Below are positions 1-64,000 of a stretch of 64,000 bases of DNA, piece after piece. Made by a program: the position numbers and the translations under genes. The stretch's first letter is position 1, and the number at the start of each line of letters is the position of its first letter. Origin of the DNA: Paludibacteraceae bacterium (GTDB lineage: Bacteria > Bacteroidota > Bacteroidia > Bacteroidales > Paludibacteraceae); contig JAILLP010000024.1 of NCBI GenBank assembly GCA_024693065.1, positions 1 through 64,000 of the forward strand. The letters run 5' to 3'. Under the pieces are notes generated by a model. That model was not told the DNA's origin, did no database searches, and was given only the letters and a program-made list of their open reading frames with translations.

Positions 1-2557
1 AGGAACTCAATGGGGATATGAGTCCATGTGCTTTAACGGCAAGTATCCTTCTGAAAACGGCTTCACGTTCGTCCCTGACCACACCTACGAAGGTTCTGCC
101 TTCGGCGGCATGTTGTTCGTCAACGGAGACAGCGAAATCGGCGATGTGATCTATTCCAAGAAAATCAACAGCTCAAGATTGAAGGGCAAAGACGTGACAG
201 CTAGGTGTTTCGTGAACACCTTCGCAGACGCACCAAACCCAGTGAAAATACACTTACAAGTGACAGACCTGAAAACGGGGACTGTTACCAAATCTACGAG
301 CATAACACGCAATAGCCACAATGAAAGTCTCGACTGGGAAGAGGCAATTGTCACTTCTTCCATCGAAGGGGATTCGATTCTGGTTGAGATCGTATATGAC
401 TGTGGTGATACAGAGTACAACCTGAATGGAAACGACCTCATCCTGGACGATATCCAGGTCTTCGTCTGCGAGGAAATAAACACTTCTGGCCTCAACATCT
501 ATTGCGAAAGCGCCGATGGCAAACTGACACCTCAAAAAATGCTTTGGCAGGAGGATTTCGGCACATTCACGTCCGACTCCACTTATTGGAATTGGGACTA
601 TTCTAACTTGGATGCGCCTAAGAAAGTGACGCACAAAGATGCCAAGAAGTGGTCCACCTGCTACGGATTGGAAATCCCTAGGACAGAATGTGCATCTTCT
701 CCATTTGACCAAGGATCGTTTACCGTGGCCGGTAATGTGACTTCATCAGCCGATGAAGTAGGAGGAACTCAATGGGGATATGAGTCTATGTGCTTTAACG
801 GCAAGTATCCTTCGGAAAACGGCTTCACATTCGTTCCTGACCACACCTATCAAGGTTCTGCCTTCGGCGGTATGTTGTTCGTCAACGGAAACAGCGAAGT
901 CAACGATGTGATCTATTCCAAGCGAATCAACAGTTCAACACTGCAGGGTAATGACGTGACGGCTAGGTGTTTCGTAAACACCTTCGCGGACGCACCACAC
1001 CCAGTGAAGATACACATTCAAATAACAGACCTGAAGACGGGGGGTGTTGCCAAATCCACAACCATAACACGTAATAGCCAAAATGAAGGACTCGATTGGA
1101 AAGAGGCAACTGTCACTTCATCCATTGAAGGAGATTCAGTTTTGGTTGAAGTCGTTTATGACTGTGGTGACAGCAAATATAACCTGAATGGCAACGACCT
1201 CATCTTGGACGACATCCAGGTCTTCGTCTGCGAGGGAGAATCCGACCTCCCTAATTGTATTCAATCGAAGGAACCTATCATCTATGCGAATGGCAAAGAT
1301 GTGAAGAGCATCCATTTGAGTCCAGACGAGTCTGTGACACTGACCTCAAACGATGTGACAACCACAGACATTACTGGAGAGCCTTATACCGACTTCACAA
1401 TGTCATGGCACAAAGATGACGCAACATCCGCCCCTCTTGGCAAAACCGTTGGTGTGATCGCTAATTCGTTGGAGGTGAAATGGGAAGATGCGGATAAGAA
1501 TGGCACGACATTCATCTTGAAGGTTCAGGACAATACTTTAAACGAAAAGGGCGAAAAAATAGACGCTTGCAATATGTATGACACGATAATTGTCTATGCG
1601 GACGATGCTCCTACTCTTGATCCCGACCTCTACTGCTTGGACGACGAAGGCAACGTGAAACCAATGGAACTGATTTGGCAGGAAGACTTCGGTACGTTTA
1701 CTTCTGCGACAAATTATTGGACGTGGGATTATATTGACCTCTCTAATCCGACGAAAAGAGAACATATAGATGGACGTGATTGGACTACATCCACTGATTT
1801 AACTCCAGACGCTAATGTAACCTATGATTTGTCTCCGTCTATAGAAGGCAAGTATTGCGTCGCCGCCAACGTGACTTGTTCGTATGATGGTGTTCAAGGT
1901 GGTACCCAATGGGGTTGGGAAGCCTATTTCGGAAACGGGCAACATCCGAAAGAAAACGGTTGGACATTCGTTCCTGACCACACCTATGACACAAGCGCAT
2001 ACGGAGGTATGCTGTTCATAAACTGCGATAACGAGCAAGATGCACCAATTTACACACACAAAATCAGCAATTTATTCCAAGGCAGCTATACGGCGCTTTG
2101 CTATGTGAACACATTCTCTAACTGTGAATATCCTGTGGATATTTACCTTCAAGTAAAGGATTTGGCAACTGGTGATATTTACAAGTCAAAACGTGTGACA
2201 AAAACATCGACAGGCAGCAAAGATTGGGTTGCCGCTCGATTGAAATTCGAATTGCATGGAAGCGAGATAGAATTGTCCGTCGTTTCCTATGCTGGAAATG
2301 GAACGTCTGGAAATCCAAACTATAACAAACTTGGTAATGACTTGGTATTGGATGACATCCAACTCTACGCTTGCAAAGCTTATGAACATGTTGGCGTGGA
2401 AACTCAGTCTGCAGAAGAGATGAACGAACTGGTAAACGTCTATACAATCTCCGGTATCATCGTGAAGTCCAACGTCAAGAGATCGGAGGCTTTGGATGGT
2501 TTGAAGAAAGGCACCTACTACATCGTAGGTCACGAGAAGGTGCTGGTTGATCTATAA
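1..2557 (+). CDS. T9SS type A surface protein, 3' part (5' end outside window)
   Basis: The reading frame is open from the left edge, and the first codons match the inside of a later repeat (GTQWGYES), so the true start lies upstream. It holds three copies of a roughly 230-residue module running from WQEDFGTF to NDLILDDIQ: a partial copy ending near 475, a second at about 547-1235 and a third at about 1673-2375. An Ig-like linker sits at about 1250-1600. The last ~45 residues (VYTISGIIVKS, then GTYYIVGHEKVLV) look like a T9SS type A C-terminal sorting domain, so the protein is probably exported to the surface or released. The module resembles two domains in the protein at 17559-21779 (shared DHTY and LDDI signatures). 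A beta-sandwich or ligand-binding role is inference; no catalytic motif is visible. A strong terminator follows within 25 bp. Confidence 0.85.
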   Translation, partial: GTQWGYESMCFNGKYPSENGFTFVPDHTYEGSAFGGMLFVNGDSEIGDVIYSKKINSSRLKGKDVTARCFVNTFADAPNPVKIHLQVTDLKTGTVTKSTSITRNSHNESLDWEEAIVTSSIEGDSILVEIVYDCGDTEYNLNGNDLILDDIQVFVCEEINTSGLNIYCESADGKLTPQKMLWQEDFGTFTSDSTYWNWDYSNLDAPKKVTHKDAKKWSTCYGLEIPRTECASSPFDQGSFTVAGNVTSSADEVGGTQWGYESMCFNGKYPSENGFTFVPDHTYQGSAFGGMLFVNGNSEVNDVIYSKRINSSTLQGNDVTARCFVNTFADAPHPVKIHIQITDLKTGGVAKSTTITRNSQNEGLDWKEATVTSSIEGDSVLVEVVYDCGDSKYNLNGNDLILDDIQVFVCEGESDLPNCIQSKEPIIYANGKDVKSIHLSPDESVTLTSNDVTTTDITGEPYTDFTMSWHKDDATSAPLGKTVGVIANSLEVKWEDADKNGTTFILKVQDNTLNEKGEKIDACNMYDTIIVYADDAPTLDPDLYCLDDEGNVKPMELIWQEDFGTFTSATNYWTWDYIDLSNPTKREHIDGRDWTTSTDLTPDANVTYDLSPSIEGKYCVAANVTCSYDGVQGGTQWGWEAYFGNGQHPKENGWTFVPDHTYDTSAYGGMLFINCDNEQDAPIYTHKISNLFQGSYTALCYVNTFSNCEYPVDIYLQVKDLATGDIYKSKRVTKTSTGSKDWVAARLKFELHGSEIELSVVSYAGNGTSGNPNYNKLGNDLVLDDIQLYACKAYEHVGVETQSAEEMNELVNVYTISGIIVKSNVKRSEALDGLKKGTYYIVGHEKVLVDL
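3..1237 (+). repeat. Tandem 762-bp coding repeat, first two copies nearly identical
   Basis: The sequence beginning GAACTCAATGGGGATATGAG at base 3 recurs at base 765, a period of 762 bp or 254 codons. The copies stay closely similar to about 1237. The third module of the same gene is clearly more diverged, so copies one and two come from a recent duplication or are kept alike by gene conversion. Only part of the first copy lies in the window. Confidence 0.85.
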
Positions 2558-2579
2558 TCTAACCTATCCTAAAACAGAT

Positions 2580-2613
2580 GCGGGCTGTTCCATGCTGTGG
2601 AACAGCCCGCTTT
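2580..2613 (+). terminator. Intrinsic terminator of the T9SS protein gene
   Basis: A perfect 13-bp stem (GCGGGCTGTTCCA with its complement) closes a 5-nt loop and is followed by TTT, 22 bases past the stop codon. Confidence 0.85.
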
Positions 2614-2724
2614 CGTATCAGAAGCGCAGGGAGGGCATTCTCGTGCGTTTAAAGGGCGTTACGAGAGGAAGGGCGGACCTCTACCCTGTCCCAATAAAAT
2701 CTTCCGAAAAAAGCGGGAAAAAGA

Positions 2725-2765
2725 ACCCCGCAGGATGGACCAACATGGTCTCGAACCTGCGGGGT
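2725..2765 (-). terminator. Terminator downstream of carAB
   Basis: A 10-bp outer stem (ACCCCGCAGG with CCTGCGGGGT) encloses a smaller GACC/GGTC hairpin. Read on the minus strand it is followed by TTCTTTTT. It lies 25 bases past the carAB stop. Confidence 0.75.
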
Positions 2766-2790
2766 GTAAAACAATCGTCCGAATAGTGGC

Positions 2791-8758
<5,968 letters not shown>

Positions 8759-10549
8759 TTATTTTTTTCCACTCTCATACCAATCCATGTACGAACGGTA
8801 AAGCATGCGTAATCCGCCCTCCGTCGGATAGTGCCCCGTGAAGTACCAATCGCCTGGATGTTTCGGGATCGCATGGTGCAGTCCCTCAATGCTTTGGAAG
8901 ACCAATTTCACTGGTGTCGTCACCCCTTCTGGGCAGAGGATCTCCACCATTTTCTGGTTCAGTTCATCGACGGACAAGCCATCGTACAATTGTCTCAGGA
9001 CATTCTCTCCGTTCTTCCAACCGCCATCAGCGAGGGCGGCCGCGCACGAATCGTACAATGTCTTCAGCATCGGGGCCTCTCCCCTATCCTTCCGCAGCGC
9101 CACAGCCGCCTTGAAGGCGATGAAGTCGCCGATTCGGCTCATGTCGATACCGTAGAAGTCCGGGTAACGGATCTGCGGAGCGGAGCTTACGATAACGATG
9201 CTCTTCGGATGGAGGCGGTCCAATATCTTGATGATGCTCTCGTGCAAGGTGGTTCCCCTCACGATGCTATCGTCGATGACTACCAGGTTGTCCACACCAG
9301 GTCGCACGCTGCCGTAAGTGATGTCGTAGACATGGGCGGCGAGGTCGTTTCGGCTCTTGCCCTCCGTGATGAACGTACGCAGCTTGATGTCCTTGGAGAC
9401 CACCTTCTCCGCACGCACGTGGGAGAAGTTCTCGCGGAAGCCCTCCACCATACCGTAGTAGGCCACCTCCGCCGTGTTAGGAATATAGGAGAAGACCGTG
9501 TTCTCCACATCTCCGTCTATCGCTTTCAGGATAGCGTCCTGCAACTGTCTACCCAACATCTTGCGCTCCTGGTAGATGTCTTGGTCATTTCCCCTGCTGA
9601 AATAGATGCGTTCGAAGACGCAAGGGGAATAAGGCTTAGGATCGATGATGGACTTCAGGAAGAGCTTTCCGTTCTGTCCCACGATCAGCGCCTGACCCGG
9701 CTTCAGCTCCTCCACCTCGTCGCAAGAGAGATCGAAGGTGGTCTGAAGCACCGGACGCTCGCTCGCCACAGCGACGAGTTCATCGTTCCGGTAGAAGAAG
9801 GCGGGGCGGATACCCCACGGGTCACGCATGGAGAACATCTCACCGCTACCCGTCAGACCGCAGACCACATAGCCTCCGTCGAAGTGAGGCATGGTGGAGG
9901 ACAACACGTTGCTGATGTCCACATGCGTATCCACATAATCGGTGATCTCCGTATTGACCCGACCCGACTCCTTCGCCTCACGGTAGAGGCGCTCCACCTC
10001 ACGGTCCAGGCGATGGCCCATCAGCTCCAGCATGATGTACGAATCGCTGTAGATGCGCGGGTATTGGCCCTGCTCCGTCAGAAGCTGGAAGATGTGGTCG
10101 ATGTTCGTCATGTTGAAGTTACCGCAGATGCAAAGGTTCTTCGCTCGCCAGTTGTTGCGGCGCAGGAACGGGTGCACATAACGCAAGCCCCCTTTGCCTG
10201 TGGTGCTATAACGAAGATGACCCATCAGCAACTCACCTTGAAATGGTGGTGTGCCTGATGGGTCATCCTCGCTTGGCGTGGCCAACAAGTGGCCGATGGA
10301 GGAAAAGACCTTGGTGATGGCATCCTTGCCCTCCGCCTTTTCCCTGAACATATACTCGTGCCCCGGTGTGGAATGAAGCTTCACACACGCGACACCCGCA
10401 CCCTCCTGACCTCGGTTATGCTGCTTCTCCATCATTAGATAGAGCTTGCCTAAACCATAACCGTCCGTACCATATTTCTGACGGTAATAGTCCAATGGTT
10501 TCAGCAACCTAATCATAGCGATGCCGCATTCATGACGTAGCGTCTCCAT
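8759..10549 (-). CDS. purF: Amidophosphoribosyltransferase (PurF family)
   Basis: Commits PRPP to purine synthesis by transferring ammonia from glutamine. I place the start at the ATG at 10549, which has a strong AGAGGAGG ribosome site, rather than the in-frame TTG 21 bases upstream. From that start Cys8 (METLRHE then CGIA) is the expected N-terminal nucleophile of the class II amidotransferase domain, after a 7-residue leader that would be removed. The phosphoribosyltransferase half carries the PRPP loop VVIDDSIVRGTT. At 596 residues it is longer than E. coli PurF and matches a long variant known from Bacteroides, so the assignment rests on family architecture. First gene of the purF-pyrG-carAB operon, divergent from amt. 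Confidence 0.9.
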   Translation of the reverse strand: METLRHECGIAMIRLLKPLDYYRQKYGTDGYGLGKLYLMMEKQHNRGQEGAGVACVKLHSTPGHEYMFREKAEGKDAITKVFSSIGHLLATPSEDDPSGTPPFQGELLMGHLRYSTTGKGGLRYVHPFLRRNNWRAKNLCICGNFNMTNIDHIFQLLTEQGQYPRIYSDSYIMLELMGHRLDREVERLYREAKESGRVNTEITDYVDTHVDISNVLSSTMPHFDGGYVVCGLTGSGEMFSMRDPWGIRPAFFYRNDELVAVASERPVLQTTFDLSCDEVEELKPGQALIVGQNGKLFLKSIIDPKPYSPCVFERIYFSRGNDQDIYQERKMLGRQLQDAILKAIDGDVENTVFSYIPNTAEVAYYGMVEGFRENFSHVRAEKVVSKDIKLRTFITEGKSRNDLAAHVYDITYGSVRPGVDNLVVIDDSIVRGTTLHESIIKILDRLHPKSIVIVSSAPQIRYPDFYGIDMSRIGDFIAFKAAVALRKDRGEAPMLKTLYDSCAAALADGGWKNGENVLRQLYDGLSVDELNQKMVEILCPEGVTTPVKLVFQSIEGLHHAIPKHPGDWYFTGHYPTEGGLRMLYRSYMDWYESGKK

Positions 10550-10689
10550 AAATCCTCCTCTTGTTGACAATTAAACTACAAAACATACGCGAAGTAAATC
10601 TTTTTGCTACAAACACGCAAGTAAAAACAATAAAAAGTTTTTAAAATAAAAGAATAAGAAACTTTTTGTAAAAAATATTGTATTTTAAC

Positions 10690-10719
10690 TTGCTATTTGA
10701 AAGATAAATAGTATTTTTG
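10690..10719 (+). promoter_or_regulatory. Bacteroidota-type promoter for amt
   Basis: TTG at 10690-10692, a 19-nt spacer and TATTTTTG at 10712-10719 fit the Bacteroidota -33/-7 consensus. It implies a leader of about 125 nt before amt. The rest of the 300-bp purF-amt gap is AT-rich, with no recognisable riboswitch and no clear consensus promoter for purF. Confidence 0.6.
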
Positions 10720-10849
10720 CATGTCATTATGATTGAAAATATAAAATATTAACTGCATTATGCAACGAATATACGATTTTTTAGAGCAATTAGACACCGA
10801 AAATCGATAATAAAAGAGAATTTATGTACAATATTTAATATCAGTTATT

Positions 10850-12238
10850 ATGAAAACAAAAAAGAGATGGATTATCATGATGTCGTTCATGGCTATCATA
10901 GCGGCATTGGGCATCTTCATCCCTGAAGAACAGGGTCTATGGGAGTTTGTGGAGACGGAAGAGTGCACGTCGAGCAATGTGGCATGGATGATCACGGCCA
11001 CGATTTTCGTATTGATGATGACTCCGGGTCTCTCCTTTTTCTACGGTGGTATGGTGGGAAAGAAAAACGTCATCAGCACCATCCTGCAATCATTCATCGC
11101 CATGGGTATCATCAGTGTCCTGTGGGTGATTTTCGGGTTCTCCCTCGCTTTCGGAAACGATTTGGGCGGACTGGGTCTGATCGGTGACCCGACACAATAC
11201 TTCATGTTCCACAATGTGGGCGCCAAGCCTGAGCCCTACCTGACCGCCACCATACCGTTGGCGCTGTACGCTATCTTCCAGATGAAATTCGCCATCATCA
11301 CTCCTTCCCTTATCACAGGGTCTTTCGCGGAGCGTGTGCGTTTCTCCGCTTACATGGTCTTCATGATGCTCTTCTGCATCTTCATCTACTGTCCGCTGGC
11401 CCACTGGACGTGGCATCCGGATGGTTTGTTGCATAAATGGCTGAACATACACGACTTCGCGGGCGGTATCGTCGTGCACGCTTCCAGCGGTGTGGCGGCG
11501 CTCGTCGGGGCGCTCTTCCTGGGCCGCAGGACGAACGTGCGGTCGGAGAACCACATTCCTGCCAACGTGCCTTTCGTCTTGCTGGGTGCGGCTTTGCTGT
11601 GGCTGGGTTGGTTCGGCTTCAACGGTGGTTCCAGCTTAGCGGCGGACGGTATCGCCATCAAGGCGTTCCTCAACACGAACACGGCTGGTGCGACGGCCAT
11701 GATGAGCTGGATCTTCATCGATTGCCTGCGTGGCAGGAAGCCTTCCGGCATGGGTGCGGCTGTCGGTGCGGTGGTAGGATTGGTGGCCATCACACCTTGT
11801 GCGGACGTGGTGACGACGAGCCAAAGCTTCATCATCGCATTGCTCACGACGCTCGTCTGCAACACCGCCGTGCATTGGAGGGAGAAATCAAGCATCGACG
11901 ATGCGCTCGACGTGTTCCCGACCCACGGAATGGGCGGTATCTTCGCCACCATCCTCACGGGTGTCTTCTCCTACACGGGTCTGATCCACGGCAACTGGAC
12001 GGAGTTCCTCAACAGTGTCTTGGGCGTCGTCATCGTCATCGCCTACACGTTCATCGTCAGCTTCGCGCTCTATTGGGTCACTAATAAGATGATTCCGATG
12101 CGTGTCAGCGTCAAGTCGGAGCGCATGGGTCTGGATGTCAGCCAACACGACGAGTCCTACGCCTTCAGCGACAGCGCGGAAAGGGAAATAGCGGAGTACT
12201 TCGAGAACTATTCGGAGAAGGACCAGAGGGACATTTAG
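10850..12238 (+). CDS. amt: Ammonium transporter (Amt family)
   Basis: Inner-membrane channel for ammonium or ammonia. The 462-residue protein has a cleavable-looking or first membrane segment at 6-24 and then about ten more hydrophobic helices. FFYGGMVGKKN is typical of the family, and the two pore histidines are probably those in CPLAHWTWHP and FPTHGMGG. The C-terminal ~50 residues are cytoplasmic and charged, where a PII protein usually docks. No glnK/glnB gene lies next to it, unlike many amt loci. It diverges from the glutamine amidotransferase operon, so nitrogen uptake and glutamine use face each other across one regulatory gap. Confidence 0.95.
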   Translation: MKTKKRWIIMMSFMAIIAALGIFIPEEQGLWEFVETEECTSSNVAWMITATIFVLMMTPGLSFFYGGMVGKKNVISTILQSFIAMGIISVLWVIFGFSLAFGNDLGGLGLIGDPTQYFMFHNVGAKPEPYLTATIPLALYAIFQMKFAIITPSLITGSFAERVRFSAYMVFMMLFCIFIYCPLAHWTWHPDGLLHKWLNIHDFAGGIVVHASSGVAALVGALFLGRRTNVRSENHIPANVPFVLLGAALLWLGWFGFNGGSSLAADGIAIKAFLNTNTAGATAMMSWIFIDCLRGRKPSGMGAAVGAVVGLVAITPCADVVTTSQSFIIALLTTLVCNTAVHWREKSSIDDALDVFPTHGMGGIFATILTGVFSYTGLIHGNWTEFLNSVLGVVIVIAYTFIVSFALYWVTNKMIPMRVSVKSERMGLDVSQHDESYAFSDSAEREIAEYFENYSEKDQRDI

Positions 12239-12287
12239 AGAATTTTGAATTAAGAATTCGTTTGTAATTTTTATACTAGTTAAGGGG

Positions 12288-12325
12288 GCGCCGTAGGGAG
12301 GTTTCGTAAGACTTCTCTACGGCGC
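12288..12325 (+). terminator. Hairpin after amt
   Basis: A 14-bp stem with two G-T pairs (GCGCCGTAGGGAGG with its partner) closes a 10-nt loop 50 bases past the amt stop. No T-run follows, so it may be a stability or factor-dependent element. A possible -7 element TATATTTG lies at 12405-12412 for the next gene, but no -33 element is at the right distance. Confidence 0.5.
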
Positions 12326-12489
12326 AATTGTATAGATGGGTGAATAGTTCAAGACATAATCTTCCAAAAACATCTCCAAAAATCTCCGTTTGTCAAAAAA
12401 TATCTATATTTGCAACCAAATGCAAAACTTGTACGTGTGTTTTTAATGTTTTGCGACACATTAATAGAACAATTTAAACAGATAAAAGC

Positions 12490-12936
12490 ATGACCAGAAA
12501 ACTCATTTCATTAATACTTGCTATAGGATTCTCCACGTTTGTCCATGCGGGGAAAACACTGATGATAAACGGAGAGAAGGCGGAACGGGACGACGTGTCA
12601 ACAATAACCTTTGCCGAAGATGAACTTGAACTGAAATATTCCGACGGCAGCACATTCAAACTGGACATCGAAACGGTGGAGATCAATTTCTCCGTATCAA
12701 GTGGCACAGATGGAGTTCCGACGAACACCTTTTCTGTCAACACGCTCGTCGAAGACCACATTCTCCTATCCGGACTCGAGAAAGGTTCCCAAGTACAAAT
12801 CATACGTACAGACGGCAAAGTGCTTTTCTCGACAGTCGCCGAAGAATCGGAATTGACAATACACACAGACAAAATGTCTCCTGCGCCTTACCTGATCAAG
12901 GCGGGAAACCAATTCGTGAAAATCATTAAAAAATAG
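12490..12936 (+). CDS. Small secreted protein with T9SS type A-like tail
   Basis: 148 residues. A signal peptide (MTRKLISLILAIGFSTFVHA) is followed by a module of about 50 residues (GKTLMING ... YSDGSTFKLDIETVEINF) and a C-terminal ~70 residues that resemble a T9SS type A sorting domain (LSGLEKGSQVQIIRTDGKV ... YLIKAGNQFVKIIKK). The N-terminal module looks like the short domain that precedes the catalytic part of the GH5 enzyme encoded 19 bases downstream (DGTTQTYPTSSVEAIRF). The two are probably one operon. The protein has no catalytic motif; an anchoring or accessory role is inference. Confidence 0.8.
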   Translation: MTRKLISLILAIGFSTFVHAGKTLMINGEKAERDDVSTITFAEDELELKYSDGSTFKLDIETVEINFSVSSGTDGVPTNTFSVNTLVEDHILLSGLEKGSQVQIIRTDGKVLFSTVAEESELTIHTDKMSPAPYLIKAGNQFVKIIKK

Positions 12937-12955
12937 CATCCAATACCAGACTCAA

Positions 12956-14320
12956 ATGAAAAGGCTCATTCTTTTAGCATTAGCTATCTCTTCGATTACG
13001 CTTAACGCACAGAACAGGGTTGAGGTCACCATGGAAGATGGTACGACACAAACCTATCCGACCTCTTCCGTCGAGGCTATCCGCTTCGAACAAGGAAACA
13101 ACTTCACCATCACCACCGAAGAGGGCGAGACCATAGCATTCGACGGGAACGCACGCAATATCAAGTTCAAGAAGGACCACGCCATCGACGGCACATCCGT
13201 ACAAACCATCACCCAAAGTCTTGGATTAGGGTGGAATCTGGGGAACAACTTGGATGCTCAAAACAACGGATACTCGAGTGAGACAGCTTGGGGGAACCGC
13301 CCCGCAACATTGAAGACATTCCAAGCGGTAAAGGCCGCCGGCTTTTCTTCCGTGCGCATCCCTATCACATGGATGGGCCACATCGGCAGCGCACCTGATT
13401 ATAAGATCGAAGAGAAATACATGAACCGAGTGGCTGAGGTGGTGGGCTACGCAAAGGAGGTAGGGCTCAAAGCCATCATCAACATACACCACGACGGAGC
13501 CGACAGCAAATACTGGCTGGACATATTGGGCGCCTCAAAAAGCGCGGAACGCAACACACAAGTGAAAAACCAGCTCTCCGCATTATGGAAACAGATAGCC
13601 GAAAGATTCAAATACGAAGGGGACTATCTGATCTTTGAGGCCATGAACGAAATCCACGACGGCAACTGGGGTTGGGGCGAAAACAGAACCGATGGTGGCG
13701 CGCAATACCGCGTATACAACGAGTGGCTGCAACTATTTGTCGACGTAGTACGTTCCACCGGGGGTGAAAACAGATACAGGTACTTGGGATGCCCCGGTTA
13801 CGTCACCAACATAGACCTCACCATCAGTGAGTTGAAATTGCCCACAGACGTAGTTAAGAACAGATTGCTTGTCGCTGTACACTTCTACGACCCCTACACC
13901 TACGCGCTCAACAACGAGAAGACCGAATGGGGACACACCGGCAGAGACAAGGAAGAATGGGGGGACGAAGACAATGTGATCGACAACTTCAACCGTATGA
14001 AGAGAAAATTTGTCGACAACGGTGTTCCCGTTTACCTCGGCGAATTCGGCTGTGTACACCGTAGCACCGACCGTGCCGAAGCATTCCGCAAATATTACCT
14101 CGAATACGTCTGCAAGGCCGCCAAAGATTATGGATTGTCCCTCTTTTTCTGGGATAACGGTTCAGCCGGCACAGGCAAAGAGCAGTCCGGACTGATCGAC
14201 CATGCGACAGGAGCCTACCTCAACAACGGCAAAGAGGTGGTCGACATCATGGTGAACGCATACTACAACGAGGATCCGAATTACACGCTTCAATCGGTCT
14301 ACAACAACGCACCGAGATAA
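12956..14320 (+). CDS. Glycoside hydrolase family 5 endoglucanase-like enzyme
   Basis: 454 residues. Signal peptide (first ~19, ending LNA), a small beta-rich domain (20-75), then a GH5 TIM barrel. GLGWNLGNNLDA is the family's N-terminal signature, FEAMNEIHD holds the acid/base Glu and YLGEFGC the nucleophile Glu. The layout is closest to subfamily GH5_4 (beta-glucanase, xyloglucanase, mixed-linkage glucan), but the substrate cannot be fixed from sequence. The C-terminus ends at NNAPR without a T9SS sorting tail, so it should be periplasmic or reach the outside by another route. It follows the tail-bearing mini-protein by 19 bp. Confidence 0.9.
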   Translation: MKRLILLALAISSITLNAQNRVEVTMEDGTTQTYPTSSVEAIRFEQGNNFTITTEEGETIAFDGNARNIKFKKDHAIDGTSVQTITQSLGLGWNLGNNLDAQNNGYSSETAWGNRPATLKTFQAVKAAGFSSVRIPITWMGHIGSAPDYKIEEKYMNRVAEVVGYAKEVGLKAIINIHHDGADSKYWLDILGASKSAERNTQVKNQLSALWKQIAERFKYEGDYLIFEAMNEIHDGNWGWGENRTDGGAQYRVYNEWLQLFVDVVRSTGGENRYRYLGCPGYVTNIDLTISELKLPTDVVKNRLLVAVHFYDPYTYALNNEKTEWGHTGRDKEEWGDEDNVIDNFNRMKRKFVDNGVPVYLGEFGCVHRSTDRAEAFRKYYLEYVCKAAKDYGLSLFFWDNGSAGTGKEQSGLIDHATGAYLNNGKEVVDIMVNAYYNEDPNYTLQSVYNNAPR

Positions 14321-14371
14321 GCCACATGTTCAACGCTTAACGGCAAAACATAGGCAAGCGGGGAAGAGACC

Positions 14372-15718
14372 TCAATAAATCAGCTTCGTCATAAACATCG
14401 CCACAAGGGTGCTGACGGTCACGCAAATCAAGCCTGGGATCATGAAACTATGGTTGAGCAGGTACTTGCCGATGACGGTGGTGCCTGAGCGGTCGAAGTT
14501 CACCGTGGCGATATCGCTTGGATAGTTAGGAATGAAGAAGTAGCCGTAGACGCTTGGCAGAACACCCAACAAGACAGGTCCAGGAATGCCCAACGAATAG
14601 GCCAACGGCAACATGGCGACGACCACCGCCCCCTGCGAATTGATCAACACAGAGACCGCAAAGAATGCAAAAGCGATACTCCACGGATATTCACTGACAA
14701 TACCGGTCAAACCGCTCTTCATCACATCAAGGTAATTGGAGAAGTAGGTGTCCGCCAGCCAAGCGATACCATAGATGGCGACCACCGCCACCATACCACT
14801 CTGCCACACCGGTCCCGCCACCGCCTTCTTCGGCTCAGCCTTGCAGAAGAGGATCATCAAGGCAGCCGCCGCGATCATAACAATCTGAATGATGATATTC
14901 ATACCCAATGGTTTGCCATTGTACTCAGGACGGATATCATGCTCCGCAATCTGCATGACGGAGAACAACACGATGACGGCAAGCGCTCCCAAGAAGATGT
15001 AGACGGCGGACTTTGCCTGAGGGCTAACCTCCTTGTCGAGCACGGAGGCGGTGCTGCCATACATGTACTCCTTCATTTTCGGATCCGCCAGGCGAGCCTG
15101 GAACTGAGGGTCTTTGTCAAGGTCCAAGCCTCTGTTGTAGGACCATGCGGCAGCAGCCATCAATCCGCAGATGCAGGCCGGGATAGTGATGGCGATGACA
15201 CCAAGATTATTGACGTCGAACCCGTTCTCGTTAGAGATGATAACGAACGAGGCCACCGCCGCCGCGATAGGCGAACAAGTGATGCCCACCTGCGAAGCGA
15301 TGCTGGCCACACCACACGGACGTTCCGGACGGATACCCTTCTTCAACGATATATCACAGATGATAGGCATCAACGTATAGACCACGTGGCCCGTACCGAC
15401 CAATACGGTCAGGAAGAAGGTACAAAGAGGGGCTAAGATGGTGATGTACTTCGGATGTTTCCGCAACAGCCTCTCCGCGATCTGAATCAGCCAATCCATT
15501 CCACCGCTCGCCTGCATGATACCCGCGCAAGTGACGGCGGCGATGATGATATAAATAACATCCGTAGGCGGATTGCCTGGTTTTAGGCCAAATCCGAACA
15601 CCAAAATGGCCAAGCCGATACCACTGATGGCACCCAAAGCCAAACTACCGTAGCGTGAACCCACATACAAAGCCATCAGCACCACCAACAGCTGTAAAAT
15701 CATCATCGTTATTTCCAT
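14372..15718 (-). CDS. dcuB: Anaerobic C4-dicarboxylate transporter (DcuA/DcuB family)
   Basis: Inner-membrane exchanger for fumarate, succinate, malate and aspartate, used in anaerobic fumarate respiration. 448 residues with about 11-12 hydrophobic helices. GTGHVVYTLMPIICDI and SQVGITCSPIAAA match conserved Dcu segments, and VYGYFFIPNYPSDIA near the C-terminus is also typical. It is a single gene convergent with the GH5 gene and divergent from the amidohydrolase. A succinate-producing fermenter would use it to export succinate. DcuA and DcuB cannot be separated reliably from sequence alone. Confidence 0.92.
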   Translation of the reverse strand: MEITMMILQLLVVLMALYVGSRYGSLALGAISGIGLAILVFGFGLKPGNPPTDVIYIIIAAVTCAGIMQASGGMDWLIQIAERLLRKHPKYITILAPLCTFFLTVLVGTGHVVYTLMPIICDISLKKGIRPERPCGVASIASQVGITCSPIAAAVASFVIISNENGFDVNNLGVIAITIPACICGLMAAAAWSYNRGLDLDKDPQFQARLADPKMKEYMYGSTASVLDKEVSPQAKSAVYIFLGALAVIVLFSVMQIAEHDIRPEYNGKPLGMNIIIQIVMIAAAALMILFCKAEPKKAVAGPVWQSGMVAVVAIYGIAWLADTYFSNYLDVMKSGLTGIVSEYPWSIAFAFFAVSVLINSQGAVVVAMLPLAYSLGIPGPVLLGVLPSVYGYFFIPNYPSDIATVNFDRSGTTVIGKYLLNHSFMIPGLICVTVSTLVAMFMTKLIY

Positions 15719-15745
15719 GATATTATCTCTTTAAGGATTTGCTAA

Positions 15746-15776
15746 CAAAATTAATATATATTTTGACAACAACAAA
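15746..15776 (-). promoter_or_regulatory. Promoter for dcuB
   Basis: On the minus strand TTTG (15773-15776), a 19-nt spacer and TAATTTTG (15746-15753) fit the Bacteroidota consensus. The start codon lies about 22 bases past the predicted transcription start. Confidence 0.65.
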
Positions 15777-15925
15777 TTCAAGGCATACCATAGACGAACA
15801 AACACTCTCTAATCAATCGGATATGTGACTTTATGACAGAAATAACTATTTATTAGTAGATATTTCGTTTGATTTTTTGCTAATTTCGCGTCTCGAAGAG
15901 AGGATCAACAAACAACATACCCATT

Positions 15926-16723
15926 ATGATAATAGATTTCCACGCACACATATATCCCGCCAAGATAGCGGACAAAGCGAGTAACACGATAGGCGAGTTC
16001 TACCACATCCAGATGAAATACAACGGTAGCCCGGAGAATTTATTGGCGAGCGGGCGACGCATCGGTGTCAACTACTACATCGTGCACTCCACGGCGACAG
16101 CGCCCCACCAAGTGGAATCCATCAACAACTACATCATCGGAGAGGTCTCCGAGCACCCCGAGTTCATCGGGTTCGGCACCATCCACCCCGAGTACGAGAA
16201 CTACGAGAACGAGCTCATCCGCATCTACTCCGCGGGACTGAAGGGCATCAAGCTCCACCCGGACTTCCAGAAGTTCCCGATCGACGAGCGTGAGATGGAC
16301 GATATCTATGAAGTCATCGCCGGACTGGGCATGCCGGTACTTGTGCATGCGGGCGATTTCAGATACGACTATTCAGGGCCGAAGCGCATCGCCCACGTGC
16401 TGGAGAAGCACCCTACCCTAAAGGTGGTGGCGGCCCACTTCGGCGGATACACCCAATGGGACGAGTCTGAGAAGTACCTCGTGGGGAAAAACGTGTGGTT
16501 CGACACATCCAGCTCACTGTGGAAATTAGAGCCTGCCTATGCGGAGAAACTGATCCACGATCATGGCGTCGAGAAGATGCTGTTCGGCGTGGACTACCCT
16601 ATGTGGGACCATCAAGAGGAGCTGGAACGCTTCAACAAACTCAATCTGACCCAAGAGGAAAGGGACGCAATCTTGTACAAGAACGCACTGAAGCTTCTGG
16701 GTATGGAAAATACTGAGAAGTAA
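15926..16723 (+). CDS. Amidohydrolase family (Amidohydro_2) metal-dependent hydrolase
   Basis: 265 residues forming a TIM-barrel hydrolase. DFHAHIYP at the N-terminus supplies two metal-binding His. GIKLHPDFQ, VLVHAGD and VAAHFGG carry further ligands, and FGVDYPMW near 215 supplies the late Asp. The family includes decarboxylases and lactonases; the substrate is unknown. No signal peptide, so cytoplasmic. It stands alone between dcuB (divergent) and ung (convergent). Confidence 0.85.
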   Translation: MIIDFHAHIYPAKIADKASNTIGEFYHIQMKYNGSPENLLASGRRIGVNYYIVHSTATAPHQVESINNYIIGEVSEHPEFIGFGTIHPEYENYENELIRIYSAGLKGIKLHPDFQKFPIDEREMDDIYEVIAGLGMPVLVHAGDFRYDYSGPKRIAHVLEKHPTLKVVAAHFGGYTQWDESEKYLVGKNVWFDTSSSLWKLEPAYAEKLIHDHGVEKMLFGVDYPMWDHQEELERFNKLNLTQEERDAILYKNALKLLGMENTEK

Positions 16724-16737
16724 AAGATAAATAGGTC

Positions 16738-16796
16738 CTCACGGAGAAAAAGAGTTCACGGGAAAGCTCACAAATTCACCTCCGTGTCTCCGTGAG
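16738..16796. terminator. Shared hairpin between convergent genes
   Basis: CTCACGGAGA at 16738-16747 pairs with TCTCCGTGAG at 16787-16796 across a 39-nt loop, between the convergent amidohydrolase and ung genes. No T-run, so termination is only likely. Confidence 0.4.
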
Positions 16797-16810
16797 AAAG
16801 AGTCACACAA

Positions 16811-17473
16811 TCACCACTGTATAGGCGTTAATCCTTTCGACGCCAGGTATTGGTTCGCTTGGCTGAAATGGCCGCAGCCGATGAATCCGCGATAGGCGGA
16901 GAGCGGTGACGGATGGACAGCCTTGAGCACAAGGTGCCTTTTCGTGTCGATGACCGCCCCCTTGCGTTGCGCATAGGAGCCCCAAAGCATAAAGACCACG
17001 TTGTTCTTCTTGTCGGAGATCTCCTTGATCACACGGTCGGTGAACTCCTCCCACCCTTTATTCTGGTGCGAACCCGCCTGCCCTTCCCGCACGCTCAGCG
17101 TGGCATTGAGCAAGAAGACGCCCTGATTGGCCCATCGGGTAAGGTTGCCGGACTGTGGGAAAGGGATATGAAGATCCCGCTCGATCTCCTTGAAGATATT
17201 GACGAGCGAAGGCGGGAACTGCACCCCGTCATTCACGGAGAAACAGAGCCCGTGCGCCTGTCCGTACCCATGGTAAGGATCCTGACCGATGATGACCACC
17301 TTCACCTTGTCGAAAGGGCATTGGTTGAAAGCGTTGAAAATCAGCGGAGCAGGAGGATAACACGTCGTGCTCTGGTACTCCTTCCGCACGAAACTCGTCA
17401 GCAACGAGAAATAAGGCTTCTCGAACTCATCCGCCAACACCACCTTCCATGAGGGTTCTATCTTAACGTCCAT
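16811..17473 (-). CDS. ung: Uracil-DNA glycosylase
   Basis: Removes uracil from DNA at the start of base excision repair. The start is the ATG at 17473 (MDVKIEP), giving 220 residues, the normal family length; an in-frame upstream codon would add 18 unconserved residues. [18 protein letters not shown] is the water-activating motif with the catalytic Asp, [16 protein letters not shown] a conserved middle segment, and [11 protein letters not shown] the DNA-intercalation loop with the catalytic His. Confidence 0.96.
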
Positions 17474-17558
17474 CTCTTTAAATCCATTATTTATATTACC
17501 TAAATCTTTATACCTATCACAGCGCAACTCTCCCCTCCAAAGGGAAGAATCCTCTCGC

Positions 17559-20500
17559 CTACCACCGAATCAACGTGAAGTGACCGACATACACCCTGTC
17601 AATTTCGTGGACATCAATCATATACCAATAATCGGTCGAAGGCATAGCATATCCATTGTAGGTTCCATCCCACCCTGTCGCATCATTGTAATCATTAATC
17701 TCAAACAATTTTTTGCCCCAACGGTCATAGATGGACACCACAGCCTGAGGATATAGCTCGATGTTCTCCACATGCCAACGATTATCCTGGCCGCCGCCCC
17801 TTACAAGAATCTCCGAAGGAATGATTTCAACAAAACTGAACGTGTCCGTCTCCTCTTTGCTCTCCCTGAATTTCACGACAATCTCAATATCCTCGCAGGA
17901 ATTGCTCGAACGCACAACCTGATGATATTCTCCCTCATCAACGTATGTCTCTCCTCCGAAGACAGCAGTCTCCCCTTCTTGAATGATAAACTCTTTGGCG
18001 GTGTGACGAAGCGGAAGCCTGCAGAGGGAAAGGGTCACAACGCTATCGCAACCATAAGTAGGCAAGAAAGTAAGGGTGTGGGTCGTTGTGCCTTCCTCCG
18101 GGTCCGGAATGTCGAATCCATTACCATCGTAGGAATCACCCTCACAGATGGTATCGTTTATTGTCATCGTATAGGACGGCAACTCTTCTAGTATCAGCGT
18201 AACGATACTGTCACAACCATAGACGCTAGTCCCCTCATTTCTGTACACGCCACCCGCACTTACATTGAACCCATGTTGACTGTATGTCTCTCCTGCGCAA
18301 AACGCATCCCTGATTGTGTCGTCGTAGGTCGGAAGCACCTCCAGCACGAGCGTCACGAGACTATCCGCACCCGAAACATTCTTCAACTGTTGCGTGTAGA
18401 TGCCCGCTGCACTTTCGTCAAAACCATACGCCTGGTAGAAGGCACCGGAACAGATGGAGGCGCGGATGGTGTCGGACGAGCCGTTGAGCACGCTAAGATT
18501 CAGCGTGACGATACTGTCACAACCCGAAACCGTCTGCAGGCGGACTGTATAGAGACCTGCCGCATCATACGTGTTGCCCGCAAAAGTGTAGGAGTCTCCT
18601 TGGATGATGGTCTGTGCGATCGTGTCGTTGTAGGTCGGAAGCACCTCCAGCACCAGCGTCACGAGGCTATCCGCACCCGAAACATTCTTCAACCGTTGCG
18701 TGTAAGTGCCCGCTATATTTTCATCAAAACCATTCTCCTGATAGGAGGCGTCGGAACAGATGGAGGCACGGATCGTGTCAGACGAACCACTGATCACGCT
18801 AAGGTTCAGCGTGACGAAGCTATCGCAACCCGCAACCGTCTGCAAGCGGGTAGTATAGAGGCCTTCCGTGTCATATGTGTTGCCCAAGAAAGTATAGGAA
18901 TCTCCTTGGATGATTGTCTGCGAAACTGTGTCATCATAAGTCGGAAGCACCTCCAGCACCAGCGTCACGAGGCTATCCGCACCCGAAACATTCTTCAACT
19001 GCTGCGTGTAGGTGCCCGCTATATTTTCATCAAAACCATTCTCCTGATAGGAGGCTCCGGAACAGATGGAGGCGCGAATCGTGTCAGACGAACCACTGAT
19101 CACGCTAAGGTTCAGCGTGACGAAGCTATCGCAACCCGCAACCGTCTGCAAGCGGGTGGTATAGAGGCCTTCCGTGTCATATGTGTTGCCCAAGAAAGTA
19201 TAGGAATCTCCTTGGATGATTGTCTGCGAAACTGTGTCGTCATAGGTCGGAAGCACCTCCAACACCAGCGTCACGAGGCTATCCGCACCCGAAACATTCT
19301 TCAACTGCTGCGTGTAGGTGCCCGCTGCGCTTTCGTCAAAACCATACGCCTGGTAGGAGGCTCCGGAACAGATGGAGGCGCGGATGGTGTCGGACGAGCC
19401 GCTAAGCACGGTAAGACTCAGCGTGACGATACTATCACAACCCGAAACCGTCTGCAGGCGGACTGTATAGAGACCTGCCGCATCATACGTGTTGCCCGCA
19501 AAAGTATAGGAGTCACCTTGGATGATGGTCTGTGCGATCGTGTCATCGTAGGTCGGGAGCACCTCCAACACCAACGTCACCAGACTATCTCCTCCAGTCG
19601 AGTTTCTCAACTGTTGCGTGTAAGTACCTGCGGTGCTTTCGTTAAAGCCGTATTTTTGATAGGTTGTACCCTGGCATATGTCGATGCGGATGGTATCGCT
19701 TGTATTCTTGTAAACATAGAGTTTCAAAGAAACGGTGCTGTCGCACCCTTTGCTGGTTTGTAGTTTCAGCGTATCAACGTTTTCTCCGAGGATCGGGCTT
19801 GGAATGTTGAATCCATTCTTCGAATAGGCATTCCCCAAGGCAATCGTGTCGAACAATTCGACGGTAGTGTCTACGCACGATTCGCATACCTTAAGGCTGA
19901 TTTTCGCGAAGTCGGAAGCGGAATTACATTTGCTGATCAATTGGGAAGCACCGTTACCGCTTGCCCATACACGATAGTATCCCTCGTCCGCTTCCGATAC
20001 ATTATGGAAGTCAAGAGATGTGCCACTGCCCACCAAAGTCCAATCTGAAGGTTCATAGGAAATCGTGTCGCATTTGTACCACGTCAGGGTTACCGGCTCC
20101 GCATAAGTGCCATCATTGACGAAATCGGCGGACAATGTGACGTCAGATCCTGGGCAAAGACTGTCGGGGGAAGCAAGCGAGATTGGAGGATTGCAGAGAC
20201 GCACCTCGATATCGTCTAGACAAAAGTCATTACCTCTGTTGGTGTTGCTGTTGTTGACGATTTTGAAGATGACGGAATTCTGCCCGCTAGGAACAACATA
20301 AGTCAGTCCGAATTGTTCCCAAAAGCCCTTTGCGTTCTCTATCTCGATGTTAGAGCTTTGCAGAACGTTGCCATTTAAATCCTCCACAATCAGTTTGAGG
20401 TAGGCATTCGCCCAAAAGCCTGTTGTGGTGGAGCTCATACCCCACATGGACATGTAGAGTTCCGAGTTTTCGCAAAGACCCGTTATCTCCGTCTGATAGA

Positions 20501-21779
20501 ATATTCCACTGACGGCGGAGGCGTCCACTTGCATGAAATAGCCCCTATCGCTGTCGTCCGGATAGGTGTGGTCGTAGATGTCTCTATACCATTGGTTGTG
20601 CTCGATGCCAACTTTCCTGATGCTATATTTACCGATGCCTTCGGAATCCCTCGGGTCTTCTCCGAACTCATATGAGCATTGGGGAATCGCCTCCTTTTTC
20701 ACGCTAGGGTCACTCACACTATTACCACCGAAATCCTCCTTGAAGAGAAGTGTTCCGTCAGGACAAGGTTGAGGCCTATGACTGCCGCAATCCGACACAA
20801 CAAGCTCATAGAACTCTGACAGACAGCTGCATGCATTTAAATTAGGCGTCTGTCCTGCACCGGAAACCATCACTTTGTAAAAGCCCGCATCGTCTGCTGT
20901 AACGTTATACAATCCCAAAGACTTTCCCGTATACACTTCCTTCCAGTCTGCCATATTGTAACTGAGAGAGTCGCATTTATACCACGTGAATGTGAGGGGA
21001 AGGGTCAGGTTGATGGTGTTGTCCATGTCTCCCGTCAGTGTCTCGCTTTCCCCCAAACAGATGGTTGTACCCTTCTTAGGGGTGATGGTAGGCAAAGGCA
21101 GGCAAGCACGGATTTCAATATCATCCAAACAAAAGTCATTACCTCCGCTTATGACGGAGGGGTCCGCATTATTGACGATTCTATAAACGATGGAGCTACA
21201 CCCCGCTGGGATAACGAAGGAAAATCCGTATTGGACCCACTTGCCATTCTGAGAATTCTGCATCTCGACATCATAATGATCGATCTCGACACCAGACGTG
21301 GCATCTTCAACAATCATTCTGATGGTACCATTAAGGTCACCAGACCTTTTTGTCGTACTGGCACCGTACAAAGAGGCATACATTTCAGTCCCCCCGCATA
21401 CATTGTCAATCTGCGCACGATAAAACTCACACGGCAGGTGCGACGCATCCACCTGCATGAAATAGCCTCTGTTCTTATCGCTCGGATAGGTGTGGTCAAC
21501 GATATCATTATACCATTCATAGTGACCAGATATCGCCACCTTCCGAATAGCATATTTACCGTTCCCTGAGTAATCGACAGGGTTATCATCATAGCTATAC
21601 CCACTGCATTCCGGAATGCCACTTCCCTTTGCGACTGGGTCTTCCACATTATTCCCCCCGAAATCCGCCCTGTAGATAATTGATCCGTTGGAGCAGTCCG
21701 TCGCCCAGGCAGGAAAGAAGTTTGCGCATGGGAAGGACAAGGCGAAGAACAGGAAGAGGAGCACTCTCATCCATGACAT
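17559..21779 (-). CDS. Large T9SS type B repeat protein (gliding-motility-type C-terminus)
   Basis: 1406 residues from the ATG at 21779, which opens directly onto a signal peptide ([16 protein letters not shown] to PAWA). Upstream in-frame codons add 60 residues without signal character. Order: two roughly 200-residue modules (each with [18 protein letters not shown] and NDFCLDDIE) that match those in the gene at 1-2557, alternating with Ig-like domains; a Cys-bearing linker; a tandem repeat of 102-residue units at about 741-1149; two diverged repeat units; and a C-terminal CHU_C-type domain ([15 protein letters not shown] ... [18 protein letters not shown]) that directs T9SS type B export. 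It is probably a long surface adhesin; binding function is inference. Confidence 0.9.
18331..19640 (-). repeat. Tandem 306-bp coding repeat, about 4.3 units
   Basis: The motif GGAAGCACCTCCA recurs at 18331, 18637, 18943 and 19249, and in variant form at 19555: a strict 306-bp period (102 codons). Each unit has two related halves, one with [10 protein letters not shown] and one with IIQGDSYTF, both ending in a GxDSxVTLxLxVL pattern. Units two and three (18637-19249) are almost identical in DNA. Copy number is prone to change and to assembly collapse. Confidence 0.9.
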
Positions 21780-21923
21780 TTCACCACAATGTATCCCTAT
21801 TATTTTTTTGTTTTTCACCATTTCGACAATTGTTTTCCATGAAAACGAGCAACAGACAGAATCCGTCCGTCGCGCAAGTGCCATTCCCCTTACGGGATAA
21901 GCCGTTTGTTTTCCCTCTATGCG

Positions 21924-21931
21924 CAAATGTA
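21924..21931 (-). promoter_or_regulatory. Possible -7 element of the type B protein gene
   Basis: TACATTTG on the minus strand fits the -7 consensus about 145 bases upstream of the start, but no TTTG lies at the right -33 distance. The rest of the ~400-base gap 21780-22182 holds only the Crp/Fnr terminator. Confidence 0.35.
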
Positions 21932-22135
21932 CAAATAAAAACGGACAGGTAATAGTCATACCAAAGGAAAAATAAGGGGAATAGACACGGAAATTTCATT
22001 TAGACGAGACAGGAAACGATTAGGCTTTCCGCATCCTGCGAACGGCATATTGTAAACAACTAAATAATAGGAGATTGAAGACGTCCAACATGGCAAACGG
22101 AGCCACAGGAAGAATCGGAGGCATACAACAAAAAA

Positions 22136-22163
22136 AATGCGCCACGAGAAAACGCGGCGCATT
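22136..22163 (-). terminator. Terminator of the first Crp/Fnr operon
   Basis: AATGCGCC pairs with GGCGCATT around a 12-nt loop. On the minus strand a run of T follows, 20 bases past the gene end. Confidence 0.8.
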
Positions 22164-22182
22164 ACATACTTGACAATTTGTA

Positions 22183-22788
22183 TTAAAATAGAATTCCCTG
22201 TTTGGATTTGATGCGACACAAAGTTTCTTGCGTCACGCCAATGTAAGAAGATATATTGATGGAGCTGATGCGAGAGGTCAACCCTGGCATTCTGTTCTCC
22301 AAGCTGATATATTTCTCTTCTGCGGAATCATGCAAAAGTGAATCCAACCTTTCATTAGTCATTGTGATACCGTACTGAAGGATTTTGCGATAAATCAGAT
22401 CGATTCTAGAATCCTCGTCACACAATTTCATGAATTGCTCCTTGTCGAATTTTGCGATAACAGAAGGCTCCAGTGTCTCGATAGTCACTTCGGAAGGCGC
22501 ACCAGTCAGGAAGCTATCCACATCAAAGAAGCCACAACCCTCCCCTGCGAAGAAGTCAGACACCAATTTATTATCCATATAATGATAAATTTGGATCATT
22601 CCCTTCAGGACAAGACCGAGATAATTACATTGTGCGCCTGGAGCGAGCACAATGCTGTGTTTTTTAACTTTATCGATAGTCGCTATTTTAAAGAGCTTGG
22701 ACAAAACATCGTCGCTTAGGTCCACAGGGCCCAAGAATCGACGGATCTCATCCGCGACCAACTTTTTGTTAATAATAATCCTTTTCAT
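22183..22788 (-). CDS. Crp/Fnr-family regulator, type A (copy 1)
   Basis: 201 residues. A cyclic-nucleotide-binding-like beta-barrel (about 30-120, with LKGMIQIYHY and FFAGEGCGFFD) is followed by a dimer helix and a short C-terminal helix-turn-helix (YIGVTQETLCRIKSKQ). It is closely similar along its whole length to the protein at 23783-24388, sharing MKRIIINK, LVSDFFAGEGCGFFD and LHDSAEEKY. It is the second gene of a two-gene operon, 21 bp after its partner. The effector is unknown and no Fnr-type N-terminal Cys cluster is visible. Confidence 0.88.
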   Translation of the reverse strand: MKRIIINKKLVADEIRRFLGPVDLSDDVLSKLFKIATIDKVKKHSIVLAPGAQCNYLGLVLKGMIQIYHYMDNKLVSDFFAGEGCGFFDVDSFLTGAPSEVTIETLEPSVIAKFDKEQFMKLCDEDSRIDLIYRKILQYGITMTNERLDSLLHDSAEEKYISLENRMPGLTSRISSINISSYIGVTQETLCRIKSKQGILF

Positions 22789-22809
22789 AATCCTTGTTTT
22801 TTTCGTTTT

Positions 22810-23409
22810 TTACTTCATTTTTGTTTTAATTCTACTCAGCGTCTCCGGCGTGATGCCTAAATAGGAGGCGATGTAGATCGACGGAACTCGCAGCACCAAA
22901 TTTGGCTTTTCGGAAAGCAATATCTCATAGCGTTCCTTCGCTGACTTGAAGATTGTATCCTTGATCCTTTTCTTTTCAGAGACAAGTACATCTTCAGTTA
23001 ATTTCCTGAAAAACAATTTAATCTCCTGATTGTTTTCGCACAAGTCCTCACACTCCAACTGAGGAAACAAGTAAAGAGTAGTCGGCTCCAGCATTTGAAT
23101 AAAATGCCTACTCGGCGATTGGTTAAAGAAACTCTCATAATCGAGGAACCATTCTCCGTTGCAAGCCAACTGTTCAGTGACTTCTTCGTCCTGGCGCAGA
23201 TAATAAACCCTTACCAAGCCGTCAACCACATAACCCCAATATTTGCAGACATCTCCTTCTATCTGTAAATACTCACCTTTGTTGAGACGTACTATACGAG
23301 TCTTAGACTTCAACATCTCCCTTGCTTCTGCAGACAACTCTGCATCCGTGCCTTCGCCAAAAATTTTCTTGAGGAAGTCGCGGAAAGAACTTTTTTCAAT
23401 ACCATCCAT
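22810..23409 (-). CDS. Crp/Fnr-family regulator, type B (copy 1)
   Basis: 199 residues from the ATG at 23409. That start aligns exactly with the paralogue at 24401-25000 (FxxFxKKxFGEG) and lies just downstream of a good promoter; in-frame ATGs at 23427 and 23433 sit at or before the predicted transcription start. An effector-binding barrel (GEYLQIEGDV, GLVRVYY, QMLEPTTLYLF) precedes a short HTH (YLGITPETLSRIKTK). First gene of the operon with the type A regulator. A heterodimer with type A is possible but not shown. Confidence 0.87.
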   Translation of the reverse strand: MDGIEKSSFRDFLKKIFGEGTDAELSAEAREMLKSKTRIVRLNKGEYLQIEGDVCKYWGYVVDGLVRVYYLRQDEEVTEQLACNGEWFLDYESFFNQSPSRHFIQMLEPTTLYLFPQLECEDLCENNQEIKLFFRKLTEDVLVSEKKRIKDTIFKSAKERYEILLSEKPNLVLRVPSIYIASYLGITPETLSRIKTKMK

Positions 23410-23435
23410 ACCATTATAAGTTTTCATTTTCATTG

Positions 23436-23467
23436 CAAAAATAAAACATAAAATTTGATTTCGCAAA
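23436..23467 (-). promoter_or_regulatory. Promoter of the first Crp/Fnr operon
   Basis: Minus-strand TTTG (23464-23467), 20-nt spacer, TATTTTTG (23436-23443). The leader before the ATG at 23409 would be about 21 nt. The 370-base gap 23410-23782 otherwise holds AT-rich sequence and the terminator of the next operon. Confidence 0.6.
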
Positions 23468-23731
23468 CACCTCATTTACTCCTTTGAGCAATAATATGCA
23501 CAAAATGAGAATGTTTTTTACAAAATTGAATCCGAATGGTGGTGTATTATTCGTTTTAATGAAAAAAATCTACTATGACATTTGCATAAAAAATATTATA
23601 TTTTGTCAAATTTATAATATGATATAATAAATATCATGGCGCACAATTATTTGGCAACAAGTTTTATATTTATTATCAATGCATGAGTGATAGATAAAAC
23701 TTTTGACATTCATTAACAAAAACAACCAAAG

Positions 23732-23763
23732 GGTGTGGCAGCACGGCGCCGTTCCGCCACACC
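23732..23763 (-). terminator. Terminator of the second Crp/Fnr operon
   Basis: GGTGTGGC pairs with GCCACACC around a loop holding the small palindrome ACGGCGCCGT. On the minus strand it is followed by a T-rich tract. It lies 20 bases past the gene end. Confidence 0.75.
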
Positions 23764-23782
23764 TCCCATTTATCACACCGGA

Positions 23783-24388
23783 TTAAAAGAAGCCTTCCTG
23801 CTTCGACTTGATGCGGCACAGCGTTTCCTGCGTCACACCTATATAAGAAGCTATGTTGATGGAGCTGACGCGAGAGGTAAGCCCCGGGATCCTGCTTTCT
23901 AGATTCACATATTTTTCTTCCGCGGAATCATGCAAAATAGAATTCAAGCGTTCATTGGACATGGTGATGGCATATTGGAGCACCCTCCGATAAATCAAAT
24001 CGATTTCCGGATCCTTCTCACCCTCCTCCAGGAATTTCTTCCTGTCGAACTTCGCTATGACAGTAGGTTCAAGCGCTTCGAAATATGCTTCCGACGGTAT
24101 GCCCAACAGAAAACTGTGGGTGTCGAAGAAACCACATCCCTCACCGGCGAAAAAGTCGGATACCAACTTGTCCTTATTATAGTGGTATATCTGGACCATA
24201 CCTTTCAGCACGACCCCCATGTAGTCGTTGAAGTCGCCAGGCTTCAAAAACAAATCGTGCTTCTTGATCTTCTCGATGGTCGAAATCTTCAACAACTTGG
24301 AGAACGATTCTTCGCTGAGGTCAATGGGGCCCACATAACGCTGAATCTCGCTCGTCACTAGATTCTTGTTTATGATTATCCTTTTCAT
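23783..24388 (-). CDS. Crp/Fnr-family regulator, type A (copy 2)
   Basis: 201 residues, the same length as its paralogue at 22183-22788 and colinear with it. Barrel segments LKGMVQIYHY and FFAGEGCGFFDTHSF precede LHDSAEEKYVNLESR and the short HTH YIGVTQETLCRIKSKQ. The HTH recognition segment is identical in the two copies, so they probably read the same or similar operators, while the barrels differ more. It starts 12 bp after the type B gene. Confidence 0.88.
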   Translation of the reverse strand: MKRIIINKNLVTSEIQRYVGPIDLSEESFSKLLKISTIEKIKKHDLFLKPGDFNDYMGVVLKGMVQIYHYNKDKLVSDFFAGEGCGFFDTHSFLLGIPSEAYFEALEPTVIAKFDRKKFLEEGEKDPEIDLIYRRVLQYAITMSNERLNSILHDSAEEKYVNLESRIPGLTSRVSSINIASYIGVTQETLCRIKSKQEGFF

Positions 24389-24400
24389 ATTCGCAGACGT

Positions 24401-25000
24401 TTAATTGTTTTTTGCTTTGATCCTACTTAAAGTCTCTGGGGTAACCCCCAAATATGAAGCGATAATGTTAGACGGAGTCCGCAACACGAGGCTAGGTCTC
24501 TCTTCTAACAATATTCTGTAACGCTCTTTCGCTGAATTGAATATGGAGTCCAAAATTCTTTTCTTCTTATTGATAAGTGCTTTTTCAATCAAATACCTCT
24601 GGAATCTCCTAATCTCGTAACTGTCGGAAGTGAACTCTTCACTGTCCATCCTTCGGAAAAGACACAGAGTCGTTGGCTCTAACATCTGCACAAACCGATT
24701 ACTCGGCGTTTGCATGAAAAGGCTTTCGCAATCGAAAAACCCATCCCCGTCCTCTGACAATTCTTCCGTGATTTCCTCATCATTACGCTCATAATACACT
24801 CGGACAAGCCCCTTGCACACATAGCCCCACGATCTACTGATATCGCCCTTCACCTGCAAGAACTCTCCCTTTTCCAAACTAACGATCTGGCCTCGCCTCA
24901 TCATCTTCTCTCTCGATTCGGGGGACAATCCGCAATCAAATCCCTCCCCGAACGTCTTCTTGACGAATTCGTCAAACACGCTGCTTTCAACACTTCTCAT
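24401..25000 (-). CDS. Crp/Fnr-family regulator, type B (copy 2)
   Basis: 199 residues. Barrel with GEFLQVKGDI, GLVRVYYERNDEEITEEL and QMLEPTTLCLF, then SIFNSAKERYRILLEERPSL and the short HTH YLGVTPETLSRIKAK. Paralogue of the protein at 22810-23409, with the same length and gene order. First gene of its operon, 23 bases past a predicted transcription start, and divergent from metY. Confidence 0.88.
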   Translation of the reverse strand: MRSVESSVFDEFVKKTFGEGFDCGLSPESREKMMRRGQIVSLEKGEFLQVKGDISRSWGYVCKGLVRVYYERNDEEITEELSEDGDGFFDCESLFMQTPSNRFVQMLEPTTLCLFRRMDSEEFTSDSYEIRRFQRYLIEKALINKKKRILDSIFNSAKERYRILLEERPSLVLRTPSNIIASYLGVTPETLSRIKAKNN

Positions 25001-25028
25001 AATGCATTACACATTAACCATTTCTTTA

Positions 25029-25059
25029 CAAATGTAATCAATTTTTATCAATGTACAAA
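25029..25059 (-). promoter_or_regulatory. Promoter of the second Crp/Fnr operon
   Basis: Minus-strand TTTG (25056-25059), 19-nt spacer, TACATTTG (25029-25036): a full consensus match. Confidence 0.7.
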
Positions 25060-25353
25060 AATCTTTGGCAAGTTTTGTATCTTTTTTCTCTTTACATCTT
25101 TCGATTCGTTCGCCTTTACGGGTAAAATATTGATGACGCTTGAAAAAGAAAACCAATAATTTATATTTATTAAACACTCGTTTCACGAATGTCTCCTCCG
25201 CATCTTTTCCCTTCTAAATTTCTCGAAATTCCACATGCGGGGACGGAGAGTCTGCAAATATTCCACCACGACAGCACACAATAACCATAATTTAGATAAT
25301 CATTCTATTGAATATTTGTATATTAGGATATTTATCCAAAAAATTATTTTTTC

Positions 25354-25384
25354 TTGGAACGTATGTCACATGGCAATACCTTTG
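25354..25384 (+). promoter_or_regulatory. Promoter of metY
   Basis: TTG (25354-25356), 20-nt spacer, TACCTTTG (25377-25384), followed by a ~60-nt leader that is too short and unstructured for a SAM riboswitch. The 450-base gap 25001-25450 holds this promoter and the divergent Crp/Fnr one; no other gene is seen. Confidence 0.65.
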
Positions 25385-25450
25385 CATTGTCAATCACAAA
25401 GAGACAAAGAGATAACAAAACAGAAATATTAACTAAAAAAGAATAAGAAT

Positions 25451-26740
25451 ATGAGTACAGAAAGAAAATTACACGTAGAGACATTGGCAGTTCATGTCGG
25501 ACAAGAGACAGCAGACCCTACAACCGATTCTAGGGCAGTACCTATTTATCAAACCGCTTCATATGTGTTTAGAAACGCACAACACGCGGCAGACCGTTTC
25601 GGACTGAGGGATGCAGGTAACATCTATGGTCGTTTGACGAACACGACCCAAAGCATCTTCGAGGAGCGCGTGGCGGCTCTGGAGGGTGGAGTGGCAGGTT
25701 TGGCGGTCGCTTCTGGTGCGGCTGCGATAACATACGCACTTCAAAACGTGCTCCAGAACGGAGACCACATCATCGCCGCCGACAACCTTTATGGCGGTTC
25801 CTACAACTTGATCACGCATACGCTTTCCACTCAGGGAATCCAGTACACGATCGTCGACTTCTCTGACCTTCAGGCCGTTGAGAAGGCTATCAAGCCTAAC
25901 ACGAAGGTAATCTACGGCGAGACACTCGGCAACCCGAACTCTGACGTGCTGAACTTGGAGGGTATTTCCGAGATCGCCCATCGCCACAATATCGTCTTCA
26001 TCGTGGACAACACGTTCGCACCTATCTTGATTCAGCCTTTGAAGCATGGTGCGGATATCGTGGTGCACTCCGCCACGAAGTTCATCGGCGGACATGGCTC
26101 TTCCTTGGGTGGAGTGATTGTCGATGGCGGAAAGTTCGACTGGAAAGCGAATGCGGACAAATATCCGACTTTGGCAAAGCCAGACCCTTCTTACCACGGT
26201 GCGGTCTTCGCTGACGTCGCCGGTCCTGCAGCTTTCGTCACCAGAATCCGCGCGGTAATCCTCAGAGACACAGGTGCTTCCATCAGCCCATTCAATGCTT
26301 GGATTTTGCTGCAAGGAGTTGAAACACTGCCGCTTAGAATCGAGCGTCACGTGGAGAACACGCTGAAGGTGGTGGATTTCCTCAAGAATCACCCGAAAGT
26401 CAAAGCGGTCAACCACCCATCTTTGCCAAGCCACAGGGACAATGCTCTCTATAAAAAATATTTCCCTCAAGGAGGAGCGTCGATTTTCACTTTTGAAATC
26501 AAAGGAACTCAAAACGACGCATGGAAATTCATCGACAATCTGAAGATCTTCTCCTTGCTGGCGAACGTGGCAGACGTGAAAAGCCTTGTGATCCATCCTT
26601 ACACGACGACACACTCTCAATTGTCTAGTGAGGAACTCGCGCAACAACATATCACACCTACCACAATACGTCTTTCTATCGGCGTAGAGCACGTTGATGA
26701 TATTATCGACGACTTGAGCCAAGCATTTGACAGTATATAA
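25451..26740 (+). CDS. metY: O-acetylhomoserine sulfhydrylase (PLP enzyme)
   Basis: Makes homocysteine from O-acetylhomoserine and sulfide in methionine synthesis. The 429 residues are a full-length Cys/Met metabolism PLP enzyme. GLAVASGAAAITYAL lies in the cofactor phosphate region, YGETLGNPNSDVLN and FIVDNTFAPILIQP hold conserved Asn and Asp, and VVHSATKFIGGHGSS carries the Schiff-base Lys. The N-terminal ETLAVHVGQE and length fit MetY better than the shorter MetB/MetC enzymes. A terminator follows. The neighbouring Crp/Fnr pair could regulate it; this is untested. Confidence 0.93.
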   Translation: MSTERKLHVETLAVHVGQETADPTTDSRAVPIYQTASYVFRNAQHAADRFGLRDAGNIYGRLTNTTQSIFEERVAALEGGVAGLAVASGAAAITYALQNVLQNGDHIIAADNLYGGSYNLITHTLSTQGIQYTIVDFSDLQAVEKAIKPNTKVIYGETLGNPNSDVLNLEGISEIAHRHNIVFIVDNTFAPILIQPLKHGADIVVHSATKFIGGHGSSLGGVIVDGGKFDWKANADKYPTLAKPDPSYHGAVFADVAGPAAFVTRIRAVILRDTGASISPFNAWILLQGVETLPLRIERHVENTLKVVDFLKNHPKVKAVNHPSLPSHRDNALYKKYFPQGGASIFTFEIKGTQNDAWKFIDNLKIFSLLANVADVKSLVIHPYTTTHSQLSSEELAQQHITPTTIRLSIGVEHVDDIIDDLSQAFDSI

Positions 26741-26767
26741 ATTTTCACCTGTTAGTAAAACTGTGTT

Positions 26768-26806
26768 GGGAGGGACTACCTGATAAATGGAAGCCCCTCC
26801 CTTTTC
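26768..26806 (+). terminator. Terminator of metY
   Basis: GGGAGGGACT pairs with AGCCCCTCCC (one mismatch) and is followed by TTTT, 28 bases past the stop. Confidence 0.8.
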
Positions 26807-26959
26807 TGTCATCGTAAGCAATTGACATACAACAATATGCGAAAACTACCAAGAATTAAGGGAAAGCATCCTGCCCTATTTTTTATTAAAACAGTGTTTT
26901 TTTGGAACACTCCTTAATTAATTTCTTATCTTCGCGTATATAATTTGAATGCATAAGAA

Positions 26960-28072
26960 ATGGAAGACTTCATCGTATCCGCAAGGAAATACCGCCCGAC
27001 CACATTCCTATCAGTTGTCGGTCAGAGTGCGTTGACCAATACGTTGAAACGCTCCATCTCCAGCAAACACTTAGCCCACGCATACTTGTTCTGCGGACCA
27101 CGCGGCGTGGGTAAGACCACCTGCGCAAGAATCTTCGCCAAGACAATCAACTGCATGAATCCCACTGCGGATGGTGATGCATGTAACGAATGTGAGTCGT
27201 GCAAGGCATTCAACGAACAACGTTCGTACAACATCCACGAACTCGATGCGGCATCCAACAACTCGGTGGACGATATCCGTTCCCTGATTGACCAAGTGCG
27301 CATCCCTCCTCAAATCGGACAATACAGCGTCTACATCATAGATGAGGTGCATATGCTTTCCCCTGCCGCCTTCAACGCCTTCCTTAAGACATTGGAGGAG
27401 CCACCCGCTCACGCAATTTTCATCCTGGCGACGACGGAGAAGCACAAAATATTACCTACCATTCTTTCCCGCTGTCAAATATATGACTTCAACCGAATGG
27501 GTATCGAAGACACCATCAAGCATTTGCAGATGGTGGCGGAAAAAGAGGGCATCAAAGCTGAAACGGAAGCCCTGGGCATCATTGCGCAGAAAGCGGACGG
27601 AGGTATGCGTGACGCACTCTCCATCTTCGACCAAATAGCGGCGAGCACGGATGGAAACATCACCTATCAAGGCGTTCTGGAAAACCTGAACGTATTGGAC
27701 TATGATTACTATTTCAAATTGGTCGACCTATTCTTCGCAGGGAAAGTCCCCGACAGTCTGCTGATATTCAACGAAATACTCAACAAAGGGTTTGAGGCGC
27801 AGAACTTCGTAAACGGACTAAGCTCCCATTTGAGGGATTTAATGGTTTGCAAAGACACTCAGACGATACAGCTATTGGATGTGGGGGCCAATGTGAAGGA
27901 ATTGTATCTAAAACAAGCGCAGAACGAGGCCTGCACGAACGATTTCCTCTACAAAGCACTGATGATCTGCAACCAATGCGATCTCAACTACAAAGCCAGC
28001 AAAAACAAAAGGTTGCTCGTTGAGTTGATGCTTATCCGACTTTGCCAATTGTCGGATGAAAAAAAAAAATAA
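26960..28072 (+). CDS. dnaX: DNA polymerase III gamma/tau, gamma-length reading frame
   Basis: Clamp-loader ATPase of the replisome. The 370 residues cover domains I-III: Walker A GPRGVGKT (46-53), zinc Cys65/75/78/81, Walker B IIDEV (126-130), arginine finger SRC (170-172) and the oligomerisation domain ending LMLIRLCQLSDEKKK. The frame then hits TAA inside or just after a run of 11 A (28059-28069). Bacteroides DnaX is a single ORF of about 600 residues, so this product is as long as a gamma subunit and stops exactly where the tau-specific part begins. The remainder continues in a different frame from 28056. Either slippage makes tau, as known for Thermus dnaX, or the run length is miscalled or mutated. 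Confidence 0.93.
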   Translation: MEDFIVSARKYRPTTFLSVVGQSALTNTLKRSISSKHLAHAYLFCGPRGVGKTTCARIFAKTINCMNPTADGDACNECESCKAFNEQRSYNIHELDAASNNSVDDIRSLIDQVRIPPQIGQYSVYIIDEVHMLSPAAFNAFLKTLEEPPAHAIFILATTEKHKILPTILSRCQIYDFNRMGIEDTIKHLQMVAEKEGIKAETEALGIIAQKADGGMRDALSIFDQIAASTDGNITYQGVLENLNVLDYDYYFKLVDLFFAGKVPDSLLIFNEILNKGFEAQNFVNGLSSHLRDLMVCKDTQTIQLLDVGANVKELYLKQAQNEACTNDFLYKALMICNQCDLNYKASKNKRLLVELMLIRLCQLSDEKKK

Positions 28073-28712
28073 TTGGGTAGACGATTGTTTCGCCGAAGAG
28101 ATTCCTCTCCAAATATTCTTGCCAAGCACAACAGCTCTCCGTCAAGGGACAAAACCCGCCACCAAGACGAACGGAGCGTCCATGCCACAAACAGCCCAAA
28201 ACACACAAGCGGCAACACAAACGAATGCGCTCCGCTCACCTGTCCAGAGCGCGAATAAGGCGATGACCTTCTCCATCAAGGACACGATGCAGAAAAAAGT
28301 GGAAGTGGAGGAGAAAAAAGCAGAGGAGACGGTGAATATAAGTGCGGAAAGAACGGAGTTCTCTCAAGAATCGCTCGTCAAAGTATGGAACAACTATACC
28401 CAATACACCAAAGACAAACCGGTGCTCCAACAAACGATACAACAATGCAAGCCTGTCCTCGGGACAGATTTCCGCATCATGCTTGCGGTCTACAACTCAT
28501 CCCAGGAGGAAATCATGATGGACGAAAGAATTCGGCTCGTGAATTACCTACGAAAGGAACTACACAATGGCGCCATCGAATTGGAGATTAGAATATGTGA
28601 GGCGGGCGACAACGTGAAGTCATACACCAGCAAGGAACTGTTTGTGAAAATGCTGGAGCACAACCCAAGCTTGTCAAAACTTACCAGGGAGTTGAATCTA
28701 GAACTATCTTGA
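28056..28712 (+). CDS. dnaX: DnaX tau-specific C-terminal extension (other frame)
   Basis: About 214 residues that continue DnaX in the +1 frame relative to the first part. A low-complexity Gln/Thr/Ala linker (about 30-75) is followed by a folded domain (SLVKVWNNYTQYTKDKP ... VNYLRKELHNGAIELEIRI ... LEHNPSLSKLTRELNLEL) typical of the Bacteroidota tau C-terminus, which contacts polymerase and helicase. Together with the first frame the total is near 588 residues, the expected full length. The first ATG (28056) overlaps the end of the upstream frame, but this is most likely not a separate gene. Removing one A from the run joins the frames. Confidence 0.85.
   Translation: MKKKNNWVDDCFAEEIPLQIFLPSTTALRQGTKPATKTNGASMPQTAQNTQAATQTNALRSPVQSANKAMTFSIKDTMQKKVEVEEKKAEETVNISAERTEFSQESLVKVWNNYTQYTKDKPVLQQTIQQCKPVLGTDFRIMLAVYNSSQEEIMMDERIRLVNYLRKELHNGAIELEIRICEAGDNVKSYTSKELFVKMLEHNPSLSKLTRELNLELS
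28059..28069 (+). other. A11 slippage site in dnaX
   Basis: Eleven consecutive A. With 11 A the frame ends at TAA (28070-28072) and gives gamma. With 10 A, or 13, it enters the tau frame. With 12 A it ends at TAG (28078-28080). So only certain slippage events make tau, and the encoded length makes gamma. Confidence 0.8.
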
Positions 28713-28728
28713 AATTGTCACAAAAAAA

Positions 28729-28760
28729 ACGCAGGGAGGCGAACACCCCCTTGCGTTTCC
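28729..28760. terminator. Bidirectional terminator after dnaX and the small gene
   Basis: ACGCAGGG pairs imperfectly with CCTTGCGT. It is followed by a T-rich stretch on the plus strand and by T8 on the minus strand, serving the convergent dnaX and small-protein genes. Confidence 0.65.
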
Positions 28761-28785
28761 TTCCGAGTAAACAATTAATTTTATT

Positions 28786-28998
28786 TCATGCGACAGGGTA
28801 CGTGTAATTTGGGTCCATACTCAAATCCACGACAAAAGAACGAGCGAAGCATTTCAGCTTTGCGATAGACTCGTCCGACGGGGACAAATACTCCGCAGGG
28901 GAATTTACTTCATTAAATTCACTAAGGATGCCATCCTCCTCGGCAGTGCCCCATTCATGATCATAAGTAAGAAAATTTTGAGTAAAAAGTTTTATCAT
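28786..28998 (-). CDS. Small hypothetical protein
   Basis: 70 residues from the ATG at 28998 (MIKLFTQNFLTYDHEW); an in-frame GTG two codons upstream is less likely. Acidic and polar, with no signal peptide, membrane segment or motif I recognise. It ends YTYPVA and has a strong terminator just past its stop. It is convergent with dnaX. No function can be assigned. Confidence 0.5.
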   Translation of the reverse strand: MIKLFTQNFLTYDHEWGTAEEDGILSEFNEVNSPAEYLSPSDESIAKLKCFARSFVVDLSMDPNYTYPVA

Positions 28999-29163
28999 AC
29001 GCACATTGTTTTTTTTAGTTTATCTATTACTGAAACGATTTATTCCCTCTTTTATTATGAAATTCATGAAGTATTTTTATTGATTTTGTAATTCACGAAA
29101 AACAAGCGTAAATACGAGCATTTCAACGTTTTCCGCACTCTTTTCTCCTGAAATTACTCAAAA

Positions 29164-29620
29164 TTGTCCACAAATTCCTTCAAATTGTACACATCGATTC
29201 CGCGTTAAAGGGATAATATTGCAACGAAAAATAACAATGACCCTTATTTGTAAACATAAACACTATATGCAAACCTTAATTTAGTACCATTTTGAAGCAC
29301 AATAAGAATAAGCCGTGATTCGATTCACGGCTTTTCTTGATTTATAGGAGAACGAATGCAGCCACAACCCCAGGGAAAACCTCACGGGCAGGGGAAGACA
29401 CCTCGGATGCAATACAGACATCTCTGGCGTGTGCAACAGGAAGATGCGTGTGGACAAAACGAAAAATCGTGTGGATTTTTCAGTTTCTCCACAAAAAAGC
29501 GAAAATAATCCACAATACAAAAGCCATTTTGGTTGTAAAATTGCAACAGAAACGATAAGGAAAGCGTTCCGTAAGTTTCTACAAAATTTAGACCCTATTA
29601 TATAAATATACTATATCCGT
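29164..29620. other. Gene-free region with DnaA-box-like cluster (candidate origin)
   Basis: Between the small gene and murB lie 780 bases with no convincing gene. Six 9-mers close to the DnaA box TTATCCACA are seen: TTGTCCACA at 29164, TTGTACACA at 29185, its complement form TGTGGACAA at 29449, TGTGGATTT at 29470, TTCTCCACA at 29485 and TAATCCACA at 29506. Four fall within 66 bp and are followed by an AT-rich stretch (29580-29620), with insulating hairpins at 29311 and 29652. None is a perfect box, so origin function is inference. Confidence 0.4.
29311..29335 (+). terminator. Orphan terminator hairpin
   Basis: AGCCGTGA pairs with TCACGGCT around TTCGAT and is followed by TTT. No plus-strand gene ends nearby, so it may end a small RNA or insulate the region. 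Confidence 0.6.
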
Positions 29621-29651
29621 CTAACCTTAGAGAAATATGAAAAAATAGTTT

Positions 29652-29695
29652 GCGCCAAGAGCTTAATCAACCGATTAAGCTCTTGGCGCTTTTAT
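29652..29695 (+). terminator. Orphan perfect hairpin upstream of murB 3' end
   Basis: A perfect 17-bp stem (GCGCCAAGAGCTTAATC and its complement) with loop AACC is followed by TTTTAT. No plus-strand gene is seen before it. Facing the other way it could stop murB transcription, but the T-run is on the plus side. Confidence 0.7.
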
Positions 29696-29784
29696 AGGGA
29701 GGATAAAAACCTTGAAAACGAAAATCAAACAAGCAAACAACGAACAACACCTCCGAACGATGAAGAACCGACAGGAACCAGTTT

Positions 29785-30804
29785 TTAAGGAACCTTTATC
29801 ACCTCTGGGGAAATCTCCAAACCGAATTTATCCCGAATCGACGCAACAATGCTCTGCGCCAAATTCCACACGTCAAAGCCTGTGGCGCCACCCAAATTGA
29901 CCAAGACGAGCGCCTGCTTCTCATACACACCCACTGTGCCCATTTTCCTACCTTTCCAGCCAGCTTGTTCAATCAGCCAGCCCGCAGGAACTTTACACCC
30001 GTTTTTCATCTCATAGAAAGGCATCTGGGGATAATCTTTCAATAAATTATCCACCACGGCACGATCCACCACCGGATTTTTAAAGAAACTACCCGCACTT
30101 CCTATTTCGGCAGGATCCGGCAATTTCTCGCGACGGATACGGCGAACCGCCCCACGTATTTCTCGCAACGCACCCTCTTTCCCCGACGTAATGTCTGCCG
30201 GCAACGAAGAACGCAAGTTGCCGTAATCCAAATGCAATTGATGGCTGCCCGCTTTCGTCAGGCGGAAATCCACCGACAAGACCACATACTGGGGATTGGA
30301 TTTGAAGGAACTATTACGATAACCAAATGTGCATTCCACGTTAGAAAACGTACGAGTCAAGCCATTCGACGTGTCAAACACATGGACGCATTCCACCACA
30401 TCCTTCGCTTCCACACCATACGCACCGACGTTCTGTACAGGCGCAGCTCCGACACTGCAGGGTATTGCGGAGAGATTCTCCATACCACCCCACCCGTTCG
30501 ACACCGCATGCTCGATGAAATCGTCCAATATGATTCCAGCATCCGCTCTCACCAAAAGATTATTGTCGTTTTCTTCCAAGACCTTGATCCCTGATGCGAC
30601 AGAATGGATAATCACGCCGTGGTAATCTCCACAAAAAAGAAGATTCGCCCCACACCCAACCGACATCCACTGTCCGTTGAAGATACCCTGTTCGTACAGG
30701 CTCTTCAACTCCTCACCGCCTGCATATTCAATGAACCTATCGCACAATGCGGGTATGCCAAACGTATTGTTACCCTTCAGTTGATAATTCCTATATTCTT
30801 TCAT
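29785..30804 (-). CDS. murB: UDP-N-acetylmuramate dehydrogenase
   Basis: Reduces UDP-GlcNAc-enolpyruvate to UDP-MurNAc in peptidoglycan synthesis. 339 residues with an FAD-binding N-terminal half (SVGCGANLLF; NLSAIPCSVGAAPVQNVGAYGVE). GSAGSFFKNPVV holds the catalytic Ser, and SPEVIKVP at the end probably holds the C-terminal Glu. The length and the YGVE segment fit type I MurB as in E. coli. A single gene, with no operon partners visible. Confidence 0.95.
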   Translation of the reverse strand: MKEYRNYQLKGNNTFGIPALCDRFIEYAGGEELKSLYEQGIFNGQWMSVGCGANLLFCGDYHGVIIHSVASGIKVLEENDNNLLVRADAGIILDDFIEHAVSNGWGGMENLSAIPCSVGAAPVQNVGAYGVEAKDVVECVHVFDTSNGLTRTFSNVECTFGYRNSSFKSNPQYVVLSVDFRLTKAGSHQLHLDYGNLRSSLPADITSGKEGALREIRGAVRRIRREKLPDPAEIGSAGSFFKNPVVDRAVVDNLLKDYPQMPFYEMKNGCKVPAGWLIEQAGWKGRKMGTVGVYEKQALVLVNLGGATGFDVWNLAQSIVASIRDKFGLEISPEVIKVP

Positions 30805-31019
30805 ACTTCATCTCTTTTCTCACAAAGTTAACCTTTCAACGACAAACAACACATAAACTTGACACCTTTTTTAGCTGATAGGAGCTCTGTTCCCTTTTCC
30901 CTCAGCCCTGTCACGCCCAAAAATCCCTTCTCTGCTCCCCTCGACTGACTGTAATTGTTTGATTTGCAACATAATCGAAAGTACGGTCTCCTTTTTTTGA
31001 AAAATTCCCGTATGGTGTC

Positions 31020-31050
31020 TTGCAAAAATGGATAATAAGCCGTATCTTTG
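31020..31050 (+). promoter_or_regulatory. Promoter of tRNA-His
   Basis: TTG (31020-31022), 20-nt spacer, TATCTTTG (31043-31050), 15 bases before the tRNA. Confidence 0.7.
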
Positions 31051-31065
31051 CACCGCAAATTTGAT

Positions 31066-31140
31066 GGTGGGAATAGCTCAGTTGGTTAGAGTATCAGATT
31101 GTGGTCCTGAGGGTCGTGGGTTCGATCCCCATTTCCCACC
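31066..31140 (+). tRNA. tRNA-His (GTG)
   Basis: A full cloverleaf with acceptor stem GTGGGAA/TTCCCAC and the extra G(-1) typical of tRNA-His opposite discriminator C. D-loop AGCTCAGTTGGTTAGAG, anticodon GTG in the loop TTGTGGT, T-arm GTTCGATCC. CCA is not encoded. Confidence 0.97.
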
Positions 31141-31154
31141 CAAAGAAAGGCAGT

Positions 31155-31187
31155 AAGCCGTTTCCTAATTATAGGAGACGGCTTTTT
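31155..31187 (+). terminator. Terminator of tRNA-His
   Basis: AAGCCGTTTCCTA pairs with TAGGAGACGGCTT (one wobble) and is followed by T-run. Confidence 0.85.
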
Positions 31188-31235
31188 TATTTCCCGTGAA
31201 TTTTATACTTTTGGGGGAAAGTAGACATATCTGTC

Positions 31236-32498
31236 ATGAAGGATAAAAAATTATCGCCATGGGCTTGGGTGCCCACCCTCTATTTTGCGGAAGGAATCCC
31301 TTACGCTATCGTGAACACATTCGCGTTGATCATGTACAAACGGCTAGGACTCTCCAATGCGGACGCAGCCCTGTACACTAGTTGGCTTTACTTGCCATGG
31401 GTTATCAAACCGTTTTGGAGCCCGTTCGTGGACATCATAAAAACCAAAAGATGGTGGGTCCTCGCCATGCAAAGCCTCATTGCGATGGGCTTGGCGGGCG
31501 TCGCTTTCTGCATCCCTCTCTCATTCTTCCTGCAGAGCACGCTTGCTTTGTTGTGGCTAGTGGCCTTCAGCTCGGCTACGCACGACATCTCGGCGGACGG
31601 CTTCTATATGTTGGCTTTGAGCGAGAAGAACCAGTCTCTGTTTGTGGGTATCCGAAGCACATTCTATCGAATCTCGATGGTCGTGGGACAAGGCGCACTC
31701 GTTATTCTAGCGGGCTATCTGGAACGCATGTCGGATAATGACGTCCCTTTCGCATGGGGCACGACGCTCTATATTTGCGCCGGCCTTTTCCTCGCTTTCG
31801 CATTGTACCATTTTTATGTGTTGCCTAAGCCGGACAAGGATAGGAAGGTCAGCTCGGGAAATCCTGTGAAATCATTCTTTTCTTCTTTCGGCTCATTCTT
31901 CCAGAAACCAGGCATCTATGTCTCGGTGCTTTTTATCCTTCTGTTCAGGCTAGGGGAAGCGCAGCTTACGAAAATCGCTTCTCCGTTCTTGATGGATGCG
32001 GTCTCTGAAGGAGGGCTCGGCCTCTCCACTACGGAAATCGGTTTCGCCTACGGAACGGTGGGTGTGCTGGCACTGACCGTGGGAGGAATATTGGGCGGAA
32101 TACTCGTCTCGAAAGATGGTTTGTCCAAATGGCTCTGGCCTATGGTGTTGAGCATGAACGCACCTAACTTGCTTTATGTATACATGTCGGTCGCTCAGCC
32201 GGAAAACTATGTGCTGATTTGCGGTTTGGTGGCCCTTGAGCAATTCGGTTACGGCTTCGGTTTCACCGCCTTCATGCTTTACCTGATCTACGTCTCGAAA
32301 GGGGAGTATTCCACTTCCCACTATGCGATCTGTACAGGTTTCATGGCGCTTGGCATGATGATTCCGGGAATGTTCGCGGGATGGATCCAAGAACATATCG
32401 GCTACACGCACTTCTTCCTATGGGTCTGCCTCTGCACCATACCGGGTATGCTGATCATCAAGTGGCTAGCGTTCGATTCAGATTTCGGAAAGAAATAA
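31236..32498 (+). CDS. MFS transporter, AmpG-like
   Basis: 420 residues with 12 predicted helices. The start WAWVPTLYFAEGIPYAIVN and DISADGFYMLALSE are typical of the AmpG/PAT branch of the major facilitator superfamily, which imports anhydro-muropeptides (AmpG) or acetyl-CoA. Muropeptide recycling is plausible but unproven. A -7 element TACTTTTG (31206-31213) precedes it without a clear -33. It stands alone after the tRNA terminator. Confidence 0.8.
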   Translation: MKDKKLSPWAWVPTLYFAEGIPYAIVNTFALIMYKRLGLSNADAALYTSWLYLPWVIKPFWSPFVDIIKTKRWWVLAMQSLIAMGLAGVAFCIPLSFFLQSTLALLWLVAFSSATHDISADGFYMLALSEKNQSLFVGIRSTFYRISMVVGQGALVILAGYLERMSDNDVPFAWGTTLYICAGLFLAFALYHFYVLPKPDKDRKVSSGNPVKSFFSSFGSFFQKPGIYVSVLFILLFRLGEAQLTKIASPFLMDAVSEGGLGLSTTEIGFAYGTVGVLALTVGGILGGILVSKDGLSKWLWPMVLSMNAPNLLYVYMSVAQPENYVLICGLVALEQFGYGFGFTAFMLYLIYVSKGEYSTSHYAICTGFMALGMMIPGMFAGWIQEHIGYTHFFLWVCLCTIPGMLIIKWLAFDSDFGKK

Positions 32499-32860
32499 CC
32501 CGCCTCACCGATATCCCTTTGCCACAATCAAAAAGGGCTTTCACATAGAAGCGGGGGTGCCGGATAGGAATAGGCACCCTGACAAGGTATTCTCCGAACA
32601 AAAACCCTACGGGGCATAAAAAAGGAATCCCCTACAGCAGATTCACATCTCCCGTAGAGGACATTGGTTGTTTATTGTAAATATTCTTATAATAGTAAGG
32701 AGATATATATCCTGTTTATAATATACGTTTCAACTATTAAAAAACAACTTTTAAAAAAATAACTTGACGATTACATTGGCAAAATTAGGTATTTTGAGGA
32801 AAAATGCTCACCTTTGTGACCGATATTATTCTATGACATCAATCGATAAAACCGATTAGT
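32499..32860. other. Intergenic region with weak hairpins
   Basis: A 7-bp stem (GGGTGCC/GGCACCC, 32555-32579) and a long-loop pair (CTACGGG/CCCGTAG, 32607-32657) are seen, neither with a T-run. The AT-rich last 200 bases probably hold the LysR promoter, but no consensus match is visible. No gene is evident. Confidence 0.4.
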
Positions 32861-33754
32861 GTGGAACTGAGGCAAATAAAATACTACATCAAAGCGGCGG
32901 AACTACTGAATTTCACAGAAGCCGCCAAGCAACTACATATCACGCAAAGTACTCTATCTCAACAGATAAAGCAACTTGAGGCGGAGATGAATGTGACCCT
33001 CTTCGACCGCATAGGCAAGCGGGTCTACCTGACGGAAGCGGGCTGCGAATTTTTACCGTTCGCCAAACAAACAATAAACGACACGGAGATGGGTATGCAA
33101 AGATTGCTGGATTTGCAGGAAATCAGGAAAGGAACACTGAGGATCGGCATCACCTATAGCCTAAGCTTCGGATTAGCGCAAATACTGCTCCGTTTCATGA
33201 AGGAGTACCCGAATATCAAGATAGAGGTCATTTACAGCACCGCATTAGAGCTTCTGGAGATGCTGAAGGCGCGTGATCTGGACCTGGTTTTTTCCTTTAG
33301 CATGCGGATACAAGAAGACCAGGTGGAGGTGTCCGACCTCTACGAAGTGCCACTCTGCGCCATTGTCCACAAACGACACGTCCTCGCGCAACACAAAGAG
33401 GTATCCATCAAAGAACTCAAGAAGTATTCGCTGGTGCTTCCTTCCCTGGGACTAAGCGCAAGGAGCGTACTGGACGAGATACTGAAGACTTGCAACGAGC
33501 ATCTGGATCCACACCTAGAGATGAACGACGTAAACATTCTGCTACAGTTGGTGGAGTCCTCCCTCTTCACAACCATATTGTCCCAGACCACCATCATGGG
33601 CAGGAACGAGCTGGTGGCCATCCCCATCGCCGAACAGAGAGGAAAGATGATCGCCTCCGTGCTGACCCTGAAAGGAGCCTACCAAAAAGCATCCGCCACA
33701 GCCTTCCTCAACTACTTCAAGGAAGAACTGGCCTACACGAAAGCACTGATATAG
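32861..33754 (+). CDS. LysR-family transcriptional regulator
   Basis: 297 residues from a GTG start (MELRQIKYYIKAAELL). The winged HTH is at 2-60 (FTEAAKQLHITQSTLSQQIK, LFDRIGKRVYLTEAG). A periplasmic-binding-protein-like effector domain fills about 90-295 (KGTLRIGITYSL, VVGQ-like strands). The effector and regulon are unknown. The next gene, an SDR on the same strand 120 bp downstream, is a possible target; LysR proteins usually face their target gene, so this is weak. Confidence 0.9.
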   Translation: MELRQIKYYIKAAELLNFTEAAKQLHITQSTLSQQIKQLEAEMNVTLFDRIGKRVYLTEAGCEFLPFAKQTINDTEMGMQRLLDLQEIRKGTLRIGITYSLSFGLAQILLRFMKEYPNIKIEVIYSTALELLEMLKARDLDLVFSFSMRIQEDQVEVSDLYEVPLCAIVHKRHVLAQHKEVSIKELKKYSLVLPSLGLSARSVLDEILKTCNEHLDPHLEMNDVNILLQLVESSLFTTILSQTTIMGRNELVAIPIAEQRGKMIASVLTLKGAYQKASATAFLNYFKEELAYTKALI

Positions 33755-33792
33755 AGAATTAAGAATTATGAATTATGAATTAAGAATTATCC
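33755..33792. repeat. Short AT-rich direct repeats
   Basis: GAATTAAGAATTATGAATTAT is followed by a second GAATTAAGAATTAT. A shorter relative (GAATTAAGAATT) lies after amt at 12247. A non-coding simple repeat of a kind seen between Bacteroidota genes. Confidence 0.6.
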
Positions 33793-33874
33793 TCTCAAAA
33801 ACTATTAAAACAAGTATTCCTATCGCAGTTTTTCTTATTTTTGCATAAAAATACAAGTTTTAAACTCGACAAAG

Positions 33875-34606
33875 ATGAAAGCAATTGTGATGGGAGCCAC
33901 CTCCGGCATTGGATTAGAGGTGACGAAAATACTAAACGAACAGGGCTATGAACTAGGCATCGCCGGCAGAAGGGAAGATAACCTCAAAGAGATAAAAGAG
34001 AGTTTATCCAACGTGAAAGCATATATGCCGATCGACATCACCTCCACGGACGCACCCCAAAAGATGGAGGAGCTCATCGAGCAACTCGGAGGCATGGATT
34101 TGTACTTCCACAGTTCAGGCATTGGCTACCAAAACAAAGAATTGGAGCCCGAGATGGAACTTCGGACGATAGAGACCAACTGCAGCGGACTGACAAGGAT
34201 GCTCAACACCGTGTTCCAATACTTCACGAAAAACAATAGGAAAGGTCAAATCGCTGTCATCACTTCCATCGCAAGGACCAAAGGCATCGGACTGGCACCC
34301 GCCTACTCCGCCACGAAAAGGTTCCAAAGCACCTACGTGCAAGCACTATCCCAGTTGGCCACCACACGAAAAGCGGACATCTCTTTCACGGAGATCCGTC
34401 CTGGCTTCGTCGACACCGCCCTACTGAAGCACAAATACCCAATGTTGCTGAAACCTGAAGCGGTGGCGCAAAAAATCGTGAAGGCCATCCACAGGAAAAA
34501 GAGAGTCGTCACCATAGATTGGAAATACAGACTACTCGTATATGCATGGCAGATGCTACCAAACTGGCTGTGGGAGCGTTGGGACTTGACCAAGCTTGCG
34601 AAGTAA
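33875..34606 (+). CDS. SDR-family NAD(P)-dependent oxidoreductase
   Basis: 243 residues with a Rossmann fold. GATSGIG (7-13) is the cofactor loop, AGRRED suggests NADPH preference, and SIAR... YSATK supplies the Ser, Tyr and Lys of the active site. A C-terminal ~30 residues (YRLLVYAWQMLPNWLWERW) may sit on the membrane. Substrate unknown. A clear terminator follows. Confidence 0.9.
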   Translation: MKAIVMGATSGIGLEVTKILNEQGYELGIAGRREDNLKEIKESLSNVKAYMPIDITSTDAPQKMEELIEQLGGMDLYFHSSGIGYQNKELEPEMELRTIETNCSGLTRMLNTVFQYFTKNNRKGQIAVITSIARTKGIGLAPAYSATKRFQSTYVQALSQLATTRKADISFTEIRPGFVDTALLKHKYPMLLKPEAVAQKIVKAIHRKKRVVTIDWKYRLLVYAWQMLPNWLWERWDLTKLAK

Positions 34607-34622
34607 AACAAGCACAAAAATA

Positions 34623-34649
34623 GCGGCGCACTCATTATGAATGCGCCGC
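34623..34649 (+). terminator. Terminator after the SDR gene
   Basis: GCGGCGCA pairs with TGCGCCGC around an 11-nt loop holding CATTATGAATG. A short T-rich stretch follows. Confidence 0.6.
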
Positions 34650-34714
34650 ATCTGTTTCTATCCTTCGCAAGGTTTTTATCACAAGGAAGCAATCCCCCCG
34701 ACGAAAGGCATCTG

Positions 34715-36670
34715 CTATTCCTTTACAATCTTAACACACTGATTATCTACCACAAGGAAATATACACCTGAGGCATGCGGCAATGTAACCATCGCACATC
34801 CATCCTCATCAGCCCAACATGCAGAGCACAAAGAACCAATAGGCGTGTAAAGGCGGGCCACCGAGCCATCAGGCAATCCGGAAAGAGAAACTCTTTGATT
34901 ATCAACATAATAATAACTAAACGGACGACTACCCGATTCATCTTTCACAAACGTCAAAGAACCTTCCGGTACGGTCTTGTACACCATGAAGTTTTTCGAA
35001 GCTGGGCTATACACCAATGATTGGTACGGTTGTCCACCGGTACCCATCATCATCTTTATTGGCTGAACCGTCACCTTGTACTCACCCTCCTCCGCAAGGC
35101 TGTCGAGGATGAGGAAGACTGTTTCCCCTCGATAGGTGGTGTCCAACTGGCCACCGTCAAACAAAGTTTTCTCACTACCGAACGTCTCCCCGCTTGGCGT
35201 CTCGAACGACCAAATATATTTCACTGACGTGTCGGCTTGCATCAGATAGAGATCAACATCAACATTAAACTTGCCTGAATCCTTCTTGTTCGGCACATAA
35301 ATTGTATCAGGACACATGATTTTCATCACCTGTGACCCACAGCTCTTACCTACTACCTCAAATTCAACTGGCATATCTATCGGATGTCCTTCGTCACTCT
35401 TCACACGGAGTTTCTTTTTGCCAATCCAATCAACAGGAATGGTGATGGACTGTTTATCCATTCCTCTCTGCACAAAACCACCCACATACAAAGGTTGCCA
35501 TATACCGTTGTCGCAACGTTCCCAGATGTATTCCGCATTCCTTGGGAACCCAGCGGCTCTCACATTGACATCCTCTCCCACACAGGCCTCCTTGTGACCC
35601 AAGGAATAGCCAGATGCATCTGCGGAGATGTAGTCGATCGCCACCGTGGCGCATGATGGCCATTGCTGGAACTCCGGATAAAACAGCAGTTCCTCATTGT
35701 ATTGCGTTTCGAATTGACCATAGAAACCAATCTCCATACGAATCAGACGATGACCATTCCTCATAAAATCATACACATCACTACCCAAAACGACGGAGTG
35801 ATCTAGGAGGGTACCATTCGCACAATCCTCATAATTCTTCAAGTGTTGACCTGTTTCACCGTCATACATCTCAACATCCACGCACAATTCAACCGGAGTA
35901 CCGAAGCTGGTCCGGAAGTTCACCTTCGCCTGATCATCAAAATCACGACAATCAGTGACGTCCAAATAAAGACGCATCGTAAAACGGAACGTCTTATCCA
36001 GGTACCTATCCCTGTCGAACGTCAGGAAGAATGGTGTATTGTTACAACTTGCCCCACTGAAAACATAGTAATAGTTCTTGCCGACCACGCCCTTTACAGA
36101 GTCCACATCAGTCGTTTTCCAACCCTTCACAACCTTTCCTGCCGAACAACATTGGAATCGGATACCATTCGCTGCGAAGTGGTTCTCCAAACAATAGTTA
36201 TCATTATCGAAACTAATCTGGCTCTCGTCACATCCGTTAAACGGGTTGAAGTCCGTACCCAAATAAAAATCGTCCGTTGTCGTCAAGTAATTGATTCCTG
36301 GGCAATCATTGTCCACCCCGATTGTGACACCATTACTCTTTAGGGTAGAATCCGTTGCGTCAACAAACTGGTACATCACCTGTCGGTCAACCATTACATC
36401 CCCAAACGTATATACGCCCGACCTGTCTTTCGAGATGGAACCGATCGACGTCCATGTGCTTCCGTCAAATGACCGGTAAACATCTACCACATCACCCACA
36501 GAGTACCCACTGTCCACTCTGGCGTTCAACATCAACGGTTCATCCACACATGCCACCGTGTCCATGGTCCCATTGACCATCAACGTCATAGCTTTCTGCG
36601 CATTCACAACAACAGAAAGCAGGGAGAATACAAAAACCACTAAGAAACGATTTAGAAGGGAAACACCCAT
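34715..36670 (-). CDS. T9SS type A surface protein, paralogue of the giant protein's N-terminus
   Basis: 651 residues from the ATG at 36670 (MGVSLLNRFLVVFVFSLLSVV then VNAQ as signal peptide); upstream codons add a non-signal stretch. Residues ~25-560 match the N-terminal ~560 residues of the protein at 36829-48411 along the whole length (ACVDEPLMLNAR, VYRSFDGSTW, LGTDFNP, CATVAIDYIS, VSGVDWIGKKKL-type segments). The last ~60 residues (ARLYTPIGSLCSACWADEDG ... GVYFLVVDNQCVKIVKE) look like a T9SS type A sorting domain, unlike the type B tail of its larger neighbour. It has Cys-rich Ig-like segments and no catalytic motif. Confidence 0.88.
   Translation of the reverse strand: MGVSLLNRFLVVFVFSLLSVVVNAQKAMTLMVNGTMDTVACVDEPLMLNARVDSGYSVGDVVDVYRSFDGSTWTSIGSISKDRSGVYTFGDVMVDRQVMYQFVDATDSTLKSNGVTIGVDNDCPGINYLTTTDDFYLGTDFNPFNGCDESQISFDNDNYCLENHFAANGIRFQCCSAGKVVKGWKTTDVDSVKGVVGKNYYYVFSGASCNNTPFFLTFDRDRYLDKTFRFTMRLYLDVTDCRDFDDQAKVNFRTSFGTPVELCVDVEMYDGETGQHLKNYEDCANGTLLDHSVVLGSDVYDFMRNGHRLIRMEIGFYGQFETQYNEELLFYPEFQQWPSCATVAIDYISADASGYSLGHKEACVGEDVNVRAAGFPRNAEYIWERCDNGIWQPLYVGGFVQRGMDKQSITIPVDWIGKKKLRVKSDEGHPIDMPVEFEVVGKSCGSQVMKIMCPDTIYVPNKKDSGKFNVDVDLYLMQADTSVKYIWSFETPSGETFGSEKTLFDGGQLDTTYRGETVFLILDSLAEEGEYKVTVQPIKMMMGTGGQPYQSLVYSPASKNFMVYKTVPEGSLTFVKDESGSRPFSYYYVDNQRVSLSGLPDGSVARLYTPIGSLCSACWADEDGCAMVTLPHASGVYFLVVDNQCVKIVKE
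34984..36620 (-). repeat. Long direct repeat shared with 46725-48340
   Basis: About 1.6 kb of the 651-residue gene is closely similar in DNA and protein to the start of the giant gene (46725-48340), in the same orientation. Both copies lie in coding sequence. Recombination between them could delete about 11.7 kb. Confidence 0.85.
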
Positions 36671-36783
36671 AGAAAGAAGGTTCTGATTACACGCCATACC
36701 AAAATGATTAATTAAAAATTGCATTCAGATTGCAATATTAATCAAAATTACACAAAAATCCATTTCTTGTAAGAAAAAAAAAC

Positions 36784-36805
36784 GGCGCATTCAACCGAAT
36801 GCGCC
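36784..36805 (-). terminator. Terminator of the giant gene
   Basis: GGCGCATTC, loop AACC, GAATGCGCC: a perfect 9-bp stem. On the minus strand it is followed by a run of T. It lies 23 bases past the stop. Confidence 0.9.
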
Positions 36806-36828
36806 GCCATAAAATACAATTAAATCAA

Positions 36829-39800
36829 TTATTTAATCTTAACAATCTCTACCGAACCTTTCATCACCGTACCGTCAATCATGATAACCTCATAGAAGTA
36901 GACACCAGGATCAGCACGATGTCCGTTATGAGTACCATCCCAACCATTCTGGCCTTGGAAAACCTTCTGCCCGTAGCGGTCAAAAATGGTGACAGGATGA
37001 CGTTCCATAAAGTAGTCATTCAAACCATCTCTCACAAACGGAGTAAAGGCGGTTGGAATACGCGTTATAACATTCACACGGATCAAGCTACTAGCTGCCG
37101 AAGGACAAACACCATCATTGATGACCACGTAATAGTATGCGGTATCCATTGGCATATCCTCGATATAAGAATTCTCCGCAGTGCCAGAGAACAGCAATTC
37201 GTCCTCCTCATCGTCCAATTCTATACGAGTCGAATCATCATCATAATAATAATCATAATTCGATGTCAGATTGTCATAGAACTCTCGGTCGTATCGGTTA
37301 ACCACCCTATACCACTCAGTAGATTGGAAGTTATATCCTGTCTTCAGCTTCAGCGTGACAGCCTCACCTCTCCATATCCTAACAGGGTTACTAGGCTCCG
37401 TCTCCACTAAGATACTATCCGGACTATAACGTTTGTGGATGTCCAGCAGGATAGAGTCAGACACATACAACATATCCCTCTTGAAGAGATCATATCTATC
37501 GGCGGAACCGAAGAACTTGATGGAATCCTCCTTGGTCTTTTTCCCAAAGTCATCACCGTCACACAACATGAACAAAGAATTGAGAGATGTCGTAGTACCA
37601 CATCGGTTCTCCAGCACATAAGAAAGGCTCTTTCCGTTATATGAGCGATCCATCAACCCCTTGATGCTATCCTCGAACTCAAACGGAACGCTATCGAACG
37701 TCCAATAAGAAGAGGACAGAGGCGCACCCATATCAGACTCGCAGACCACATATGGGTTAAGATCCAACATGTTCCTTTCGCACTCGGAAAGATTCGCACT
37801 AGAGAGTCGGACACGAGGTTTCTCCGCAATGTTGATATAGGCGGTCGCCGTATCCGTACAACCCGTGGTGGTATCCATCGCCACAAACGTATAATAGTCG
37901 CTTTGATCTCTCCTCGTCAATGAAGTCAAAGCATACTGGGCCTTCTCGAACGATCCATAACGTGAAATCATATTCGCGAAACGATGAAGATTCGTGTACG
38001 GGTTATCACTGAACATCAGCATATCATTGTTCACGGACGATCCCCTATAGTAATCATAACTAAACACACTAGGGAGTTGTCGAATCTTACCATTCCACAG
38101 TTCATCCAAGATAAATCCTCTTGCGAAACGCACATTCTGCGTCGCCAATGAGAACGAAACCTCGGAAACGCAAGTATCCAAATCATTAGCCTCCAATGTG
38201 ACAATCGTAGCAGGCTGCTGGACGATCACGAATCTAGAAAGGCTATCCTTATTGCCACACTTATCGATCGCATAAATCCAGACCCTCAAGGAATGGTCGA
38301 TACGAGTGCCCGCTTCAGGATTCTGGATAATCGTGATATCATTGTTTTCCGTACAATCGTCGGAAACGAATTCACGGGCATCAATCGTCATGTCAGGCAC
38401 ACCGAAGATACAAGCCTTGAAATTCTTGGCGAGGACAGAATCACGCCACCCATCAGGGACACTGAATTTCGGTCCGACCGTATCACGGATAGAAATGACC
38501 TGAACGAATTCAGACTCATTACCGCAACGATCGACAGCCACATATTTTCTGAATATGTCATAACTAGAATAATCGCAGGAAGAAGGATCGCTACTTCTGT
38601 TATTCGTTTCACTGACCGTAACCGTCGGATTAGGGTCGCAGTTGTCGACAGCCTTCAATGGTACGGCAGAGAATACATCCTCGTTACATGTCAGGATTGT
38701 ATCCCGCAAAGTGCCGAAGAGAATCTGAGGAGCGGTGGTATCCTTCACCTTCACAACTTGTGTGCAATAGATATCATTGTGACGGAAATCCTCCACATGA
38801 TAGGTTCGCGTATACGTCATTTCACAAGAGTCACCCTCATAACGGTTCTCAAAATAGAACGTATTCTCCAACATTTTCTTCTCATCTCCGAACGAACCTC
38901 CCGCATTCTTAAAGGAAACGAAATCAGCATATGGCTCCGGGATATCATCGATACAAGAGAACACCTTGCCTTCCAAATCGGAAGGACAAATAAGTTCCTC
39001 GATCAACCAATCCTCCACGAGAACCACCTGAGAACAGATCCGTTCGTTACCGGAAGAATCTCTGAATGTCCATGTAATATCAACAGGATCACCCAACACA
39101 TAATTATCCTTCAAATCCTTACCATCACTTCTGGTAGCCTCAGCGACAATCACGCCATCACAGGAGTCCTTCACTTCAGGTACCTCTAATCCAGCCGTGA
39201 CAACTTCCTCATAGGAAACCTCCGTTTCGGAGACTGAAGTCATCGTGATACGTACCTTAATCGTATCCTTCAACGTTTCGCACAAGAACTGAGGAGGGAA
39301 GGTATCCTTCACAATCACATTCTGAGGACAAGTCTTAGGTGTAACGCTATATGGACTATCAAATGTCCAATCCACCACCGTGACACCCTTCGGATAGACA
39401 TCCGTCAAGTTCATGTTGTCACGGCGAACGCCCACACCAGGGACATCCGTACCCGTGCAAGAATCCTTAGCGACAGGCACATCGATCACGAACTTGCCAT
39501 CAGGCAGCTCGCACTGATCCAACTCAAGATAAAGGATCGTATCCTTCAAAGCGGAGCAGTCGAACAAAGGCTCAGCCGCACCCTTCACAGCGACGGTCTG
39601 CTCACACACTTTAGGAACCGCATTCAACAACGAGTCTTGGAAGATCCAGCGGATGAACAACGTGTCGCCCACCTTAACGGAGACCTCATCCACAGAGAGG
39701 CATCCACCATCCTGGGAAGGAGAAGCAGACGTGCCGTCAGGGGAGATCACGTTGCAGACATACGCTCTACCATGCACCTCAGCATTCGTACAAGAGTCTA

Positions 39801-42800
39801 TCGCCACAGGATCGCCCAGGAAGAGTTTCAACTCCTCCGAGGAGACATCACACAAGCCCGGTTTAGCCACCATGACAGTATCCTTCAACGTCGAGCAATC
39901 GAATGCAGGTGCCACGGAATCCAGCACCAGCACGCCTTGAGAACAGGTGATGACCTGTCCGAAGAAATTATAGTTCCAATATATCGTGTCCGGTCCGACC
40001 GTAAAGCTCTCTTCCATCTCCTTACCCGACCAACGAGTCAAAGTAGGCGTAATCAAGGAATCGGAGCATAGGTCACGAACATCCGGCACCGTGAAATTGA
40101 TTTCATTCCAGGATATTTCGCAGTCGGTAGCCGGCAGGATGATTGTCGTATCCGGCATATTCTTACAATCCACCGGCATCTTATTCACATCACCCACACG
40201 GACGACAGTGAAACAAGTATCTACATTCTTGTACATCGTTCCCGAATTATCAGTGAAGATCCAGGTGACAACCGTCAGACCCGTACGGAACGAGTCAGTA
40301 ATCGCCCTGTTATCCGAGCGGAAAGGAACACCCCAAATCGTATCCACCTTGGATTGGTCAGGACACGGATGCAAAGCGAATGGAGTCTTGATATCTACGG
40401 CAGAGTAGCATTGGCCCTCCTCCACATCCACGTCAATCGTATCCCCGTTCACATCGGTACAATGCAAGTCCAATTCCTGCTTCGTCAAGACCGTAATGTC
40501 TTGGATACAAGTATCAGCCAAAGTTGAATATGGGCTCACAAAGATCCAACGAATGGAGGTCGTACCCACAGGATAAACTCCATAAAGGTCTCCCTTATCC
40601 AATCGCATACCCACACCTGGGACGGAATCATTCGTACAAGCATCCAACGCATATGGAGTTTTGATATAAGACTTGCCAAGCGTCGTGTCGCAACCCTCAA
40701 TCAAAAGAGGCTCTTGCTTCAACGAATCACAATCGAAGATAGGAGCTTGATCGCCCATCACCAACAAATATTGGGAGCAGGTATCCGCCAACTCGTTGAT
40801 GGTTTCATCGATAAAGATCCAAGTCAGGATATGTTCGCCGACAGGGACGATGAAGGAAGAAGCCTTCGTCAACTCCTGGCCATCCTCCAAATAGACACGT
40901 CCGTCTATCTTCTGTTGGTTGCAGGCATCCTCAGCCTGTGGCCACGGATTAGGGAGGGAATCGAACACCGCACTGGAATTAGCATAACACTTACCAGGAA
41001 CGGCAGGCACGATGATTGGTTGCAAATCCTTACAATCATAAATAGGGATCATGCTATCCTTCACCGTGATGACCTGATCGCACACGAAGATCTGTCCATG
41101 GAAAGAGTAGGTCCATCTAATGGTATCCACACCCACAGTGAAGTCATCCGCCGTAACAGAAACGATCGTATCACCATTTTCAACAGAAGTAACAGCCGTC
41201 AGTTTCTTACCGGAAGACCTCGTCACCACAGGGTTAATAATCTCATGAGAGCACAAATCAACCACACCTGGAACATCAATATCCATTTCCTTCCAAGAGA
41301 TTTCACAATCATCAGGGCTCAAACGATATACTTTGTCAGGGAAGTTCTCACACTTGACAGGCATCTCGTTCACGTCACCGACACGAACCCACTGTGAGCA
41401 AGTCATCGTGTCATGCAAGAGTGTATGGGACGGATCGATGAAAGTCCATACGATCTCGGACAACCCGACATAGAAGGAAGAGTCCATAGACATTCCGAAG
41501 CGACGGGAAGGAACACCCCAGATCGTATCCACGCCCGACTCAGCCGGACAAGGATGCAGTGCGAACGGAGTGACGATCTTATCCTTCACTTTCGATGCAT
41601 CCACGGTACAATCACCTGGTTTCACATCCACCTTGATGGTATCCTTGTTCAAGGAGTCACAATTAAAGATCATATCCAAGGATGTCTTCACCACGATATC
41701 CTGCACACAAGTATCCTTGATCGTGTTCGTGAAATCAGTGAAGACCCACTCAATAGTAGTTATACCCAGGTTGAACGCCGCATCAAGCGGTTTATCGTCC
41801 GAACGGGTACCCACACCCACACTCCAATAATTAGGGTCCTCCTCAGAAAGGATACATGGGTTAACCACCCGAGGCGTATCGATCACGAAGGTCAGCGGAT
41901 CTGTCGGACCGCAGTCAGCCAACGTGTCACGACGGGTAGGCGTAAGCTCATCACACTTCAAGTCGAAATGCTTATTACCCAAGATGGTGACCTTTTGGTC
42001 GCACCACAACGTATCATTGATGTTCCAAGGACTGACAAACATCCAACGGATATCCGTCTCACCCGTATGGAACAACGTGTTAATAGGGAGTTTATCGGAG
42101 CGGAATCCATACGCCTCATACTCACCCTCGAATCCAGAAAGTAACGCACACGTATCTGTTGCTTTCGGTATTTTCAGTTTCAAGTTCTCAGCGGAGATGG
42201 TACAAGCATCGGCATCCGCATAGGCTGAAGTATCCTTGATCGCACTACAATCATACTTGATATTGTTCGTATGGGAAGGTATGATATACTGCGGACAAAC
42301 CGTCTTATTACCATCCTCATCCGCGAAAAGCCAAATCAACTTATAAGTGATACCCACCTGCATTGTGTAGTCGTCAGGGAGCTCCCTTTCACCCGTCAAG
42401 GTAAGTATACCCGGCACAGAATCTCCTGTACAAGCATCATATGCCTTGTATGACAACTTATCGAGGACATCATGCTTCAAGTCAGCGAATTCAATCTCGC
42501 AATCACCCTTATAGGCCTCAGGACGCAATGTGTCCGGGTCAATATCATCACAATCGAAATACGGAGACGTATAATCATGTACAATAACCGACTTCTTACA
42601 ATCAACCCAGTTGCCTGTATTATCTGTGAAGATCCAACGCAACATCGTCAAGCCCTTAGGGAACGGATCCACATCCCACATGCGGGAAACTCCATCAGCC
42701 ACTAACGTCGTGTCGTAAGTGAAGCCAACCGTATCCCCTGCGGTTCCAAGCACTGCTGAGGAATCAATGAAATAACGTTCTATGACAGGCGTCATCCAAG

Positions 42801-45800
42801 AGAGACCCGTCTGCGCCATATAATCGTCGCACTCGTCGTAAGCCTTCGGCTCACGGATATGCGTCTTCACATTGTCCGGATCGATGGCGCAGATATCCCC
42901 ATCGACGGTCAAATGGATTAACGGATCGACATCACAATCCTCCAAAACCGGCTTGCCATGGTCAACTACCGTCAGATTCATCTGGCAAGTATCCAGGTTC
43001 TCCGCATTGTCCTCATAGATCCACAGGAAGGTATGCGTACCGACAGGATATGTCACACTCTGCAACTCATCATTGTAATAGAGTTGATAGGAACCATCTG
43101 GCAGGTAAACCTTAGCCTCCACTGTCGGATAAATATCACCATCACAAGGGTCGACAAGCACCATGCTATCCAATGGTGGCAATTGCAACTCATCATACGG
43201 AACGGCGCAATCGACATCAGCCGACACCTCCTTCGTAGGAGGAGGGCAAATACCCGATGGATCCGGAGGCGTAGTATCCTGAATGGTCAATTTTTGGTTA
43301 CACTCCAACGTGTTACCGGACAAATCGGTAAATGTCCATACAATCGTATAAGTAGTATCTTTCTTGAAGGATTGATACATATCCACATATACAGTATCAC
43401 CTGGGAGAAGCACATGAGGCACGCCTGGGATCTCTCCGTCACAATCATCTATCGCCGTGTTGGAACCGAGAGCAGCCTCCACCATGTTTTTCGATGCCAC
43501 ACACATCTCACCCGGCAACTTTATTATGGTCTCCTCCAACTTATCGCACTTCGCAAAGACAGGAGCCGTTCTATCCTCCACGATCACGTTTTGGGTACAT
43601 ACTGTCTTGTTACCCACCGCATCGGAGAACGTCCAAGTGATGATCGTGGTGCTTCTCGGATAAGGATCAGAGAAGATATCCTTGCCGTCGCTACGGACGC
43701 CAACACCAGGGATCGGCTTGCCTGTAGGAGAACACTTGTCATCCACAGCGTAAGGAATATCGAGTCCGGCAGCCTGAGCCGAGCTAGCGGCCGCCTCACA
43801 GTTCGTTTCAGTCTCTACCACAATATCCTTTAGCAACGAACAATCATACGCAGGACCCGTGGTATCAACAACTGTAATCTCCTGCTGACAGAAACTAGTA
43901 TTGCCCGAAGCGTCCGTCACATACCAGGTCATGGTCGTTACACCTATCTGAAGAGGATCCGTCAATGCCACATCCGCCGTGACATTAAACTTTCCGAAAT
44001 TCCTGTTCCACGTAATCGTGAAATCGCTTGGATCGGATGAGCAATTATCCTTCACATTCAAATCATCCACCGTAGGTTTTCTGAACCAAGGAACATCCTC
44101 CACAGGAACGACGCAATCATCGTTCGCATAGAGTGTCGAGGTCTTGTTCCAATCGGCACATTCCAAAGTTGGAGCGATGGTATCCGCCACCTCAATACGG
44201 ATCACACAACTATCCAGCTGCAGACCATTCTCTTCATTTTGGAAACGATATACCAACGAATAAACACCCTTCGTCAGTGTCTCGTTCATGATCACATCCG
44301 AGAAGTTGTTCTTCACCTTCACCGCAAGTGTACGACAGGTGTAGAATTGATCTCTACACTCTTCACCGTCCACACCACCTTTCTTATACCAACGTGGCGC
44401 AATGATACGGGAAGGAACCACATCCTCGCTCGAATATGCGTTCTGCGCCTTCTTCACCGTTTTACCCAACGAGTCGATCAATTCCACCTCGAACGGATAA
44501 CCCGAGTACATCATTACGGAAGTCAGTTTATTAGACTCAGACAACACCTTCTCCTGTGCACATTCGCTATTACTCCAGTAGGTCCATTTGTTCTCAGGAG
44601 ACTCCTTGAAGGTGTTCCAATTATCATAGCCCTCGCACAATTTCGAGATCGTCAGATCATCCGTGGTATGCTCGTTCGCACCAGGACCGCCAGGACCGCC
44701 AGGACCACCAGGGCCTGCATTAGTGTATTTCACCTGCAAGTCACTGATCTTATTAGGGAAATACTGTGCGACATCGGAACAACCCGTCTCGTCTCCGTTC
44801 GATCCGAAATGTTTTCCTTCAATCATACAATGGCGGAAGTTGAACCACAGACCCTCCTGGTTGACAGGGATTTGGGCGGAAGGGACCTCCGATTTGGACA
44901 ATGTAAACGTAGCCTTGCAATCCTTGTCCGCATAGAGCACGAGATTCGGATCAGGACACTCCGGGATAGGCGTCGTACCAGCCGTCACAATGACACTTTG
45001 GGTACAAACGGCCTGGTTGTCATTCACATCAATGAACGTATAGGTGATTGTGCTCAGACCCACATAGAATTCATGGTTCTCCAAATCGCTTAATTTCTTG
45101 ACGGTAGTCTTCACCTCTCGACCGGACTTATCCGGTCCTAAAATGGTTATCAACACCTCCACCTCACCATCGCAGTTATCCTTCACCTCAGAAGGCTGAA
45201 CCATACGGATATCTCCGTTTGCGAAGGCATCTTTCAATGTACCCGTATAGATAACATCCTCTCCATTCCACTTGCCTGCGACATCATCCTTAGTCGCATA
45301 ATCCAGATACTCATACCCCCTGTTTTTAGGCTTATACGAATTGGCTGTCACACGAACCGTAGGCAAAGAGGAACAATCGAAATAAGGCTCCTCCGTATCC
45401 CTCACCGTGAACGTCTGCTTACAATCCTCGTAAACATTATTTCTGTCGTTCAGCTTATAGAAGCGCCATATGATTTCGTAACTCTGGTTCACATAGAAGA
45501 TGATATCGTCGAAATTACCATCATGCACCTCAATAAAATCAGCGTCTTTGACATCCCTGTAATAGACAACTGGCTTCAACGGAGAACCGACGGTACAAGT
45601 ATCCTTTGCGGAAGGGAACTCCTTCATCTGCGAAATCAACGCATTGACGGACAATCCACAGTAGCCAGGCTTGTTGCTGACCTCACCGAGATTCAAGTCA
45701 GGACAAGTGACCACTGGCGGGCGGTCATCCACAACAACGACTTTCTGCGTACAATAGGCAGGGTTACCCGACGCATCCTTAAATTCCCAAAGGATGTAGG

Positions 45801-48411
45801 TCGTACCCACCTGGTAATTATCGTTCAGGGCAACTCCTGTGCTGAACAAGGCGAACAACGGTGGATTAACGGTAGGAACAGAAGAAGGATTCAAGACACG
45901 TCCCCTGTACGTACCCGTGATAGTTCCATCCACTCCGTTCAAATCAGTCAGCTGAGGAGGTACAATCGTAGGCAATGTAGCCGAATGGTGGTTCGGTTCC
46001 GCATCGCAGCCCTCCTGCAACGACAGTTTCGTCGTGTAGCTTGGTATCGCATCACAATCCAACCTCGGAGGATTTCCATCCACCACCTCGATGTTTTTCT
46101 TACAAGATGCGACATTACCACAACCATCTATCACCGAATAAGTTACAGTACCCGTTCCAGCAGGGAGGGATACCATCTTCTCGATGGAGATCATTTCCGA
46201 AGCCTTCCCTTCGAATGTCTTACTGATGGCACTGCCCGTCTTCGGTGTGAATACGACATCGATTTTCTGATTCGGATTCGTCTCACAACCAGAAGTATAA
46301 TTAGAAGGGAATGAGAAATACACATCCCTTGTTTTTTCCGTCTCACCCAAGCTGAACGAGAGATCCTGAACGGACTCGCAATTGATGGTCGGCTTCTCTA
46401 CCTTGCCAACCTTCCATGTCTGTGTGGCGGTGGTAGGACATCCCACGCCAGTGATACTCACATCCACCGACATCCTATGGTTCTTATACGAACCATCGCA
46501 AGCGCCCAACGCCGGGAGATTAACAGTTGTCTCATTCCTCTTCCCAAGCTTTCCATCGTTCCACGTATAACTATATTTGTTCACGTAGTTGGAATAGAAA
46601 CCATCCTTCACATCAGCGACAGCCACCACCTTCTGGGTCTTATCTGTAGGGCAAAGTTCTATCTCAGCCTGCGCCAACGGATCCGTGCCTTCCATATAGA
46701 CTTGCACCTGAGGGGTCTTATATACCATGAATGTCTTCGAGATCGGACTACCCGCCAAAGCCTGGTACGGTTGTCCGTCGGTACCCATCATCATCTTTAT
46801 TGGCTGAACCGTCACCTTGTACTCACCCTCCTCCGCTTTACTGTCGAGGATGAGGAAGACAGATCCGCCTCGATAGGTGGTATCCAATTGACCTCCGTTG
46901 AACAAAATTTTCTCACTACCGAATGTCTCCCCGCTTGGCGTTTCGAACGACCAAGTATATTTCACAGACGTATTGGCATCCATCGGGTAAACCTCAAACT
47001 TACCAGCGTTCTTCGAATTCGGTATACAGAACGGATTGGAAGGTCCGTTGATTCCCGTCGGTTGAACAGGCTCACAGTTCTTACCCGTCACCTCGAACTC
47101 GATTGGTTTATCTATCGGATGTCCATTGTCACTCTTCACGCGGAATTTCTTTTTACCAATCCAATCGACATGGATGGTGATGGACTGTTTATCCTTTCCT
47201 CTCTGCACGAAACCACCCACATACAAAGGCTGCCATGCGCCATTGTCGTAACGTTCCCAGATGTATTCCGCATCCTTAGGGAAACCGGCGGCGTTCACCT
47301 CAGCATCCTCACCTACGCAGACCGCGCCACGTCCCAAGCAGACGTTAGCCGCCTCACCAGAGATGTAGTCGACCGCCACTGTGGCACAAGATGGCCACTG
47401 CTGGAACTCCGGATAGATCTTCAACTCCTCTTGGTTCTGTGTCTTGAACTGACCATAGAAGATGATTTCCATACGAATCAAACGATGCCCATTCCTTGCG
47501 AATCCCCATATATCACTACCCAGGACGACAGAGTGGTCAAGGTGGGTACCTCTCGCACAATCCTCATAATCCCTCAAGTGTTGACCCGTACTTCCGTCAT
47601 ACACCTCGGCATCCACACACAAATCGACAGGGTTACCGAAACTCGTACGGAAGTTCATCTTCGCCTGTTCATCAAAACCATTGCAATTGGTGAGGTCCAA
47701 GTAAAGACGCATCGTGAAACGGAATGTCTTGTTCAGGTATCTACCCCTATCGAACGTCAGGAAGAATGGTGTATTGTTACAGTTCCCACCATTGAAGACA
47801 TAGTAATAGTTATTGCCAACCACACCTTTAGCCACGTCCACATCGGTTCTCTTCCAACCCTTCTCCACATGTCCACCCGAACAGCCTTGGAAGATGATAC
47901 CATTCGCGGCGAAGTGGTTCTCCAAACAGTAGTTATTGTTATTGAAACTGATATCACTCACGCTACATCCGTCAGAAGGGTTGAAGTCCGTACCCAAATA
48001 GTACTCGCCCGTCGTAGTCACGTGACAGATCTCAGGACAATCATAATTCACACCGATGGTGACGTCATTACTTCTTTGGGAAGGATTTGCTGGGTCAACA
48101 AAGCGGTACATCACCTTCTGGCTGACCATCTCCTCCACAAACGTATATACGCCCGACTTGTCTCTCGTGGTGGAACCAATCGCCGTCCACGTGTTTCCGT
48201 TAAATGACCGGTAGACATCTACCACATCACCCACAGAATACCCACTGGCCGCTCTGGCGTTCAACACCAACGGTTCATCCACGCAAGCCACGGTGTTCAT
48301 GGTTCCATCAACCATCAACGTCATAGCATTCTGCGCACTCAAGGACATAATCCCCAGCGACATGACAAGCAACGCCCCCAAGCGCATGCTAAATTTGGAA
48401 AACAATTTCAT
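36829..48411 (-). CDS. Giant T9SS type B surface protein, about 3860 residues
   Basis: Starts at the ATG at 48411 (MKLFSKFSMRLGALLVM ... LSAQ, signal peptide). Residues ~25-560 duplicate the protein at 34715-36670. From ~600 to ~3200 come about two dozen HYR/Ig-like repeats of roughly 80-110 residues, each with a pattern like DCxxLKDT, PxAxDxC, GVGxRxD, VGxTxIxWxFxDxSGN and CxQxVxVxD. A (GPG)4-type tract lies near residue 1230. The last ~75 residues (TRIPTAFTPFVRDGLND ... VTIFDRYGQKVFQGQNGWDG) form a CHU_C domain directing T9SS type B export. The frame is open over 11.6 kb without a break. It is probably a very long surface adhesin stiffened by many disulfide-type Cys; the ligand is unknown. 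Confidence 0.92.
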   Translation of the reverse strand: MKLFSKFSMRLGALLVMSLGIMSLSAQNAMTLMVDGTMNTVACVDEPLVLNARAASGYSVGDVVDVYRSFNGNTWTAIGSTTRDKSGVYTFVEEMVSQKVMYRFVDPANPSQRSNDVTIGVNYDCPEICHVTTTGEYYLGTDFNPSDGCSVSDISFNNNNYCLENHFAANGIIFQGCSGGHVEKGWKRTDVDVAKGVVGNNYYYVFNGGNCNNTPFFLTFDRGRYLNKTFRFTMRLYLDLTNCNGFDEQAKMNFRTSFGNPVDLCVDAEVYDGSTGQHLRDYEDCARGTHLDHSVVLGSDIWGFARNGHRLIRMEIIFYGQFKTQNQEELKIYPEFQQWPSCATVAVDYISGEAANVCLGRGAVCVGEDAEVNAAGFPKDAEYIWERYDNGAWQPLYVGGFVQRGKDKQSITIHVDWIGKKKFRVKSDNGHPIDKPIEFEVTGKNCEPVQPTGINGPSNPFCIPNSKNAGKFEVYPMDANTSVKYTWSFETPSGETFGSEKILFNGGQLDTTYRGGSVFLILDSKAEEGEYKVTVQPIKMMMGTDGQPYQALAGSPISKTFMVYKTPQVQVYMEGTDPLAQAEIELCPTDKTQKVVAVADVKDGFYSNYVNKYSYTWNDGKLGKRNETTVNLPALGACDGSYKNHRMSVDVSITGVGCPTTATQTWKVGKVEKPTINCESVQDLSFSLGETEKTRDVYFSFPSNYTSGCETNPNQKIDVVFTPKTGSAISKTFEGKASEMISIEKMVSLPAGTGTVTYSVIDGCGNVASCKKNIEVVDGNPPRLDCDAIPSYTTKLSLQEGCDAEPNHHSATLPTIVPPQLTDLNGVDGTITGTYRGRVLNPSSVPTVNPPLFALFSTGVALNDNYQVGTTYILWEFKDASGNPAYCTQKVVVVDDRPPVVTCPDLNLGEVSNKPGYCGLSVNALISQMKEFPSAKDTCTVGSPLKPVVYYRDVKDADFIEVHDGNFDDIIFYVNQSYEIIWRFYKLNDRNNVYEDCKQTFTVRDTEEPYFDCSSLPTVRVTANSYKPKNRGYEYLDYATKDDVAGKWNGEDVIYTGTLKDAFANGDIRMVQPSEVKDNCDGEVEVLITILGPDKSGREVKTTVKKLSDLENHEFYVGLSTITYTFIDVNDNQAVCTQSVIVTAGTTPIPECPDPNLVLYADKDCKATFTLSKSEVPSAQIPVNQEGLWFNFRHCMIEGKHFGSNGDETGCSDVAQYFPNKISDLQVKYTNAGPGGPGGPGGPGANEHTTDDLTISKLCEGYDNWNTFKESPENKWTYWSNSECAQEKVLSESNKLTSVMMYSGYPFEVELIDSLGKTVKKAQNAYSSEDVVPSRIIAPRWYKKGGVDGEECRDQFYTCRTLAVKVKNNFSDVIMNETLTKGVYSLVYRFQNEENGLQLDSCVIRIEVADTIAPTLECADWNKTSTLYANDDCVVPVEDVPWFRKPTVDDLNVKDNCSSDPSDFTITWNRNFGKFNVTADVALTDPLQIGVTTMTWYVTDASGNTSFCQQEITVVDTTGPAYDCSLLKDIVVETETNCEAAASSAQAAGLDIPYAVDDKCSPTGKPIPGVGVRSDGKDIFSDPYPRSTTIITWTFSDAVGNKTVCTQNVIVEDRTAPVFAKCDKLEETIIKLPGEMCVASKNMVEAALGSNTAIDDCDGEIPGVPHVLLPGDTVYVDMYQSFKKDTTYTIVWTFTDLSGNTLECNQKLTIQDTTPPDPSGICPPPTKEVSADVDCAVPYDELQLPPLDSMVLVDPCDGDIYPTVEAKVYLPDGSYQLYYNDELQSVTYPVGTHTFLWIYEDNAENLDTCQMNLTVVDHGKPVLEDCDVDPLIHLTVDGDICAIDPDNVKTHIREPKAYDECDDYMAQTGLSWMTPVIERYFIDSSAVLGTAGDTVGFTYDTTLVADGVSRMWDVDPFPKGLTMLRWIFTDNTGNWVDCKKSVIVHDYTSPYFDCDDIDPDTLRPEAYKGDCEIEFADLKHDVLDKLSYKAYDACTGDSVPGILTLTGERELPDDYTMQVGITYKLIWLFADEDGNKTVCPQYIIPSHTNNIKYDCSAIKDTSAYADADACTISAENLKLKIPKATDTCALLSGFEGEYEAYGFRSDKLPINTLFHTGETDIRWMFVSPWNINDTLWCDQKVTILGNKHFDLKCDELTPTRRDTLADCGPTDPLTFVIDTPRVVNPCILSEEDPNYWSVGVGTRSDDKPLDAAFNLGITTIEWVFTDFTNTIKDTCVQDIVVKTSLDMIFNCDSLNKDTIKVDVKPGDCTVDASKVKDKIVTPFALHPCPAESGVDTIWGVPSRRFGMSMDSSFYVGLSEIVWTFIDPSHTLLHDTMTCSQWVRVGDVNEMPVKCENFPDKVYRLSPDDCEISWKEMDIDVPGVVDLCSHEIINPVVTRSSGKKLTAVTSVENGDTIVSVTADDFTVGVDTIRWTYSFHGQIFVCDQVITVKDSMIPIYDCKDLQPIIVPAVPGKCYANSSAVFDSLPNPWPQAEDACNQQKIDGRVYLEDGQELTKASSFIVPVGEHILTWIFIDETINELADTCSQYLLVMGDQAPIFDCDSLKQEPLLIEGCDTTLGKSYIKTPYALDACTNDSVPGVGMRLDKGDLYGVYPVGTTSIRWIFVSPYSTLADTCIQDITVLTKQELDLHCTDVNGDTIDVDVEEGQCYSAVDIKTPFALHPCPDQSKVDTIWGVPFRSDNRAITDSFRTGLTVVTWIFTDNSGTMYKNVDTCFTVVRVGDVNKMPVDCKNMPDTTIILPATDCEISWNEINFTVPDVRDLCSDSLITPTLTRWSGKEMEESFTVGPDTIYWNYNFFGQVITCSQGVLVLDSVAPAFDCSTLKDTVMVAKPGLCDVSSEELKLFLGDPVAIDSCTNAEVHGRAYVCNVISPDGTSASPSQDGGCLSVDEVSVKVGDTLFIRWIFQDSLLNAVPKVCEQTVAVKGAAEPLFDCSALKDTILYLELDQCELPDGKFVIDVPVAKDSCTGTDVPGVGVRRDNMNLTDVYPKGVTVVDWTFDSPYSVTPKTCPQNVIVKDTFPPQFLCETLKDTIKVRITMTSVSETEVSYEEVVTAGLEVPEVKDSCDGVIVAEATRSDGKDLKDNYVLGDPVDITWTFRDSSGNERICSQVVLVEDWLIEELICPSDLEGKVFSCIDDIPEPYADFVSFKNAGGSFGDEKKMLENTFYFENRYEGDSCEMTYTRTYHVEDFRHNDIYCTQVVKVKDTTAPQILFGTLRDTILTCNEDVFSAVPLKAVDNCDPNPTVTVSETNNRSSDPSSCDYSSYDIFRKYVAVDRCGNESEFVQVISIRDTVGPKFSVPDGWRDSVLAKNFKACIFGVPDMTIDAREFVSDDCTENNDITIIQNPEAGTRIDHSLRVWIYAIDKCGNKDSLSRFVIVQQPATIVTLEANDLDTCVSEVSFSLATQNVRFARGFILDELWNGKIRQLPSVFSYDYYRGSSVNNDMLMFSDNPYTNLHRFANMISRYGSFEKAQYALTSLTRRDQSDYYTFVAMDTTTGCTDTATAYINIAEKPRVRLSSANLSECERNMLDLNPYVVCESDMGAPLSSSYWTFDSVPFEFEDSIKGLMDRSYNGKSLSYVLENRCGTTTSLNSLFMLCDGDDFGKKTKEDSIKFFGSADRYDLFKRDMLYVSDSILLDIHKRYSPDSILVETEPSNPVRIWRGEAVTLKLKTGYNFQSTEWYRVVNRYDREFYDNLTSNYDYYYDDDSTRIELDDEEDELLFSGTAENSYIEDMPMDTAYYYVVINDGVCPSAASSLIRVNVITRIPTAFTPFVRDGLNDYFMERHPVTIFDRYGQKVFQGQNGWDGTHNGHRADPGVYFYEVIMIDGTVMKGSVEIVKIK

Positions 48412-48709
48412 AATGAAACGTTTTATGTTTTTCTCTACAAATACTATATTCATCTCAAAACCAGATAATTGTCGTTATCTATATAAAAACCGAAACTCTT
48501 TCCTCCAAAAGCTCAACTTTTGTGTGTGTTTTCCATCTTTTTTCTTCTAGTCATACTACACTGCGTAACAAGGAGAAAAGAAGCCCATCTATACACTCAA
48601 TGGACAAAAGTAATGAATTAGAACCAAACAAAAAAGTTTTTTCCACCTTAGATTTCACACACATTAGCATTTCCTGGACATCTCTCCATGGACATCCAAT
48701 AGACTATTG

Positions 48710-49408
48710 TCAATTATTTAAAAACTCTTTTAATCTATCCTTTATGACGGCGTATGCGAATTCATTCAAACAAGATCCATCCCAAGAAGAATATGTCGGG
48801 TTCATCGTACCCTCTGGCGTGACGAAATCCCCATATAGATGGACGTACGAATAGTCATATCGGGAGGCTATCGCCTTCACGAAAATGTTGAAGCTCTTAA
48901 CCTTGACGGACATGGTCATGTTAAAGTCATTGTCGATCGGACGCCACATCGGTAACACAGATAGCAAAACCACCTCCGTTGAAGGGAAACGTTCCTTCAG
49001 AAGACCAACAAACCGTCCGTATTCCTCGGCCACCTCGCCGACCTCCATCCCATCCAACAATTCCCGCTCCCCGAACATCAAAAAGAATATCCGAGGAGAA
49101 ACGTTTTCTGGCAAGGACTTCACTCTTTCGGTCTCTGTCCTTAAATCGTTCCCGTCAAAAGCCAATGTCCGACAAGACGCATCATCAAAGAGAGAAGACC
49201 AATCGCATGCACCCAATTGGCTTTCCCCAAGAAACACAGCATCATCTTCACGCACATCTATCGGAGATACAGAAGAGGAGTCCCCCCTCTCAGCTCCGTC
49301 CAGATCCAGCACGGCTGGGGACTTTCCAGAGAACTGTCCATACAGGTAAACACCCAATACCATTACAGCCAACGCCAACAAAATGATTATGGGGAACTTT
49401 TTCTTCAT
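48710..49408 (-). CDS. SGNH/GDSL-hydrolase-like protein with degenerate active site
   Basis: 232 residues from the ATG at 49408, opening on a membrane anchor (KKKFPIIILLALAVMVLGVYL). The SGNH fold is suggested by block I (FLGESQLG, where GDS is usual), block III (LMFGERELLDG, where GxND is usual) and block V (WDGSCLNEFAYAVI, where DGxHLN is usual). The catalytic His position is Cys and the oxyanion Asn is absent, so classical esterase activity is unlikely. It may be a binding pseudo-enzyme in the periplasm. A hairpin separates it from pfkA, so it is probably its own unit. Confidence 0.6.
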   Translation of the reverse strand: MKKKFPIIILLALAVMVLGVYLYGQFSGKSPAVLDLDGAERGDSSSVSPIDVREDDAVFLGESQLGACDWSSLFDDASCRTLAFDGNDLRTETERVKSLPENVSPRIFFLMFGERELLDGMEVGEVAEEYGRFVGLLKERFPSTEVVLLSVLPMWRPIDNDFNMTMSVKVKSFNIFVKAIASRYDYSYVHLYGDFVTPEGTMNPTYSSWDGSCLNEFAYAVIKDRLKEFLNN

Positions 49409-49437
49409 TGCGTCAAAATATATTAAAAAGCACTCCA

Positions 49438-49467
49438 CGTAGGGACGATGCGCACATCATCCCTACG
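49438..49467 (-). terminator. Terminator of the HK-porQ-cmk-ispH-pfkA operon
   Basis: CGTAGGGACGATG pairs with CATCATCCCTACG (one wobble) around CGCA. On the minus strand a T5 run follows a short spacer. It lies 30 bases past pfkA. Confidence 0.7.
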
Positions 49468-49496
49468 CAGAATGCATAGTGTTTCAACAAAACGAA

Positions 49497-50480
49497 TCAG
49501 CAAGAAAGAATCTTGAGGACTTCCATCAACTGATAATCGAATGGTTTATCGTCTTTAATAGCCTTAGTAAATGGCACATAGACGATCTTATCATCGTCCA
49601 CACCCACCATGATGTTACGTTGTTCCTCCAACAACGCATCGATAGCGGCGGCACCCAAACGGCTAGCCAGAATACGGTCATGCGCCGACGGAGTACCACC
49701 CCTCTGGATGTGACCCAAGATGGTAATCCTGGCATCGTATTCAGGATGGTTCTTCTTCAAACGCTCCGCGATACCCACAGCACCGCCCGTCAACTCGCTT
49801 TCAGCCACGATAACGATACTACTGTTCTTCGACTTACGGAACCCACGTTGGATCAGTGCCTCCAACTGGTCCTCTCCCGTAACTATCTCCGGGATGATGG
49901 CCGCCTCGGCACCAGAGGCCAATGCGGAATTGATGGCGAGGAAACCAGCGTCACGGCCCATCACCTCAATGAAGAAGAGACGTTCGTGGGAATTGGCGGT
50001 GTCACGGATCTTATCGACCGCATCCACGATCGTGTTCAAGGCAGTGTCGTAGCCGATGGTGTAGTCCGTTCCACACAAGTCGTTGTCGATGGTACAAGGC
50101 ACACCGATGACGGGAACGTTAAACTCCTGAGCGAAGATACGGGCACCCGTGAAAGTACCGTCGCCACCCAAGACCACCAAAGCGTCGATTTCCTCCTGTT
50201 GCATAGTCTCGTAGGCTTTCTTACGTCCCTCCTCGGTCATGAACTCCTTGCAACGAGCCGTACGTAAGATGGTACCACCTTGTTGGATGATATTGCTCAC
50301 GCTTTGGGTCTGGAACTCATGTATCTCGTCTAAGATAAGGCCACGATAGCCCCTATATATACCCTTCACCTTAATTCCGCGGAATATGGCGGCACGCGTC
50401 ACGGCACGGATGGCCGCATTCATACCAGGAGCATCACCTCCAGACGTCAAGATTCCGATGCAGTTTATTTGATACTTCAT
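49497..50480 (-). CDS. pfkA: 6-phosphofructokinase (ATP-dependent type)
   Basis: Phosphorylates fructose-6-phosphate in glycolysis. 327 residues, normal length. [11 protein letters not shown] (ATP loop), GGDGTFTGA, and [20 protein letters not shown] carry the catalytic Asp and substrate ligands. PFK-type R-FR-S segment [14 protein letters not shown] is present. It lies 18 bp after ispH in the same direction and is the last gene of the operon. Confidence 0.95.
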
Positions 50481-50498
50481 AATGTTTGTGTATAGTGC

Positions 50499-51368
50499 TT
50501 AGTAATAATTCTGATATTGTTCGATTCTCCTCTTCAAGGCCTCCATCAGCCATTTCGGGGTTGAGGTGGCGCCACATATTCCCACAGACTTCACCCCCAG
50601 GAATATGGTGTAGTCCACATCCTCCAGGTCGGAGACCATATAGATGTTCGGATTCACCTTCCTACACTCATCGAAGAGCACCTTACCGTTCGAGCTCTTC
50701 TTCCCGCTGACGAAGAGGACCAGTTCGTGTTTCGCCACAAAATTAACGATCTTCGGGATACGATTCGCCACCTGTCTGCAAATTGTATCGTTGTACTCGA
50801 ACTTACATCCAGGCTTCACACGCTCGCCGATAGCCTCAACGATGCGGTTGAACCCCTCGATGGACTTAGTGGTCTGCGAGAACATCCTGATATGTTTGGA
50901 GAAATCTATCTTGTCAAGATCGGACAGACCCTCCACCACGACAGCTGTTCCCTCCGTTTGCCCCACCAAGCCGTTCACCTCCGCATGACCATTTTTGCCA
51001 TAGATGACGATTTGCGTGTCGGTCGGGTCCGACTCCTCATAAGCCTGTTTGATTTTCTTCTGCAGGTTCAACACCACAGGACACGTGGCATCGATTATTT
51101 CAAGGTTATTCTCCTTCGCGTACTGGTAGGTGGAAGGAGGTTCGCCGTGCGCTCTGAAAAGCACCTTCTGATCGCGCAGATTCAGATACGTCTCACGATC
51201 AATCGATATCAGGCCCTTCGAGGAGAGGCGTTCCACCTCCATGCTGTTGTGGACGATGTCACCCAAGCAATAAAGTCTCGGGGTACGAGTCAATTCCTCT
51301 TCAGCCTTCTTGATTGCGGTGACCACACCGAAACAGAATCCCGAATTGTCGTCAATCTCAATAATCAT
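50499..51368 (-). CDS. ispH: 4-hydroxy-3-methylbut-2-enyl diphosphate reductase
   Basis: Last step of the non-mevalonate isoprenoid pathway, an iron-sulfur enzyme. 289 residues. The three cluster Cys lie in SGFCFGVV (residue ~12), DATCPVV and [11 protein letters not shown]. The usual fourth region GKKSSNGKV is present. The start overlaps the end of cmk by 4 bp (ATGA), indicating translational coupling. Confidence 0.96.
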
Positions 51369-52051
51369 TTTACTCTTTCATTGAATATATCGAGCAACCA
51401 CGCTCTTTGCTCCTCGATGGTCATCTCGCCGTTATCCAGTTCGATGGCGTCTTCCGCCTTCCGGAGAGGGCTCTCCGCACGGGTCATATCCAGATGGTCA
51501 CGCTGTTTCACGTTTTCCAGGATATCCGCATAAGGCTCCTCCATCCCCTTGCGCTTCAGTTCTTCGTACCTGCGCTGCGCCCTGATTTCAGGGGAAGCCG
51601 TCAGAAAGATCTTCAACTCAGCGTCAGGGAAGACCACCGTACCGATGTCGCGTCCGTCCATCACGATACCCTTGTCCTTGCTATATGACTGCTGCAAGGC
51701 GACCATCGCGCGACGAACGAAACCGATGGAGCTGACGATACTGACTTGGTTAGAGACTGCCAAAGTGCGGATTTCGTCCTCGACATTCTCCCCATTCAGA
51801 TACGTTTCATTACGCTGCGTCTCCTCGTTAAATTTGAACTCAATGTGAATATCATCGATCCGATTCCTCAAGGAAGACTCATCCACGGATCCGTCCTTAA
51901 TCAGGCCATTCCGCTGACAAAAAAGTGTGACGGAGCGGTACATCGCCCCACTATCCACATAAGCGTAGCCCACGCTCTTGGCCAAGTCCTTCGCCATCGT
52001 ACTCTTTCCGCACGATGAGAAACCATCAATCGCGACTATGATTCGTTTCAT
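51365..52051 (-). CDS. cmk: Cytidylate kinase
   Basis: Phosphorylates CMP and dCMP. 228 residues. P-loop [27 protein letters not shown] for substrate binding; [22 protein letters not shown] is characteristic. It overlaps porQ and ispH by 4 bp each. The porQ-cmk-ispH order is the arrangement I recall in Porphyromonas gingivalis. Confidence 0.96.
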
Positions 52052-53106
52052 TTTTTTCTGAATTTTTCAATGTCCGTCGTCAGGGTCAATGTAAATGTGT
52101 TCGACGCTGGCGCATACATGGAATAGGCAAGGTCTAAAGCAAAGGCATAAACCTTCAGTCCCGCACCGAACGAGAATCCATTTCCTCCTCTAGAGTCAGG
52201 CAATACGAACTCCTTTTTCCTACGGTGATTGTATGCGGCCTCCACATAAAAGTTCTTGGAGAACAAGACATCCACGCCAAAAATCAAATGGCGAAAGAAC
52301 ATATCCCCTCCCTTGATATTGTTATCGTCAGGTTCCTCCCCCACGACATCCTTTTTCTTCACCTGTCGATAGTAATCCAAGTTCCAGTCATTCAACCGAT
52401 CGTACGTGACCGAGAAACGGAACGGAGCGTGGCTAAGCTCCTTCGACAACCCAAGCTGCAGGTTGAAGGGAAGTCTCTCTCGGGCGTCAGAATCGTAATA
52501 CTTCACACACTGCACACCATAGTTACGGGCAGCGACACCGACCGAGAATAATTTTCCCTTATTGAAATAGTTGAAACCGACATCCACCGCCAGTCCGAAA
52601 CTACTATAATCCTCGATGTGGGAATAGATAGGTTTAAAGGAGACTCCCAATTTGATGCCCGCGCCCAAGAAACGGGCATAGCTCATACGGAAACAGAAAT
52701 CGCCCGCCTTGAACTCGTCTGTGGGGTTGCCGAACTCATCATACCCCTGCAATTCACCATAGCCCATAAAAAAGGCACCCACACCGAAGAAATTTAGGCT
52801 GTCCGGCGTGTAGGCATATGCGAGCGAAGCGGCGTTCGCATCGTCTATATAGTTCAAATAAGTAGCAGAAATTTTATTATGCACATCGGAGGAGAGTAGC
52901 GCAGGATTGACATGAGCCATATTCACATCCGAGGCCTGCAAGGAAACATTCTCGCCGCCCAAACCCGCAAGTTTGGCGTTATACGGCAGGTTCAAGAAAT
53001 GGTAAACTCCTTCGCCCGCCTCCGCATTAGCCAGGAAAGGCAGCATCAAACTTGTAAAGAGGAACAACAGAAGTTTCTTCCCCACTATATTTTTTCTTCC
53101 CGTCAT
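52048..53106 (-). CDS. porQ: Type IX secretion system protein PorQ
   Basis: Outer-membrane-associated T9SS component of the attachment or shuttle complex. 352 residues with signal peptide ([19 protein letters not shown]). The mature N-terminus [17 protein letters not shown] is the family signature, followed by a FadL-like beta-barrel with repeated aromatic-ended strands and a C-terminal strand. It is the only T9SS machinery gene in a window rich in T9SS cargo. It is coupled to cmk by a 4-bp overlap and follows the histidine kinase by 42 bp. Confidence 0.88.
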
Positions 53107-53148
53107 ATAATTTTATTTCGGGTTCAAATATAGTTATTTTTTGGCTAA

Positions 53149-56100
53149 CTACACATCCTTACACAAAGGAATTTTTACATAGAATGTAGTACCCACCTCC
53201 AGCTCCGATTCAAAGGTAATCTCTCCATGCGCCGCATCCAGCACACTTTTCACAATGGCCATCCCCAATCCCATACCGCTGGTCTTCGTCGTGAAATTCG
53301 GTATGAACATCTTTTGGCGGGCCTCCTCCGAAACACCGCAGCCATTGTCCGTAATGGATATCATGGCAAAGCCGTCTTTCTCCTCAAATGTCACATTCAC
53401 AGCGCCAAAGGTCTCTTCCGGAATGGATTGTATAGCATTGCTAAAGAGGTTCGTGAACATCTGCAGGGAGTGCTTTTCGTCCATCATCACGTAGGAATGT
53501 TCGAATCCATTTTTCTCCAAGGTGAAGACCACACCATCCTCGTTGTTCTCGAAGAGGGAGACCACCTGCTCCAGTTTTTGGAGGATATCGACCTTCTCCA
53601 ATTTAGACTCGGAAGCCTTGGCGAAGGAAGAGAATGATGTGGCAATGTCCGCCAACGTATCAATCTGCTCAATCAAGATATCGCACGTCTTATCAAAATA
53701 GGCGTCGAAGTCGGCCGACTCCATCCGTTTCTTACGCTGACACTGCTGCACGCAAAGCTTCATCGGGGTCAGCGGGTTCTTCACCTCATGGGCAATCCTG
53801 CGCGCCATGTCCCGCCATGCGAAGTCTCTCTCAGACTCCACCAATTTCTTAGCGCTCTCCTCCAACTGTCCCACCATCTTGTTGTATTGGCGCACCAAAT
53901 CGCCCAACTCATCCTTGGCATCGTACCGGATCATGGAATTCTCTCCCGTCAGACGCACCTCGGCAAATCGTTCTGTCAGCAGAGACAAAGGCTTCACCGT
54001 CCGCCTGTTGAGCAACCAGATGATGATGATGGAGAAGACCATCACGAAGAGGTAGATGTCCACAATGACCACCATGATGTTGAACAATTGGGTCTTCACA
54101 TGGTAATAGTTCCAGATGGACACTAGTTTCAAGTACCCGACACACTCGTTCCGGTTATTATACACCGGCACATAGTTGGAGTAACAATCCATACGACCAT
54201 ATTTCTCCAACACATAGAGTTCCTGTATCTGGCAAAACCTCATCCGCGGGTTCATAAGTATCATGCGCATCCTGTCACGCGGAGTGACGATAGGTCTTGA
54301 ACAAGAGAAAAGTTTACCTTCCGTATCATACAGGAAGACATCCATCTGATAGAAATCGGAGACGTTCCGGACGTACTCATCGAGTTCCTTCTGATGGCTC
54401 GACATCTTCGTCGAATAGCCTATCACATCCTGCAGATTATGTTGAGCGACATAGGATTTGTCGCGCATATCCGTATGGTGGGTCTTCTCGTACTGCCTGG
54501 AGAAGAACGGGAAAGTGACCGCCGACAATATGAAGAACGAAACGACCATAGGGAAGATGAAGATCGTCTGCATGGTGGCCACAAAGGAACGCTTGCCGTC
54601 CTGCTTCCTCCGGCGGACATTGTTGTAGAAGAAATAGCAAAGGGAGATGAACAAGTATATCGAGAAGAGGAACGTTACGAAGATGACATAGACATAGCTC
54701 TGTCGGTCCGGCACACTCGTGACAGCATAGACGTCACCATCCTCCAAATAATAGACATAATGGGTGTAACCATTTCCCTTCATCGTGAAACTAGGCTCCT
54801 CTCCGTCCGACACATACGGGCGAGGTAACCAGTGTGAATTGGCCGGGTATCGGAAGATACCGTCGGAGTAGCACAACGCAGATCCGCAATACTTGGCCAA
54901 GGAATACTCCACTCCAATCTCCTTCTTGTTGCGACGAGGAACGGACAATCCATGTATCTCGCGGGAAAGACGTGGGTACAACTTGATGTAGAGGATGGAC
55001 TTCCCCATAGGAAGAATGCCCAAAAACGAAACGGAGAAAGCCTCATCCGAACAAGCATAGAAATGAGAGCCGGGCTCCAACACCCGGAAAGAACGCTTCA
55101 CCTCGTCGAACGAGTCGTAGGAGACCGCACCAAGACCAGCGCGCCATAGGCTTAACCCCTTCTGTGTCTCATTCTCAACCTGAACCCGTATATTGTATGA
55201 CTCCTTGAAAACCCGAAGGTAGGTATCCGTCAGATGTGACAAGGAGAGCGAGTCACGAAGGGGATCGTTGGAATTGACAAAAGCAGACAAAACGGTATCC
55301 GCCATGATATACGGGTCATAGTCCTTCAGCACGATTTCAGCGATAGGGTCTTCCCGCACGCAGTTGTTCAGTGCGACATCCTTCGCCATCTTCCCATATT
55401 CCGAAGTACACTTCCTTTCACTGTGCCAATAGGCGAGAACAACGATGAAGTTCACCAACATGAACGAAGTGATGACCGTCTTCACGAACATATTCAATTT
55501 TAAGAAGATATCCCCCAACTCCACATAAAGGATTATCAAGGAGGAGAAGAGGAACAAACAACCATCCGTCCATGACAGGAAGTAGACGAACAACGCCGCT
55601 CCGACGGCCGTCAGCACAAGATGCGCCAACAGAATGGCACGGACATTCGAGCGCGCCGCATACAAGACCCTGTACTTATCCAAACATTCGTACAGCAGGT
55701 ATGCCCATAGCATCATCAGCAGAACGGAACAGATGGACATCCTATTCACCTCCTGGATGGATGGGAGCGCAAGATTCACGTTGGAATCATAGACCAAACT
55801 GAGGATATAGATGTACAAGGCGGAAAACGCGACAAAGACAAAGAACTTCAGGAACAAGATAAAGAAGAACGACTGGAACCAAGAATCACGCTTCACCACA
55901 TTCTTGGGCAACGACAGGTTCCGTCGCAGGATGATCAGGAAACCGCCCAAGAATAGCGCATAGACAAACAGATAGTCCGCGGATGGCGCGAACGCCGACG
56001 AATACGACAACGCATCCGAAAAGCGCCGGAAAAAGACGGGTGGCACATGGAGCACCGAAACGGCATACATCATGGCGGGGAAGAAGAGGCAAACCCCTAT

Positions 56101-56898
56101 CCAGGCCAGTGTGTGCTGCTTACGGGACTTCAATTCGCTCCACCTCAACAATGAGTCCGCGAAGAAGAACAAAGCCCCAACACCCACTACCCAAAAGAAG
56201 ACGGATATGGCGAACAACAAGGCATTCCCTTCATACAGCGGCACCCGTTGGATGGAGAACAAATAGTTTCCCGAACCTGAGAATATGGGGGAGAAGCCCT
56301 CCTGCTGGACCTCGGAGACAATCACGCTCCCCGGCAGATCGAACGATTTGGCGAATGAGTTCCAGCTGCTATTCTGCTTCTGCGAATAGTTCTCCTTTAT
56401 CTTTATCAGAGCCACGCATCGATACTCCCTGAAGAAAGTCTGCATGGCGACCATACACATATTATCAGAACGGACAAAGACACTCTTCTCCAGGTCAAAA
56501 TCGACATCCGCCTGCGCCCCCGCGACATCCCGGCTCCAAAACAGCAATGAGTCTCCCTTGTATACATGGAAATCCACCTCGTTCCTTTCAGACTCGTCAT
56601 ACAAAGCCTCCTCGTTATAGATGTCGGACAAACGACCCTCCGCGATCTTCTTACGAATACGCTCCATCCACGCCTTCGAAAAATCCTCCTTCCCGTAAAG
56701 ACAGTTCTGGAAAGCCTCAACATCCACACTTCTGAATGAATCCTTGAAGTACAGGCTTTGGGTAAATGTGCCTAAAGCAAAACACACCAATGCCAAGGCG
56801 AAGGAAAAAAACAGATATCGTCTTTCCTTTGTCGACAGCAGTTCGTCTACTTTCTTTTTAACGGCTCCAAACGGAGTTGTCAGGTTCGTCAGATCCAT
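53149..56898 (-). CDS. Large membrane sensor histidine kinase (NtrY-like)
   Basis: 1249 residues from the ATG at 56898 (MDLTNLTTPFG). Order: TM near 40, extracellular ~180-residue domain, a block of about eight TMs (~230-490), a second external domain (~500-740), further TMs with a third external part (~800-930), TM near 945, HAMP (~963-1010), HisKA with H-box IAHEVKNPLTPMK (His ~1035), and HATPase_c (~1113-1249; DNGCG, TTKTSGMGLGMAIVK). No receiver and no response-regulator gene lie nearby. It precedes porQ by 42 bp in the same direction, so it may be cotranscribed. A sensor of envelope state is a plausible role, not shown. Confidence 0.88.
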   Translation of the reverse strand: MDLTNLTTPFGAVKKKVDELLSTKERRYLFFSFALALVCFALGTFTQSLYFKDSFRSVDVEAFQNCLYGKEDFSKAWMERIRKKIAEGRLSDIYNEEALYDESERNEVDFHVYKGDSLLFWSRDVAGAQADVDFDLEKSVFVRSDNMCMVAMQTFFREYRCVALIKIKENYSQKQNSSWNSFAKSFDLPGSVIVSEVQQEGFSPIFSGSGNYLFSIQRVPLYEGNALLFAISVFFWVVGVGALFFFADSLLRWSELKSRKQHTLAWIGVCLFFPAMMYAVSVLHVPPVFFRRFSDALSYSSAFAPSADYLFVYALFLGGFLIILRRNLSLPKNVVKRDSWFQSFFFILFLKFFVFVAFSALYIYILSLVYDSNVNLALPSIQEVNRMSICSVLLMMLWAYLLYECLDKYRVLYAARSNVRAILLAHLVLTAVGAALFVYFLSWTDGCLFLFSSLIILYVELGDIFLKLNMFVKTVITSFMLVNFIVVLAYWHSERKCTSEYGKMAKDVALNNCVREDPIAEIVLKDYDPYIMADTVLSAFVNSNDPLRDSLSLSHLTDTYLRVFKESYNIRVQVENETQKGLSLWRAGLGAVSYDSFDEVKRSFRVLEPGSHFYACSDEAFSVSFLGILPMGKSILYIKLYPRLSREIHGLSVPRRNKKEIGVEYSLAKYCGSALCYSDGIFRYPANSHWLPRPYVSDGEEPSFTMKGNGYTHYVYYLEDGDVYAVTSVPDRQSYVYVIFVTFLFSIYLFISLCYFFYNNVRRRKQDGKRSFVATMQTIFIFPMVVSFFILSAVTFPFFSRQYEKTHHTDMRDKSYVAQHNLQDVIGYSTKMSSHQKELDEYVRNVSDFYQMDVFLYDTEGKLFSCSRPIVTPRDRMRMILMNPRMRFCQIQELYVLEKYGRMDCYSNYVPVYNNRNECVGYLKLVSIWNYYHVKTQLFNIMVVIVDIYLFVMVFSIIIIWLLNRRTVKPLSLLTERFAEVRLTGENSMIRYDAKDELGDLVRQYNKMVGQLEESAKKLVESERDFAWRDMARRIAHEVKNPLTPMKLCVQQCQRKKRMESADFDAYFDKTCDILIEQIDTLADIATSFSSFAKASESKLEKVDILQKLEQVVSLFENNEDGVVFTLEKNGFEHSYVMMDEKHSLQMFTNLFSNAIQSIPEETFGAVNVTFEEKDGFAMISITDNGCGVSEEARQKMFIPNFTTKTSGMGLGMAIVKSVLDAAHGEITFESELEVGTTFYVKIPLCKDV

Positions 56899-57100
56899 TA
56901 CCACATTACACCGGCATGAAAAACAACCCAAAGCTTAGACCGGCTCTAGGCAAAAATAAACATTTTTTCTTTCCCTTTTTATTTTTTATAGGGAAATATA
57001 AACAAAAATTACCGAATATGGTATGAATGACTTCGAAAAAAATCAATTTTTCAGAGTCACCCACGCCTATACCACCCTAGATGGTTGCATCAAATAATTT

Positions 57101-58189
57101 CTATTTGTCAATGAAACGACCGCTCGCCTTCCCCTGCAGATAGGCATCGGCCACAACAAGGGCCGCCATGGCATCCACGATCGGCACCGCACGAGGCAAC
57201 ACACAGGCGTCATGCCTTCCCCTAGCCTTGTAGGTGACGGGGCATCCCTCCGTATTGACAGACTCTTGGTCCCTCAACAACGTAGGCACAGGTTTGAAGG
57301 CCACCCTGAAATAGATGTCCTCCCCGTTGCTGATACCCCCTTGCACACCTCCGGAATTGTTGGTGCGGGTACCGACAGAGCCATTCTGCCTACGTTCAAA
57401 TATATCGTTCAACTCGGAACCCCTCTTTGAGACACCATCGAAGCCACAGCCATAGTCGAAGCCCTTCACTGCGTTGATGGAGAGCATTGCGCCCGCCAGT
57501 TTCGCATGGAGTTTCCCGAACTGAGGCTCGCCCAATCCGACCGGACATCCCTTGATCACACAAGAGATGATTCCTCCGACCGTGTCACCCTCACCCTTCA
57601 CCTTGAGGATTTCCTGCGCCATACGCTCGGCGGTCTGCGCATCAGGGCAACGCACCGCATTGGAGTCAATGGCTTCAAGATCTAACGACTGGTAAGGAAG
57701 ATGGAGGGCGATATCCCCCACCTGGGAGGTATACGCATAGACACGCACACCGATGCGACGCAACAAGAGCTTAGCGAAAGCCCCACCCGCAACCTGAGCG
57801 ATGGTAGTACGGGCGGAAGCCCTTCCTCCACCGGCATAGTCACGGATGCCGTACTTCATCTGGTAAGTATAGTCCGCATGGGAAGGACGGAAAATATCCT
57901 TCAGCTCGGAATAATCGCCCGAGCGTTGGTTCTCGTTGCGCACCTCGAAGGCGATAGGCGTACCCGTCGATTTGCCTTCAAACACACCCGAGAGGATCTC
58001 CACACGATCACCCTCCGCACGCGCCGTTGTCAAGGCGGATTGCCCCGGGCGACGTCTGTTCAGCTCAGACTGAATGAACTCCACGTCCACATCGATACCA
58101 GCCGGGAAACCATCCAACACACCCCCGATGGCGACACCATGGGACTCCCCGAAGGTGGTCAACCTCAATATGTCTCCGAAAGTATTCAT
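57101..58189 (-). CDS. aroC: Chorismate synthase
   Basis: Last step of the shikimate pathway, an FMN-dependent enzyme. 362 residues from the ATG at 58189 ([18 protein letters not shown]); an upstream in-frame GTG is less likely. [25 protein letters not shown]-type and GRASARTT are conserved blocks, as is [17 protein letters not shown]. It starts 9 bases after the FKBP gene and is probably cotranscribed with it. Confidence 0.95.
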
Positions 58190-58198
58190 TTCCACAGA

Positions 58199-58786
58199 TT
58201 AATGACAACAGTGACCTTCACCACATCCGCCGCCGCAATCGCCAGCGGAGTCTCCGCCACAACCGCCACAGCTGCCGCAACCGCCTCCACAACGAGGATT
58301 CAAGACCACAGCGATCTCCTCCTCCGTAGCGTCACGGAGCTCCAACACCTTGCCCTTGAAGTTCAGGTTCTCTCCAGCCAACGGATGGTTGAAGTCCACC
58401 TTTACCTTATCCTTGCCTATCTTGAGGACGATGCCATTGATATGCTGGCCGTCCGCATTGATCATCTCCACAATCTTACCCTCCTGCACATGCTCGTCGT
58501 CGAACACACCATCGCCGTTGTAGAAGATCGTGCGGTCAAGGTCAACGACCATAGCCTCGGAATACTCACCGTAAGCATCCTCGAAAGGAATAGTGAAATC
58601 GAACGTGTCCCCCAGTTTCAAGCCACGGAGGTTCTCCTCGAACTTCTCCAGCATCATACCCAGACCGCAAGTAAACTTCAGAGGAGCCTCAGCAGGCGCA
58701 GTCTCCCACAATTCAGGTTTTCCGTCCTCTCCCTCCACATACAGCTCGTAAGAGACGGCCACAAATTTTCTGTCTTCAATTACCAT
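58199..58786 (-). CDS. FKBP-type peptidyl-prolyl isomerase, SlyD-like
   Basis: 195 residues. SlyD-type FKBP fold with an inserted chaperone domain: VSYELYVEGEDGKPELWET, FDFTIPFEDAYGEYSE (flap), FNHPLAGENLNFKGKV (C-terminal FKBP strand). The last ~33 residues are Cys/Gly/His-rich (CGGGCGSCGGCGG and a final HCCH), as in metal-binding tails of SlyD, which handle nickel and other divalent metals. Cytoplasmic. Metal specificity is not inferable. It leads aroC. Confidence 0.9.
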   Translation of the reverse strand: MVIEDRKFVAVSYELYVEGEDGKPELWETAPAEAPLKFTCGLGMMLEKFEENLRGLKLGDTFDFTIPFEDAYGEYSEAMVVDLDRTIFYNGDGVFDDEHVQEGKIVEMINADGQHINGIVLKIGKDKVKVDFNHPLAGENLNFKGKVLELRDATEEEIAVVLNPRCGGGCGSCGGCGGDSAGDCGGGCGEGHCCH

Positions 58787-58875
58787 AAAAAATATTTGTT
58801 AGATGAGTCATTCCCCTTTCGGGCATCGACCCAGATTTATACAACTTAAATTAAAAAAGCGGGGGCCGTTCTTCC

Positions 58876-60078
58876 TTAGTCGATACGGAGTTCCTCCTTA
58901 TCCTCCTTCTTGAAGGATATACGCTCGAACGGATTCTTGATGCGCGAGCCGAAGTCAGGCATAGCCCAACCAAAGCCAGCATTGAAGCACTCCACGTGGA
59001 GGAGATGCGTTTTCAAGTCCGTCACGAAGAAGAGTTTCGGTGTGATGTAGAAGCGGGTCACCAGCTTCGTGTAGAGATAGCTCTCGATCCTATTATCATT
59101 CTTGTTACCGTACTCGTCATATTTCGGGATCTTAATCTTCGAGTAGAAATAGAAGCCCGTATGCACACCGACGACCACCCTATCCATCCTCAACTCGTTC
59201 GCCAAAGCCACACCCCCTCGGAGTTTGTTGCGGAAACGGTTCTCGTCGATGAAGTTATAGCGTACATTGCTCGTCCTTTGGTCGCCATTGTAGGCACCGT
59301 TATAGAAAGCGTCGGTCGAGAGTCCCAGACGGTAAGCGTTGGTGATCGGCATGTAAGCGCCCGCACAGATATTCGCGTTCAGGAAGTACTTCTCGTCGCG
59401 CTCCAGTTGGTTCACACCACCCACGCCATAAGCCTCCAAGGCCAGGATATGCTTCACTCGTTTGGCAGGATACTTGATCGGCAACGGCCAGACGTTCGGT
59501 GTATACTTGGCGCCCAAGAAGACATCCCCATAATACATGTTATGAGCCTTACGCGTGATGTGTCCGTTATGGTAAGCATCCAAGTTGCCTCCCAGACATA
59601 TGCGCCACTGAGCCAAAGGGCGACCATAACGTTTCGAAAGCGCAAATTCCATGTTCACGCCCAAATCCCAGACACCGAAGACAGGCACGATAGGGTTAAG
59701 AGAGTCTCCCTTGGAGATGAAACCTCCCATACCATTGCCCCATTTCAGGTTCAGAGCGAAACCATTCTTATGGATAATAGGATAATGGAAATAGACCTTC
59801 GCGTCACCTGCGAAGCGCAAGTACTCAGGTTGGTCGAAATGTTTCCCGCCAATGGCGAAACCGACGGTAGGGAAATTGTAGGCATATTCCCAATTATGGT
59901 TGCCGAGCAAAGGCAATTCCATGCCGACCTCACCCCCCACGAGGTTGCCACCATCGCTAAGATTCCAGCCATAATGACCCTCCGCCTTGGCCCTAAAAAT
60001 CGTATTTTGCTGTGCGTTCAAGCTTTGTACACCGAAGAATCCCAACAGGGTCAAAGCAAATAAAAGCCTGTTAATCAT
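58876..60078 (-). CDS. Outer-membrane beta-barrel, possible lipid A deacylase relative
   Basis: 400 residues from the ATG at 60078 (MINRLLFALTLLGFFGVQSLNA as signal peptide). A Gly- and aromatic-rich beta-barrel follows; GDSLNPIVPVFGVWDLG and YHNGHI ... GAKYTPNVWPLP resemble Bacteroidota acyloxyacyl hydrolase (PagL-type) proteins. The His-Ser pair of PagL (HxSN) is not plainly there; YHNGH occupies the place. So the fold is likely but the enzymatic role uncertain. It is divergent from pncC, with a minus-strand TAATTTTG at 60109-60116 as a possible -7. Confidence 0.55.
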   Translation of the reverse strand: MINRLLFALTLLGFFGVQSLNAQQNTIFRAKAEGHYGWNLSDGGNLVGGEVGMELPLLGNHNWEYAYNFPTVGFAIGGKHFDQPEYLRFAGDAKVYFHYPIIHKNGFALNLKWGNGMGGFISKGDSLNPIVPVFGVWDLGVNMEFALSKRYGRPLAQWRICLGGNLDAYHNGHITRKAHNMYYGDVFLGAKYTPNVWPLPIKYPAKRVKHILALEAYGVGGVNQLERDEKYFLNANICAGAYMPITNAYRLGLSTDAFYNGAYNGDQRTSNVRYNFIDENRFRNKLRGGVALANELRMDRVVVGVHTGFYFYSKIKIPKYDEYGNKNDNRIESYLYTKLVTRFYITPKLFFVTDLKTHLLHVECFNAGFGWAMPDFGSRIKNPFERISFKKEDKEELRID

Positions 60079-60139
60079 ATTGATATGTGTGTATATACAT
60101 AAATCGCACAAAATTAATAAAAAAGTAATCCGTTTCCGC

Positions 60140-60147
60140 TATATTTG
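60140..60147 (+). promoter_or_regulatory. Likely -7 element of pncC
   Basis: TATATTTG fits the consensus, but no clear -33 element is seen. It puts the transcription start past the ATG at 60150, which supports the start at 60171. Confidence 0.5.
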
Positions 60148-60170
60148 TAATGCAAAAATCTAAAAAAGAG

Positions 60171-60653
60171 ATGAAAACAGAGAATCTTCCAGCGATTGAG
60201 CTGGGCGAAGCGCTACGGCGGTTAGGGAAGACGATCGCCACAGCCGAGAGTTGCACGGGCGGCAACATCGCCCACCAGATCACCCTAATTCCAGGCAGTT
60301 CGGACTATTTCAAAGGATCGGTGGTGTCATACGCCAACGAGGTAAAGATCAATATCTTAGGAGTTAATCCAAAGGATATAGAGGCATATGGCGCAGTCAG
60401 TCAGGCAGTGGTCGAGCAAATGGCGCGAGGTGCGGTCAGGGTCATCGGGACGGACTATGCGGTCGCCACCTCCGGCGTAGCAGGCCCAGGCGGCGGAAGC
60501 GCGGAGAAACCCGTCGGAACGGTCTGGATGGCAGTGTCGGACGGGGAAAGAACCGAGAGCAGATGCTACCATTTCGGCACCGAGAGGGCAGCAAACATCG
60601 AGGAGGCGACAAAAAATGCAATAATTTTCGCGAAAGAATTTGTCGGGAAATAA
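60171..60653 (+). CDS. pncC: Nicotinamide-nucleotide amidohydrolase (CinA C-terminal family)
   Basis: Deamidates NMN in pyridine nucleotide recycling. 160 residues from the ATG at 60171 ([15 protein letters not shown]), which follows an AAAAAAGAG stretch and lies downstream of a likely -7 element; the ATG at 60150 is probably outside the transcript. [18 protein letters not shown] carries the catalytic Ser, and [20 protein letters not shown] is the family signature. Standalone domain without the N-terminal CinA part. Confidence 0.93.
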
Positions 60654-60669
60654 AAAAGTTGTAATTTTG
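60639..60669 (+). promoter_or_regulatory. Promoter of the rpmB operon
   Basis: TTTG (60639-60642), 19-nt spacer, TAATTTTG (60662-60669): a full consensus match overlapping the end of pncC. Confidence 0.75.
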
Positions 60670-60674
60670 CAAAC

Positions 60675-60837
60675 CGATTGGAAAGTGCGAGGATGCAACG
60701 CGCTGACAGTCGCAAAATGATAGCAAATTGGGTTCATTCTATTTGAATTTCTGATAGTTACGCTGCTTTCTGAGAAGAAGGATCAGGATAGGATTTGGCC
60801 CCGCTTTATATGTAATAACTTATTTAGATTAACAGCA
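60675..60837 (+). other. Untranslated leader of rpmB, about 160 nt
   Basis: No ORF and no recognised riboswitch. The length is more than needed for initiation, so an autoregulatory r-protein leader is possible. I cannot draw a certain fold. Confidence 0.4.
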
Positions 60838-61071
60838 ATGTCAAGAATTTGTGAAATTACTGGTAAGATGGCGCAGAACGGCAACAACGTTTCCCACTCT
60901 AAGAGGAGAACGAAAAGGCTGTTCAATGTGAACTTGTTCACTAAGAAATTCTACTGGCCAGAGCAAGACTGCACAATCAGTCTGAAGGTGTCAGCCAAAG
61001 GACTTCGTACGATTAACAAGAAGGGACTCAACGCAGCATTGATCGATGCCGCTAAAAAAGGTATTTTGTAA
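60838..61071 (+). CDS. rpmB: 50S ribosomal protein L28
   Basis: 77 residues. [20 protein letters not shown], then the basic segment [18 protein letters not shown] and [13 protein letters not shown], all conserved in L28. The first Cys pair of zinc-type L28 is reduced to one Cys (RICEITG). Leads rpmG by 15 bp. Confidence 0.97.
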
Positions 61072-61086
61072 TAAGGAGGACTGAAA

Positions 61087-61275
61087 ATGGCTAAGAAAGG
61101 AAAAGAAAACCGCGTGCAAGTTATTTTGGAGTGCACAGAGATGAAGGATAGCGGAATGCCAGGTACTTCTCGCTACGTTACCACAAAGAACAGGAAGAAC
61201 ACTCCTGACAGATTGGAGCTCAAGAAATACAACCCAATCTTGAAGAGATACACTATCCACAAGGAAATCAAGTAA
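61087..61275 (+). CDS. rpmG: 50S ribosomal protein L33
   Basis: 62 residues. [40 protein letters not shown] in parts and the [15 protein letters not shown] end are typical of L33. Only one Cys remains, so this is the zinc-free form. Between rpmB and the DUF4295 gene. Confidence 0.97.
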
Positions 61276-61299
61276 TTCATCTTTAATATTATTTGAACT

Positions 61300-61452
61300 A
61301 TGGCAAAGAAAGCAGTCGCAAGTATGCAGAAGGGCGAAGGCCGTTCATACGCTAAGGTCATCAAGATGGTTAAGTCTCCTAAGACGGGCGCTTACTATTT
61401 CGATGAGAAGATTGTTCACAACGATGATGTGAAAGCTTATTTGGCTAAATAA
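61300..61452 (+). CDS. DUF4295 protein (50 residues)
   Basis: A small basic protein (MAKKAVASMQKGEGRSYAKV, then MVKSPKTGAYYFDEK and VKAYLAK at the end). It matches the DUF4295 family that follows rpmG in Bacteroidota and is often thought to be ribosome-associated. It starts 24 bases after rpmG. In Bacteroides this block is commonly followed by ftsY; here an operon-ending hairpin follows instead. Confidence 0.92.
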   Translation: MAKKAVASMQKGEGRSYAKVIKMVKSPKTGAYYFDEKIVHNDDVKAYLAK

Positions 61453-61475
61453 TTTTAGCTCAGCTAATAATCACA

Positions 61476-61508
61476 AAGTGGCATGCGAAAAATCGTATGC
61501 CACTTTTT
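61476..61508 (+). terminator. Terminator of the rpmB-rpmG-DUF4295 operon
   Basis: AAGTGGCATGCGA pairs with TCGTATGCCACTT (one wobble) around AAAA, followed by a T7 run. Confidence 0.9.
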
Positions 61509-61651
61509 TTGTCTCCGCACGAAACATTTTTTAAGTTAAACAATCATAAGAGAAGGAGGAAGAACCACCCATCATCCCCTCCGACACCTTGACAATGAAA
61601 ATCCGTCGCATTATATTCGCAATATCCATCAACAACAAAGACGTCAGGCCT

Positions 61652-62497
61652 ATGCGTTTAATAGCTATCTCACATATCACATTGTTCCTATCGCTCAGCA
61701 TATGCGCATGCTCGCAAACGCCCGGAGAGCAACTGGCTATCCCGCAACAAAAGGACACGACCATAGTCCCACAGGCTCCCGCCCCATCGAAGATCCCTGT
61801 CGGAGCCCAGGCGCTCATGGACAACTACCCTGACTTCATCAAAGGATACGAAGAGAATCATCTCCTCTTGGCGGATGGCTCCGCCCTACTCTACGACGAC
61901 CAGGAAGAGAAGAGTTTCATCGATCGCATGGACAAGCCTGACGTGGAGGATATGTTCTCCCAACCCTACGACACCAGCGTATGGCTCCCCGCCCGCAATT
62001 ACGACCCGGGCAGAGTCCGCAACGAGGAACTGATGAAGTATATGTATGGCAAAAACGAGGCGGAGGCAAGGAAACGCTTGGTCCGTGTCAAATGGTTCAA
62101 GCAACAACTGCTGTTCAGTAGCGTGAACGGCGCGGCCGATAGTCTGAAAGCGGTGGCCAAGGAACTGGCACAACTCCCCGCCTCCTACCAGAAGTACTTC
62201 GACAACTCCTCCACTTTCTATTGGCGCACCGTCCGGGGAAGCAACCGTTTGAGCGCACATAGCTTCGGCATCGCCATCGATATCTGCACGAAATTCTCCG
62301 ACTACTGGCGATGGAAGAACCCCGGCAAAGGGGAGGAAGATAGTCTGAAATATACGAACCGTATCCCGAAAGAGATCATCCAGATATTCGAGAAGCACGG
62401 ATTCATCTCAGGTGCGAGGTGGTACCACTTCGACACGATGCACTTCGAATTCAGGCCTGACCTGCTACAGGCAAGCCGTCAACAAACAAACAACTAA
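61652..62497 (+). CDS. Lipoprotein M15-family D-Ala-D-Ala carboxypeptidase-like peptidase
   Basis: 281 residues from the ATG at 61652 (MRLIAISHITLFLSLSICAC), which gives a short lipoprotein signal with Cys ~20; upstream in-frame starts (ATG at 61595) add non-signal residues. The C-terminal half has the M15 zinc site: SAHSFGIAID (His and Asp) and RWYHFDTMHFEFRP (catalytic and zinc His). It acts on peptidoglycan cross-links or peptides in the envelope. The cut specificity is unknown. A 12-bp gap separates it from the DUF4846 gene, so they are likely cotranscribed. Confidence 0.85.
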   Translation: MRLIAISHITLFLSLSICACSQTPGEQLAIPQQKDTTIVPQAPAPSKIPVGAQALMDNYPDFIKGYEENHLLLADGSALLYDDQEEKSFIDRMDKPDVEDMFSQPYDTSVWLPARNYDPGRVRNEELMKYMYGKNEAEARKRLVRVKWFKQQLLFSSVNGAADSLKAVAKELAQLPASYQKYFDNSSTFYWRTVRGSNRLSAHSFGIAIDICTKFSDYWRWKNPGKGEEDSLKYTNRIPKEIIQIFEKHGFISGARWYHFDTMHFEFRPDLLQASRQQTNN

Positions 62498-62509
62498 ACT
62501 TCAAGCCTC

Positions 62510-63511
62510 ATGGGAACACAAAAGAAAATCAACACACTACTAAGTTCAGGAATGATGCTACTCCTCGCGGGGATACCCCTCATCTCCTGCGCAGGAACGC
62601 CCGCCGAGACGAGCAAAGGGGGAGAAGTGTCCATTCAGACCGTTAATCCAAGCGACAGCTCTATCGTCACAGAGAAAAAGAACGATTATACAAGCAGCAA
62701 ATACTACCGCATAGACCCGCAAGGGAACACGCTCAAGAGCCGTTACGTATGCCTCGACAACGATTGGGAGCGCCCGTATACCGACGGATACGCAGAGTGG
62801 TTGCTCAGTATGGAGCTACATCCGCAAGGACACGAGACTCGCTACTACAACGGTGACGTCAAGTACAATTCCAGCAGAATCTGTGTGGGTGTCCTGAAGA
62901 CGGACTTGGTGGGCACCTTCAACGGCAAAGGAAAGGAAGTGCCGGCTGACCTGCAACAATGCGCCGACGCCTGCATGCGTCTGTGGGCGGAGTATCTTTG
63001 GAAGAACAAACAATACGAAAAGATCCACTTCAAAGGAGGCAACGGATTCGTCTACGAATACACTAAATGGGCGGCTGGCTACCGTGTCCACTTCGACAGA
63101 AACTGGAAAGCCTCATGGAGCAAAGATGCCCAGCCCGACTACAGTTACACCACTTTCCGCAAGTACCTCTCCCTGGTATTCACCTACTGCGGCACAGCCT
63201 CCCTGGCGGCAGAGTTGAAGAAAGTGACGCCGACCGACATCCGTCCGGGAGACCTACTCATCTACGGAGGCAGTCCTGGCCACGCATTGACCGTCATGGA
63301 CGTGCTACGCAACAAGAAGACGGGGCAACTAAGGGTTATGTTCAGCCAAAGCTACATGCCAGCGCAGGAGATAGAAATACTCGCCAGCCCGGACAACAGC
63401 AACGCCCCATGGTTCGACATAGACATTGAGAAACGCCCTTGGGTCAATACACCAGAGTGGTATTTCGACTTCAATAAAAAAAGTGCGTTCCGAAGATGGA
63501 GCAACAGATAA
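62510..63511 (+). CDS. DUF4846 family lipoprotein
   Basis: 333 residues. Lipoprotein-like N-terminus (MMLLLAGIPLISCAG) and a ~250-residue domain of the DUF4846 family, with DIRPGDLLIYGGSPGHALTV and MFSQSYMPAQEIEIL as conserved blocks. The NlpC/P60-like look (PGDLLIYGGSPGHA) has no full Cys-His triad: Cys in FTYCGTASLA may be structural. Function unknown. Second gene after the M15 peptidase. Confidence 0.85.
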   Translation: MGTQKKINTLLSSGMMLLLAGIPLISCAGTPAETSKGGEVSIQTVNPSDSSIVTEKKNDYTSSKYYRIDPQGNTLKSRYVCLDNDWERPYTDGYAEWLLSMELHPQGHETRYYNGDVKYNSSRICVGVLKTDLVGTFNGKGKEVPADLQQCADACMRLWAEYLWKNKQYEKIHFKGGNGFVYEYTKWAAGYRVHFDRNWKASWSKDAQPDYSYTTFRKYLSLVFTYCGTASLAAELKKVTPTDIRPGDLLIYGGSPGHALTVMDVLRNKKTGQLRVMFSQSYMPAQEIEILASPDNSNAPWFDIDIEKRPWVNTPEWYFDFNKKSAFRRWSNR

Positions 63512-63527
63512 AAACAGACAAAAAGCA

Positions 63528-63556
63528 GGCGTGCCATACATAAGCTATGGCACGCC
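63528..63556 (-). terminator. Terminator of fabD
   Basis: GGCGTGCCATA pairs with TATGGCACGCC around a 7-nt loop. Read on the minus strand it is followed by TGCTTTTTG. It lies 57 bases past the fabD stop, and also ends the plus-strand lipoprotein pair at its other face. Confidence 0.75.
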
Positions 63557-63612
63557 CGTTATCTATAATATCCGCAAGGGATTATTCCCCTAACGTTTCT
63601 ATCCTACCACGA

Positions 63613-64000
63613 TTACAGAGCAGCGGAGATCGTCTCCACGCCCTTGTCGATCTTACGAACCAAGCCCACCAAAACGGAGCCCGGACCGACCTCCGTGAAG
63701 CTATCGGCGCCAGCGGCAATCATGTTCTGCACGGACTGGGTCCACTTCACTGGAGAAGTAAGTTGTTTCACCAAATTAGCCTTGATTGTCTCAGGGTCAG
63801 TCTCCGCTTTCGTGGTGACGTTCTGATAAACAGGGCAGATAGGCGCACGGAAGCTTGTAGCCTCGATAGCCGCAGCCAACTCCACCTTCGCAGGTTCCAT
63901 CAATGGAGAGTGGAACGCACCGCTCACGGAGAGCTTCAACGCACGACGCGCGCCTGCAGCCGTAGCCAATTCACAAGCCTTGTCGATGCCCGCCATCGTG
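63613..64000 (-). CDS. fabD: Malonyl-CoA-ACP transacylase, C-terminal part (runs off right edge)
   Basis: 129 residues of the C-terminal half of FabD, which loads malonyl onto acyl carrier protein in fatty-acid synthesis. SGAFHSPLM carries the catalytic His; PVKWTQSVQNMIAAGADSFTEVGPGSVLVGLVRKI is the typical end when read in parts. The start and the GHSLG Ser motif lie outside the window. Confidence 0.93.
   Translation of the reverse strand, partial: TMAGIDKACELATAAGARRALKLSVSGAFHSPLMEPAKVELAAAIEATSFRAPICPVYQNVTTKAETDPETIKANLVKQLTSPVKWTQSVQNMIAAGADSFTEVGPGSVLVGLVRKIDKGVETISAAL

Follow-up and report, generated by a model that had tools for sequence, protein, structure and literature searches.

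How could a cell obtain both the gamma and the tau product of DnaX from a gene whose reading frame breaks off exactly between them? A 64,000-nt stretch of DNA from a Paludibacteraceae bacterium (the window) raises this question. On its forward strand, the gamma frame of dnaX (26960..28072) encodes the clamp-loader ATPase and domain III in 370 aa, and would be read from unslipped transcripts. It enters a run of exactly eleven A (28059..28069, forward strand), where the junction reads GAT GAA AAA AAA AAA TAA, and ends at this zero-frame TAA (28070..28072). The tau-specific C-terminal part of 213 aa follows on the same strand in the +1 frame (28071..28712). Residues 1-368 of the upstream frame match positions 1-366 of PRK14971, the NCBIfam DnaX model (7.9e-224), and residues 31-212 of the downstream frame match positions 432-613 of the 614 in that model (1.3e-24); because both halves match one model, they are separable gamma and tau parts of DnaX. 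An earlier note on this DNA had claimed that dnaX is split by an A11 run exactly at the gamma/tau boundary, and the letters and the two model matches confirm it.

The products that the note had assigned to each A count also follow from reading the sequence. With 11 A the frame ends as gamma, and with 10 A the two frames are joined, by arithmetic, into 583 aa (the tau frame is likewise reached with 13 A). With 12 A the ribosome would read ATA ATT GGG and stop at the third-frame TAG (28078..28080, forward strand). The same TAG is met, after three codons, by a -1 ribosomal shift from the gamma frame, which consequently cannot yield tau, as the note had argued; -1 ribosomal shifting was set aside as a candidate. 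The genome holds one full dnaX match and five weaker ones, all partial. The tau part has a dN/dS of 0.05-0.12 against the three nearest species with unsaturated dS (L007, L008 and L009), the only ones used, as dS was saturated against most species. Just downstream of dnaX, at 28733-28751 on the reverse strand, lies a terminator-like stem with a T tail; such sites in the region do not exceed those in shuffled sequence.

Of the 16 genomes of the genus, 14 yielded a dnaX match, and every one of these is split at the same junction, with A10-A12. Eight of these carry A11 with tau in the +1 frame, four carry A10 with tau in +1, and two carry A12 with tau in +2. G003 and G010 had no match, and G014 was matched over residues 132-369 only. 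The note had regarded a homopolymer error as the main alternative to a real split, and this 14/14 result rules it out in that role. Runs of A11 or longer occur at five places in the window's own genome, the dnaX junction among them. Three of the other four lie outside any open frame of at least 90 codons, and the fourth (L324, T14), although inside a stop-to-stop frame that is open, precedes the first ATG of that frame. One of these other runs comes after a hairpin and resembles an intrinsic terminator. Across the dnaX genes at 246 loci, runs of at least nine A were found at the junction in 178 and elsewhere only twice in 396,575 nt. The A11 at the gamma/tau junction is more than chance.

Some further features of the window and its genome were seen along the way. 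A T12 behind a hairpin (L326, G000:C36, at about 9556) looks like an intrinsic terminator. The window also encodes a 3874-aa repetitive and probably secreted protein (36829-48453, reverse strand) and, beside it, a 669-aa protein with a similar start (34715-36724), with an A9 between the two at 36774-36782. A search of a plasmid collection returned zero matches.

The run was compared across 310 distinct loci, the number left after two duplicates were dropped from an uneven draw. Relatives up to order level contributed 56 loci (61 genomes, 55 with a match, G049 supplying two), and named loci were the best 80 of 594 candidates ranked by match to the window. A phylum sample contributed 110 loci; 116 of its 118 genomes, the window's own included, had a match, and G156, G082, G128, G172 and G085 were left out. 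The last 66 loci came from the window's family, some of them hand-picked, in part for their short frame; in the family search, 33 of 143 matches had an open frame below 480 aa, some of them through contig ends. The tau frame was set to 0 where the gamma frame continues for at least 480 aa, or for more than 375 aa up to the end of the stretch. In earlier counts on 178 loci it was taken as the longest open frame, by which one long in-frame gene (L157) was miscalled.

The earlier note had proposed aligning the run across related genomes, and this comparison shows the run to be kept at the junction in 232 of the 310 loci (A9 in 42, A10 in 132, A11 in 51, A12 in 4 and A13 in 3), although differences in A count among draft genomes may include assembly errors. 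The frame behind it wanders. Tau lies in frame 0 in 146 of the 232 run-bearing loci, in +1 in 26 and in +2 in 60; 228 of these labels rest on at least 120 open codons, and four are shortened by the end of the stretch or contig. The phylum sample, the most even part of the draw, carries at least nine A in 81 of 110 loci, with frames 0, +1 and +2 in 49, 1 and 31. The +1 form is concentrated in the window's family, which holds 22 of the 26 cases, against 1 of 81 in the phylum sample. A tree of the gamma part for 233 loci requires at least 42 changes of frame, compared with 74-83 in 20 shuffles of the labels, and among 80 loci of the family at least 13 changes are required, some of them between sister species (L022 has A12 and +2, L028 has A11 and +1). 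Run length changes 26 times on the family tree. Split genes make up 86 of 233 run-bearing loci, and the first A of the run falls in each of the three codon phases (135, 60 and 38 loci).

Relatives with a plain reading frame and no run had been named in the note as grounds for doubt, and that doubt applies in part. In the family, 20 of 100 loci lack a run of at least nine A, but 48 of the 80 run-bearing loci have an uninterrupted ORF and yet keep the run. Among all 78 loci lacking the run, 71 are in frame and 3 are cut by a contig end. Two of the rest are split into +1 (L059, from G037, and L119); they end in ...CGA TAA C and ...TGC TAA A, which may reflect +1 shifting at the stop codon or an error of assembly. 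L139 stops after 366 codons with the same frame reopening behind the stop, and L075 ends after 441 codons. In two genus codes of the family, g22 and g122, none of the six loci read (three each) has the run; L278 is truncated by the contig end and the other five are in frame. One bin (G049, 79% complete) holds two near-identical junctions, L052 and L061, where one has A9 and then a G and the other has A10; the two differ by a base exchange and not in length, which probably reflects two strains in one bin.

The placement of stops around the run, which the earlier note had thought looked designed, is borne out statistically. Both off-frames stop within six codons in 152 of 178 run-bearing genes, compared with 9.9% of 3508 control positions further downstream in the same genes. 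Each off-frame is also enriched singly (160/178 and 169/178 versus 26% and 36%). In the final set the double stops are found in 207 of 232 loci, the other 25 having no stop within six codons in at least one off-frame, and the phylum sample alone has them in 68 of 81. At the equivalent place in in-frame genes without the run, only 8 of 71 carry them. The closing of both frames does not fit a one-directional ribosomal shift, as this would need only one stop. The dnaX junction carries a conserved recoding signal.

Directly 5' of the run, the window's sequence folds into a hairpin with its 5' arm at 28033..28040 and its 3' arm at 28051..28058 on the forward strand, the final base of the latter standing immediately before the first A. 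Its energy is -10.3 kcal/mol (z -4.18), and none of 200 shuffles was as stable. When a 27-nt window was slid along 97 loci, the mean MFE was -5.90 kcal/mol at the position ending exactly at the run, whereas elsewhere in the same 97 genes it was mostly near -2.5 and at lowest -3.77 kcal/mol; 3' of the run this sliding window found no energy trough. Of 75 hairpins with an energy of -3 kcal/mol or lower, 64 have their end 0-3 nt ahead of the run. On the downstream side, the 60 nt after the run in the window are unremarkable as a stem loop (z 0.15), and so are the 27 nt after the run over 178 loci (mean z -0.11). An Rfam scan found no known element here and no dnaX element; its two matches were both at chance level.

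Since the stretch is protein-coding, synonymous codons were resampled at each gene's own usage, and native energies were ranked against the resampled ones. By this control the hairpin falls in the lowest 5% in all 14 genus loci and in 48 of 80 loci of the window's family (f1), where three control sites gave 3, 6 and 3 of 80. By this measure, selection on the hairpin in this family goes further than codon choice. In small samples, 7 of 8 loci of f29 (control 1) and 2 of 7 of f39 (control 0) rank equally low, and no hairpin selection was seen in f40 (0/25, control 2) or f46 (2/14, control 5). The other order and named loci reach the lowest 5% in 15-16 of 72, with control sites at 3, 11, 1 and 7 of 72. 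A hairpin common to the whole phylum was rejected, as the phylum sample failed the same control (12 of 81 versus 12, 9 and 4 of 81 at control sites); the feature holds for f1 and f29, perhaps for f39, and weakly for the order and named loci. As judged from these resamplings, the hairpin is bound to certain lineages. Split genes have a stronger hairpin than in-frame genes (z -2.58 and -1.38), by values that ignore kinship.

Covariation was assessed in 73 distinct ungapped family sequences over a seven-pair stem, against 500 shuffles that ignore kinship. Pairing is found in 74.2% of stem cells versus 66.6 +- 1.1 in shuffles, and 44 cells are changed on both sides versus 23.7 +- 3.5; neither value was reached by any shuffle. 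The covariation score of 0.263 compares with 0.176 +- 0.014 (0/500) and falls to at most 0.125 when the stem is slid by 1-3 columns. Pairs changed on both sides (6 versus 4.4 expected, reached by 46 of 500 shuffles) and further pair types (14 versus 12.6, reached by 93 of 500) were unremarkable. The third base of an Arg codon faces the first base of another codon as U-A in 25 sequences, A-U in 18, C-G in 2, G-C in 2 and G-U in 1, and is unpaired in 25 of 73. Where the two bases pair (48 sequences), the codon opposite encodes Thr in 23, Ser in 19, Ala in 2, and Pro, Leu, Asn and Met in 1 each, so that amino acids change along with a silent or near-silent Arg base. RNAalifold found no consensus structure or pairs in the 73-row alignment, and the case for the hairpin is accordingly made by energies of single sequences, by the codon-preserving control and by the pair counts.

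Could the split be explained without any slippage during expression? If a homopolymer sequencing or assembly error had turned a true count of 10 into 11, the gene would be a plain tau ORF. This is a draft assembly in 37 contigs, and the earlier reader shared this doubt; we nevertheless regard an error as extremely improbable, given that every dnaX match in the genus and the many other split loci share the junction, that the stops around the run are conserved and that in the window's family the hairpin is too. The tau C-terminal part might instead be a separate protein, made by internal initiation or by coupling at an ATG (28056-28058) of the tau frame that overlaps the gamma frame's end. This ATG is real in the window, but when the tau frame is followed from the preceding stop to 45 nt beyond the run, 56 of 86 split loci offer no ATG, GTG or TTG, 16 of 86 only GTG or TTG and 14 of 86 an ATG; moreover, the run-bearing loci of the family are mostly in frame, and tau is therefore encoded there as a fusion. 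Separate initiation is thus very unlikely. We give equally little weight to phase variation of the DNA, in which replication slippage would alter the run and toggle tau between cells. Run length does vary between species, as the family tree records, but tau is expected to be needed by the cell and yet the split state is genus-wide, and such toggling explains neither the double stops in in-frame genes nor the hairpin.

The main and serious rival is sliding of the ribosome over poly(A), as described for AAA codons (PMC4363877). A ribosome that slid over consecutive AAA codons and left them in any frame would draw gamma and tau from a uniform A11 mRNA. It would be as indifferent to frame as a slipping polymerase, would permit the genomic frame to drift and would profit from double stops. 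Against it stand the position of the hairpin, which lies 5' of the run and touches it, the place where it would help a polymerase; the unstructured downstream side; and the three codon phases in which the run starts, which leave no fixed AAA register. Ribosome sliding as the source of both products appears unlikely to us, although it could add to polymerase slippage.

We consider it highly likely, from these comparisons, that the window's dnaX is functional and would make gamma and tau by programmed transcriptional slippage. The sequences themselves show the split, a conserved run, stops in both off-frames, a drifting frame and a covarying hairpin; from these we infer that the polymerase, rather than the ribosome, would be what slips. 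RNA polymerase would realign on the A11 and release mRNAs with differing A counts. Faithful copies would stop at once and give gamma of 370 aa, transcripts that had lost one A or gained two would be read through into tau (583 aa at ten A), and copies in the third frame would stop after three further codons, giving a gamma-like product. One template would thereby supply all three frames, two of them yielding gamma or a near-copy and the third tau, and both products would presumably be made in useful amounts. With every frame available from a single template, little would hold the genomic frame in place, which would explain its drift; if mRNAs arise in all three frames, stops are needed in both off-frames, which would explain their conservation. 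The run of 10-11 nt would fill the RNA-DNA hybrid, which measures 9-10 bp (PMC5009743), while the hairpin of the window's family, ending 0-3 nt before the run in the nascent RNA, would fold immediately behind it, in the manner of an intrinsic terminator, and probably stimulates slippage. The earlier note had preferred transcriptional slippage to a -1 ribosomal shift, and the comparison, with a kept run, tau frames that wander among 0, +1 and +2 and two closed off-frames, supports that preference, the mechanism itself being deduced from sequence.

A close published counterpart is dnaX of Thermus thermophilus, where transcriptional slippage occurs on an A9 run in the sense strand (PMC1088944, PMC5009743). 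By its published description, the Thermus gene shares with the window a run of at least nine A, stops in both off-frames, and gamma and tau from a single gene. It differs in that its unslipped mRNA gives tau, whereas here it would give gamma; the frame-0 relatives (146 of 232) match Thermus in this respect. The window's run is also longer than the A9 described for Thermus and has a hairpin abutting it, and the review in PMC5009743 sets Thermus dnaX apart from stem-loop-dependent slippage. A stem loop 5' adjacent to the motif stimulates polymerase slippage in the Roseiflexus IS630 element (Penno et al. 2015, as related in PMC5009743). The two share a nascent-RNA stem loop directly 5' of the motif, in a terminator-like geometry. 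The Roseiflexus case, as the review gives it, involves a T5C5 motif, loss of a single base and a transposase, whereas in the window the motif is a run of A alone within a replication gene, where bases would be expected to be lost or gained. That type, in the review's account, has a heteropolymeric T5C5-type motif and no slippage without the stem loop; by analogy the window may work in the same way without being classed as a member, its run being pure A. In E. coli, dnaX uses a -1 ribosomal frameshift on A_AAA_AAG, with a Shine-Dalgarno-like element on its upstream side and a hairpin downstream (PMC3711429). Gamma and tau come from one gene there too, but in the window a -1 shift gives no tau and a downstream structure was not found.

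The paper of 2013 on two-ORF dnaX genes is that of Antonov et al. As a kind of gene, two-ORF dnaX has been known since that report, which describes 17 of them, all in the -1 direction, with poly-A in 12 of 17 and 10 A in nine, and already proposes transcriptional realignment (PMC3711429). As in those genes, tau lies here in a second frame and requires recoding; the published ones are -1 (+2 in our notation), unlike the window, which is +1, and 60 of its 232 run-bearing relatives are of the -1 (+2) type. According to a rule given in the same paper, mixed directions of shift among orthologs indicate transcriptional realignment (PMC3711429). The orthologs compared here shift in different directions, which by that rule points to a transcriptional event. 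The passages on these genes in PMC3711429 mention no frame drift, no runs in in-frame genes and no dnaX hairpin. Among the titles and opening lines of abstracts listed by full-text searches, no report of the +1 form, frame drift or a hairpin in Bacteroidota dnaX was found. What is new here is the +1 form, the phylum-wide drift of frame and the hairpin.

With moderate confidence we extend these observations to the phylum as a whole: its dnaX would be indifferent to frame, slippage on an A10-type run being so efficient that the downstream frame is near neutral, and in some families, the window's included, a covarying hairpin between an Arg codon and a codon mostly for Thr or Ser would serve specifically to stimulate the slippage of RNA polymerase on a homopolymer within an essential housekeeping gene. 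If this is true, a large gut and environmental phylum would depend, for an essential replication gene, on polymerase stuttering and not on a fixed reading frame, and gene callers would report the gene as broken, gamma-only or tau-only according to a near-neutral base. Strong slippage would have made the reading frame in the DNA cease to matter, with a cis-acting RNA stimulator of homopolymer slippage possibly added. The phylum would then offer a natural comparative data set for the old question of why cells retain gamma beside tau.
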